Assembly: GCA_030737835.1 (NCBI GenBank)
Contig: CM060852.1
Coordinates: forward strand, 22,801,868 to 22,865,867
Length of the DNA stretch: 64,000 nucleotides
Origin: Acorus gramineus
Lineage: Eukaryota; Streptophyta; Magnoliopsida; Acorales; Acoraceae
Direction of reading: 5' to 3'
Shown here: in pieces, positions 1 through 64,000 of the stretch
Numbering within the stretch: position 1 is the first letter of the stretch
Layout: the number at the start of each line of letters is the position of its first letter
The notes under the pieces: model-generated
The model's input: the letters and a program-made list of their open reading frames with translations, nothing else
What the model was told of the DNA's origin: nothing
The model's database searches: none
Made by a program: the position numbers and the translations under genes

Positions 1-39
1 ATTCTGGAGAAGAACAAGTATGAGAGAAGAAAATCATAC

Positions 40-3000
40 ATGAGCAGTGATAACCGAATCATCTCCATCCTGATCATTCCCAATGATCAACCCTTTTCTC
101 CTATCATTTGATAAATAAACACAATAAATCCCAAACAGTGAGTTTATTAGCAAAAAGTGAGGAAAAAAAGACAAACTGATGAGAAGTTGAGAACTCACTT
201 GTTGATGTCACCGGTAACAGTACCCTGAAATTCTGTTGGCACTTTTAACTCGACCAACATCACTGGCTCTAGTATGACAGGCTTAGCGGCAGTGTAGCAC
301 TGTTTCATGAATATGTGTTACTATATAGAAGGGGGTAAAAGCATGTGGAGAATGATGGCTCACATTATTTTTGGGTGGTGATCATCATTAGTTTAGCAAG
401 AAAATGCTACATATTATAACTACATATTATATGAGTTATGCACTCAGGATTCAAGTAGAAAGGATCACCTGTCTAAATGCATAAATAGCTGCAAGCTTAA
501 AAGCAAGTTCACTGGAATCTACAGCATGGGCTGCTCCATCCATCAAAACCACACGGAGATTTTCAACCGGATGATCTATCAATGAACCACTGGACACACA
601 ATCGGATGTGAGTAGTGACAAAAAGCCATGCATCAAACAACCACCTTTCAGGGAAAAATATTTTTTACTCACGAATTGCTAGCTTCTTTGAAACCCTTCT
701 CAATTGCTGGAATGAAGCTTGATGGTATTGCTTGCCCAATAAGCATATTCTCAAACTCAAATTTTGTGGGTGACCCCTCGGGAAGTGGCTCAACATATCT
801 GCTCAATATACAGACAACAGATAAGCCAATGACTGAAAGTTAGCAATACGTTTCACTACATACCTTCAGGATGATTAGACGAAGTCATTTAAAATTCTTG
901 AAACTCAAAAGGAGAATTACAGATTGTTGTGAAGCAGAGATAGTTGCATTGCATGTCACATTAGTTCAACAACAACTGGTTCTTTATATTGAAAACCTAT
1001 TACAAATTGCATGGTCCTTGATCTAAATTTAAAAAGACCTCAAAGTAATTCTCCCTTACAAAGTTCAAAATTTCAAATAGTAAAGAAATCCTGATTTGAA
1101 TTCACCTTAAAGAGAGTCTGATATTAAACAATCTAGATTATATCCACCGTCAAGAGTTTGATTTAAATGTGTCACTCACCCGATAACCCGTCCATATTGA
1201 CCTTGACCTCCACTCTGCTTTTTATGCAAGTAATCAAAATTTGCACGCTGGGTGATAGTCTCCCTGAAGTTAACACGAGGTCTTCCAACAACTGCATCAA
1301 CCTTTACATGCAAATGCAAGTGAAAAACACTGAGAACAGAACACAAACAGGTATGGCTTGAACCAATGGAAACGGATAGGCACCTTGTACTCTCTTCGAA
1401 TGCGCTCAACATAAATGTCCAAATGAAGCTCTCCCATTCCAGAAATTATTGTCTGGATAAAACATAATCAATATGCATCAGATGGCATAAGCATTGTTTC
1501 CTAATTAAATAATAAAGCTGAACAAACCTGCCCACTTTCAGCATCCAAACCAACACGAAAAGTTGGATCCTCTTTTTGGAAGCGATTCAAAGCTTTCGAA
1601 AACTGATGCACATAGAAAACAATTATACGTTTGGCAATAGAAATAAATAGTTGACAACCAGAAAGATATTTGGGTTCAGAAGATTACTTGTCCTCCAGTG
1701 TCTTTAGATACAGGAGAAACGGCCAAAGACATCACAGGCTCAGGGATGTTCATAGATGTCATCGTGTATTTAACAGACCCATCAGTGAATGTGTCCCCTA
1801 CAAAAAAGAAAATGGAAATAAAAAAAGAAGTGAGCAAGAGAGAGTTAATTTGGAAAAGCATTTAAAAATTCAATCTTTTGTATTTGACAGATACCTGATG
1901 CACAATCTACACCGAACACGGCAACAATTTGTCCAGCGTGAGCCTCTTGGATATCCTATTTTAAAAAATAATATTACAATATATCAAATATAAATAATAT
2001 ATATAAACTGGGAAGTAGTTGGCAAAATTCTGGACAGATTTGATCATCTGAAACTCTAGCCATTTATGAGTAGATAAAAGTTTGATAATTAAAAAAATAA
2101 AAAAATATATATACATGACACAAACCTCCATCTCATCAGAATGCATTCGAACTAGGCGAGGAACCTGAGAAAGAAATTGAAAAACATAACGAAAAATGAG
2201 AAGCAAAAAGTTAATACATCTCCAGGTCACAATATCTGTTCATATACAAAAAGCAAGATATTAAGCCAAAGAAAGAGATGAAAGAAACAGTATTAGACAC
2301 ATGAACTGCTATCTTTATAAGTATCTCTAGTTCACACTCCTATTTTTTGAACAAATCTGATTGAAACCCTAAGATAACAATATTTAACTCTGGTCAATAA
2401 ACAACTACAAGGCTGAAATTATGAGAACATATCAAATATAAAAAAGCAATCTCAATGTCTAAACAGCAAAACTAAAGAAACTCTTACTTTTATCTTCTTT
2501 CCAGTGTTTACATTGATTATGAAATCACCCTTCCGAATTATACCCTCATAGATTGTGATGAGGGAAACAATAATTAGTGTATATAATTTCAAGTTATTCT
2601 AAAAATTTTGAATCATCAGGATGAGTAGCCACAGAAGAAAAGTAGTCACACCTTAGAAAAGTTAATTGACCAAAGCGTCCTTCTTCTAATTTGAAAGCCA
2701 GAGCAACAAGGGGGCCCAATGGAGTTCCAGATAAAGTTACCTACTCAGTAAAACCAAATGGAAATATCTCGTCACTTAATTTCTGAAACATGATTAAAAA
2801 GAAAAATTCAAAAACAAGCTCAAAGCAAGTTATTAGTCGAAAATTTAGTTTTAATTACATTCACTGTACCTTCTCTTCATTCTTGCTTTGGTCAAGGGCA
2901 TAATTACTAACTTCTGCGGGGCATGGCAAATAGCTAATAACACCATCCAGAAGCGGTTGTACTCCCTGAAAACACAAATTATCATTATCACTCCACAAAA

Positions 3001-6000
3001 TGCTCAAGGTCAAAATATCAGCTACATAAGATGCATGAAGTGGAGCCCCCCTCCCTCCCCCCCAAAAAAAAAAAAAGAAAAAAAAGCATGATGTAGACAG
3101 AAATAATATCAGTTACAATTAGAGCTTCCTTCTACACTCTTTCCCTTTCCTCTCACTCAGATCCTCCTCCCCTCCAACATTCAACCTACAGGTAACCCCG
3201 TGCAAAGACAAATTTTGATAAAAATTTAAGTTGTGCAAGTCATGTAAGTGATAAACATTGATATGAGTATTCCAAAGTTCATATATTCTAATTTTTGACC
3301 CAGTTCACAAGTACGGAGTCCCTGTGGTGCCAGGCCAGGTGCAGAATCCATCCCACTTCACAACACAACACAACCGTTTTTAGTCTTAACCATCAACTCT
3401 AGTTGTCATACTCATACCATCATTACTAGCTGCAACTACAATTCACAAGATAATCATTTTTTTATTGTCTGCAGTACCATTTATTTACTTCCTTAAAGAA
3501 TACAACTGAAAATTTGCACTAAAACTTTCCCAGCCTTGAACCTTATACGAAATATGAAGAAAATTTTCACATACGTACAGCATAAATTGGATTTTAATTC
3601 AACTTTAATGCAATGAATTTTAGATATGATTGTTTTATAAATTTTTCATTGGGTAATTATAATGCACCAGAACAACTACATTGGCCGCACTTCAGTTTGG
3701 CACATAACACTTCCATGATACATCAATGTTCGGCCGGCCCAGCCCACAGTCCAGAACTACAAGGAGATGTGGGGCCCGAGATTCCCACTAAGTGAAATGT
3801 TTTATGTGTCTCGCTTTCCAGCATCGCATCATAACAATGGCTTATAATTCAAAATGGCGCCCGGACGAGCCGGTGGACTGCCCAATGTGAGACGCTGAGC
3901 CCGAAACTGTCTTGCGGGTGCCTGGTCACACGCAACTACCGTCGAGACTTGATGCGATCTCACCCCTATCCACTAGCTTTACTAACATAGAGGAACTGTA
4001 GCGTGAATTTCATCGTGAACCAACATGACAAGTCCATTTTGGCCAAGAACCTCAGATAGTTGGTTCCAGCGGGGTTCTGGGTGTTATGGTTGTCCAGAAA
4101 TGAAATCGTGTTCAAGGGGGCACGATTCTATTTCGAGAACCTGTGGGCTCTGTTTAAAATATCGATCGATATATCGATTTTGGCGAGTAAAATACTAATA
4201 TCGAATCACTTCGCGAGATTATCGTGAATATGCAATGACGTCATGCTGACGTAATCGATAGATTTTCGATATATGGTCGATATATCAAAAAATTTCGATA
4301 TATTTTCGATATATCGGTGATATATCTATAAACCTACAGATAAAAAAAAATATTTTTTTTTAAAAAACCCTCTCCCCATTTTTTTTTTTGTTTTGAATTT
4401 TAACCCTTCACTTTCCTTATCCTATAAACACCTCCCCAAATCTTCATTTTCATCACAACAACAACAACAATCTTCTTTTGCATTACTCAATCTCTTCTAC
4501 ACGACTACACACTTTCTACTACTAACATTTAACAAACAAATTCTCCCAAAACCCTCCTAAATGCCCCAAAAATTAATTTAACATTATTGTTCTTCATTTT
4601 TCTGTTTTTTTCACATTTTTTTTTTCTTATTTTATCTGTTCTTTTTCCCCATTTTTAGGCAAAATAAATAAATAAATAATAACCAAATCGATATATCGAT
4701 CGATATATCATTTTGGGGGTATTTCGATATATCGAAATATCAATATTTTAAACATTGCTTGTGGGAGCTGTTGCAAAGCTTAATTAGTGATCAGGGATGT
4801 CACCTTGCAGGGCCAGGTGCATGAGTTTTTGCAAAGGAATTTGGGGATCGAGGACTGATCATTGAGTGTCCTGTGTCACTGCATGGCTGGGTGGATCTCT
4901 CTACAACCCGGGATGCTCAATGGCCGAAGGTTAAACCTTCCTTTTGTTTACTTTGCTTTTCACTCTCTCTCTTTGTTCCTCATCGTTTGGTCATTGTACT
5001 TTGATTATGTACTTCTTAAAGTGATGTATGGACATAAAAACATTTCGGTGTCCCAACAGGTTGAAAACACAGAGACCAGGTGTACTTATTACATTGAAAG
5101 AAAGCAAGTTACTCTGTTGCAATACATCAATATGAAGCGGGATTCAGAAAATAAATATGCAAAACAAAACAAAATGTCCTGTCAAAATTTATGTAGAACA
5201 TAGAGAGAAAAATTCAAGGAAATCTTGGTTTCCAACCTTGTTTTTGAAAGCACTTCCCATGAACACCGGTATGAATTTCCGTGCTACTGTAGCCCTGCGG
5301 ATCGCCATCTAGTATACATAAAGAAGGAAAGGAGTATAAATACATAGCAATGGCCAAACTCAAAACTGGAAAGTGAAAACAAGTATTGAACTGGAAATCA
5401 AACTGAACTATTAATTAATTCCACAAGTAGCCTATAGCAACCATTATAGACAATACAATGTAGATTACTGCATTTGAACAAATGAGACTGTCTAGCATGT
5501 TGTTCAAAGACATACCTCCAGATCAGTGGGTGAAATGGGCTCATCACTGAGAAAAGAATCAGCAATTTTGTCATCCACTTCAGAGACAACTTCGATCAGT
5601 TCACGCCGCTTTTCTGACACCAACTCCTCCATATTTTCAGGAACATCCGCAGTAACAATGTTTTCGCTACACATGATCATGTAAACTTGAGCATCCATTG
5701 TTGGGGATATAATGTTTCTCTGGTAAAATAAAAATATATATAACTAAAATAACACTGACCCATTGGAACCATGAAAGTAATATGCTTTCATATGCACAAG
5801 ATCAACAAGGCCTTGAAAATCATCTTCCAATCCAATTGGTACTTGTACTGCTGCACTATGGTGCCGGAGCTTAGTCCTTGCCTAGAAAATAATGATTTTG
5901 AAATTTGAAGTCAAATTCAATTGAACATCAATCATAATAAACATATAGAGAAGGATTGAAGCTATATGTTGCAAATATTCCAAGTTCCTGATCCAGGAAA

Positions 6001-8051
6001 TTAGCATTCCAGAACCCAAATTTGGAAATAAAAATCAAGCAATATATATAGTGCATTTCCACTGGGGCTGACAATCAATAAGTGCTTAGGATAACTATAA
6101 TGGATTAGCCAAAATATCTTGGACTATCCTCGACGAGCAAACAGTTTTATCATCGGAAGTTTTTGTTTTCCTCTTGTTATATTACCTAAGAAGAGAGGGA
6201 TAACTGGATTGTTAATTTTGTGAGTTTCATATTAAAAAGTTCTTTGGTTCTCATAACAAATCTCCAACTTCACTCATGAAAATAACAGCTTCCATATGAA
6301 GAGTTTCTTTCAAGTGAGCTGCCATTGCATTCTGGAAAACTGGTGTGTTACTATATTGCAACAAAATTAACCAGTTTCCTTTGTTCGCTTCTATAAACGT
6401 CCAGTTGACTAATATAATGTAGCTATACCTCATGTATCACTATGTTGGAATTCAGTTGAAGATAGGCATAAACGGGAAGGAACATCGAACAGAGATTTTA
6501 ACATTTTTCCACCAATAAACTGAAGTAGTACGCTCCTACCTGATTGAGGACTTTCCATGGATCTGCTCCCATCCGGTCAAGCTTATTGATGAAAGCAACC
6601 CTAGGAACCTCATATCTTCTCATCTGGCGATCTACAGTGATTGACTGGCTCTGCACCCCACCGACACTGCAAAGGACGAGTATTGCACCATCAAGAACAC
6701 GCAAGGCGCGCTCAACTTCAATGGTGAAGTCCACATGACCAGGAGTGTCAATTATATTAACCTGATTTTGCGCGAAATATGCTCTATTAGAAATTCTTGC
6801 ATAGAAAACTAATGATATAATAAATTATCAACAATTCTGTAAATCTGTAATAGACACTTTAACAGATTGTCAGACATCAGCTATAAAAAAAAATGCATCC
6901 AACCAAAAGTTCCAAGAGTAAAGATTGCAAAACCAGAATAATTAGAGGATAACACAACTCTCAAGTATAACCATCATAACAGATCAGAATATTAACTAAA
7001 TTTGACTTCATTTCAACCAAATATGACTCAATAAATATTCACACTCTCGGGAGAGAAAAAAACCATTGAAAGAGGAAACAACAAGAGACAATGACATTAA
7101 AAATATATTTTTGTTGCCATTACCAAAATTTCCAATGAAATTTAGACAATAAAAACTCACTTCTTAAATAACCCCAACTCATACAAAACAACACCAAATC
7201 ACTTAAAATAAAGTCAATCGCACCACAAAAAGAAAACAAAAACCAAAAGTCACTTTCTGAACATAAAAAACCACCCTAAAAAACACTTCGTTTCCTTCCT
7301 ACTAGATATGAATCGTCTCAATTTAGCACTTGAAACTCAAAACAAGGGAATTCTCAACAAAAAGGGGGCAACAAGTGACAGTGACACTAAATATACTTTT
7401 TTTTTTTTTCAATTAGCAAAATATCACATGAAAACTAGATAATAAATTAAAAAACACAGCACCATATCACCCAAAACAAAAACCAAAATCTGACTATCCG
7501 AACTTAATAAACCAATAATGACATTCCATTTCCATCCTATAAAGTATGAACCAACTCAATTTAACAACAATCGACCTGAAACAAATCAAATTAAAGAACA
7601 TGATCGGGTCAATTCCGAATCAGACGGTGGTGGCAAAGCAAACCTGATAACCGTTCCAGGTGCAGTAAGTGGCGGCGGACTGGATGGTGATCCCCTTCTC
7701 CCTCTCGAGGTCCATCGAGTCCATCTTCGCCCCGACGCCGTCCCTCCCCCGGACTTCGTGGATCTCGTGTATCCTCCCCGTGTAGAACAGTATCCTCTCC
7801 GTCAGAGTCGTCTTCCCGGAGTCTATGTGGGCCGAGATCCCTATGTTCCTCATCTTCTCCATCGCCTCCCTCCACATCACCTCCTTGTCCTCCCGAACCC
7901 TCGCCGCGCTCCCACTTGACAGTCCTCTCCGGAAGGAGAGTAGGAGGTTGTGCGAGGAGGCGGAGGAGGGAGGAGGATGAGAGAGGGTGGTGGTGGTGGT
8001 CGGGCGGAGGGAGGTGGTGAGGAGGCGGCGGACGGCGGAGGACCTCGCCAT
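40..8051 (-). CDS. Mitochondrial elongation factor G (partial, 3' end outside window; damaged at exons 7/8)
   Basis: Translational GTPase that translocates peptidyl-tRNA on mitochondrial ribosomes. The exons I can join are 8051-7644, 6761-6540, 5881-5760, 5666-5516, 5308-5237, 2965-2870, 2741-2652, 2554-2488, 2164-2126, 1955-1895, 1797-1688, 1602-1528, 1452-1384, 1301-1180, 798-673, 589-469, 299-199 and 100-40. Exon 1 encodes a Ser/Arg/Thr-rich presequence, then the P-loop AHIDSGKTT and switch I with REKGIT. Exon 2 has DTPGH and the NKLD guanine motif. Later exons give domains II-V, including [11 protein letters not shown] and [11 protein letters not shown]. All exons agree in phase except two. 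Exon 7 has one base too many near 2700/2701, shifting [10 protein letters not shown] out of frame, and exon 8 starts at 2554 after AC, not AG. The copy is therefore either decaying or misread there. The last exons lie beyond position 1. Confidence 0.93.
4020..4990 (+). mobile_element. LINE ORF2 3'-end remnant, split by a MITE
   Basis: From 4075 the plus strand reads [19 protein letters not shown], then NLWAL. This has the style of the C-terminal part of plant L1 reverse transcriptases, where an LW-x-x-RN motif follows the zf-RVT region. The reading resumes after 4760 with [10 protein letters not shown] and ends at a stop near 4858. The following AT-rich stretch may be 3' UTR. It lies in the EF-G intron in the opposite sense. 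The match is by motif memory only. Confidence 0.45.
4151..4754. mobile_element. MITE with TGTTTAAAATAT termini and TCGATATATCGA arrays
   Basis: A 604-bp element whose ends are inverted: it starts TGTTTAAAATATCGAT and ends ATCAATATTTTAAACA. Both subterminal zones are built from the palindrome TCGATATATCGA. The centre contains CA/AAC-rich pyrimidine DNA. Near-matching 9-mers flank it (TGTGGGCTC at 4142, TGTGGGAGC at 4760), which suggests a 9-bp target duplication, though 5 extra bases separate the right one. It interrupts the LINE reading frame, so it is younger than the LINE. The superfamily is uncertain. Confidence 0.6.
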
Positions 8052-8397
8052 CGCTGCTGCTAAAACCCGAAAAGAAAAAATAAAATAATTTGATCCCCTA
8101 AAACCCTTTTGTTTTTTCGGGTTTCCATTTTTTTTGTTGTGAGAGGGGATATGGAGGCTTCACTTCGAAAACTCCACCGATCTGGACCGTTCAAATCTAT
8201 TTATCAGACAATGACCGTTGGTTACATATCTGATGGTGGTTTGGGCATTAACTTGGATCGGTCCAGTCCGAATTCGACAAGTTGAACTGATTTGAACATG
8301 GGTTGGATAGAGAAAAATCTGATTCAGACTGATGAGTTCTGCTAATGCAGAAATTATTTGGCTTCGACATCTTTGATGTAATATCAATGTCATTCAC
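8052..8397 (-). promoter_or_regulatory. Upstream region of the EF-G gene
   Basis: This is the sequence between the EF-G start codon and the first MITE. It holds AAACCC(T/G) motifs (near 8064 and 8100), seen in many plant housekeeping and organelle-translation promoters. I see no clear TATA box. Confidence 0.35.
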
Positions 8398-8914
8398 TAG
8401 GGATGGTAATGGAACGTAGTGGGATAAGTTTGATCAATCTCAAACCTGCTGACAAAATCTCATATCAAGCTTGTGACGGTTTTAATTGTTTCGTCCTGCG
8501 AGTTTTTTTAAAACTCAAACCCTCCCTGTACCATTCAATTTAAGGGGAAATGAGTTTAAAAATCCTATTTTTTTTCAATCATTTTTAATGTTTTTTAGTT
8601 TACAAACTAAATATTTCCTCCACTCATTAGCTTATATAATATTATTTAACACGCTTATCTATTTTGTTATTCATAATAATAATAATAATATATGATAAAT
8701 TGATTTTATCTATATATCATATTAATATAAGTGATTTAAACGAAATAAAACGGAACAGTGTTGGTTTTGTACTTGATTCTCAAACCTGTCTCTTATCTTA
8801 ACTGGGTTTGGATGGGTCGGGTTGGTATTTGATAGTTAGAAGGCCAAATCCATCTCAACAGAGTTAGGTCAGAATGGGTTTCTCATTTATTATCTCTTCT
8901 GACCGCCATCCCTA
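8398..8914. mobile_element. hAT-type MITE (TAGGGATGG termini)
   Basis: The 517-bp segment starts TAGGGATGG and ends CCATCCCTA. It is flanked by similar but not identical 8-mers (TCATTCAC and ATCATCAC). TAGGG ends and 8-bp duplications are typical of hAT non-autonomous elements. The inside is AT-rich with no coding sequence. Confidence 0.6.
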
Positions 8915-9027
8915 ATCATCACTTTTATATCCCCTCTATACTCTGATGACAAAGAGCATCATTTAGATTCCTAATAATCCAATTTTTTAATGAGTAAATC
9001 AAACATATACTCATGGGGTGTGTTTTG

Positions 9028-9745
9028 TAGGGATGCAACTCGGGTGGGTTGGGTCGGGTTCGGCTTTAACCCGCATTGCATAGAACCTAACCCAAACCTG
9101 TGTCCGAACCCGACCTCAACCCGAAGGGTTCAACCTGAATTTGAACCCGACCTCAACCCGCGGGTTCGGGTCGGGTTCAGGTTGAATTCGGGCTCGGGTT
9201 GGGCTCGGATCGAGCTCGGGTTTAATACTTAAAAGATCATAAAAATTATTTAATAAACAACACAATAAACTCTAATTAATTAAATGTATATTCACCACAA
9301 AAAAAACTTACAAAATCCAAATAGTTTATTAATACATATTCTAAATTTTAATTAAGCTAAACATAGCTTCATTGCTTTTCAACAAAAATATAAAAAAAAC
9401 ATTTACCACTTGCTAAAAAAACCCTTCACCTTCAATGTTCAAATCAATTTTTACTACGTACATACAAAATAAGTCTACACAAAACAAATAAACAAAAAAA
9501 ATTGAGTTTTTAGGGTTTAGTGAAATGTATGTATGTTGTGGTAGCATAACATTTATGTTAACATGCATTGGGGGTTGGGTTCCGGTTGAGCCCGCCTAAC
9601 CTGACCCCCAACCCGAACCCGACCCGAATTGAGTTCGAGTTAGTTCGGGTTCGGGTCGGGTTGAACCCGACAGAGAAAAACCTCAACCCAAACCCACCCA
9701 TGAACCGGGTTGGGTCGGGTTCAATCCGCCCAAGTTGCATCCCTA
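9028..9745. mobile_element. hAT-type MITE with GGGTTCGGG subterminal tracts
   Basis: This 718-bp element has a perfect 8-bp target duplication, GTGTTTTG, at 9020-9027 and 9746-9753. Its ends are TAGGGATGCAACT and AGTTGCATCCCTA-like inverted repeats. About 170 bp at each end consist of variants of GGGTCGGGTTCGGGTT, and the AT-rich centre is non-coding. Open frames across it are only translations of the repeat. The ends suggest a hAT-family deletion derivative. The intact duplication argues for a fairly young insertion. Confidence 0.85.
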
Positions 9746-10793
9746 GTGTTTTGTGCACAATTTTGAGGGGAAAATTTAGAAAAATGAATAAATTTGAGTT
9801 GAAGAGAAATCGACGAAAAAAAATATTTTCCTTTTTATCAGTTTTATATGTTGTTTGTGTATGTAATGAAAAGTGATGAAAATAAACACTATTTTTGTGC
9901 ACGTGATGGAAATTACAAGAAATAAAATGTATTATTTGTGCTTCTGTGGTGGAAAATAACAAAAAATAAATTATGTTCTAAGAGAATCAGATGCCCTCCC
10001 TTTCTCTCCTCTAAAGTGAGGAAATTGTTTTCCTCTATCTCTTAGGGGCCGTTTGGTTCAGCAGAAAGCTGATTTTAAGTCCTGATTCATAAGTGCAGAT
10101 TATATAAGTCCTGATAAGTTTTAATCAGTTCAGAAGAAAAAAGTGTTTGGCTCAGCGGAAATTATAAGCACTTATGAAAATAAGTGTGTTTGGTTAAGTA
10201 CTAAAGAGTAGAGCTTATGCTAAGGGTGTTTTGATCCATTTAATAAGTGCTGAATGTAATTTGATGTTTGGTTGAAAACTTGATTATTTGCTTATTTTTG
10301 CATTTATAAAAAAAAAAGATACTTTGATATATGTCTATTTAATAAATTACTATTTACTGCACTTTGATTACTTGTTAGAACCTCATATAAACCTATACAG
10401 ATTTAAAAAACATGGGTCTTGTGTGATTTTTATGACGCGGTAATATGCAATCTACATTTTGTATATATGAAAAGTCATAGTAATGACATACTTGTTAAAA
10501 TTTTAAAACAATTTTCACCTAATAGTGGTAAAGTTACATATCATGTTATATGACATTGAAATTAAATACAAGAGAACATTACAACATCTGATGATTCAAA
10601 AATTGGAAGAAAAAAAAAATTCCGATCATCAAATATAAAACCATATACACAGACATAGTACTAGATGCATATATTTTCATGCTACCATAGATTTTTACAT
10701 GAGAATGTTACAATCCTTCTAAAATAGAAAAAAAATTCAACTGCAAGCTAATATTTACATTACATTGTTGGTTTCATAATCCAACTTTTACAG

Positions 10794-11003
10794 TCATTTG
10801 ATGGCCAGGAGCACAAGCAAAAAAAAGATCACAAACATCATCAATATAATACATAAGCATGAGCAGCATCCAAAGATGAGTAACCCTGTGGGGCGTGCAA
10901 CTGTGGCGGCCTTCTCCACCTTCTTCTGGACTGGGACCGGAAAATAATTGGGTCCATGCGCCCGACGCAATTCATCAACCCACATGAAACATTGTGGGTG
11001 TTC
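10794..11003 (-). CDS. Possible terminal exon: GRF-zinc-finger-like/transmembrane protein
   Basis: After a good acceptor (TAATCAG at 11004) the frame reads EHPQCFMWVDELRRAHG. It goes on through a charged linker to a very hydrophobic tail (CCSCLCIILMMFVIFFLLVLL) and a stop. The W-V-D-E-L piece recalls the end of plant GRF-type zinc fingers, which are often followed by a C-terminal membrane helix. The Cys/His half upstream was not located, so this is tentative. It lies inside the Harbinger-type element and may be a captured host fragment. Confidence 0.35.
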   Translation of the reverse strand, partial: EHPQCFMWVDELRRAHGPNYFPVPVQKKVEKAATVARPTGLLIFGCCSCLCIILMMFVIFFLLVLLAIK

Positions 11004-13118
11004 CTGATTACATGAATGACAACAAAATACATCAAATGATATCATTACACAGTATATAGGGATATAGAAATAGCATTGTGGTTTGTTTATAATATCTGCT
11101 AAATTTGTATAAGGATGATTTGTGTGTGGTGATTTGGACACTGGATGTAGTCAGGGTTGAGGGATTGAGTAGTGGACACCAGGCATGCAATGTACATGAC
11201 GGATTAACTAAATAGTTCATGGAACAAATTGAATAACTAATAGTAATCGAACTAAATCATTTCTAAGTTATCTCAGCTTCAAGGAATGTCCAATTGGAGA
11301 CTGACCAACCCTATGGATTGAACCGAAAATGATTTTTTCATGGAGCAAATACAAAGTCTGTAATTCAAATAATATAAATCACATATTGCTCACACCCATA
11401 AATCTTTTTTCCCACCTTCTCCCTAAAATATTGTTATAGGAATTAGCACAGGACAGTAATAGAGTGAAAATACTAAAGAATTGCATGCATTTGATAAAGG
11501 GTCATGTGAAGGGTCATAAATAATAATAATAAGAAGCCACACATCACAACAATTGACAAATATGCATTTTTTTATAACATTGGACTGGTTCCATCTAACA
11601 TAAATACTAAAGTTTGGGTTTGAATCATTAATGTCCATTGAGAAATGCAAGAACATTTTGTATAGGAGCTTCATAAACAGGAGAATGAATATAGAGATTG
11701 AACAAACCTCCACATACTCTACTGGTGTTCCTAATGAAGATCAACTTCTTCAAAGATTAATAAACAATATCATATTTTCTAAAGAAAAACCAATAGGAAA
11801 GCCCCATGGGAACTGAAAACATAGATATAGTACCACAAATCCATGCATCACCAATCAATGAAATCATTATCTATAGACAATCCCAATACATCAAATCAAC
11901 AAGTTTCGCACTAACATCTATAGCCTATTCAATAGTGGCAAAGAAAACAAAATAGTGACCATAATATAGAATTATAGAATCTGGATACCCCAAAAAATAG
12001 GAGACATTCAAATTAAAAAAATAAACCATCTATAAACCTGCTTTTGCAGGAACGAATAAAAAAAACCAAAGATGCACAAAATCAAACAGAAAAAGTCTAA
12101 AGATTCTAGGATTTCCAATCCCTTCGAAACAAGTTCATCAGGTCCTACTCTCTGTCACTCCACAATCAAATCATCCAACTGAAGAATTATTTCCCTTAAA
12201 AAAAGTAAAAACAACAAGTCATTCAAAACCCTCTCTAATGGCTTCCTTAAATTCTCTGGACATCATCATTATTTCACCACTCAACAGAGTACTCTATCCA
12301 CCTATCCTCAGCTAACCTATTCAAGGGCCTAGTTTTTGCTCTGTACATGAAAACACCTATGAAAGTAACATTACCCATCAACATAATTTGTCGTGGTTTA
12401 TTAATTGAGCACTCTGTGACTCCCAGATGCAAGCAAGCATTGTTGGGTCTTTCCCAATGCCTATAGTCCATTTGAACAAAAAGCCAACAGCAGTGCATAT
12501 TTGAAAGCTTGTTTGAATCTGGTAAGATTTTTCAACTATTGCAGATTTTTAAATTTGTAGCTTGAGTTAGACAAAAACACTAATCTTTTGATGATAATAG
12601 TAAAACCTTTTATACTGGAAGATAGAGATATCATGGAAATTTTTTCTTCAGTCTTCAGTAAAATATATGCATATACATTGTCAAGTAATCAGTCATTGGA
12701 GCTCCCAATAACAGAAACCCAAAAGCATGAACATCACCTCAACTTCTGAAACCCCAAAAAATAAAAACCCACCTAAAAAAAACCCCCACAAAATCTAAAC
12801 TAACATCAAACAACCAGAGATTAAAAAGAAAAACCCCATCCATACCTGATCTTCTACAAAAACAATGCTAAAAAACTCAACCCAATAAACCCTTCAAAAA
12901 ACACACACATTTCGACCTTCTCCCTAAACATTCATTTCCATAAAACCCTAAACAGATTTTGATACAATAGATCTAAAGAAATACATGAACGGAGGAGATT
13001 TGGTAGGGTTTTACCTAGATAGTTGCTTCGGGAGGAGATCCAAAGAGGCAAAAAAAGCAGATCGGAACGTCCACGGTTTGTTGGAGACGGTGAGAGGGAG
13101 ATCGAAGTGTATCTTCGC

Positions 13119-13198
13119 GTTTCGTGAGGAGGCGGCAGATCAGTCGACGAACACCATGGCCGTTTCGTGAGGAGGCGGCAGATCAGTCGACGAACACC
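13119..13198. repeat. Tandem 37-bp duplication, period 43
   Basis: The 37 bases at 13119-13155 recur exactly at 13162-13198, separated by ATGGCC. The unit is GC-rich (includes GAGGAGGCGGCAGATCAG). It lies in the putative 5' exon/promoter of the minus-strand gene inside the Harbinger-type element. Confidence 0.9.
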
Positions 13199-13573
13199 TT
13201 AGCTCGACCGGATGGATATTAGTAGGTGTTTCGTTTGGTTCCTGTGTTAGGTTTCGTTTGGTTCAAAGACTGCAATCGGGGAAGAAAATAGAAGGAGAGA
13301 GAGTGTCAATACACTGAAAATGGGTTTATATACCCTATGTCAATACCATTTAATAACAAGGGCAATATTGTCTTTTCATAGCCACATAAAATGTCTGAAA
13401 GCGTTTGCCGACTTAAAAAGTGGGTTCGATGGGGCTGAATTTTTTTTACTCAAAATGTCTGAAAGAGGGTAGAAATAAGTGCTTCTTTATACTCCAGCCA
13501 AACAAGCTTAACACTGATTTTTAATTTTAAGCTAAATAAGCACTGAAAATAAGTGCAACCAAACACCCCCTTA

Positions 13574-14440
13574 ATAAAACAAAATAACAAAGAGGAAATG
13601 AGGAATTTTTTTTTCTTATTTTTTATTTGACACAAACACAAGTATTAAAGTGATAAATTGAAATATTCTCATTTCCTATCATTTTTTCTCACTTTTCCTG
13701 TGACACAGACACCCTAAATGTAGTTTATCATTTAAAAAAAAAATCAAATCTGTCTTGTCTTGTCGCCCCTTATATGTTTCTTTCTCTCTCCCTCTCATCT
13801 ATTCTTTCTCTTCCCCTTCCCATATCAATTTTCCAAACCCACCACCCAATGAAAACAGAAGGGGGGGGGGGATAGCCCCTTCCAAAATACATAACAAAAA
13901 AAAAAAACTTTAATCATTCATTCTTCTCGTCACACCGTGTGAAAATATCAAACTAAAATACCATCTCACGACAATATCTTGAGCAAATAACGAACATCTC
14001 GTGCGAATAAGATGGGTTGGGCCCACTGTTCGTAGATTGGCGTCGAAGAAAGAAAAGAGTATATGAGTTCCACCACTGAACACCGTCCGATGAAAGGATC
14101 AAAACGATCAAGCGGTCTTGATTGATTCAAGGACGCGGCCTGTGGAATATGCTATCTCCGTACACCACCCGGTGACAATAGTTTTCATCTCAGATGACCA
14201 TCTGATCGATTTGAACTGTTCGATGTTTCGGTGAGAGTGAGTGTAAGATAAGTCGGAGGAGGAGTGTAAGAAAATCAAACGGTGGAGATGATGAGATGAT
14301 AAAAAATAAAGTGCCAATGATAACTATATGAAATAATTATTTTAATTAAAAAAAATCTCAAACAAAAACTTATCGTGATTTTGAAAAACACAGCTTTGCA
14401 AATTGCAATCGTTGTTAGCTCTCTCTCTCTCTCTTTTAGG
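13574..14440 (+). promoter_or_regulatory. Upstream region of importin-beta copy 1
   Basis: The first part (to about 14015) is unique AT-rich DNA with a G10 run near 13861. From about 14018 the sequence matches the region before importin copy 2 from about 23938. The TCTCTCTC pyrimidine tract at 14412-14432 and AGGGTTTCGGCGG at 14439 are shared with copy 2 and probably lie at the transcript start. Confidence 0.5.
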
Positions 14441-14527
14441 GTTTCGGCGGATCTTTGCTGTCGACGTGTCGGATCGGTCGGACGATCGTCTGGTCCTTGC
14501 CCGAGAACGCGTCTCCACTAAATCTAT

Positions 14528-15697
14528 GTGAGCTTCTCTTCAAAACACTCATATTTTTTCTTCTGATTTGGTTCGGATTCACGGATTATGGTTCGCTTTT
14601 GTGTTCTTATGGTCAAAAATTGGATCAGGGATTTTGATGTTTGGAAGATTTTGTTTGAGGGTTCAAATTTGGTGTTTTGGGGGGTTTTGTAGCTGTGATT
14701 TGGGGTTTGTGAATTGGGGCGGTTGGGGGGGGGGGATTGGGGGTTTTATGCGGCGTTTTTGGTGGAATATGTGGAATCTGTTTGTTCAGTTTGATCCGAG
14801 AACCGTGGAGGATTTCTTAGGGCTTGCATTTTTTGAGATAATCGTCGTTTGAAGTTTAGAATTCTGAGCAGAATTTGACTTTCGAAATAAGAGATATGAG
14901 TTCCTTGATTATTTTTTTTTTGTAGTGGATGTGTTGATTTTATGGAGATATGTAGATCTGGGAGACTGGGACATTATAAGATAGTTGATTTTATTTTGGA
15001 AACCATTAGAGGTTTTATGTGTCCTTCATTTTCATGCCTACCTTATTAACATTACTGAAAATTATCCTTTGGTGGCTTACTTTTCTCATCTGGGTGGCCA
15101 TTTTTTTGGTAGCATATTATTGTACTTGGATATATGAATCGTCCCAGTTGGGTCTATGGATAGATGTGGAGGACAGTCAGATTTGTGTAATTTTATATTT
15201 TTACAAATCATTATTTGATTTGATTTGATGGATGATCCCTCCCCATTAAACCTTTTATTAATTGTTTAACCTTTTATTAATTGTTGAAAGGTGTTGTAAA
15301 CTTTGGAAAATCTTCATTTTAGTTTCAAGGAGTCCCTGACCTGTGCATCACGATTACAAAGAAATATCATCCTTTGGATTATAATTGAAATAATTTTTTT
15401 ACCAGAATTATGATCTTGCTGACCATGTTTGTTACTGGGATCTGGTTATGAGATGGAATATGGTGAGGGTTGTTTATGAGTTTTTATTTTATAAATTGTC
15501 ATTTTTTCTGGTCTATATGTTCTGTGACTTTTGTCACAACTCAGAAAGTCACTTATTACACTGACTCTGCTTATTCAGTCCAAACTCCAAAGTGTTTCTG
15601 TAAAGTGTTATTTTCTCTGATGTCATGTATTTTGTTGCAGTGCAAAAAATTGGCTGATGACATACCAGACTAATCTATTTTGAATAATTTTTCCTAG
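14528..15697 (+). other. 5'-UTR intron of importin-beta copy 1
   Basis: A GTGAGCTTCTC donor at 14528 and a TTTTTCCTAG acceptor ending at 15697 bound an intron inside the 5' UTR. The exon resumes ATAGAAA before the start codon. Copy 2 has the same intron at 24442-26218 but 607 bp longer. The frames that appear open here are not conserved between the copies. Confidence 0.75.
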
Positions 15698-15704
15698 ATA
15701 GAAA

Positions 15705-18396
15705 ATGGCGATGGAAATCACACAGATTCTTTTGAATGCACAAGCTGTGGATGCAACTGTTCGGAAGCATGCAGAGCAGAACTTGAAGCAATTCCAAGAT
15801 CAAAATCTCCCTGGTTTTTTTCTCTCTTTATCAGGAGAGTTAGCAAATAATGATAAGCCGGTGGATATTCGTAAATTGGCAGGTTTGATCCTAAAAAACA
15901 CCCTGGATGCAAAGGAACAACACAGGAAGTTTGAGCTTGTGCAGGGATGGTTGTCATTGGATGTGGGTGTTAAGGCTCAGGTCAAGGGATGCTTGCTGCA
16001 GACCCCCTCTTCTCATGTTCTTGACGCTCGGTCGACTGCATCCCAGGTCATTGCCAAGATTGCGGGCATAGAGTTGCCTCATAAACAGTGGCCAGAACTC
16101 ATTGGGTGTCTCTTGTCTGATATACACCAACTTCCAGCTCATGTCAAGCAGGCGACTCTTGAAACTTTAGGGTATATATGTGAGGAAGTCTCTCCAGATG
16201 CCATTGATCAAGATCAAGTGAATAAGATACTTACCGCTGTTGTTCAGGGTATGAATTCTTCTGAGGCGAGCAATGATGTGAGACTTGCCGCAACTCGAGC
16301 ATTGGATATTGCATTGGGATTTGCTCAGGCAAACTTCTCGAATGACATGGAACGGGATTACATTATGAGGGTGGTTTGTGAGGCAACTCTATCCACGGAT
16401 GTTAAAATAAGGCAAGCAGCGTTTGAGTGTCTGGTTTCGATATCCTCAACCTACTATGAGAAGCTGTCATCCTATATTCAGGATATATTTAATATCACTT
16501 CAAAAGCTGTTAGGGAAGATGAGGAACTTGTTGTCCTCCAGGCTATTGAGTTCTGGAGTTCAATCTGCGATGTGGAGATTGATATTTTGGATGAATATGG
16601 AGGCGACTTCACTGGTGATTCGGACATCTCTTGTTTTTATTTTATCAAGCAGGCCCTACCTGCGTTGGTACCTATGCTGCTGGAGACTCTTTTAAAGCAA
16701 GAAGAGGATGAAGATCAGGATGAGGGGGCTTGGAATCTTGCGATGGCTGGTGGAACGTGCTTGGGTTTGGTTGCTCGGACGGTCGGTGATGACATAGTAC
16801 CCCTTGTAATGCCCTTCATAGAAGAAAATATCACAAAACCAGATTGGAGGCAAAGGGAAGCGGCAACATATGCATTTGGTTCCATTCTTGAGGGTCCATC
16901 CCCTGACAAGCTTACAAACATTGTCAATATTGCATTGAACTTTATGCTCACTGCTTTAATGAAGGACCCCAATAATCATGTCAAGGACACCACTGCATTG
17001 ACCCTTGGAAGGATATTTGAGTTCTTACACGGTTCGATTCTGGACTCCCAAATTATCACTCCTGAAAACTGCAAACAGATCCTTATGGTCCTCCTCCAGA
17101 GCATGAAAGATGTTCCCAATGTTGCAGAGAAGGCTTAAGGTGCTCTTTATTTCCTTGCCCAAGGTTATGAGGATGTGGGGTCATCATCATCACCTCTGTC
17201 TCCTTTCTTTCAAGATATCATCCAGGCTCTTCTCAGTGTGACGCATCGGGAAGATGCCGGGGAGTCACAGCTCCGGACTGCTGCCTACGAGACCCTAAAA
17301 TGAAGTTGTGAGGTGCTCAAATGATGAGACTGCCCCGACAGTTGCCCAACTTGTTCCAGTCCTCATGCTGGAACTTCACCAGACACTTGAGGCACAGAAA
17401 CTGTCATTAGAGGAGAGGGAGAAGCAGAGCGATCTGCAGGGGCTTCTGTGTGGATGCTTACAGATCGTTATCCAGAAGTTGAGTTCATCTGACGCCACAA
17501 AATTTATATTAATGCAATTCACGGACCAGGTGATGAATCTCTTCTTGAGGGTATTCGCTTGCAGGAATGCCACAGTCCATGAAGAGGCCATGCTTGCTAT
17601 AGGTGCTCTCGCATATGCGACAGGTCCAGGCTTTGCAAAATACATGCAAGAGTTCTACTCGTATTTGGAGATGGGTCTCCAGAACTATGAGGAATATCAA
17701 GTTTGTTCTATTACTGTTGGGGTGGTCGGGGATCTATGCAGGTCTTTGGATGATAAGATATTGCCCTTTTGTGATGGAATCATGACCCAACTACTTAAGG
17801 ACCTGTCAAGCAGTCAGTTGCACAGGTCCGTTAAGCCACCTATCTTCTCATGCTTTGGTGACATCGCTCTTGCAATTGGAGGGAACTTTGAGAAGTACTT
17901 GATATATGCTATGCCAATGTTGCAGAGCGCAGCAGAACTCTCTGTAAAATGCTCTGGTGTGGATGATGAGATGGTTGAGTACACCAACCTGCTAAGGAAT
18001 GGCATATTGGAAGCCTACTCTAGAATCTTTCAAGGTTTTAAGAACTCGCCCAAGACTCAGTTACTGATGCCTTATGCTCCTCTCATACTCCAGTTTCTCG
18101 ATAGCTTATACATGGAAAAAGACATGTACGCTCTAATAATCAGACCTGTCCTTTTATTTATTTTTCAAGTTGTTAATTTAGTACAACCATCTTATTATAA
18201 TATTAATTTCAGGGATGATGCAGTTTCTAAAGCTGCGATTGGAGTTCTTGGAGATCTGGCTGATACACTGGGAAGCAATGCCGGTCCACTGATCAACCAA
18301 TCTGTCTCAAGCAAAGATTTCTTGGACGAGTGCCTCTCATCGGATGACCATCTGATCAAGGAATCCGCTGAATGGGCGAAGATGGCCATCAGCTGA
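15705..18396 (+). pseudogene. Importin subunit beta-1, decaying duplicate
   Basis: It encodes the same HEAT-repeat nuclear import receptor as the gene at 26226-28936, starting MAMEITQILLNAQ. The frame stops at 17136-17138 (TAA where copy 2 has TGT, Cys). One base is added near 17298-17301, and the last exon (from 18213) ends five codons early because CGA became TGA at 18394. Its last donor is GTACGC, against GTAAGT in copy 2. I count about 25 amino-acid differences from copy 2 in the first 477 residues, many in conserved positions (for example TTAWTL to TTALTL), which fits relaxed selection. A truncated 477-residue protein with an importin-beta N-terminal half could still be made if transcribed. 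A misassembly is less likely, because the divergence is spread along the copy. Confidence 0.88.
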
Positions 18397-19926
18397 GCCG
18401 TCTCTGTCTGATGGTGCTGATGGTCGTGTAAACGTATCTCTCTCTCTATGCATATGGGGTTTTGTCAAGTCAGGTCTGGGATTGCATAACATGTGTTGGG
18501 TGGGTCATTGCCATTTTCACATGGTGGTGGTTCTCAGTGGAGTTGGAGGTCTGTCGTCGCTAACTCTCGTGTCCGCACCATTGGAGTCGGGGTTCCCTAA
18601 GGGGGGTCGGTAGTAATGGCCCACTTCTGCTAACTTTGCAGATCAGCTGAATGTGTTTTTATCAAAAACACACTTTGGCTTGTCATTGCTTGTCCATACC
18701 ATCTTCCCTTACATCATCCATACATGGTCCTGCTTGTATTTGCATTACATCAAGAGACCTGCTTGTTTGTTCTCTCATTTTCTCAGATGGGAAAGCAATC
18801 CATGATCAGGTGTCCCAAACCAGTGGCACTTGAATATTGGCGCAGGAGTTCTCCGTGCTGAAGCACCCATTTCTGAGTCAAAAAAACATACAGTTTGTCC
18901 AGCCCATCCATATTTTTCTTTTTATTTTATTTGAAATCATTAAACAGTCTGCAGTATTTCGGTGGTGTCAGTGTCATTGCATCATTTGCATTGTCTATGT
19001 ATACTTGTCCAGTACTTGTTAGTTCTCTTTGAAGTGGCTTTCAAGGCCTGCATTGTTCAGTCGTAATCCGTTAAGGATTTATGTCATGCGTCAGTCATAT
19101 TTTATTTAAGTCTGAATTCTCATTTGTGTTTTCTTTTTCATTTCCTTTCTTCGTCATCCTTGCCTCTTCTCATGGTGTTGTGTGGTGTTCTGTAATCTGT
19201 TACAAAGATTGTGTTCTCATGGAGGATGGCTGTCGGCTTTTATAAATGTTGTCGGTTCGGCCTTGAAATGGAGTTATTGTATTTTTTGAGCTCCATTATT
19301 TTTCAAGACATAGGTTGTATGAAATTTTTTATGGCCTTTTTTTTTGAGCCATCCGAATTATTGGGAGGAAATTCTTGTCCTGTTTTGTTATATATTTCTG
19401 TTTTTCTCTAGCTATAATAACATGACTCTACAGCATTCCAGATCAGTGTGGACTGTGGAATCTGATCCACTTTTTATATCCTTTTTATTATATGTTGTCT
19501 TTAGAGTTTTCTTTGGAGATATTCAGATGATGTAATGCATGCTGGCAAGTATTTTTTTTTGTTGTCCTTTTCTCTCTTGTTATTTTGATGGCTTTTATAT
19601 CAATATATATATATATATATATACATACATCTCATGTAATGAACTTCTGATGTGTTTTATTGGTCCACAACTGCAAATGGTTGAAGATTTTGTTTTGACC
19701 TTTTTTAGTTATGGTTTTCATGTGCTGTTCTATTTGTTTGGATGTGCTGTCTGGAAATTGCTATGATGTTTGTCCCAGGGTATTTTTTTTTTCTGGGAAC
19801 ACCCTTGTTTGTGTTAGGTCCAATAATGTATTGTTTGGGGTGTTGGATTATTGAATGAACAAAGTTTGTGAATGAAATAATTTAAGTTGGTCTTGATTTG
19901 GAGTACTGTTAAATGTTTTTTTTTAA
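18397..19926 (+). other. 3' flank of importin-beta copy 1
   Basis: This matches the 3' flank of copy 2 almost to 19915, including stretches such as GGGTGGGTCATTGCC and GGAGGATGGCTGTCGGC. It probably holds the 3' UTR. A (TA)n run lies at 19606-19622. No gene is seen. Confidence 0.6.
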
Positions 19927-19929
19927 TAA

Positions 19930-21354
19930 GGACATGTTTGGATACTGTACAAATGAGGTGGGTTTTCATTTGCACATGGTCAAACATAAATTCACGTTTG
20001 ATTATGTTATTTAAGTTAATCAAATAAAATCACATGGTTTTTATTTGCTCCAATAAATGGGACAATCAAAATCCCATCTAAGCTCATGTTTTATCATTTT
20101 GAAACAACTTTTATTTTCACATATTACATTTTCCCATCTCATCTACCCAAATCGAAGCCACCATCACCGGTGGCCCTCCTGTCAAGTCTTCCTCGCTGGC
20201 CACCTTCAATTCCCTCTTCCTTGCCCTTCCGCCAACATCTTCCTCTTCCATGAGGCGGACGAGGCTGACTTGGTGGCCGTGGGAGACGGATGCGAGGTGG
20301 TCGATGAGGGGACGTCGTTGAGGCCTGTGGAAGACGAGGTCAGGGTAGATCTCTGGAGCACCGGTGACACCTGTGGGAGACGGAGGCGATGTTCTTGTTG
20401 AGGGTCCGGAAGTCGAGGACCTCAACAGGGGCGGAGGAGGAGGAGGAAGACTGGGACGTTTCAATGACTTCTAGGAGGGAGAGGTCGACGTCGCCGTTGT
20501 CAATGGCGGAGGGGGAGAGGTCCTCGTCGTTGTTGTGGCGGTAGCGCTTCGCGGCGTGGTGGAGGTGGCCGTCGTCCATCTCTGTAGAGGTGGAGAGGGC
20601 GAAGGAAGGAAAAATTATTCAAACCAGCCCATTATCATTGTTTGAAAGAGAGAGATATGGTATTCAAATCTTTGTAAATTCAAAATTTTGTAAATAAAAA
20701 ACTTGATGTTGTTGATGGAAAGAAATTTGTAACAGAGAAGGGGGTTTCAAAGAGAGGGAGATGGTATTAGTCAAAGAATGCACATAAATATTTTTTAAAT
20801 AGAAATAATTTTTTTTTCTAAATGCGATGGATAATATTTAGGACATGAATTAAAAAAAAACCTGTTTATTATATTATTATATTATATATAATCTATAAAA
20901 ATGTAAATATACAAGACTGTTTTAATATGTGAAACACTTCAATAAAAATATGTAATTAAAAATTGTAACATGAGAACGAAATAAAAGTGAAAAATTGTTT
21001 CATACAATTGAACTAACAATTACTTGTAAGAATTAGTTTGGTAGAAAAATATTGATGAATATGCTTAAGAATATATGAGTATAATTATGTTAGAATAGAT
21101 GGAAATAAACTGGCATTGATAATGTAAATTTCAAAAAAGATTCACAGATATATCATTTAAGTTGGCATATGTGCAAATAATTTTACACATATGAGACAAA
21201 CAACTGCAAACATGAATACGTGTGTAAATGATAACACATCATGAAAATAGACAAACATGTGCAAACAATGTACAAAGGTTTCCTTGCACGTGCAATGTAA
21301 AATTTGCATGTGCAACAAAACACGTACAAATAATCCTTACATCCAAACGTGCCC
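19930..21354. mobile_element. TIR element with TAA duplication carrying a GC-rich fragment
   Basis: The 1425-bp element starts GGACATGTTTGGAT and ends ATCCAAACGTGCCC, with TAA at 19927-19929 and 21355-21357. The three-base duplication and G-rich ends with TTTGG suggest a PIF/Harbinger relative. Subterminal TTTGCACATG/CATGTGCAAA-like words recur. Positions 20117-20579 form a sharply GC-rich island inside AT-rich DNA, best explained as captured gene sequence. Confidence 0.65.
20117..20579 (-). other. GC-rich captured gene fragment, unrecognised
   Basis: From 20579 the minus strand reads MDDGHLHHAAKRYRHNND, then an acidic stretch, SSSSSS and DFRTLNKNI, before a stop at 20340. Another frame continues open to 20117 with VRLMEEEDVGGRARKREL. 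The base composition and continuous codon-like structure suggest a host exon picked up by the transposon and now out of frame. I do not recognise the parent gene. Confidence 0.35.
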
Positions 21355-21561
21355 TAAGAGTAGCATGACGATCGCGGAAGGAGTACTAGTAGGACGGTGA
21401 TGATGGTCTATGGTTCTAATAAGAAAATAGGTCTTCAGGACCTCCTCTTTGCATTTTCCTTCTTTCTCTATGTCTTTTCATTCCATCAGAATTGTATTTG
21501 AAAATCAGAAATGAAATCGTGATAGTTATTTCTATTATTTTTAAAAATGAGCCTGAATTTT

Positions 21562-23337
21562 GAGCCCGTCTATCACCACCAACCTAAATGCTGTCCCCCC
21601 CAACCTAACAAAAATTTAAAACATCTTATATTAGGAACTCATCCCACCAATTTCAGTTGACACAAACCCAGTCATACTGGGGTGTCTAATATGACACAAA
21701 GTGTGTCACCCAAAATTTTTCAATTGCAATATTTTGACGCGACACACCTTGGGTCAAAGTAAATTGTACAGTTCGACATACTCTGAGTCAAACCATACTG
21801 TCTACTATGACCTAAGGTGTGTCGTCCAATACTATTCAATTGACAATAATTTAATTTTTTATCTATCATAAATACATAACAAATAATTTTATAAATAAAA
21901 AAATTCACGTACATAATCACATAAGTTAATTCACATACATATCATGTACATTCACAAATCTAATATTTTTTTGTCGTAATGAAAACATACTATTGACATA
22001 ACAGTTTTCCTTGTTCAACATTCACACATCCAAATTCAACCAACGAACATATCCATATTATATTTTAACTTTTGAATAATGTATTAAGTAAAACTAATAA
22101 AAATTACTCTCCCCAAACCGATTACTCTCCCCCCAACCTAATAAAAATTTAAAACATTTTATTTTAGACATTCATCACACCAACCTCACTTGACACGAAC
22201 TTTGTGATACTAGGATGTCTAATGTGACTCAAGGTGTGTCACCTAAAATTTTTCAACTACAATATTTTAAAAGTTATGCGAACCCAAAATTTTTCAACTA
22301 CAATATTTTAAAAGTTACGCGACACACCTTGAGTCACCATAAGTTGTTCGATTTGACATACTCGAGTCAAACTAAGATGTTTACTATGACTTAAGGTGTG
22401 TCACATAGAATTTTTCAATTAAGATATTTTAGAAGTAATCTGACACATCTTGAGTCACCATAAGTTATTTGATTTGACATATTCCGAGTCAAGCTAGAAT
22501 GTCCACTATGACCCAATGTGTGTCGCCAAATACTATCCAATTGATAATAAGTTAATTTTTTTTATCTATCATAAATATCATAAATACACAACAAATAAAA
22601 TATCATAAATAAACAACATTCGTATACATGGTCGTATAAGTTAATTCAACATTCACATATCCAACCTGCACATTCACAAATCCAATACATTATTTTTTTC
22701 ACAAATGAAAACTTACTATTAACATAACAGTCTTCCCTGTTGAAAATGTATACATCCAAATTCAATTAATTAACACATCCACGTTAATACATTTTTTTAC
22801 TTAATACATTGTTCAAAAGTTAAAATATAATATGGATATGTTCGTTGGTTGAATTTGGATGTGTGAATGTTGAACAAGGAAAACTGTTATGTCAATAGTA
22901 TGTTTTCATTTACGACAAAAAAATATTAGATTTGTGAATGTACATGATATGTATGTGAATTAACTTATGTAATTACGTACGTGAATTTTATTTATTTATG
23001 ATATTATTTGTTATGTATTTATGATATTTATGATAGATTAAAAAATTAAATTATTGTCAATTGAATAGTGTTGGACGACACACCTTGGGTCATAGTAGAC
23101 AGTATGGTTTGACTCAGAGTATGTCGAACTGTACAATTTACTTTGACCCAAGGTGTGTCGCGTCAAAATATTGCAATTGAAAAATTTTGGGTGACACACT
23201 TTGTGTCATATTAGACACCCCAGTATGACTGGGTTTGTGTCAACTGAAATTGGTGGGATGAGTGCCTAATATAAGATGTTTTAAATTTTTGTTAGGTTGG
23301 AGGGAGAGCATTTAGGTTGGTGGTGATAGACGGGCTC
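21562..23337. mobile_element. Mutator-like fold-back element with ~540-bp inverted arms
   Basis: A perfect 9-bp duplication CTGAATTTT flanks it (21553-21561 and 23338-23346). Ends are GAGCCCGTCTATCACC and its inverse. The left arm (about 21562-22098) and right arm (about 22798-23337) are near-identical inverted repeats. The middle (about 22110-22790) is a diverged, partial third copy in left-arm orientation, with a local duplication of AAATTTTTCAACTACAATAT. There is no coding sequence. The 9-bp duplication and long TIRs point to a MULE-derived non-autonomous element. A transcript would fold into a long hairpin. Confidence 0.88.
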
Positions 23338-23346
23338 CTGAATTTT

Positions 23347-23937
23347 TATGAACTCATATAGCTTAAGTTTTTATCGAAACGATAGATCAAATTTCATGTA
23401 ACTAATAGGGATTATTTATTAATTAATGATTCTGGTTATAAAAATATTTGGATAATGTTATATTTTATTTTTTAAAAATAGTATACCTCATTAGATGAGG
23501 TATGCGATTTTATAAAAAACTGAATCATATATTTCACTGAAATGCATGGATATCTATATATTCCATTGAATTGCATGGCTTTTATAGAAAAAATAATTTT
23601 TTTTATAAATATATATATTTTATTAGATAACCATGTATTTAAAAATTTTTAAAATTATGTTGTGGAGTGATCGCACAAGTGTCTATACGTAAAATTTCTA
23701 TACTTAAAATTTGGAAAATGATATCTCAGGTCTCTCGTGCCGTATCATTTGCAATTCACAATGTTTTTTCTTATTTTAAAATTATACATCTTTTATTAAA
23801 ATACATACTATTATATGAAAAAAAATATATACTGAAATATAATAAATATATATTTTTTTAAAAATATCTTTTACCATTTATTCAGGATCCATTGTTCGGT
23901 GAGGCCCCAACGAAACCCGAAACTGAAAAGCTTCCGC
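23347..23937. other. AT-rich intergenic DNA
   Basis: Very AT-rich sequence between the fold-back element and the start of the second importin duplicate. No gene, repeat end or RNA is recognised. Confidence 0.6.
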
Positions 23938-24441
23938 ATGGGCCCACCATTCGTGGATTAGCCTCAAAGAAAGCAAAAGATAGTTTCCAACTCCACCGCT
24001 GCCATCCGTCTGATCAATGGATCCAAACAATCAAGCGGTCCTGATTGATTCACGGGCGCTGCAAGTGGACTGTCATGTCTACGTGCACCACCCGGTGACG
24101 ATATTTCTCCTCTCGGACGATCATGGGGATCATTTTAAACCGTTCGATGTGTCGGTGAGAGTGAGTGCATGATTAGTCGGAGAAGTGTAAAATCAAACGG
24201 GATGAGATGAAATATAAAATAAAATAAAGGGCAATGATAACATAAGAAACAATAATTTTTTTATAATAAAAAAAATCTCAAACAATAACATTTCGTGATT
24301 TCGCAAAATACAGCTTTGCAATCGGCGTCCGCTTCAGACTCTCTCTCTGTCATTTTTAGGGTTTCGGCGGATCTTCGCCGTCGACGCGTCGGTTCGGTCG
24401 GACGATCGTCTGGTTATCGCCGGAGTCTCCTCTAAATCCAT

Positions 24442-26218
24442 GTGAGCTTCTCTTCAAAAGCACTCATTTTTTTTTTCTTCTGATTTGGCTCGGATTCACG
24501 GAATATGGTTCTCTTTTGTGCCCTCATGTTCGAATATTGGATCAGGGTTTCCGATCTTTGGATTCCGTTGAGTTTTGTTTGAAGATTCAAAATTGGGGGT
24601 TTTGGTGGTTTGGTTAATGTGATTTAGGGTTTTTGAATTGGGGCTGGAGGGGAATTGGATGTTTTATTTGGCTTTTTTTGGGTGGAATTTGTGGAATCTG
24701 TTCGTTCAATTTGATCCGAGAACCGCAGAGGTTTTTTTAGGGCTTGCATTTTTGGGTTTTTTTTGAGAATTCTGAGCTGAATTTGACTTTCAGAATAAGA
24801 GATCGAGTTCCTTGATTTTTTTTTTCAAGTAGTGGATGTGTTGATTTTATGGAGATATGTAGATCTGGGACATTATATGAAGGGTAGTTGGTATTCACCA
24901 TATTCATGTTGTACTGATTTTAATTTGGAAACAATTAAAGCTTTTTATGCTGCATGGGAATGGACATAATTATTGTTACAAGCCCCTCTACAGATAAATT
25001 AATTGTTGGAAAATGAAACCCACCTGCCATCCTAGACCTTTTCCCCATGGAACTATGGAAGTCTCTCTCTCCTGGCTCTGTTTGGATGCCAGAAAACAAT
25101 CTGTTATGATAATATTTGGGTGCATTTAGGATCATGGTTTGACCCTTGAAAATCATAATTTTATACTTTGAAATTTAATTTTTAATAAATCTATTTTTAT
25201 TTTCTTTTTCAAAAACTGATTTAATATGTCATTAATAACTGAAAAGTTGAACTCAACTATTCAATTAATCATCTAAAGTTTTAGGCTTTTTGAAAATCCG
25301 TTTGTAAGTTTTGGCTTTCTGCAAAAACAGAATCAACCAAAACTGTGTTTTCAAATGCCCCTGGACGGAAACAAAAAAAAAAGCTATTGTATACTGAGTG
25401 AGATTGTACAAGTACTGAACTCCAAAGTTAAACATGTTTGGGCAAAAATGATACGAGTGAGCTACTTGAAAGTTCTCATGTTTTACATCCAAAATTCTTT
25501 ATTAAGTAAATCAGCTCTTCATGGATTGATAGAGAGGTATTCTCTCTTTACAAAGAGTTATTTGAGGTGGTCGTTTTCATGTCCTCCTTTTTAATATTAC
25601 TAAAGACTGCGTCTTGCTGGCTTACTTTTCTCATCTCGGTGGTCATTTTTTAATAGAATAATTTTTTACTTGGATATGTGAATTGTGTGAGTTGGGCCTA
25701 TGGATAGATGTGGTGGACAGTCAAATTTTTGTAATTTGATATTTTAAAAATTATTATCTGATCTGATGTGATGCATGATCCCTCCCAATTCCCATAAAAC
25801 CTTTTAGTAATTGTTGAAAAGTTTAGTAAACATAGTAAAATTTTCATTCGCGTTTCAAGGAGTCCCTTACCTGTGCATCACGATTACAAAGGAAACATCA
25901 TCTTTGGATTTTAATTAAATAAAAATTGTACTAGAACTATGATCTTGCTGACCATGTTTGTTACTGGGATCAGGTTATGAGGTGGAATATGGTGAACATT
26001 GTTTATGAAATTTTATAAATTGTTATTTTTTGTGGTCCATATGTTCTGTGACTTCTTTCACGACACAGAAGGCCATTTTCTATATTGTTCTCTGCTTCTT
26101 AAGGCCAAAATGTTTCCATTGAAGTTCTATTTTTTTTCCTAATGTCACGTATTAGTTGCAGTGCAAAAAATTGGCTGATGACATGCCAGATTAAACTATT
26201 GTGTTCTCTTTTTCCTAG
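24442..26218 (+). other. 5'-UTR intron of importin-beta copy 2, with a ~620-bp insertion
   Basis: The intron has a GTGAGCTTCTC donor and a TTTTTCCTAG acceptor, as in copy 1. Compared with copy 1 it has extra DNA from about 24950 to 25568. The insert contains CTGTTTGGATGCCAGAAAACA and an approximate inverse TGTTTTCAAATGCCCCTGGA (25075-25365), so it is probably a MITE. It must have arrived after the duplication, or have been lost from copy 1. Confidence 0.7.
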
Positions 26219-26225
26219 ATAGAAA

Positions 26226-28936
26226 ATGGCGATGGAAATTACCCAGATTCTTTTGAATGCACAAGCTGTGGATGGAACTGTTCGGAAGCATGCAGAGCAG
26301 AATTTGAAGCAATTCCAAGATCAAAATCTCCCCGGTTTTTTGCTCTCTTTATCGGGAGAGTTAGCAAATAATGATAAGCCGGTGGATAGTCGTAAATTGG
26401 CTGGTTTGATCCTAAAGAACACCCTGGATGCAAAGGAACAACACAGGAAGTTTGAGCTTGTACAGGGATGGTTGTCGTTGGATGCCGCTGTTAAGGCTCA
26501 GATCAAGGGATGCTTGCTGCAGACCCTCTCTTCTCATGTTCTTGATGCTCGGTCTACTGCATCCCAGGTCATTGCCAAGATTGCGGGCATAGAGTTGCCT
26601 CATAAACAGTGGCCAGAACTCATTGGGTCTCTCTTGTCTAATATACACCAACTTCCAGCTCATGTCAAGCAGGCGACTCTTGAAACTTTAGGGTATATAT
26701 GTGAGGAAGTTTCTCCAGATGCTATTGATCAAGATCAAGTGAATAAGATACTTACCGCAGTTGTTCAGGGTATGAATTCTTCTGAGGCGAGCAATGATGT
26801 GAGACTTGCCGCAACTCGAGCACTGGATAATGCATTGGGATTTGCTCAGGCAAACTTCTCGAATGACATGGAACGGGATTACATTATGAGGGTAGTTTGT
26901 GAGGCAACTCTATCCACGGATGTTAAAATAAGGCAAGCGGCGTTTGAGTGTCTGGTTTCAATATCCTCAACCTACTATGAGAAGCTGTCATCTTACATCC
27001 AGGATATATTTAATATCACTTCAAAAGCTGTTAGGGAAGATGAGGAACCTGTTGCTCTCCAGGCTATTGAGTTCTGGAGTTCAATCTGTGATGAGGAGAT
27101 TGATATTTTGGATGAATATGGAGGTGAATTCACTGCTGATTCGGACATCCCTTGTTTCTATTTCATCAAGCAAGCCCTACCTGCTTTGGTACCCTTGTTG
27201 TTGGAGACTCTTTTAAAGCAGGAAGATGACCAAGATCAGGATGAGGGGGCCTGGAATCTTGCGATGGCTGGTGGAACATGCTTGGGTTTGGTTGCTCGGA
27301 CGGTTGGGGATGACATTGTCCCTCTTGTAATGCCTTTCATAGAAGAGAATATCACAAAACCGGATTGGAGGCAAAGGGAAGCAGCAACATATGCATTTGG
27401 TTCCATTCTTGAAGGTCCATCCCCGGACAAGCTCACAAGTATCGTCAATATTGCTTTGAACTTTATGCTTACTGCTTTGATGAAGGACCCTAATAATCAT
27501 GTCAAGGACACCACTGCATGGACCCTTGGAAGGATATTTGAATTTTTACATGGCTCGATTCTGGGCTCGCCCATTATCACCCCTGAAAACTGCCAGCAGA
27601 TCCTTACGGTCCTCCTCCAGAGCATGAAAGATGTTCCTAATGTTGCAGAGAAGGCTTGTGGTGCTCTTTATTTCCTTGCCCAAGGTTATGAGGATGCGGG
27701 GTCATCTTCATCGCCTTTATCTCCTTTCTTTCAGGATATCATCCAGGCTCTTCTCACTGTGACGCATCGGGAGGATGCTGGGGAGTCACGGCTGCGGACT
27801 GCTGCTTACGAGACCTTAAACGAAGTTGTGAGGTGCTCAAATGATGAGACTGCCCCAACAGTCGCACAGCTTGTTCCAGTGCTCATGCAGGAACTTCATC
27901 AGACACTCGAGGCTCAGAAATTGTCATCGGAGGAGAGGGAGAAGCAGAGTGATCTGCAGGGGCTTCTGTGTGGATGCTTGCAGGTCATCATCCAGAAGTT
28001 GAGTTCTTCTGAAGCTACAAAATTTATCTTAATGCAATTTGCAGACCAGGCAATGAGTCTCTTCTTGAGGGTATTCGCTTGCAGGAATGCCACGGTGCAT
28101 GAAGAGGCCATGCTTGCTATAGGTGCCCTCGCATATGCAACAGGACCAGGCTTTGAAAAATACATGCAAGAGTTTTACCCGTATCTGGAGATGGGTCTCC
28201 AGAACTACGAGGAATATCAAGTTTGTTCTATTACTGTTGGGGTGGTCGGGGATCTATGCAGGGCTTTGGATGATAAGATATTACCCTTTTGCGATGGGAT
28301 CATGACCCAGCTTCTTAAGGACCTGTCAAGCAGTCAGTTGCACAGGTCTGTGAAGCCACCTATCTTCTCATGCTTTGGTGACATCGCTCTGGCAATTGGG
28401 GGAAACTTTGAGAAGTACTTGATGTATGCTATGCCCATGCTCCAGAGTGCAGCAGAGCTTTCTGTACATGCTTCAGGAGTGGATGAAGAGATGGTTGAGT
28501 ACACCAACCAGCTAAGGAACGGGATATTGGAAGCCTACTCTGGAATTTTTCAAGGTTTTAAGAACTCTCCCAAGACCCAATTATTGATGCCTTACGCTCC
28601 TCACATTCTCCAATTTCTCGATAGCTTATACATGGAAAAGGACATGTAAGTTTTAATAAACTGCTCTGTTGCCACCTGTCCTTTTATTTATTTTCAACTT
28701 GTCAATTTATTACAACCATATTATAATATTATTTTAGGGATGATGCTGTTTCTAAAACTGCGATTGGAGTCCTCGGAGATCTGGCTGATACACTGGGAAG
28801 CAATGCTGGTCCACTGATCAACCAATCTGTCTCAAGCAAAGATTTCTTGGACGAGTGCCTCTCATCAGATGACCATTTGATCAAGGAATCTGCTCAATGG
28901 GCAAAGATGGCCATCAGCCGAGCCGTCTCCGTCTGA
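26226..28936 (+). CDS. Importin subunit beta-1 (karyopherin beta-1), intact copy
   Basis: Nuclear import receptor. It binds importin-alpha/cargo through its HEAT superhelix, docks at FG nucleoporins and releases cargo on RanGTP. Exon 1 is 26226-28645 and exon 2 is 28738-28936, joined across GTAAGT...TTTTAG within Met of KDMDDAV. The product is 872 residues, close to the about 870 I remember for Arabidopsis importin beta-1. The N-terminal Ran-binding region starts MAMEITQILLNAQ. The acidic loop after HEAT 8 is visible as QEDDQDQDEGAW (about residues 338-349), and HEAT repeats run on to the C-terminal AISRAVSV. A non-coding first exon and 5'-UTR intron precede it. The start codon is the first ATG after that intron. 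It is probably the functional member of the duplicated pair. Confidence 0.96.
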
Positions 28937-30840
28937 TGGTGCTGATGGTCTTGTGGACGTATCTCTCTCTGCATGCATAAGGGGTTTTGTCGAGTCAGGT
29001 CTGGGATTGCATAACATGTGTGGGGTGGGTCATTACCATTTTCACATGGTGGTGGTTCTCAGTGGAGTCGGAGGTCTGTCGTCGTTAACTCTCGCGTCCG
29101 CGCCATTGGAGTCGGGGTTCCCTAAGGGGGAGTGGGTAGTGATGGCCCACTTCTGCTAACTTTGTGGATTGGCTGGACGTGTTTTTATCAAAAACGCGCT
29201 TTGGCTTGTCATTGCTCGTCCATACCATCTTCCCTTACATCATTCCCACATGGTCCTGCTCCGATTTGCATTACATCGAGAGACCTGCTTGTTCTCTAAT
29301 TTTCTTAGATGGGAAAGCAATCGATGATCAGGTGTCCCAAGCGAGTGGCGCTCGAATATCGGCGCAGGAGTTTTCGGTGCTGAAGCGCCTATTACAGAGT
29401 CAAAAAAACATACACAGTTTGTCCATCCCGTCTGCATTTCTATTTTGTTTTATTTTCTTTGAAATCATTAAAGTCTGCATTGTTTCGGTGTTGGTGTCAT
29501 TGCATCATTTCCCTTGTCCATGTATACTTGTCCAGTACTTGTTAGTTCTCTTTGTAGTGGCTTTCAAGGACTGCATTGCTCAGTCGTTATTGGTTAAGTA
29601 TTTATATCATGCATCAGTCATATTTTATTTTAATGTCTGAATACTCATTTGTGTTATTTTTCATTTCTTTCGTCATCATCCTTACCTCTTCTCATGGTGT
29701 TGTGTGATGTTCTGTAATCTGTTACAACAATTTTGTTCTCTTGGAGGATGGCTGTCGGCTTTTATAAGGGTGTCGGTTCGGCCTTGAAATGGAGTTATTG
29801 TATTTTGTGAGCTCCATTATTTTTCCAGACATAGGTTGTATGAAATTTTTATGGCCTTTTTTCGAGCCATCCGAATGACGGGGAAGAAATCTTTTCCTGT
29901 TTTGTTACATATGCCTGTTCTTTCTCTAGCTATAATAACTTGACTCAATAGCCTTAGATATCAGAGTGGAATCCACTATTTATCATTTTAATCTCAATTG
30001 TTCTTTAAGTTGCAGGTTATATGGTATTTTTATGGTCTTGGAGCGATTTAGATGATGTAAAGCGTACAGGCAAGTAATTTGTTTTTGTGGCCCTTTCTCC
30101 TTTTCTTTTGATGACCTTTTTTTTTTTTATGTGGAAACTGATGGTGTTCACCATTTTATTATTCGAGGAGAGAAGATGCCCAAAGAAAGGGAATTACAAA
30201 GATTAAAACAAAAGAGAGAGAGAGAGAGAGAGAGAGAGTACCGAAGCGAAAGCAGGTAGAAGAGAGCTCTACTTAAGGTCCATCCAGAGCTTCGCCAACT
30301 ACTCCTAAATCAGAAGATGACCTTGATAGCACTACGGATGTTGCCCCCTCACATAGATGCACATCTGATCTCTGATTCTCAAATATTTACCGTATACGGG
30401 TGTCCCCACTACATATATATAGTGTGGTTTCTTGGCAGCTAAATAGACCAAATCACAGCAGGAATGAAGGATGGAGGAATTCTTTTTTCCTCCAGAGCTG
30501 TCCATCCCTGTTGCCATACACAACCACAGTGGATGAAAATTTTGACCTTTCTTGTTATGGTTTGCATGTGCTGACATGCTGTTATATTTGTTTGGATGTG
30601 TAGTCTGGATGTTGCGATGGTGTGTTTTGTCATGAGTGTTTTTTTTTTTTTTTGTTAATTCTATGAACACCCTTTGTTTTCCTTAGGGCCAATAATGTTT
30701 TGTTTTGGAGTGCTGAATTGTTTTATATGGAAATTTTTGTGAATGAAATACAATTGGATAAGGTTATTGAATGATTTTGACCTTGCTAAATTATTGATGA
30801 GCAAAATTTTGAGTGGGTCTTGTTTTTTTTTTGGTAAGTT
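28937..30840 (+). other. 3' flank of importin-beta copy 2
   Basis: This parallels the copy 1 flank up to about 30800. An insertion of roughly 400 bp (about 30110-30520) is absent from copy 1. It contains a (GA)n run at 30212-30238 and may be a retroposon tail. A 158-codon open frame at 29164-29640 is not kept in copy 1 and is treated as UTR. No separate gene is seen. Confidence 0.55.
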
Positions 30841-31812
30841 GACATTGTTAAAAGAGCTTTGATACACAGGCCCAGTTTATAAGCTCCTTCTATAGGTCCT
30901 ATGAGGTATCAAAATGTTATTAGTTATTTGGTTGATTTTTATAAAAAGATAAAAAAATAAAATACAAATCTACTCTTAATTAAAACACACATTTTCTCAT
31001 TACATTTTCCTCTTTTTGTGTATTTATCATAATTTATCTTTCTTTTATCATTATATGTTTTTGATGTTACTGTTGTATACAATGTAACTAATTTTCATTC
31101 AATGTAACTAATTTATGTTAAAAATGTAAATCACGTGTAAATTATTTGGAATTATCTATTTCAAACTGTAAATAAATTCTTCTGAATCAAATGTCATTTC
31201 AACATACGTACATTTTCTTTTGAATCAAATGTCATTCCAACACTTGACACGATTGCTTCTGCACATTGCTGCTCAACTTCAACAATAAAATCCTTCTTCG
31301 GATTGCCTTCCAAGGAAAATGTAACTGACTATACAAATGTAGTTAACTTTTTACAAATAACGGACTTCTTTTGAAATGTAACTCACTTTCAAAGAAAATT
31401 AAAAAAAACAATGTATAAGTGTTACTACACATTTAAAAATAAATTTTAAATCAAATAAAAAAGAAAATTTTAAACGAATTTAGAAGATTTGTGTTAGATC
31501 ATCTAAAATGAAAGAACCAATAAAAATAATTTACTATCAAAGATCAGATTCAACAAATATAAATTTGTAAAATCAAGTAATTACACACAACTGCATAAAC
31601 ATAAATCATTTCCGATTTGGTGCTAGGTGTTTTTTAAAAACAATAATGATGTTTTAAAAAGGAAATGAACTATTGGTTATGGATGTATAAATAATTCAAT
31701 TAGAATGAATCTGAAAACAAAACAAGAAACGTGAATTATAAATGGAAATGATTTATTGTCACCGTCATTAATTTTATATAGGTGGAAGAGAGTAATTATT
31801 ACCGTCTCCTTA

Positions 31813-32080
31813 ATTATGGGAACAGTTACCGAATAAAGAAAAAACCACAAAAAGGGTAAAACATGTATTATACATATGGGGCTTATAAAAATGGTGCCTG
31901 TCAATCATTTTCCTTGTTAAAAATATCTACTTCCATTTATTATTATGGGAACAGTTACCGAATACAGAAAAAACCACAAAAAGGATAAAACATATATTAT
32001 GCATATGGGGCTTATTGGGGCCTATAAAAATAGGGGCTGTCAATCATTTTCTTTGTTAAAAATATCTACTTCCATTTATT
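31813..32080. repeat. Tandem duplication of a ~129-bp unit
   Basis: The segment from ATTATGGGAACAGTTACCGA at 31813 recurs from 31942 with a few changes and a 10-bp insert (near 32015). Both units end AAAAATATCTACTTCCATTT. The duplicate is local and recent. The rest of 30840-32200 is AT-rich with no gene seen. Confidence 0.85.
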
Positions 32081-32204
32081 AAATGGATTATGAGAATAAA
32101 GGAGAGAGAGAGAACATCAAAGGGAAATAAATCAAATAATTTGTAATGCCCGTCATCCCCGTAAATTCATTCTCCCCCCGTATGGGTTGTGACATTGGGT
32201 TATT

Positions 32205-32640
32205 CACTCCTGATAGCTATACTAGAATAGATAACAATTCAGACTGAATAAGCAATTTTTTGTTTGGTTGCATTTTCTGTTATTCTCATTGGAAAACGTA
32301 AAAATGATTTTTTTGTTGTTTGGTTCATCTTGGATAAAGTGATGATAAATGTTTGATAATGGATGACTTTTTAAATGACAACTATACCCCTAGGTATAGT
32401 GTGAGAAATGTATGATTGATTTGATAGATGTGACAGTTTTTGAAATCTGTGTGAGACTGTTAGATGAGATAAATTTTTTAAAATAACAGAGAAGGGTATT
32501 TTTATCCATTGGCATAGATAATGCCTGCTAAGCAATTCCAACATTTCCTTAGAATAGTTATCAAGCTTTATCCTAGTTTATCCAGACATAACTATCACGG
32601 TTTATTATGTCAAAACAAACAACTTTTTTTTACTATTCTC
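32205..32640. mobile_element. MITE-like repeat, family member a
   Basis: It shares the blocks TGTTTGGTTGCATTTTCTGTTATTCTCATTGG-like and 'GGATAAAGTGATGATAA' with two further copies near 32935 and 39055. Typical 'TTTGGTT'/'CCAAAC'-style ends are eroded, so the limits are approximate. It has no coding sequence. Confidence 0.4.
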
Positions 32641-32934
32641 CTGTATTTTTTCTTATTTTGGACTTATTTCTCACGCCATACAGGGGTCTGAGTATAAAAT
32701 TTATAAGAGGAAAATGTTATGTTGACTCCTATTTTCAATCTTATTTATAGTGTGCAGATATATTTTTTAAGTATATATGTTATTAATAAAATATGTTATT
32801 AAAATCAAAATACATGCCTATATGAATTAATTACATGCATTTTATTATGATATATAGCATATATTGACATTTGGTTTCGAGTAGCAAGTAGCATGCGTCG
32901 CTCGAGACCGAGTTTGGAGGTGGTAGCTTGCAAT

Positions 32935-34105
32935 CATTAAATACCTATTCCAGAAATTGTTCATTTTATCAATGGAATAAGTGATTTTGTGTTTGGTTGT
33001 GTTTTCAGTTATTCTCGTTGGGAAATGTAATAATAAAGGTTGGAGTGTTTGGTTGATGAGGAATAAAATGTGAATAAGGTGTAAAAAGTTGATTTGACAT
33101 GTGGACCCCATTGATGTATAAAAGGTGATGACAGATGATTTGATGTGATGACATGTGATTTGATAGGTTGACCCCCTTATATCAGTGGAGGAATAACACA
33201 ATTCCATGGGAATACTTGAAATACAAATACCAGCTTATTCTCACCTTGTAAGTGACCGAATTAGTCAATGTCAAATAGGCACAAGGGCTGGGCTAGGAGC
33301 AGCCCCATGTTGATAAAAATGTGGGCCAAAGGAAGGAGAGCCCATGGGCCCAAAATTCCACCAACGGCTCGTATAATCCCGCCTTCCGTCGAAGGTCGGG
33401 CAGATGATCAAGCCCGACCTTAAAAGGGCAACCATACGCCGATTCGTCTCAAGACAGGAGTCAAACATTGCCAGACCCTAAGGTTAAGCCGACCCAAGGG
33501 CCCTCCCCTGCAGAAGAACGGTTAGTAAAGCGAATATTCCCTGACAATGGAAAAGGACAGGTTGTCAAAAGAACGGTTATGGTATGATGATCCCTAGGAG
33601 CCACATGTCCAAGGATCCTGAGGCCACATAGAGATTCTATATCGTGATATGATCACCCCACAAGGCCGAGCTCGGCACACCCTTATGGAGTATAAAAGAG
33701 GAGACTTCCCCTCCTTTGTGAGGTATGCAAACACTGACTCTTTCTCCTACTAAGACGGAATGACTCTAAGTTCCTCTTCTTCCCTAAAGGGAGAGATTAC
33801 TGACTTGAGTGTCGGAGGGGCGTTAGCAGGCACACTGGTGTGAGTTTCAGGTACCCAAAGTCGCAGGGGAAGGAAGGAGGAGCTAGACGATCAAGGAGAC
33901 TGCAGGCGGTGATGAACTAACGCGAAGGGAAGAACCAGCCCACGCCATCTCGGGTCTACATCTAAAGTTCGGATCAGCGAAGATCCGGCCCAAGAGGAGA
34001 GAACCGGATTTCATCCCCCACACACTTAATTCTACATAGCTATACCTTCTTATTCTTTTTACCCAAACCCCTATTCCACCCCTATTCCTCTAGCCAAACA
34101 GCCCC
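32935..34105. mobile_element. MITE-like repeat, family member b, interrupted
   Basis: The left part (32935-33245) and right part (about 34026-34105, ending CTCTAGCCAAACAGCCCC) line up with the two halves of member c at 39055-39480. The GC-richer LTR-like block sits between them. The block therefore inserted into an existing MITE. Confidence 0.45.
33246..34025 (+). mobile_element. LTR-like block (probable solo LTR fossil)
   Basis: About 780 bp, GC-richer than its surroundings, beginning near TGTCAAATAGG and ending near CCCCCACACA (TG...CA form). A TATAAAAGAGG box lies at 33691, followed by a pyrimidine-rich stretch, as in plant LTR promoters. It splits a MITE. I could not find a clean target duplication, so both the exact ends and the Gypsy-type assignment are guesses. 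It looks broken and carries no coding region. Confidence 0.45.
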
Positions 34106-34109
34106 AAAG

Positions 34110-34860
34110 AGATTTGGTGCGGTAAGATCCCTGGCTAAAATATCCCAATACTTCATTATGACTATGGTGTGGTCGATTTAGCTAAATAGGAATCTCGCTA
34201 TCTTTAAGGGGTGTGCACCATATGTAGAGAATATTTGCGAGGGGGAGACTGACTAGATTCATCGTGGAGTGGGGTTGATATTGTGCGGGGGCAAACGGTT
34301 TTTCCTTTATCCCCTCGTTGGGGTGCCATAAATAGATATCTCCCATACTTTTAGTAGTTTGAGGCTTTTTGTGGAATGGTTTGTGTATTTGCTGTTTTGG
34401 GCTTTCTTTTTTATTAATACATAGGAGAAAGGCCAACCTTTTTTTTATAAAAAAATAGCATATATCGACTTGATTGAGTGTATATTGTGTTAAAACTATT
34501 TTATATATTGTGTTAGTATTGTGATGCATGTAAAATTGAATGTATCAACGCTCTTTATAAAGACAATGATATACTTAGATATGCTTAAATAATTCATGTG
34601 CAATCCTAATCAAAATGTGTGCGGTTAGGCAATTATATATTTGATTAAAAAAAAAGCAAAATGTAAGCCTTTATCCATTCTGGTACATTTTTTTTTTTTT
34701 TGTGAAAGCATACACTTTATTATATAGATATATTTTTTTAAAAAAATAAAAAGACATTGACATTGCAAAAATAAACATAGTAAGCCACTCTCTTGTAAAA
34801 CCCCAACTCTCACCCTTCTTGGCTTTGAAAACCCCCCTCCCCCTCTACACACACACACCT
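34110..34860. other. AT-rich intergenic DNA
   Basis: Low-complexity AT-rich sequence with poly-A/T runs (34648, 34687, 34735). No gene or recognisable element. Confidence 0.55.
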
Positions 34861-36799
34861 TACCCGTTCGAATCCCCAACAGATCTCTCATTGTCCGGCC
34901 CTCGTCTCACGACCCTTTTCGCCCGGCCCACTTTGGGGTTTAGTAGGGGAGGAGTAGAGGGTGGTGGAGATGGAGATGATGGTGCTAAAGCAGGTGTGCG
35001 AGTGTGGATGAGAAGGTGGATTTGGTGCAGGACGGGGCGTGATTGGTGATGGTGGTGGAGGGGAGACATAGGGTTGGAGGAGGCGCCGAAGCCAAACAAC
35101 CTCAGCAGTAGCAGATGCCATAGCAGGATATTCAGCCTCAGCACTCGAACGAGAAACAATGTCTTGTTTCTTGGCCTTCCAAGATATAAGAGAGTCCCCA
35201 AGAAAGACACATATACCAGTTGTGGATTTTTGATCTGTGACATCTCCTGCTCAATCTGCATCAGTATAATCGCGAAGTTCAAGAGTAGAAGAAGACGGTA
35301 ACAGCAGAGCACGAGATATAGTGCCACGTAGATAGCGTATAATCCGAAGAACTACTGCATAATGAATAGTACAAGGGGTAGCAACAAACTGACTGACAAT
35401 ATGCACAGCAGAGGCAATGTCAGGATGAGTGACAGTGAGATAGACGAGGCTTCTAACAAGCTGTCTATAACGAGTAACATTAGAAAGTGGTTCTCCATCG
35501 TCAGGTCGGAGCTTAGCATGAAGCTCAATAGGAGTGGGAGAAATGCGATCATCAGTCAGACATGCACGGTCGATCAAGTCAGCAGTATACTTGCGTTGGG
35601 AGAGAAGATAACCACGCGGAGCAGAAGCAACTTTCAAGCCTAGAAAATAGCGAAGTTTGCCAAGATCTTTCATCTCAAATTGACACTGAAGATGTTGCTT
35701 GACCGATTGTATATGAGACGAATCATCGCCGGTGATGATCATGTCATCAACATAAAGCAGCAAGATAGTACGATGAGGACCAGAGTTGTGAACAAATAAA
35801 GCTGGATCAGAGGAACTCGGAACAAACCCAGCAACACAGATAGCATCAGTGAATCGAGCGAACCAAGCACGAGGAGCCTGCTTGAGACCATAGAGAGCGC
35901 GATGAAGATGACATACATGACCAGATGGATGAGGAAGACCCGGAGGAGGAGTCATGTAAACCTCCTCTGATAAATCACCATGAAGAAAAGCGTTCTTGAC
36001 ATCAAGCTGATAAATGGGCCATTGACAAACAAAAGCAACAGAAATCAAAGTACGAACAATCGTCATCTTTGATACAGGAGCAAATGTCTCATCATAATCA
36101 ATACCATGCATGCTGCTGAGTGAAACCACGGGCAACCAACCGAGCCTTGTGACGCTCAATCGAACCATCAGAGTTGGTCTTGATCTTATAAACCCACTTA
36201 CAGCTGATAGGAGTCTTCCCTGGAGGAAGTGGTACAATTTTTCACGTATGAGTGCGTTGTAATGCACTAAGCTCCTCTGCCATAGCACCTTCCCATTCTG
36301 GAATGCCGACAGCCTCACGATATGATTGGGGCTTCCCATCATATGACTTCTCAGGCATCTTTTATTAGTCATCCTACTCGCATGTTTCCCACTCCTGTTA
36401 TTCGTACGGCAGATGGGACTCTTCTGTCTGTGTCGAGTTCTGATTCTCTTGTTGATCATTCTCATTGATTTTAACTTCCTGATGTTTTTTATGTTCCTGG
36501 TCTATTACTAAATTTGCTTTATGTTGGTCAAATTGCGGATCATGATTGTCTCATTACTTTTGATTCTTCTATTTGTTCTGTACAGGATCGTCATACGGGG
36601 AAGCAGATTGGAACATGCTCTAGACGCGATGGGCTCTACTACATGGATCATCTTCATATTCCTTCGTCTTCTGCAGCTTCTGCTCGCTTGATTTCTTCTT
36701 CTCCTCCCTCCTTTGATGTATGGCACCGTCGTCTTGGCCATCTCTCTCCTCCAAGACTTCGTTATCTAATAAGTACCGGTGTTTTAGGTTCCTTTTCAA

Positions 36800-37206
36800 A
36801 AGCTGGATGGTGCGGCAGGGTGGCAGAGCAGCGCGAGGTGGTGCGGCAGGGCGGCGCAGCAGCGGCACAGATGCGGCAGATCTGCGCGAGGACAGCCGTG
36901 AGGCTGCGCGGCAGGGCGGCGTAGCAGCGGCATAGATGCGGCAGATCTGTGCGAGGACAACGGCGGGGCTGTGCGAGGCGGCGCAAGAGGGCGGCGCAGC
37001 GGCGGCACAACGGTGGAGCAGGAACGACGCGACGGCGACACAACGGCGCAGATGCGGCAGATCTGTGTGGGGCAGCGACGGAGCGGCGTGGGGGCGGCGA
37101 ATCTGCGCGGGGTGACACGAACGGGGCGACGGACAACGGAGCGTCGACGATCTCGCGAACGGAGAGTAACGCCAACAGAAAATCAAAGAAAAAACATTGG
37201 ATTCAA
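36800..37206. repeat. GC-rich leader with repeated ATGCGGCAGATCTG motif
   Basis: A GC-rich tract in AT-rich DNA between the Copia primer site and the internal pieces. ATGCGGCAGATCTG recurs at about 36869, 36934 and 37050, with smaller GCGGC-type repeats between. It is open on both strands, but only as repeat translations rich in Arg, Ala and Pro. Confidence 0.6.
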
Positions 37207-37218
37207 GCTCTGATACCA

Positions 37219-37327
37219 TGTTAGAATATGAAAAGAATGAATAAAGAATCTTATTAGGGTTTGTATCAAATATTTATAGTACAAAAATGAAAACAGGAAA
37301 AAGACTAATCTACCCTTAACCCTAACA
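37219..37327 (-). repeat. Copia terminal repeat (109 bp) with adjacent primer-binding site
   Basis: The segment has TGTTAG...CTAACA ends. Directly inside it (37218-37207, minus strand) is TGGTATCAGAGC, the initiator-tRNA-Met primer site usual for plant Copia elements. Such a short LTR resembles the Ale/Retrofit group. That placement is inference. Confidence 0.7.
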
Positions 37328-39054
37328 TATATATACATTTAACACGGATAATCAAAGGTTTTATATAGATATTCCAACTTTTAAGGGTTGATATATCAGT
37401 CGTTTGTTAGAATTCCATAAGTATTTACATAATGGATAAGGTGGAATACCGAATAAATTCGTACGTTAGAATATGATGAAATAAGGTAGTATTGATATTT
37501 TAGGTTTTTTTGGAATTAAGTTATTCCACCCAATCTATGTCACTATTATAAAGGATGCTTAGCTTATTTGTCAAATCACTTAATTACTTTTTATAAATGT
37601 GCATAATTCACATATCAAATTAATATTTTTTTATATTATATAAATTTTTATTCACATCTTATTTATCTTTGGGACCATTATTTCCACCCCTATATTTATT
37701 TAACCTATCCCGTTAACTTACCCACCCATTAATTTTTTAAAAACCATAAGCCCACCACACAATAAATAGATGACATGGTACACTGCAAACCCACCCCTAC
37801 CATTTTGGAAGCCCTTTTCTCTCATTTTAAATTTTTGGTTTTTTTATGAATGATTTTTTTTTGGAGGGGAAGAATGGTTGGGGATAAATGGCACTGTTTC
37901 TGAAAAAATAAAAATGTGATGGAGGGATGAAAGGGCGCCGCTGCGGCAAGTTCACCGGAGGAAGATAGCGGGGGAAGCGAAGGGGGAGAGGGAAAGAGAG
38001 AGAGAGAGAGAAGATCGGGATGACTGATGAGTGTTGGTTTGATCTTGGGGTGGGTTTCTCTCCATCAAAAAATTCAAATTTTTTTTTTTAATGGAGTGGG
38101 GTAAACAAAAGAAGGGGTAAAAATAAAATGTACTCTTCATCTTTTATCTACAATTTAATCATTTGTCAAAAACTTTACCATTATGTTTTCAATGAAAATA
38201 ATTATAAATACCTCAAAAAGAAAAATAATGTATTCCACTAGCAAAGTTAACTCAATGAATCTAATTCCTCTATCCAAATTGGAAAAAAAAAGTAAGAATT
38301 TGTTTGGATAAGTGGGGTGCACGATGCACCAGTAAAATGAATAGATGGTTACCCATGATGGTATGTGAAAGTTTGTGGTCAAAGGAGAAAAATTTACATT
38401 TTTTTTTTGGGTTGCAGGAAAGAATGTCTTTGAGTGGTCAAGCTCTCAGTGTGGGTGGAGGCCACTCATCCTTTTCATGGTCTCCAGTTCCACCACTATG
38501 GTGAGTGTGGGCATTGTTCATATATGCAGCAATGTGTCCAGGAGTATATGCGATCGTATATGCAGTTCAGTCCAAAAATTGAATCCCATAAGGTCAAACG
38601 GTCCAATATACGGTTCAGGCCTGCATATGCGGTCTCTTTGTGGATTATGTCGCTGAACAATTTTTATTTTTTTTAAGGGTTCACATGATTTGAATATAAA
38701 TTTTTAGGGTGTTTTTATGTTAATGAAAGATGGTTTTGAATAGTTTTATGCTTTTTTTAGATGTTAGGGTTGTTTTGGAAGCTTTATAGCTTAAGAAGTT
38801 TTATAATTTTATACCTAAAAAGCTAATGTCAACTTACTTTTGTTGTTCAAATATTTTATCTGATCAAAGTCTTTTGTTATAAATTAATAATAGATATACG
38901 TAATTATCTTATTATCTATAACACTGCATATACTCTGTGCGGTATCTTAACCGCATACAAACCACATACTGTATTTCTAAACACTGACTGTGGGTGACTG
39001 AAGCCCCTCTTATTCTCTTGCACAATGTGTGTAAAGTTTAGTATATGTTTGGAC
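37328..39054. other. Intergenic DNA without a recognised gene
   Basis: AT-rich, with a short GA-repeat patch at 37995-38012 and a mildly GC-richer zone at 38400-38660. That zone has open frames on several strands but no recognisable protein. Confidence 0.5.
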
Positions 39055-39480
39055 AATGACATAAACTATTCGATAATAGATAATTATTCAAGTATAAATA
39101 ATGTTGTTTCATTGTGTTTTTAGTTATTCTCATTAAAAAACGTAATAATAAAGTTTTTGTTGTTTGTTAAACCATGGATAAGATGTAGATAAAAATTGAA
39201 TAAGATGTGAATAATGATTTATAAAAATTGAAAAAATGATAACAAATGAGTCTCTTGATTTATACGAGGTGATGACACGTGAACTTTCTTTATATCAGGG
39301 AGTAGATCATGTGAAATGATATAATTTCAAGGGGACCTCAAATATCAATGCCATCTAATTCTCATATATTGTAGCATAGCTATAGCCCTTTATTTCTTAT
39401 AAACAAACTTTTTTTTTTTTACTTATTTATTTCACCCCTATCCATTTTATTTCTTATTTATTCTTCTACCTAAACAGGGC
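39055..39480. mobile_element. MITE-like repeat, family member c
   Basis: It starts near ATGTTTGGACAATGAC and ends near CTACCTAAACAGGGC. Internally it matches member b (TTAGTTATTCTCATT, GATGACACGTGA, GCATAGCTATA). It carries no insertion, so it shows what the family looks like when uninterrupted. Confidence 0.45.
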
Positions 39481-41900
39481 AAGTTTCTGCCTTAATGTAT
39501 TGGTATTGTATGATTTTTTTGTTTATTGGCCATGCATATTAGTGTGAACAATTATTAGAACATGTTGAAAAGATGGAACCTAAAAATTGCTTAAATTTTT
39601 TATTTGAGTGTCATATCCGTAATTAACAAAAATGGTTATAAAAGATCTCTCATCACCCTATAGAGCACATGGCACATTTACATTGTGTCATTTGGAACTG
39701 ATTATCAAACTGATTCTTCTTCTAAAAAATTTATTTTCAGTTGCACAGGGGTGTTTTTAAATTTTAGCTTTTGATTTTTTATTTTGATTAAAAATCAATT
39801 AAAATAACTTATATGAAAAAGCTGATTGAAAATAACTTCTTGAGAAGAAGCTGGTTGAGAGCAGATTTTATAAGAAAAATGTTTCTCAAAATTGATTGCA
39901 AATGGAGCCTTAATCCAAACCAAATTTTCTATCTCAATAAAAAGATCCCAAATTTTCACTTGCCATTTCTTCTTATGTAATGTAAAATAAATAATTAAAT
40001 TTCCCACCCAAACCAGTTCCCAAGTGTGAATACCCAGTACATATGTTTTAAGGCTTCTTCAGACTTTTTATAATATAATAATAATAATAAAATGGTACCT
40101 GGCACAACAAAGTTGTTTTTGATATACCAAAAAAAAATCTGCTCATGTCATTAATTAATCTCATCTACTTTTGCACAGCATATTACATTCATCAAATTAA
40201 TAAGTATTAATTTCCCTAGCTGAAAATCCAAATCTTCAAGTCACATTGAATATTTGAATGGAAGCTATTTTAAGATGTGACATCGATAGAGACCAAAAAA
40301 AGAGAATGTCCAACCAAATATGGTCTCAGAAAAGTTAAGGTGGAGATCTGCTGTTGCAAACAAAAAGCAGGAAGGAATTCTGTGTTGTGGTCAACCTCTA
40401 TGAACACATCCTGCTCTCATTTCAACTACTATAGTGGGGTTGTGATAAGTGAAGTGCCTTTCATCCATATTTTTGGGTGTTCTAAAAAGTGTTGCATTGG
40501 AAACCAAATTCAGTAAGAATTGAAAAGAAGGGGGAAAAATAAGCCTTACCAGTGGAGGAAGGTCATGAAAAGATTTTGAAAATTATTTTTTTTACCATGA
40601 AGTGGTGACCACCCAACCCAGCAAGCAATTCATCAGCGCACCAAGATACGCCTTTATCGTTGTCTTTTCATTGCCTGCATTTGCCACCACTGCTTCAGTT
40701 GATACCATCAAGACTTCAGGATTTTATGGATCTTTTAGGCTTTGGTTGGCTTGGCTCTGTTTCAATTCCAATCCTTGAAAAGTTGATGACATGAGCTTTC
40801 CTCCTATGGATAATTAAGTTCGATGGATTATTATAAGTATTCTTTTTTGTTTTTATTGTCTTAGTTAAATCTTCTTCTATGAATGAGACTTCAATCTTGA
40901 ATCTCTCATTGAAGAAGGGATATCTCTACCAACCTAGCAAGAGGTGGTTCGGTACAATACTGGTTTTCGTTAAGAGGCCTATAAGTTATTGCAGTTTTTG
41001 CTTCCACCAATGATTCATCTCTAATTTGCTTTCACATTGAGGAAGTCCTTCTTATTAGCCTACCTTCTTTTGATAATCCCTTCTATTTTTCGCAATAGGG
41101 ATTAAGTCAGGTGTCATAGTGTGGTTTGTTCATCTTAAAAGCTATCAGTATGTGTCTTATTGATGTATAGTCTAAACTACAACATACACTGAAACTTGAA
41201 AGGGTTAGGCCATGACATATAATCCCATATATTTAAGTGGGTAATTGCTATGTTTAAGTTAGTGGGTTGGTGTTCATGACATAATCCATGTGCATGAGAT
41301 ATGCATGAGTGGATACACATGCAAAATTCATGCATGCCATTGACTCTAGTTGTACAAACCTAAAGGACTGAAAATGGTTCTTCATTAGACATGTGTGGCA
41401 CCAAAGATCATTGGAGTTGTACCTGCCACATATATAAAGGTCCACCTTTTGGTAGTTCATAATTTGAGTTGAACTTAACAAAGTAAGTGCTCTTACAATG
41501 ACAGCCTTTTTCTACAGTCTCCACATGCTTTTATTTTTTGAAGGTGTATACTTAATGTAATGAAGCATGTACCTTTTAGAAAATGAAGTATCCACTCTAA
41601 TGAATTGTACATACTCTATTATGAAAAAAAAACAACCACATGCTTCATCTAACGAAGCATATATCTCGTTAGACAAAATAGACTTGCAGGACTATGTAAA
41701 ACTACGTGAAACAACACCTCAAAAATAAAATGTTAGGTTGAGTTTTTGATGGAAGTCTAGATTTAGTGCAGTTGACTTATTGTTTGTGTGTGTATGAATG
41801 GATTTCATCATTTTCATAAAGAAAGAAAATCTAGTGTGGTGGATCCCATGAAAAACAAAAACCTGTAGAAATCTTTTCGTTGCCTCTATTCTCAATGACT
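39481..41900. other. Intergenic DNA upstream of the PSY gene
   Basis: About 2.4 kb of AT-rich DNA with no coding sequence that I can recognise. Near 41560-41690 short words such as GAAGCATGTACC and TTCATCTAACGAAGCAT repeat in both senses. It probably includes the distal promoter of the PSY gene. Confidence 0.5.
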
Positions 41901-41909
41901 TCCTACCAA

Positions 41910-41916
41910 TATAAAA
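41910..41916 (+). promoter_or_regulatory. TATA box of the PSY peptide gene
   Basis: TATAAAA, 80 bp before the start codon at 41990, with a C-rich stretch (41929-41942) where transcription would begin. Confidence 0.5.
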
Positions 41917-41989
41917 TGGGCTTCCATCCCCCCTCCCCAACCTAAAAAAAACACATCCCAAACAACAAAGATTTTTTCCTCCTCCTTTC

Positions 41990-42293
41990 ATGGTAGCCAT
42001 GAAAAGGTTCCTTCCCTATCTCCTCCTCCTCCTCCTCCTCTTACATTCATCTGAAGCTGTGGATGACAAACTTGAACCTTCCTACCCCATTCACAAGGTA
42101 TCGTTAACTCGGAAAAGCTTTCCTAAATAATGTTGTTTTCACAACATTATATTTCTTCGGTTTCTAACTATTTGTATATTATCATCAGCAGATGGATGAA
42201 AGGAAGCTTATAGTGACCATTGACTATGATTATGGAGGAGCTAACCCAAGGCACGATCCCCATAAAGGAAGGCCCGGCGGTGGGAAGCCCTAA
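41990..42293 (+). CDS. PSY-type tyrosine-sulfated peptide precursor
   Basis: Exons 41990-42097 and 42192-42293 (or from 42189) encode a 69- or 70-residue secreted precursor. Exon 1 gives MVAMKRFLPY, eight leucines and HSSEA, a clear signal peptide, with GTATCG as donor. Exon 2 ends VTIDYDYGGANPRHDPHKG, then RPGGGKP and a stop. The core DY-x-x-ANP-x-HDP matches the PSY family (PSY1 mature peptide DYGDPSANPKHDPGVPPS). These hormones are sulfated on the Tyr after Asp by TPST in the Golgi, secreted, and promote cell expansion through LRR receptor kinases. Two Asp-Tyr pairs occur here, so which Tyr is modified is open. The acceptor is a CAGCAG tandem. Precursor size and two-exon layout fit the family. 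A TATA box lies 80 bp upstream, and AATAAA at 42355 may serve polyadenylation. Confidence 0.85.
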
Positions 42294-42564
42294 TCAAACT
42301 CTTGAGGAGGGTCTCCTATGGCTAATATATATCATATATGGATACTACACATGGAATAAATTCTACTCACCGGATGTGGGGGCTATAATGTTTTCTTTAT
42401 CACTCACCCCCCCCCCCCCCTCATACCAGGCAAGGAAAATGTTTGACACTATAGTTATCATTTTTTATGAGCTGGTGTTGTTTTGGGAACCATGTTTCAT
42501 GTTTGGTTCTCTAGAGGCAGTAGTTTAACCAATGGAGATGAAATAGTATATTTAGTACCATATA

Positions 42565-42600
<36 letters not shown>

Positions 42601-42990
42601 TATTTAATGTTCCTATGTGTTCTTCTAGTAGACAAAGTACTTGTTCACCCTTTTAACTTGCAATCCTAAGGTGAAATTGATATACAAGCTCACAGCAGAA
42701 ATGCGAGATGAAGAATATAATAATCTTTGAATTAAATAATAGCATTGCATTGGATTGTGCAGATGAGATGGATATAGTAGTCTCAAATTATAACCAGATG
42801 CAACTATAATGATTCTTGTCAGTAGGAAACAATAAGGAATGGACAGGAATCTTGTTCATTGTCAGGGGGAAATTCAGAATTGCTTTAATCATATCATAAA
42901 CATTAAAAACATGATCATGTGGATTTTACATGTATACAAAAGCAGGGAAAAATTTGTCTACTTATATACACAGCAAGGACAGCTTCTAAT
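42294..42990. other. Spacer between PSY and TAP38 (convergent 3' ends)
   Basis: It holds a long poly-C tract near 42406-42420, a (TA)n/(GTAT)n microsatellite at 42562-42602 and the probable 3' UTRs of both genes. No further gene is seen. Confidence 0.6.
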
Positions 42991-45900
42991 TCATAAGGAA
43001 AGTATAGATGATATGTAGATTCCCAGCGACACAATACCAATTATACCCAAAGCTTGGCTTACTTCGTAAAAGAAATTTGGTCCCTGAACCGGCAAATTCT
43101 GCCAATCTGTCCTCCTGTCCACATGACAAAGCCACCAAGGATTAAAAGATTTGTCACAGGAACAGTATCCAAGGATATCTAAAGCATTCAAGCTGGATAA
43201 GCTGAAAACATAAGCATAGCAGAAACAAAAAAATTAGATGCCAGTTTTGAAACATAAAATTCAATCATCACCATAAGAAGGTATATGCGAGTTTCCTTCC
43301 CCCCTAAATAATATCCATGACCAAAGAACTTAAATGAGAAACATCAGGAAGTACATGTGGTGCAATGGTTGTGTCCATGATTCATTATAATTGGACATCA
43401 ATTACTCATGTGGCTATATATCTATATAATTTTCCTGGTAATCAGATCAATTATTTATTGCAAAATTTGCACAATTCCCATTTCATGTATGCTGACCCAA
43501 TGCTACAGAACAATGCAACTCCATTTCGCTTTCATTAACACTAGTATTGTGGCAGTGGCTGAAATGTGATTAAGCCGTCACAAGCCCTAACATCACATCC
43601 AGAGTGCTATTTCTTAAGCAATTCAATAAGAGATTATTTTATATACCAGTTCTAATGCTTAAGAAAAAAGTACATACCCTAAGTCAGCTATCACAACACT
43701 AACATTGTCTTGAGAGCTTCGGTCCTTCAAAGTGAACAAAGTGAGATTATTTAAATTGATCATATGATAATTCTGGTGAGACCAATGACAAGATTTAGAA
43801 AGCCATCAAAGTGAAAGATTACCAGAGCTTCACGAGTAAGGGCTTCACAAGCCAGCTGAAGTCAAAATGGGAAGTCAGGATAAATTGTAATATGTGCGGT
43901 GAAATTGAAAGGATGATATGGCAGGAATATGTACCTGAACATCACCATGTTTACGGAGTTCATTCCTGACAAAATTTACTGCTTCAGAACTGAAACATGA
44001 AATGCAATTTATTGTGGCGGTTAACAATCATTATTTAGTAGATTATAAAGAAAAGTAAAACAAAATGGAAAGGTTAGTCAAGTAACATCAAGTAAATTTG
44101 TCTCAACCATTCATGAACCTTTTTATGTAATCCCACAAGCCATCTGATGCCAGTAATATAAATTCGACATCAGATCCAAGATCCACTTGATAAATATCGG
44201 GAGAAGCACTTAATAAATCCCCTTTAAATTTTATTCTGCCACAACATCACATGAATGTAGAGAATCAGTAAACATGTGATCTATCAGCTCAAAATATACA
44301 TACATAATGTCATAAATAATCATTCAGTACTTCAATCTGTGTAGTGAGTAGCAGCCTTGAACATGATTTTGTTGTTCAAACTGATAAATTATATCTTCAT
44401 TGATAGAGAACAAACATTTTGAAAACTACATGTACTTGACTGAAATAGAAATCTTATGCAAAAACAATATATGACAACCTAATAAGGATGTGTTACCGTG
44501 AAATGAATTTCTTCGTCCATCTTCCCTCCTCAACTCCTTGCTCTAACATCCTGAACAGAAATAAAAGCAGTTGATGCCATCGAGTTTCTTGTCCTCTAAA
44601 ACAGCATGTTTATCTAAAAAATCACAACACATATCCATTGAGAAGTGGAGACAAGTGGGAAAAGTACAAGGCACGGACTCATTCTTCTTCGTTTTGAATC
44701 GCACATCTCCAAATGCACGGGATACAGATATTTCTCCACAAATTCGCCCATCAACAATCTGGGAGTCCAATTTTAGCATCATCATCCACAAGATGGAGAT
44801 ATTAAAGTCAAACAGGCCTCAGATCTACTGCACTGATATCATTGCTCACAAAAGCAGTCAAAACCTGGCTACGATTTTCAAAGACAGAAAATCCCTTTAT
44901 TCAGCATACTATATATCCTTACAGCTTATAGAATGCCCCCAATAGCTGGGGTAGATTTAGCATATAAAGAGACCATGCCAAATCTAACAAAGTGAACTTG
45001 CATCAATGAAGGTGCTTAAAATTGCAAAAGGGCTATGCATCAGTTCACATTGCAGGATCATAATACTTGACTTAAATAAGAAACATAATACTAAGAGCAA
45101 CAGCTTTACATCGCTTCGGAGCATGAGTAAATAAAAATTTATGTTCTCACCCTGATTGAAGCAATACCAGAAAAACATATTGTTGCTTAGGATTCTTTAG
45201 ATTACAAATTATTTTCAAACTGTTTGCAGCTGTTTAGACAGAACATTGACCATCTTGAGAGTTGAGGGTTAAGCATAGGGGTCAAAAGGTGGTCCATAAG
45301 ACTAATAATTGGAGAAAATTAGACACCATGCAGGGAAGAAAAAAACCTTGTCAGCAGTCTAACCAGTATTTTACATCCATCATCATAAGTTCAGAAGAAC
45401 TTTTTAGATAAATATGGTATTAAAAAGATCATATGCAAATTGGTTATCTTCACTTCAGTCATTTAACAAGTCTACTGCAACTGCAATGTTAGTTTCATAC
45501 AAAAAGAAACAAATCATCTGTCAGTGTAAGGGGCTGAAATCAGCCAAATATTGCTCTCTATAGAATGAGACTAGAAAACACACCCATCCACCTGCTTCCC
45601 TGATCCGCTTGATTTCTCCGAGAGAAACCATGTTATTCCCATAAGGCCGATGCGGCCCCGTCAAAACCTCTGCTCTGCCCGAACGCGATATGACCTGTAT
45701 TCATCAGCCAATCTACTTCACACAACAACATAGAGGGCATCAATGCAAGACAAACAAAAGCAATTCCATCCACACATACCACGGAGGAGTCACCAATATG
45801 TGAAATGATCAGCACACCATCACCAACAAAGATTGCCGTCGCAGTTGATCCAGAATCATCTTCCTTTCCCTTCTGCTCAAGCCTTCATCAAAACATCAAA

Positions 45901-48082
45901 CACACATATTGACATTAAAATATTATTAAAAACAATTGTAAAACAACAATTTTTTTTTCCATATATACCCCTCTTATAATCCAATTTTTTCAAATTAATC
46001 CATTTAAAACCCTCCTTGCAGAAATATACATTAAATTCTCTAAGGCCTTCTTTGGTCCATTTCATTATTTTATATGGATTTTTTTACCATGAATAATTCC
46101 ACTATATTGTTTGGCCTGCCAACAAATTCTTACACATATTCATCTTCCAGTGTTTTGTAATTTCATTCCCGCAGGGAAAATGATGAGAAATTTGGTTCAA
46201 ATATCAAAACGAATCATACAATCAGTCTTGTACATAACATGTCTAAAAAAAGTGAGTGGTACAAACATAATAAAATATTTAATAATAAAATAAGTGAATT
46301 AAGAAAACAACAATATATAATTAAACACAAAATGATAATAATATCCTTATAAGTTGTACGTATCACATTATTTAAATATCAAAGTCAATAGCATAATGAT
46401 AGTATGTAAAATAGAACATTTGAATAGAACAATGTACTTAATCAAATTACTACTACACCCAAATTAACCAAATTATTTACAAATTTAAATTCGTTTAGTA
46501 ATAATCCATAACAGAGGCAAGTATACCCCCATCCACATGGAACCTAATGAGAGGGAGAAAGAAGAAAAGGGATGTTTTGTTTAATTAGGATATGTACAAT
46601 AACCATCAAGAATGGAATCCACAAGGATTCTAAAAATCCCAACCAAATTAGATGGATTTTGATTCCACCCCGTTTTCCCATTTGTTTGGATTTTGAATTT
46701 AGTGGGACCAGGTTTCCTTACAAGAATATCACCAACCAAACATGCAGATTAGATTTGTTCAGTTCCTTGATAATCTTAGGATGGCATCGAATTCACCCTA
46801 GGCCTAAGTGAGTGCATCAGTTCCCCTCCGTTATAGACATTGGGTAACCATGGGTGAAGAATTACAGATATACCCTTAAAGATGTGAAATGTCTAAGATA
46901 CCCTCAACTCATTCCCTTGACATATCTTCTCATTTTGTATGCATGGGTGCTGATCACATCCTATGCAGAGCTCTCTTCTATGAAGGGAATGACATATGGG
47001 TGGGTGGTGTTCTGATGTTTTGTAATTTCCCTTTTAGTCTTCCTCCCCGATTAATATAATTGAGAGCGAAAGCGTCCAAAAAAAAAAAAAAAAAATCTCA
47101 TTTTCTTCTCTCTTGATTCAAATCGCCTTCTTTCACATTTTATCCCCTCTTTGAAAATCTTCATGAGAGGTGCTTGGGGTGGTCGAAGAGGATTGGTAAA
47201 AATTATGGATTGGCCAGCCATTAAAGGGATTTGATAGGATGCAGGAATGAGAAATGCAGAGAAAGTTGGGAGTTTGAGAAAGGCGTGCGAGCGCGTTGGA
47301 TGCAATAAGTGTGACATATTGCATCCAAAAAAAAAAAAAAAAACCACTCACTGGATCCATCCTATTACTAACAGTGAAACACAATATATTTACATAATCC
47401 ATAAATCCCAATCCATGAGAGTAGACGTTAACACAGGTACACCGATGCACTCACTCAAAGAATTTGAGGAGTATTTCTGCAAAATGTTTTAATCCAACAG
47501 GGGTATATATGTAAATATCCCAAACCGAAGTACTTCAATGGCAATGCTTCAACACAAGAAAATTAGGGTTTACCAAGTGATCAATTTCGCATCAACGCTA
47601 ACGAAAGCCTCCTGAATCGCGTCCTTGATGGCCTTGAAATTCTTGCTGGTCAACACCAGTCCGCCTTCCAAAACCTTCTCACACTCGTCATACAACGCAT
47701 CCCTGCAGAGACAGTTCCATCAGAGGTGAAAGGAAGATCGATCGGACGGTCGAGATCGAGAGTACCTGAGGAATTCGACGGTGGAGAACCCGGAGTGACC
47801 GTCGAAGACGGCCGCGAAGGAGAATCCGGCGAGGCCTCCGCCGTCCGTCCGGAGGACGATCTCGTCCTCCATCTCCGACCGCGGTCCCTGGACCTTGCTG
47901 TGCCCCCACCGGACCACCGACGCCATCGACGACGACGGCGCGTCGATCGCGATCGCCGATTCGCATCGGACGGTCTGGACTCGGTGTTCCTTCCTCTTCT
48001 GATAGCCGTTGATTCGGTGGTCCTTTGGATTGCTATGCGATGCGAGTCTCTGTAGCTGCTGCGGTCTCAGCAGCAGCGCCAT
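42991..48082 (-). CDS. TAP38: Thylakoid protein phosphatase 2C, TAP38/PPH1 type (PP2C57)
   Basis: PP2C that dephosphorylates LHCII and reverses state transitions. Exons: 48082-47766, 47702-47574, 45882-45780, 45694-45584, 44758-44679, 44550-44497, 44235-44119, 43989-43935, 43855-43823, 43724-43678, 43114-42991. They sum to 1170 nt, 389 residues plus stop, close to Arabidopsis PPH1 (388). Visible are a transit-peptide-like N-terminus ending before [10 protein letters not shown], the phosphatase motifs EMEDE, FDGHSG, GSTAT, HIGDS and [23 protein letters not shown], and the C-terminal membrane helix [16 protein letters not shown] that anchors it in the stroma thylakoid. FDGH and the metal-binding aspartates are present. 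The exon 5 donor is weak (GA then GTCCGT). Divergent from the KLCR gene. Confidence 0.95.
45883..47573 (-). other. Intron 2 of TAP38 with retroposon-like tails
   Basis: A 1.7-kb intron, much longer than the others. On the plus strand, 46960-47096 has the look of a LINE/SINE 3' end: pyrimidine-rich DNA, then GAGCGAAAGCGTCC and 18 A. A second A-run of about 16 ends at 47342. The middle (46020-46810) is AT-rich with no clear element ends. Confidence 0.4.
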
Positions 48083-49245
48083 TGGAGGAGTTGCTTTTGA
48101 ATTGCTCGATTGAAAATTTTCTTTTTATTTTGGAGGAGAAGATAAGAAGAGTTTGAGCCTCTGCTTCTGAACGGTCCAGATCTTGAGTTTCGTTTTGGTT
48201 TCATTGGATCAACAGTTGATGGACGATGCAGAGTATTTGGATTGGCGCGAAATGTGACGTCAGTTAACGAATTGGGACGCGGTTTACATTTTTCTCGTCG
48301 GGTGCGATTAAATGGCTTCGCCAAAGCAGATAACCAGAGGGGCAAAGAATCGGAAGATTCGAAACGTGTGGGAAAGGAAAAGACAAAAAGTATAAGAGGT
48401 CCACTGCTGCACACCGTTGATGTTTATGTTAACGGTGATCTTTACAGACTATGTGGGTCCACAATTTATGGAAGGACCCATCGAATCAACGGTGAAAAAA
48501 TATTCCAGCTCACTCGATTTTGAATCATCGGACGGTCAGAATTAAATCTCGACAGTGTATTTTTATAAAACCGGATTCATTAATTTCGTAATTCGCTCCA
48601 GAATCGCACGTGATCGGTCGCCAGTCGTTGAGGGGGGGAACCGAAATCGAGGCATTTCCGTTATTTTATTCAAGGAGAGGGGCATCTTCAATGTCTGCTA
48701 AAACGATATGACTGTTATACCCTTAAAACTCTTCCAAAAATACGGATAGAGATGCCCGTCTTTATTGCAAGGGGAAGGGCAAAAACAGTCAAATACAGAT
48801 TGCATGCTCAGCAGCAGACGAAAGCAGATAAAATAAGCGAATAATTAATTATTAAAGTATTCAACAAACCATGATCTTCCAACTGTGATGAGTGATGACA
48901 GCGTGAGACAACACAGAAAACAAACCAACTTCCCAAACTACCCTCCAATGATCCTCCCTGTCGTTTTCTCATCAAGTCATCCAATAAAATAGTTCCACTA
49001 ATCAGACGGTCCAAATGGATCTTCTAGTGGAGACATCAAGTCAACCAAGTGGGGGCAATATTGTAAATAGAATATAGAGAGGGCCCTTAATTGAAAAATA
49101 AAGCCTATCTTCTGTTCGTAATGATGAGCAGTCGCAGTAACTTGGAAGCAAACAATCACCGAACAGAAGCTAAAAATCAACTTCTCTCTCTCTAAAAACC
49201 TTCTCAGATTCTCTCTCTCTCTCTCTCTCTCTAGAAATCGCTTCC
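48083..49245. promoter_or_regulatory. Divergent intergenic region between TAP38 and KLCR
   Basis: The 1.16 kb separates the two start codons and must hold both promoters. A (CT)n tract at 49183-49233 directly precedes the KLCR ATG and is probably its 5' UTR. No further coding sequence is recognised. Confidence 0.55.
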
Positions 49246-52200
49246 ATGCCGGGCCTCGTCTCCCTCAAGACCCCGCCGGACGCGCCGCCGCTCCGCCTCG
49301 TCGTTCCCGACGGCGGCGGATCCGTCGGAGACTCCCGGATCCAGGCAAGGGAAGACGCGAAGATCAGATCTCCGGCGACGAAGAAGACGCCTTCTCCGTC
49401 GTCGTCGAGGACCAAGCCTTCACCGAGGCGGACGACGCCGCCACCGCCGCCGACGGACGAGTCGGCGCTGGACAACCCGGATCTCGGCCCGTTCCTCCTG
49501 AAGCTCGCGCGCGACACGATGGCCTCCGGCGAGAGCCCCGCGAAGGCCCTGGACTACGCGATCCGCGCCTCCCGGTCGTTCGAGCGGTGCTCGGCGGCGG
49601 AGGGCGCGCCGTCGCTGGAGCTCGCGATGAGCCTCCACGTGACGGCCGCGATCTACTGCAGTCTTGGGAGGTTCGCGGAGGCGGTGCCGGCGCTGGATAG
49701 GGCGATCGAGGTTCCGGACGTGGAGCGGGGGCCGGAGCACGCGCTCGCGGCGTTCTCCGGGTATATGCAGTTGGGGGACACGTATTCGATGCTTGGTCAG
49801 CTCGACCGCTCGATCGAATGCTACGAGAAGGGGCTCCAGATCCAGATGCAAACCCTAGGTGAAACCGATCCCAGAGTCGGCGAGACGTGCAGGTACCTGG
49901 CGGAGGCGTACGTCCAGGCGATGCAGTTCGACGAGGCGGAGAGGCTGTGCAAGCGGACGCTCGAGATCCACCGCGAACACAGCGCCCCCGCCTCGCTCGA
50001 GGAGGCGGCGGACCGGCGGCTGGCGGCGCTGGTGTGCGAGGCGAAAGGGGAGCACGAGGCGGCGCTGGAGCACCTCGTGCTCGCGAGCATGGCCATGATC
50101 GCGAACGGGCAAGACGCGGAGGTCGCCGCCATCGACGTCTCCATCGGCCACGTCTACCTCTCCCTCGCCCGCTTCGATGAGGCCGTCTTCTCCTACCAGA
50201 AGGCGCTCACCGTGCTCAAGTCCGCGCGCGGCGACAACCACCCCTCCGTCGCGTCCGTCTTCGTCCGCCTCGCCGACCTCTACCACAAGATCGGGAAGCT
50301 CCGGGAGTCGAAGTCGTACTGCGAGAACGCGCTGCGCATCTACTCCAGACCCGCCCCGGGGACCTCCGCGGAGGACGTCGCGGCGGGGCTTACGGAGATA
50401 GCGGCGATTTACGAGGCGGTGAACGAGCCCGAGGAGGCGCTGAAGCTGCTACAGAAGGCAAGGGGGTTGCTCGAGGATTTGCCTGGGCAGAGGAGCGCCG
50501 AGGCGGGAATTGAGGCGCAGATGGGTGTGATGCTTTACATGGTGGGGAGGTATGGAGAGGCGAGGAACTCGTTCGAGAGCGCGGTGGCAAAGCTGAGGGC
50601 CGCCGGGGAGAGAAAGTCGGCTTTTTTTGGGGTGGTGTTGAATCAGATGGGACTCGCCTCTGTGCAGTTGTTTAAGATCGATGAGGCGGCGGGGCTGTTC
50701 GAGGAGGCGCGGGCGGTCTTGGAGCAGGAGTGCGGCCCGTGCCATCCTGATACGCTCGGGGTGTATAGCAACCTTGCAGCCACTTATGATGCCATGGGGA
50801 GGTAAAAGCATTCTGTTCTGGTATTACTGTTTTTTGAATGACCACAGCTCATGTTATCTGCAATTCAATTCATGATCATCTCTAACAACTGCAACCCAAC
50901 TCTTTGATATTCACATGGAAGAAGACAGTAAAGGATGCTTAATCCATCTCATCATTTTGATCCCTAACAGTTAGGCCGAATTGTCGGTTCTGTGCTTATA
51001 ATGAAGGTCATTTATGAATCCATCCTCTCTATGGTGTTTCTGAAGCTACTTCATTTCTGGATTTATCACTTTTCTCAATATTTCATACTTATTATCTGCA
51101 TCAATTATACTTTTTGCATTCATATTCTTCCTGTAAAGAAACATACACTGAAGCTTATACTTAAAAAAAGAACTAATAGGTGTGATGAAGACACTTTGTG
51201 TATGAAGAATAACACTTTCTTTAACTTCACAACGAGTCAGATGAATTGTTTAGAGAAATGTATCCATAGATGATCCGATATCGATGCAAACTTTCCATCT
51301 TTTTTTTTTTTTTGAAAGGGACTTCCCATCCTTGTTATTGTGAATGCCATGCTTATAACCCTTAAACTCCACTTACTGTTGGTGGCTTTGATTGTCGTTA
51401 AAATCTCGTCTTTGCCAACAAAAATATAAAACCCTTACCTAGGTAGAAAGTGATAGCAAGGGGTCGAATCCACAGGGAGGCTTATTGAAGTAAACGAATA
51501 AAAGTAAAAGATTATCAATATTTGGCAAAAAGGTTTAAAAACAAATTATTGATTTAAGAAAACTATTTGAAAAGCTTAGGTTGAAATTAATGTATAAAAA
51601 AAGACCATCAAGGATTGGAAATCCACCCCACGAATATCGTGATAATTCTTTCTTTTGCATTCAATGAAAACAGAATATTTCAAAAGCAGTTCACTTCTAC
51701 TCGATTTAAAAATAGGGTTTATAAAGCATCAACCGTATCCCATCTAAGTAGAACGACGGAAGATCTAAAAATACCCATAATCAAAAGAAATCTGAGTTGA
51801 AGAAACTATATAAACATGAAGAACAAATCAGAAAACATCAATGCACAAAGAAAATAATCAATCACTCAATCTCATGGGGTGGAATCCTCTCCTTGATGGA
51901 AGGATTTTCTAGCCTACCATGGTTGATGAAATTCTAGAATAAAAATAAAAATATTCCATAAAATAATAATGCACTTTATTAAAAACGCAAGAGAATCTGT
52001 CTCTAATACTAAAGAAATAAAAACAAAAACTAAAAACAGAAAAGAAATAACAAAAACTAAAAATAAATTTCTTCAAGCTGAATGCAGAGATCTCTCCTTG
52101 GCTGAATGCAGAGATGCCTCCTTGGCTGAATGCAGAGATGCCTCCTTTCTCCCTGGAGTGCCCTTTTTATAGGGGTTTTGAGGGTTGAATTAGTTGTAAA

Positions 52201-53352
52201 TGCTGATTTGCTTGAGTTGTTAATGCTGATTTGCAAAATATGTTGGAGATATAATTGCAAAATCTGTTAGAGATCTTGTTGATTTGTTGGAGATGTCAAA
52301 GCTGATTTGAAGATTTTATTGATTTGGTAGATCATTTTTAGAAGTTTTGATGAAGCTTTGAATGCTAATTCCTTCTCCAATTTATAACCTGCCAAATTTA
52401 AATACTGCCAAATTTAGATTTCTGAATTTTAAAATATGGCTCTATATGAAAAATATGATAATGCATATTAATTGTATAAATATTGTCAATTTGTGCAAAA
52501 TATGCTTTGAATATAAAGAATAGAAACTTCCCTAATATGCATGTATATATGAATAATTACATAGGGAAATATTCCAAAACAACTCTTAAAAGCATATAAA
52601 AATATGTTCTTTTGAATATCTAACACTTACCATCATATATGTCATGTTGATCCTATGGTTTGGTGGGCTACTGATTGTAGGAGAAATGCTTTGCATTGTG
52701 ATGTGATGTGGAGTCTTGCATACAAAAGTTTGGGTTTGCTTTTACTTCTGTTGTAAAGGGTGAACCAATCTCATGCTTTTTCAATATAGCTTTTGGCCTT
52801 TTGTCGACCTGTTTCTCTGTCCCATAAAAAGACACGAAATGTTTGCTTTCGAAAATGAATTTTTCCAATAGTTTCAGTTACACCATAATTGCATAACATA
52901 TCATTCAATTTTAGCATGTTGCAGTACAAAACCTTATTCCTGGTGATAGTTTACATAAAAATTATTTATAGAATATCTTAAAACTTCTCCTTGGTTACAG
53001 TTATTAGATACCAATAAAATGGCATCACTATTCATCCACTTCTTCCATCTGGTTTCCTATCTGTACCAGGAAGTCATTGCATCATATCCCTCACACACCA
53101 AAATTTCACCATCGATGCAGGGTGGAAGACGCGATAGAGATCCTGGAATATGTTCTCAAGGTGAGGGAAGAGAAACTTGGGACCGCAAACCCCGATGTCG
53201 ATGACGAGAAGAAGAGGCTGGCCGAACTCCTAAAGGAGGCGGGCAGAGCCCGGAACAGGAAAGCAAAGTCACTCGAGAATCTACTCGACACCAACTCTCA
53301 GAGGATGAAAAAAGAAGGTACAAAGAGGTGGGCTGGATTGGGTTTCAAGTAA
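49246..53352 (+). CDS. Kinesin-light-chain-related TPR protein (KLCR/CMU type)
   Basis: Exons 49246-50801 and 53121-53352 give 595 residues. The protein starts MPGLVSLKTPPDAPPLR, the signature of plant KLCR1-like (CMU) proteins. These sit on cortical microtubules, keep cellulose synthase tracks in place, and bridge IQD proteins and kinesins. After a Ser/Pro/Arg-rich, disordered N-terminus (to about residue 75), TPR units follow to about residue 540, for example LGQLDRSIECYEKGL, FDEAVFSYQKAL and GRYGEARNSFESAV. Exon 2 completes the last TPR (VEDAIEILEYVLKVREEKLG) and ends in a basic tail. Exon 1 is strikingly GC-rich, while exon 2 and the intron are not. The start is the only in-frame ATG with this N-terminus. 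The 2.3-kb intron carries a solo LTR. The exact paralogue (1, 2 or 3) is not decided. Confidence 0.93.
51377..52625. mobile_element. Solo LTR in the KLCR intron
   Basis: A 1249-bp block with TGTTGG...TCTAACA ends and a perfect 5-bp duplication CTTAC (51372-51376 and 52626-52630). It carries no coding region, so it is an LTR left after internal recombination. The AGGGGTCGAATCCACAGGGA motif at 51458 is common in plant LTR-type repeats. An intact duplication suggests a fairly recent insertion. Family unknown. Confidence 0.75.
52077..52147. repeat. 24-bp unit repeated three times in the solo LTR
   Basis: GGCTGAATGCAGAGATGCCT with a CCTT tail occurs three times in a row; the first copy differs in the last bases. 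It lies in the middle of the solo LTR. Confidence 0.85.
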
Positions 53353-54349
53353 GTATAAACAAATCTTTGATTTCTCTCCTCCTCGACTTGTAGCATAGAA
53401 GCACTGTAAAGGTCAGCTAGGGATTTGGTGTTTTTTTAATTGCATTCATGTTTTTCACCTTTTTTTTTTCTCTAAATTTCCTCCAAGCATTTGATTATTA
53501 TTTGTTTATCTTCTGATCTGATTGTGCATTGAAAATGAGTGTGCGTGTGGTTGAGTGAAGCGCATGGTTTGTGTGCTGGGGAATAAAAGTTGTTCTTTGT
53601 TCAATGTTCAGCATTGTTATGTCCTTTTATATATGTGTGTTGGATTTGTTTGAATTCTTCGTTTAGAAAAAAAAAATTATCTCAAGAGTCTCTTTAACAG
53701 CCTGGGTTAGCAAAAAAGAAAGAAAGAATGGTATTGCATTTGCATCATTGCACCAACCACTGACATCATGATGTTGGATATTTTCAACAATTTTATATAA
53801 AAAAGTTTAAAAAGTTGGGTTTTAGTGGTCCTATGGAAAGATGAAAGCTTTACTCCCATATCAATTGTTTGAAAAATAGTTTAAGGATTTGTAAGTTGAG
53901 CTCATTCTATTCTCTTTTTTGGTGGACTTGTAGCACCACCACCAGCAATTGAGTGAAAATAAAGGCCTCCTATTCCATGTATACTTTGAATTTAAATGGA
54001 GAGTCTGAATTGAACGATGATCCATACAAAGTCATAGTAGACTAGTGTAGCAAAAAGAAATGATTTTTCAGAAGCCTTGCACAAGTAAAATCTTTAAACA
54101 GATTTGAATGAATTGAAAGCTTTTCACACTATGCATGTTGTAAAAATCTCTAATAATCAAGCAGTGACAAATTTGAACTTTCTTAATCCATAAAAAAAAA
54201 GAAAAAAACAAAGGAAAAGAAAAAGAAAAAAAAATTTCTTCCCCTCACGCAATCTTTCATGGAATCATGTAAATCAGTCTTTGGCATTTTTAGATGTATT
54301 GGAACTGATTTATTTCATTTGTTTAACGTATGAAATTTGTGACATTTTA

Positions 54350-54525
54350 AGGGTGTGTTTGTTTGCGCGATTGCAAAACTGATTTGGTAGAAAAAAAAAT
54401 TTGACACTATTTACCTGAACTCTTTCTGCAGGAAACTGCTACAGTAAAAAATGTTTGGTTGCACGATTACAGAAACAATTTCTTGTAATCGTAAAAGTTG
54501 TATAATCGTGCAACTAAACGCACTC
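54350..54525. mobile_element. Small Harbinger-type MITE
   Basis: 176 bp from AGGGTGTGTTTGTTTGCGCG to AACTAAACGCACTC, with TTA on both sides (54347-54349, 54526-54528). The inside repeats GATTRCA/TGTAATC words and would form a hairpin. Confidence 0.7.
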
Positions 54526-56084
54526 TTAGACGTTTTAAAATTGATGAGACTTCTATGTATGCATTAGTGATTACTAATCCCAACCACCTTGCACTTCAAT
54601 AGGAACAAAACCATTTAAGAAGGATCTTCATAAAGTAAAAAACATCTTGGACCACAACCCCTCTTGAAGAAATCAATCCTAAAAGTTAGCCATAAGTGTA
54701 TATATACAAAATATACACACACATATTTGTGTGTGTATATTTATCTAACGAAATATATATTTTTATAAAAAAATGATATACATATTCGAATATATTAAAT
54801 TTATATATTTTTATACTTTTGTGATAGGATATATATTGACATAATGAAATACATAGATAATTAAATCTTTCATATACTGTGTTAGATTGTATCCCTAGGA
54901 GCACCCTTAGCGTATAAGAGTATCTCAAGGGGGGGGGGGGGGGTGGTTATTCAGCTCCTTCAACTATTTAGGTGAATGTAGAGAGATTTAATTGAGTTGA
55001 GAGAGATGACTGAAAAATGATATGAATTTATTTATAATCTAACATTAAAATATAGATGTTAAAATGCGACTGTTAAGATGTAGCTGTTAAAATATGACTG
55101 TAAAAAAAGAGCCATTAAAATATGACAGTTAAGATATAGAAAATAAAGTATTATCATTAATATTTTTTTGTGACTTTAAATTTATAATTAATTTGAATCT
55201 TTTTAAAAAAATATTAATAAAATATTATTTTAGAAGCCATTGAAGGAGTATGGTTAGAGTGAGCACTGTAATCAAAAGACTCTTTAACTATGTATTTATA
55301 CAGTTGTACCATACTCCATCAAATGAAGAAAGCATTTGCAAAGCATGGTTGTAGATATTCTAAGAGCCTTGAACAATAGAGTTCTTCATTGATGATAACT
55401 AAGAAGGGATGGTCTCTATAAAAATAAATAAAGTTTCTCTGAGAGGGCATTTTAAAAGATGAACCATAACTTATAGGAGGTGGGGGGTCATTTCATTAAT
55501 CAATGAAATACAAGTATGTGATGGAGACTACAAACAATTCAATTCATCACACTCTACATTAATGTCTCGAGTTGGTCCCATTAATAAGTCTCTAGTTGGT
55601 CCCATTTGAAGTCAGCCATCCTACATGTACTTGTTTATTTATTTATTTTGGTGATGATGATCAGCCTGTTCACCTTATTTAATTTAAATTATATTTTAAT
55701 CCTCGTATAGAAGAGACTAAATAAAATAAGAAGGTAAAAAATCAAACTTTCGAGTAGGATTATGTTAGACATCTCCTTTTATGACCCATCTCCAGACTCA
55801 GCTGTTTTGATTTATTTTTTTAAATAATAATATACATTATCTAATAATATATGTATTTTTTTAAAAATAAAATATACTTCTCGATTATTGGGATTATTGT
55901 ATTGTATACAACACTATTGTTGTGTATAAATAATTGGATAATTTTTTATGGATCGTAGACAGGACTACAAAAGAAAATGTCTTTTAGTGTTTAAATTCAA
56001 AATAAAAACGTGTGCGGGCCTGCAAACGGAGCTAATTCATAATTCCTTTCCTTGAGGCACATGCTTTGTTTGGGCCTAATTGGG

Positions 56085-56241
56085 CCTTCAATATGCTTTT
56101 CATTGAGTCATAAGCCAGGTCCTTAATTGCATTTCATTGAGTCACAAAAACCAAACAAATCCTTAATTGCATTTTCATTGAGTCACAAAAACCAAACAAA
56201 TCCTTAATTGCATTTTCATTGAGTCACAAAAACCAAACAAA
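56085..56241. repeat. Tandem array of a ~40-bp unit
   Basis: Three near-identical units begin CCTTAATTGCATTT at 56121, 56161 and 56202, and a diverged fourth precedes them at about 56085. Each unit contains CATTGAGTCACAAAAACC. Confidence 0.9.
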
Positions 56242-57647
56242 ATAAGGGGTGCCTGCGAGGGCTCAAATAGCAGCCTCTACTGTTGGTCTACCGAATGATC
56301 GTATACGTAGGTGGATCATCCCATATATTGACTTTTATACATATATGTATACAGGAAGTAAAATAGAGAAATACTTTTGATAGTGTATCCACTTTTTTGA
56401 CAATTTCTTCGTTATGTGCTAAATGCAAAACTGATGATGGATTTATGATGTTCTCGCAATTGTTGGTCCCATGTAAAACATGATTTTCATCAATGGACAT
56501 TTGCCTATTGCATCTTGTCACTTTGTAAGCAATCATAGAAATGTCTCAATCTTTGTATCTTCTAATATCCCAAAACCAATGGAAAGTGGACTACAAAAAA
56601 AATGATATGTGATCCAGTTGTTATATGATGCAAAAATTAATCAATATTGATGCTATTAGTATAAGTTATATTGAACACAACTACATTAACAAAGTGAGTA
56701 TAAGCTTTTCTTGTACTCTCATCTATTTTAAAAACAATGTGCCAATATATCCACTTCATATGCAAATTAATGAGAATAATTCATTCTATTCCAGCTTTGT
56801 TTTGAAAGAATTAATAAGCATTTGAACATCATTCTCCCATTTCATTCTAAACTTTATCATATCCTTCGGAACCTAAAGCCAGTAGAGTCATTGTAATATG
56901 TATTTGCTCCTTGAAATACATAAATTAAGGACTAATGTGCACCAACTTTACGGAATATCAACAAATATGTTTTACGAGTAGCGGACAATATATCAATGTG
57001 ACCCCTATTTTTTTCATTTTGAGGGCTGTAACACAATTTTTTTTTCAGCCCCAATTCTAATCTTATACGCGTCAATAGAAAATTAACAAAGCACATACTC
57101 AAATTAACGAGGTATATGTTTTAATAGAAATTTTTTACATTTTTTATAAATGCATCCATGCAATTCATTAGTGTATATGTTTCATTTTTTATAAAAGCAT
57201 GTACCTCGTTGTATAAGGTGTATTATTTTTAAAAATTCAAAACACATATAGACTGAAATTGAGGTTGAAAATGGAGCTTGTATGTAACATTATCCTTTCA
57301 TTTTCACCCCTCTTATATGTCAGTTTCTTAGTGAGGAAATTTCTATTAACCTCTAAGATATCTTCGAATCCTCTGGACATATAATTTCTCTTTTGTAAAT
57401 TTCTTTTGTCCCCTTATATGATATCTCATAGATGTTTTTTGAATACCAAATCTTACTATTTTAGCAATATAGGTGTAAAATTTCAACCTTTGCAAGGTTT
57501 CAAAACACATTTCAATAACTAGCCTTCTATTGTATGGAATTCAAACCCGCTTTCAAATTCCATACAATTGTTACTCAAAAGTCAAAACATTCAACAACCT
57601 CGACTTACAAATACCCATCTGTTTGAAATTTTAAACAAAACAATCTA

Positions 57648-58047
57648 GGGTGTTTAGCAGTTATATGATTTATCACTTTAAATAAACACTTATTTCTTAT
57701 TTGTATGTTTGTTTTAAGTGTTTATTATAATTACTTATTGAAGAATAAATATTTTTCTTAATAAGTAAACAGTATGACGTTTATTTAAAAAACAGTTTAC
57801 TTCATATTGTTTACTTATTTGTTGTTAAAAGATCATTTTACCCATAATTTTTCTATTTTATAGAAAGTGGTGAACCAAATTTCAATAATTTTTTTTTATA
57901 AAATGGACATAAATACTCTTCTATAAGCACCACAAATATTTTTTTTTTGTCGAACCAAATAGTTTTTCACTTAAAATATCAACACTTATATTATTTGTAT
58001 TTATAAATCAGTATTTAAAATCAGCAATCCATCGAAACAAATGCCCC
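57648..58047. mobile_element. MITE-like repeat
   Basis: It begins GGGTGTTTAGCAG and ends CGAAACAAATGCCCCCC, an imperfect inverted pair of PIF/Harbinger style. The inside is AT-rich with TAAATAAACACTTA and AAGTGTTTATTA in inverse orientation. No clear target duplication. Confidence 0.45.
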
Positions 58048-58748
58048 CCCGAAAGCGCTTCACTTTCAATCTCACCTCTGCATATCCGTTCCAAATGAAA
58101 TATTTTTATGCCATCTCACAGGGGGTTTCTAAAATGACGGGGGTTTCTAAAAATTATGCACCCCTTTCATTTTAGAAACACCATCCCTTTCTATCCCACC
58201 CCTAAAAGCCAAACAGTTCTTTACCTCATGTATAGCCCTTGTGCTGTTGTGCAAGCCTCATTGATTTCTTTTTTAAAAAAATTATGTATTTTTTTATTGA
58301 AATACATTTTATCATATGAATTAAAATATATATTTATCTATAAACACAAATGTATATTTTTTTTTGAAAAAATGAAAAAATTAATGTCACAATATATACT
58401 GTGCTATCGTAGTGTCAGACATAGACCCACATCCAGATATTAAAAATTAGAAAAAGATACATCTAGCCCCCATTGCAGTCCATACCAAATTATACAATCT
58501 TCATTTGAAGTATATATTGTTATATGAAATGATCTATATACTAAAATACAATAGTGTACATTTTTTCCAGTTAAAAAAAAATCATTTCATATATTATGAT
58601 AGAGGTTATACACTATGATATCACAATATATATTGCACTGTCATAATATATTAGGTTACAAACGGGGTTGTATGTATCAGAGCTTTTAAAAATTTGGTCT
58701 AAAGGCCCACGGTAAACAGGAGGAATTGAACCTTAAGAATTCCCATAA

Positions 58749-58846
58749 AATGCACCGGATTCCATCAGAACTTCGAAGTTAGGCGTGCTTGGGCGAGAGT
58801 AGTACTAGGATGGGTGACCTCCTGGGAAGTCCTCATGTTGCACCCC
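58749..58846 (+). pseudogene. 5S rRNA-derived fragment 1 (5'-truncated)
   Basis: From AATGCACCGGATTCCATC to GTTGCACCCC this follows plant 5S rRNA closely, but the first 22 or so bases are missing. The internal promoter parts (GCGTGCTTGGGCGAGAG and GGATGGGTGACCTCC) are intact, so RNA polymerase III factors could still recognise it. Confidence 0.85.
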
Positions 58847-58915
58847 ACAAAAAAAAAAACTGTTACCACGCGGTTAAGGCTACCCACCTCTTGGTGGATC
58901 TTACCCAAATTTTTT

Positions 58916-59029
58916 GGGTGCGATCATATCAGCACTAATGCACCGGATTCCATCAGAACTCCGAAGTTAAGCGTGCTTGGGTGAGAGTAGTACTATGAAC
59001 CTCCTGCGAAGTCCTTGTGTTGCACCCCA
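58916..59029 (+). pseudogene. 5S rRNA-derived copy 2 (internal deletion)
   Basis: It starts at the true 5S 5' end (GGGTGCGATCATATCAGC) and ends GTTGCACCCC. Between TAGTACTA and ACCTCCTG it lacks most of GGATGGGTG, the C-box core, so it is probably inactive. A 69-bp spacer separates it from copy 1, much shorter than ordinary 5S spacers. Confidence 0.85.
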
Positions 59030-59046
59030 CCAAATAGAAAGGGAAA

Positions 59047-60450
59047 ATGGTCGGAGGCGCAACTAGGGGGTGGACGGTGGTTAATCGGAAGAGGCGCGGA
59101 TCGATGGGAGTTTCTGCTAGTCCTTCGTCGCGGCGGAGTGACGAACGCTGTTTCAGGTGCCTGTGTTTTGGTCACCACGCTTGGGAATGCAGGGACCCTC
59201 CGAGATGTTGGCGATGCGGTAAATCCGGCCATCGCAGCCCAGCCTGTTTTGGTGCCTATTCAAGTGTGGGGGTAGGGGGGTTTCTCCGAAGAAAGGAAGG
59301 TTTGGAAAGGGGGGTCATGGAGAGGTTGGTGCTTCCGTTGCCGCCGATGGGGTGTCGGGTTGGGGACGTATCGGTGGCGGGACCATCTGGTCCTAGAGTT
59401 CCAGTGGTGAGACCGCCTGTCTCTAGAGTTCCGGCAGTGTCGATCCCCTGGTCCCCTGACCTGGAGGTCCGAGCGGAAAGATTCAGTCGAAGTGCCATCC
59501 TTGAATGGAGAGGTACCGGCGATGCAGATTGGGGTATCATTTTTCAGGCGGTCTCGGTAAGGTGGAGGGATCTCCCTGTGCAGGAATGGTGGGCTCTCAG
59601 TCCGTTCAGGGCTTTGGTTAGATGCGCTTCTATTTCGGCTAGAGATGTTTTAATCCACGAAAAGGTGCTGGCCGTCCCTCGGGGGGACGTAGTCTTTATC
59701 CCCTGCGGATGCGAGATTGGGGGAGGAGAAGAGGCCCTGGGTCGAAGGACCTCAATCAAGATTTTGGGCCTTCCCCTCCTCTGGAGGACGGCGGATGTCA
59801 TCAGAAGCATTGTGGGAGCCTTTGGTCATCTCTTGGTGGCCAAGGAAGTTCCTAGTGGTTCGGAGGCCTTTCCGATGTTAGAGGCTGACGTTTGGGTGGC
59901 TCCTTCAGTGGAAATTCCATTTGAGATCCCGGTTTGTCTGGATGGTTGGTTGGTTATTGTGAGGATAGTTAAATCGTCTTCTCAGCCTCCTAGTTCGTTT
60001 GTGGAGGCGGTCCGCGGGGGTCCCAAGTCGGAAGCCAAGGGTGCAGAGGGTGATCTTCCAAGGGTTCCATCGTCGGGGAGCTATGTCCTGGAAACGGATT
60101 GCTTCCCGGACTTGGAGTCCAAGAGGCCGGGGAAGGACCCCTTCCGAGTTGTAGGTGACTCGGGTCACTTGAGGAAGGTCGATCGTAGTGAAGCTTCCAA
60201 GGCAGGTGTTCCAGTCGGGTCAGATGTCGTACCTGAGTCTGTCCAAAGGTCTATCCCCGTTGCGGTTTCTTCATCATCACGTCTTCCAGGTGGCAGGGAC
60301 GGAGTGGTAGAAAGGGGTGGTGGCGTGGTCTGTCCGCCTGTGAGAGAGTCTCCAAGTGACCAGATGGGGGTTGGTGGGACGTCGGAGGGCTCAGTGGGTC
60401 TGTACGGTGATGAGGAGAGGACGAAGGTTTTGAATTTGGAGATGGAATGA
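59047..60450 (+). CDS. LINE ORF1 (zinc-knuckle nucleic-acid-binding protein)
   Basis: An intact 467-residue frame, 17 bp after the second 5S-like unit. Residues 35-48 (CFRCLCFGHHAWEC) and 54-67 (CWRCGKSGHRSPAC) are two CX2CX4HX4C zinc knuckles, the RNA-binding signature of plant L1-type ORF1. A globular region at about residues 155-310 (for example ISARDVLIHEKVLAVPRGD) may correspond to the DUF4283-like part. The tail is Ser/Gly/Val-rich and disordered. ORF1p would coat the LINE RNA during target-primed reverse transcription. It starts at the first ATG. The expected ORF2 start with its endonuclease does not follow. Confidence 0.8.
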   Translation: MVGGATRGWTVVNRKRRGSMGVSASPSSRRSDERCFRCLCFGHHAWECRDPPRCWRCGKSGHRSPACFGAYSSVGVGGFLRRKEGLERGVMERLVLPLPPMGCRVGDVSVAGPSGPRVPVVRPPVSRVPAVSIPWSPDLEVRAERFSRSAILEWRGTGDADWGIIFQAVSVRWRDLPVQEWWALSPFRALVRCASISARDVLIHEKVLAVPRGDVVFIPCGCEIGGGEEALGRRTSIKILGLPLLWRTADVIRSIVGAFGHLLVAKEVPSGSEAFPMLEADVWVAPSVEIPFEIPVCLDGWLVIVRIVKSSSQPPSSFVEAVRGGPKSEAKGAEGDLPRVPSSGSYVLETDCFPDLESKRPGKDPFRVVGDSGHLRKVDRSEASKAGVPVGSDVVPESVQRSIPVAVSSSSRLPGGRDGVVERGGGVVCPPVRESPSDQMGVGGTSEGSVGLYGDEERTKVLNLEME

Positions 60451-60480
60451 ACGGTAATGATTTTTTTTTTAACTATTAGT

Positions 60481-60625
60481 TTACGGGTTCGGGTTGGGTT
60501 GGGTTGTGAGTGAGACCAACCCGATTTGTGAGTCAACCCGAATTGGCTAACCCGAACCCGAACCCGATTTGGTCAACCCAACTCATGTAAAAATCGGGTT
60601 CAACCCGACCCAAGTTGCAGCCCTA
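60481..60625. mobile_element. Truncated hAT MITE related to the one at 9028
   Basis: GGGTTCGGGTTGGG-type tracts end in AAGTTGCAGCCCTA, the same right terminus as the 9028-9745 element. The left end is missing. It lies directly after LINE ORF1. Confidence 0.7.
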
Positions 60626-60654
60626 GTACATACTCGACTTTATTTTAAGATATG

Positions 60655-60657
<3 letters not shown>

Positions 60658-60721
<64 letters not shown>
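60658..60721. repeat. (TA)n microsatellite
   Basis: An uninterrupted run of about 32 TA units. Confidence 0.95.
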
Positions 60722-60724
<3 letters not shown>

Positions 60725-61065
60725 CCACTCCTTTGTTTTTTTACTTTCAAATCCATCCATTGCTCTTTACTCGCTAGTGTTTTTGTCCCAATACACTATA
60801 TTCTTTTTTATTGTCTTAATGTAGTCTTATATATTTCATAGGTCTTAAGTGCTTAATATTTTTATTCTCAAAATCATCATGAACGTCGGACAAAGGCCTT
60901 CCTTTAACGGATTCGGAACCTGGTGAGTTTGATGTTTTGGAGTGAGAGGGGTTTTTCTGTTTATGCATATATGTATTCTGTATTGTATAGTTTGATGTTT
61001 TGATGTTTCAAATGTATATTCCTTTTTAAGACTAATAGAGTTCCAAACAGGGGATCTCATATGCC

Positions 61066-61686
61066 ATGGCAGAGTTTCCTTGTGTCACCAACATGCAAGA
61101 CATGGAAGTCCCCGTGCAAGAAGATGAGGGGAAGAAGCGAGTCTATGGGCCGAAGGTCGGAAAAGGTCTAACCATCGATCGGACCTTCCCATGGGCTGGT
61201 ACAGAGCGTGCCATCATACGCAGCCTCGAGAGCCTTCTCTCAGCGAACATCAATACCATCACTGGCACTGTCCAATGCAAAATTTGCAAGGGGAGGCTGA
61301 AGGTCCAGTATGACATCCTCGAGAAGTTTGAGAAACTGAAAGCTTTCATTGTAGCTGAAAAGCCTAATATGCAAGATAAAAAAGCTCCTTATGCATGGAA
61401 GCATCCAAAGCGCGGTTCATGTCTCATGTGTCTTAGGCATAACACCATGGAACCACTGATCTGGCCAAAGAAGCAGGGGATCAACTGGCTGTTCTTGCTT
61501 CTTGGCCAGACAATTGGGTTTTGTAATGAAGACCAGTTGAGGTATCTCTGTAAACACAACCGGGTGGATCGCTCAGGGAATTTGGATGAGCTCATCTATA
61601 AGACATACTTCTGCCTATGGATCCCCATGAATGAGCATGGGGGCATGCTTTCATTTATACAGATCAACCCAACTAACCAGACGTAA
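61066..61686 (+). CDS. DUF7086-domain protein
   Basis: A 206-residue frame, first ATG in good context (GCCATGG). It has the plant DUF7086 pattern: CKICKGRLKVQYDI (first Cys pair, about residue 74), WKHPKRGSCLMC, then INWLFLLLGQTIGFC with LRYLCKHN and LIYKTYFCLW. The N-terminus carries GLTIDRTFPWAGTERA, also usual in the family. The function is unknown. The stop codon overlaps a GTAAGC donor (61683). Splicing to TTTCAG (ends 61798) would give an ending TERV and a stop at 61811. It sits between the two LINE pieces and beside plastid-derived scraps, so it may be a transduced or stranded copy, but its frame is intact. Confidence 0.7.
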   Translation: MAEFPCVTNMQDMEVPVQEDEGKKRVYGPKVGKGLTIDRTFPWAGTERAIIRSLESLLSANINTITGTVQCKICKGRLKVQYDILEKFEKLKAFIVAEKPNMQDKKAPYAWKHPKRGSCLMCLRHNTMEPLIWPKKQGINWLFLLLGQTIGFCNEDQLRYLCKHNRVDRSGNLDELIYKTYFCLWIPMNEHGGMLSFIQINPTNQT

Positions 61687-61723
61687 GCACTAATGAAAAA
61701 ATGAAAACGATAAATATAATGTA

Positions 61724-61745
61724 TAGGGCTATACGGACTCGAACC
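61724..61745 (-). pseudogene. Plastid trnV-UAC 3'-end fragment
   Basis: On the minus strand GGTTCGAGTCCGTATAGCCC is the 3' end (T-arm and acceptor strand) of plastid tRNA-Val(UAC) as I remember it. Only 22 bp are recognisable. The AT-rich bases to its left may be plastid spacer. It cannot work as a tRNA. Confidence 0.5.
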
Positions 61746-61837
61746 AATTTTTGTGTGATTATTAAGACTGAATTCCACATCTATGTTTTTACTTTCAGAG
61801 AAAGAGTGTAGTAGTAGTTATGTTCTTACTGAAAATG

Positions 61838-62012
61838 AAATGGGTCCTATGGAAAGTCCATCGATTCCTGGTCTCCAGTGAAAATCAAAAATATTTATCC
61901 ATTCATAATCTTCATCCAATTGGATTAATGGATCGTTCAATTGAAAGTGATAACAGAACACATGGGTCATTAAAAGGAGTTCTAGCAAGCAAATACAAAT
62001 AGTATACCACCG
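61838..62012 (-). pseudogene. Plastid ndhD fragment (nuclear plastid DNA)
   Basis: The minus strand reads [14 protein letters not shown], then [18 protein letters not shown] and [15 protein letters not shown]. This is the N-terminal region of NAD(P)H-quinone oxidoreductase chain 4 (ndhD). Only about 58 codons are present. Sequence on both sides departs from ndhD, so it is a transferred fragment and not a gene. Confidence 0.85.
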
Positions 62013-62149
62013 ATTGAGCTGTTTGATCCTTAGGAATTTTGTTCTCCAACGTATCAGATCTTCATTTTTGGTATCATTGTTGAACATGGGTTTATGTTCA
62101 GTATTTTGTTTGAAAGTTAGATATTCTCCCTTCACTTGCTCTTTTCAAA

Positions 62150-64000
62150 GAGTTGGAATGGCGTCAGCGGTTGCGGGCAATCTGGCTTAAAGAGGGGGAT
62201 AGCAATACAAAGTTCTTTCACAAAGTGGCGAATCAGAGAAGGCGATTCAACAGAATTTCCATGCTTCAGGTTGACGGTGTGGTTTGTGACTCTCCTCAAG
62301 CAATTCAGGATGCGTTGGTGAGTCATTTCTCTGTAGCCTTTCAGCGTAAGCGCGGATGGCGTCCTCTCTGGTTTGATGAGAATTTGGGCCGAATCCCGGA
62401 TGACTGCTTGTCGAAATTAGAGGCTCCTTTTGATGAGGAAGAGATAAAAAATGCTATCTTCGGGGCTGAGCCGGACAAAGCTCCTGGTCCAGATGGCTTC
62501 GGGTTGCGTTTCTATCAAGAATTTTGGAATGTTGTCAAGGGAGATGTGTTCGACATGTTTTCTGAATTCTTTCATTCTTCAAAGGGGATTGGGGGTATGA
62601 ATTCTACATTCTTAGTTCTCATTCCAAAGAAAGAAAATGCAGTGGAGATCAACGACTTTAGGCCAATCAGCTTGGTTAACGGGTGCTATAAGATGATTTC
62701 GAGAGTTCTTGCTAATAGGTTGAAAGCGGTGGTGGGTCTCCTTGTGGAAGAGTCGCAATCGGCGTTTATCCCTGGGCGTCTCCTTCAGGACGGTTTTATG
62801 ACGACCCAGGAATGTATCTCAGCGGTCTATAGAGAGAAGAGACAGGGGCTCCTTCTGAAGTTAGACTTTGCGAAAGCTTATGATAATGTGAATTGGGATT
62901 TTCTTTTCCACCTCCTAGCGTGCCACGGGTTTGAGCCGAATTGGATACGTATGATCCAGGCTTGTGTTTCGACTGCGAAGGCGTCTGTTCTGGTGAATGG
63001 CACTCCGTGTGGTTTCTTTCATATTAACAGAGGCTTGCGTCAAGGTGATCCCCTTTCTCCATTACTCTTCGTAATAGTTGCTAACGCCTTTAGCAGAATG
63101 ATGTCGATGGCAGAGGAGGCAGGGTGGATCTCGGGTCTTAGATGCCGGATGGGAGGTCGATCGATTTCACACGTTCAGTATGCCGATGATACAGTTGTTC
63201 TCTGCGAGGCGGAGGAGGGTTCTGTTCGGGGGATCCAGTTGGTATGCCAATGCTTCTGTTTGCTTTCAGGTCTTCAGATTAATTTTTCCAAGAGCTCTTT
63301 GTCTGGGATCAATGTCGAGAAGGAGATGTTGGAGCACTTTTCTGAGATTCTTGGGTGCGGATTGCAGCAGTTCCCGATCAGACACCTTGGGCTTCCCCTC
63401 CATTTGGGTCGTTTACCGAAAGCGGAATGGATGCCTTTGATTAGCCGCTTTGAGAAAAGACTAGAGGGGTGGAAGAGTCGTTTTCTTAGTTTGGGCGGCC
63501 GCCTTACTCTGCTTCAGGCGGTTCTATCGAATCTCCCAATATACTTCATGTCCATATTTCGTATTCCTAAGGGGATCCTGAATAGAATGGAAAGTATTAG
63601 GAGGCGTTTTCTATGGAATGGAGCGAAGGAAGGTCGGAACAGAGTTCATATGGTTCAATGGGATACTGTATGTAGCAGCAAAAAAGATGGTGGGGCTGGG
63701 ATCTTGAACCTCGATGACATGAATGTGGCTCTCTTGTGTAAATGGCTTTGGAGGTGGCTATTTTCCCCAAATCTGACTTGGTGTTAGGCCATCAAAGAGA
63801 AATATCTCTTCGGTCCTCGACCTAGTAGGTTCCCTCGCCCTTCTAGTTCCATTGCTAAATTATGGAAGGACAATTCTGTATTACAAGTAAACTTCGAGAA
63901 GGGGATTCGATAGGAGGTTGGCACAGGTGACATGGTTAGGTTTTAGCAAGATGTGTGGGTTGGTGACGTGGCTCTTCTTCTTCGTTTCCCGAGCATATTC
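62150..64000 (+). mobile_element. LINE ORF2 reverse transcriptase, 5'-truncated and decaying
   Basis: The frame opens without an ATG in the linker between endonuclease and reverse transcriptase (WLKEGDSNTKFFH). It runs through all RT blocks: DKAPGPDGF, NDFRPISLVNG, SQSAFIPGR, KLDFAKAYD, GLRQGDPLSPLLF, the catalytic YADD (about 63179-63190), LQINFSKS, LGLPLHLG and SLGGRLTL. The frame stops at TAG 63785-63787. Homology goes on in the same frame (AIKEKYLFGPRPSRF) past two more TAG codons (63911, 63944) and runs off the window. The endonuclease is absent. It is an L1-type plant LINE in the same sense as ORF1 at 59047. Confidence 0.9.

Follow-up and report, generated by a model that had tools for sequence, protein, structure and literature searches.

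Does the short segment at positions 41990-42293 of the 64-kb window (the whole stretch of DNA analyzed here) hold an intact gene for a sulfated peptide hormone and, if so, to which family does it belong, and which of its two Asp-Tyr pairs would set the start of the peptide? The reading that best explains the sequence, to which we give a probability of about 0.93, is an intact two-exon nuclear plant PSY gene whose product would enter a PSY-type pathway; judged by gene content, the plant is probably a flowering plant. What can be observed within this genome is how the gene is built, its motif, and that exon 2 is constrained.

Gene structure and encoded precursor

Splicing 41990-42097 to 42192-42293 (plus strand, as are all features of the gene given here) yields an in-frame precursor of 69 residues carrying DYDYGGANPRHDP, reproducing the two-exon gene proposed in the preliminary description in both position and length. 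The coding part of exon 1 (41990-42097; MVAMKRFLPYLLLLLLLLHSSEAVDDKLEPSYPIHK) comprises 36 codons in phase 0 and encodes the predicted signal peptide and the start of the propeptide, with a second in-frame ATG at 41999. The coding part of exon 2 (42192-42293; MDERKLIVTIDYDYGGANPRHDPHKGRPGGGKP) comprises 33 codons followed by TAA (42291-42293) and encodes a short linker and the peptide. Between them lies a 94-nt, phase-0 intron (42098-42191) with GT..AG borders, clean as first described, and the frame runs through the junction. The acceptor is a tandem CAGCAG (42186-42191), such that an alternative exon 2 start at 42189, in phase 0 like that at 42192, would add one Gln to the propeptide. A TATA box (TATAAA, 41910-41915) is found 80 nt 5' of the first ATG, and an AATAAA polyadenylation-like signal is located at 42355-42360.

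Judged by hydropathy, which peaks at 2.85 over 11 residues near the precursor N-terminus, the leader is signal-peptide-like, in agreement with the signal peptide proposed earlier. By the -3,-1 rule, cleavage could occur at SEA/VDD. The core, D47-P59 (42222-42260), is situated near the C-terminus and opens with the first Asp-Tyr (D47 Y48; 42222-42227), followed directly by a second Asp-Tyr (42228-42233) that falls within the variable positions of the PSY motif. Downstream of the core is a basic Gly/Pro C-terminal tail, HKGRPGGGKP (42261-42290), possibly included in the mature peptide. At 69 aa, the precursor is slightly below the range of 71-175 aa given for wheat (PMC11641228).

The published 13-residue PSY motif, DYXXXX[AP]NXXHXP (PMC7913133), has a single match in the six frames of the window, at the core described above, and none in 300 simulated first-order Markov windows of 64 kb. 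The simulated bases are too few to resolve a genome-wide expectation, and hence the motif by itself is not our main argument, which comes instead from a duplicate of the gene.

A duplicate on contig C3 and further PSY-type exons

When exon 2 was used as a protein query against the genome itself (398.6 Mb, 137 contigs), two matches were obtained, the query locus and C3:28999477-28999563 (75% identical, E 2e-7). The C3 duplicate displays the same anatomy, with both ATGs kept (ATG..ATG), a hydrophobic leader, the same donor codon, a phase-0 intron of 100 nt at the same position, the sequence MNLRRLGVNTQDYDSGGPNPRHDPHKGRPGIGGAKP, a TATA box, and an AATAAA; the AATAAA of the window gene lies within a 3' stretch conserved between the two. 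Nucleotide identity is 86/105 (82%) in exon 1, 83/102 (81%) in exon 2, and 59/94 (63%) in the intron, while the codon alignment gives 0.819 and 0.788 for exons 1 and 2, respectively. For the flanks, counting aligned positions only, the 290 upstream bases are identical at 193/282 and the 207 downstream bases at 133/177. The codon alignment contains three gaps, all of whole codons (3, 3, and 6 nt), and the nucleotide alignment places a further gap of four columns at the stop codon, for which a position directly 3' of the stop would do just as well.

Collinear blocks shared with C3 extend from 40246 to 42580 of the window. Those at 40246-41291 are 67-90% identical to the region upstream of the C3 duplicate and have no obvious coding frame; they could possibly represent conserved regulatory sequence or an unrecognized upstream element. 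The surrounding genes, when used as synteny queries, gave no match on C3: the N-terminal 302 aa of importin-beta found its best match outside the window on C5 (63%), a TPR gene matched on C1 (69%), and a 54-aa piece of a PP2C-like first exon matched only itself. The duplication is therefore shown only for the PSY gene together with the collinear blocks.

The window holds several other features. Two tandem importin subunit beta-1 genes (15705-18396 and 26226-28649) are 95% identical over their first 302 aa; the second copy has an 807-aa open frame with importin-beta domains, and the first is broken into two open frames (477 and 362 aa). A gene convergent with the PSY gene occupies ~42990-48082 on the minus strand, its 3' end having been placed by eye. 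For its first exon, a match to Protein phosphatase 2C 57 (PDB 4yzg) covers residues 57-105 of 105 (E 1e-11), and a Pfam search with this 105-aa piece gave no match at E<=0.001. This phosphatase is also known as TAP38/PPH1. Two retroelements are represented by reverse-transcriptase fragments at 35251-36465 (minus strand) and 62153-63787 (plus strand), which match Pfam RVT_2 and RVT_1, respectively. The RVT_1 frame and a 467-aa frame that matches no Pfam family (59047-60450) flank a 206-aa open frame with DUF7086 (61066-61686; E 1e-43).

Including the window gene and its C3 duplicate, the genome contains at least six PSY-type exons, the searches scoring only the best candidates. The other four all fit the motif: with protein queries, C8:7155623 was found at E 2.6e-4, C2:23517196 at E 1.1e-4, and C1:328527 at E 0.0013, and C8:7149972, located ~5.5 kb from the first of these, was found at E 0.8 and then at 4.9e-10 with its neighbor as the query. 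The two C8 exons (C8:7149972-7155760), whose cores read DYEDPSANPKHDP and DYQDPTANPGHDP and whose tails are long, basic, and rich in Gly, are probable tandem duplicates. Upstream of these four distant exons, candidate hydrophobic ATG frames were seen for three (C2, C1, and one C8 exon, C8a) and none for the other C8 exon (C8b), with no convincing signal-peptide exon among them. A further candidate at C6:14528031 was dropped as weak (E 4.4) and interrupted by two stops, and a query based on TaPSY5 revealed no additional locus in the genome. Among the PSY exons of this genome, homology beyond the motif, covering the whole gene and the upstream blocks, is seen with the C3 duplicate only.

Peptide register and the doubled Asp-Tyr

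The preliminary description rendered the core as DY-x-x-ANP-x-HDP. This string is literally present, but it is read from the second Asp-Tyr; because in the published motif four residues separate DY from [AP]N, the family register is set by the first, with Tyr48 as its tyrosine. All six accepted PSY exons in the genome have a DY in this canonical register, and a second DY is found in one of the six, the window's own. The same spacing of DY four residues before [AP]N is found in all 10 published peptides that we aligned, a set that leaves out TaPSY7 and in which GmXAP5 lacks the final P of the motif and GmPSY-XSP4 its H and P. In addition, the C3 duplicate reads DYDSGG at this place, keeping the first DY only, and the first Tyr is thus the retained one.

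Alternatively, the native peptide could start at Asp49 (DYGGANPRHDP...), the second Asp-Tyr, which would shorten the spacing from DY to AN by two residues. Tyr50 likewise has an Asp at -1, and a sulfated synthetic TaPSY7 peptide, DYGGANSRHDPRRRPGRNG, whose start corresponds to the second DY, belonged to a set of four peptides for which promotion of tpst-1 root growth at 500 nM was reported (PMC11641228). This reported activity keeps the short register alive as a rival. Nevertheless, given the spacing common to the genomic exons and the aligned peptides, and the loss of the second DY in the C3 duplicate, we consider a start at Asp49 unlikely; the wheat authors themselves call natural processing unknown (PMC11641228). 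That spacing can matter is suggested by a truncated nematode peptide whose spacing exceeds that of plants by two residues and for which a weaker action has been described. As the wheat synthesis used the short register for a probably equivalent gene, TaPSY7 in the canonical register may still await assay.

The doubled Asp-Tyr (DYDYGG) pointed out earlier is real, but its unusualness is weakened by comparison with wheat. All TaPSYs are said to share DYXXXX[AP]N (PMC11641228), which, together with the short synthetic TaPSY7 peptide, is compatible only with DYDYGGAN; from these statements of the paper, the TaPSY7 precursor probably reads DYDYGGAN and shares the doubled DY with the window gene. 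When literature text was searched for DYDYGG and five related strings, DYDYGG occurred only in a peanut marker paper, which we regard as unrelated, and among the matches listed, no titles or abstract openings named a doubly sulfated PSY peptide. Arabidopsis PSY1 is termed disulfated in the Discussion of the wheat paper (PMC11641228) and carries one sulfated tyrosine according to PMC7913133.

With Asp at both -1 and -3, Tyr50 could possibly be a second TPST site, since Asp-Tyr is given as the minimum for sulfation (PMC10629525) and acidic neighbors are reported to play a role (PMC7913133, PMC13074997). A more speculative proposal, which we regard as rather doubtful, is that the tandem Asp-Tyr allows two outputs, either a doubly sulfated peptide or peptides in two registers starting at Asp47 or Asp49, that would tune receptor choice or affinity, with the C3 duplicate as the single-site version. 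The DYDY/DYDS paralog pair would offer a natural test of two questions, whether one sulfotyrosine or two are needed by PSY receptors and from which Asp-Tyr the register is counted.

Constraint on exon 2

If the locus were instead a pseudogene, a copy of the C3 gene in decay, its frame would have been kept by chance. The stop-free frame alone is uninformative on this point, as 31% of neutral simulations were also stop-free, and exon 1 adds little: its dN of 0.182 and dS of 0.296 by NG86, and 0.215 and 0.195 by YN00, indicate that constraint on this exon is weak or absent. Over the whole CDS, NG86 gives dN 0.175 and dS 0.432, and YN00 a weaker difference (dN 0.196, dS 0.335). Exon 2 is more sharply separated, with dN 0.168 and dS 0.614, a value from NG86 only.

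We compared the amino-acid changes between the two copies with a neutral simulation, a simple model using the observed transitions and transversions. Across the 68 aligned codons, 21 changes were seen against a neutral mean of 26.4 (P=0.023), with 8 against 13.7 in exon 2 (P=0.0014) and 3 against 6.7 in the part that runs from DY to the C-terminus (P=0.006), these tests being nested and their P values uncorrected. Exon 2 has thus been constrained, although a comparison of two sequences does not tell which copy bore the constraint. Together with the whole-codon gaps in the codon alignment and an intact frame, splice sites, TATA box, AATAAA, and stop, this deficit of changes makes a decaying pseudogene very unlikely. 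The case also illustrates how tiny two-exon hormone genes can be supported via a duplicate in the same genome.

Family assignment

The exact-register motif, the signal-peptide-like N-terminus, the duplicate with its constrained exon 2, and the further family members in the genome agree with the PSY identity given in the preliminary description, and the assignment of the locus as a PSY sulfated-peptide precursor gene, an ordinary member of a known family, is well supported at the sequence level. A Pfam scan of the 69-residue product returned no family at E<=10, and a PDB sequence search returned no matching chain at E<=1. Pfam PF03567, which covers plant TPST, had no match in this genome, and likewise none in any of 14 control genomes, a result that carries no information either way. 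PSK and RGF were set apart from the window peptide on general background. We reject membership in another DY sulfated-peptide family (CIF, RGF, or PSK) as extremely improbable: an Asp-Tyr sulfation site is common to these families, but the window peptide carries the complete PSY motif and, compared by eye with the soybean CIF homolog GmXAP3 (DYGRYDPSPSLSKPPFKLIPN, which has no NxxHxP and a different C-terminus; PMC9369194), ends in GRPGGGKP and lacks the PPFKLIPN-type C-terminal ending.

A proposed PSY-type pathway for the product

For the preferred PSY reading, processing, sulfation, receptor, and effect would be those of the family, and the steps are taken from the pathway described for PSYs (PMC7913133, PMC10519359). 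The signal peptide encoded by exon 1 would take the precursor into the secretory route and then be removed, and TPST in the Golgi would sulfate Tyr48, the tyrosine of the family register, and possibly Tyr50 too. Proteases, for which subtilases have been suggested, would cut just before Asp47 to release a peptide of ~18-23 residues, composed of DYDYGGANPRHDP and part or all of HKGRPGGGKP. Once secreted, the peptide would bind PSYR-type LRR receptor kinases, which in its absence hold growth back and heighten stress responses, and growth would thereby be favored over stress responses.

Comparison with known peptides

One close relative is the C3 duplicate, which is likewise built of two exons and agrees with the window precursor at 47 of 68 aligned residues; its core is DYDSGGPNPRHDP, and its tail also starts with HKGRPG. 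It differs in the replacement of the second Tyr by Ser, in PNP where the window peptide has ANP, in a precursor of 71 rather than 69 aa, and in an acceptor (CAACAG) without the tandem repeat. Arabidopsis PSY1, DYGDPSANPKHDPGVPPS, released from a precursor of 75 aa, has the same 13-residue core register, but it has a single DY, a different tail, and two modified prolines, at positions 16 and 17, without a proline at the equivalent places of the window peptide.

Soybean provides a peptide identified by MS, GmXAP5 (DYDEAGPNPRHTKKPGKG, sulfated at Tyr2), that resembles the window peptide in its register, the Asp at position 3, NPRH, and a basic Gly-rich tail, and differs in its single DY and in HTK where the window peptide has HDP (PMC9369194). 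The basic Gly-rich tail, initially singled out as unusual, is in fact an ordinary PSY feature: MS-identified soybean PSY peptides resemble the window peptide in starting with DY, in having N8, and in carrying basic Pro/Gly tails, with ends such as KSPGGA, KTPGGP, KSPGKP, and KKPGKG (PMC9369194), and two other PSY exons in this genome end in KSPGRP and RNPGRP.

In wheat, TaPSY7 is identical to the window peptide at 10 of 11 residues counted from the second DY of the latter, and its precursor is 71 aa long, compared with 69; its tail, in contrast, reads RRRPGRNG in place of HKGRPGGGKP, and it has three introns by the statement of the paper, as opposed to two exons in the window gene (PMC11641228). 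A two-exon structure is reported for TaPSY2, TaPSY6, and TaPSY10-5A, the remaining TaPSYs having three introns (PMC11641228), and among tobacco PSY genes, eight of nine are reported with three introns and one with two. Set beside these peptides, the doubled tyrosine site of the window gene is a small variation on a known PSY theme rather than something new.
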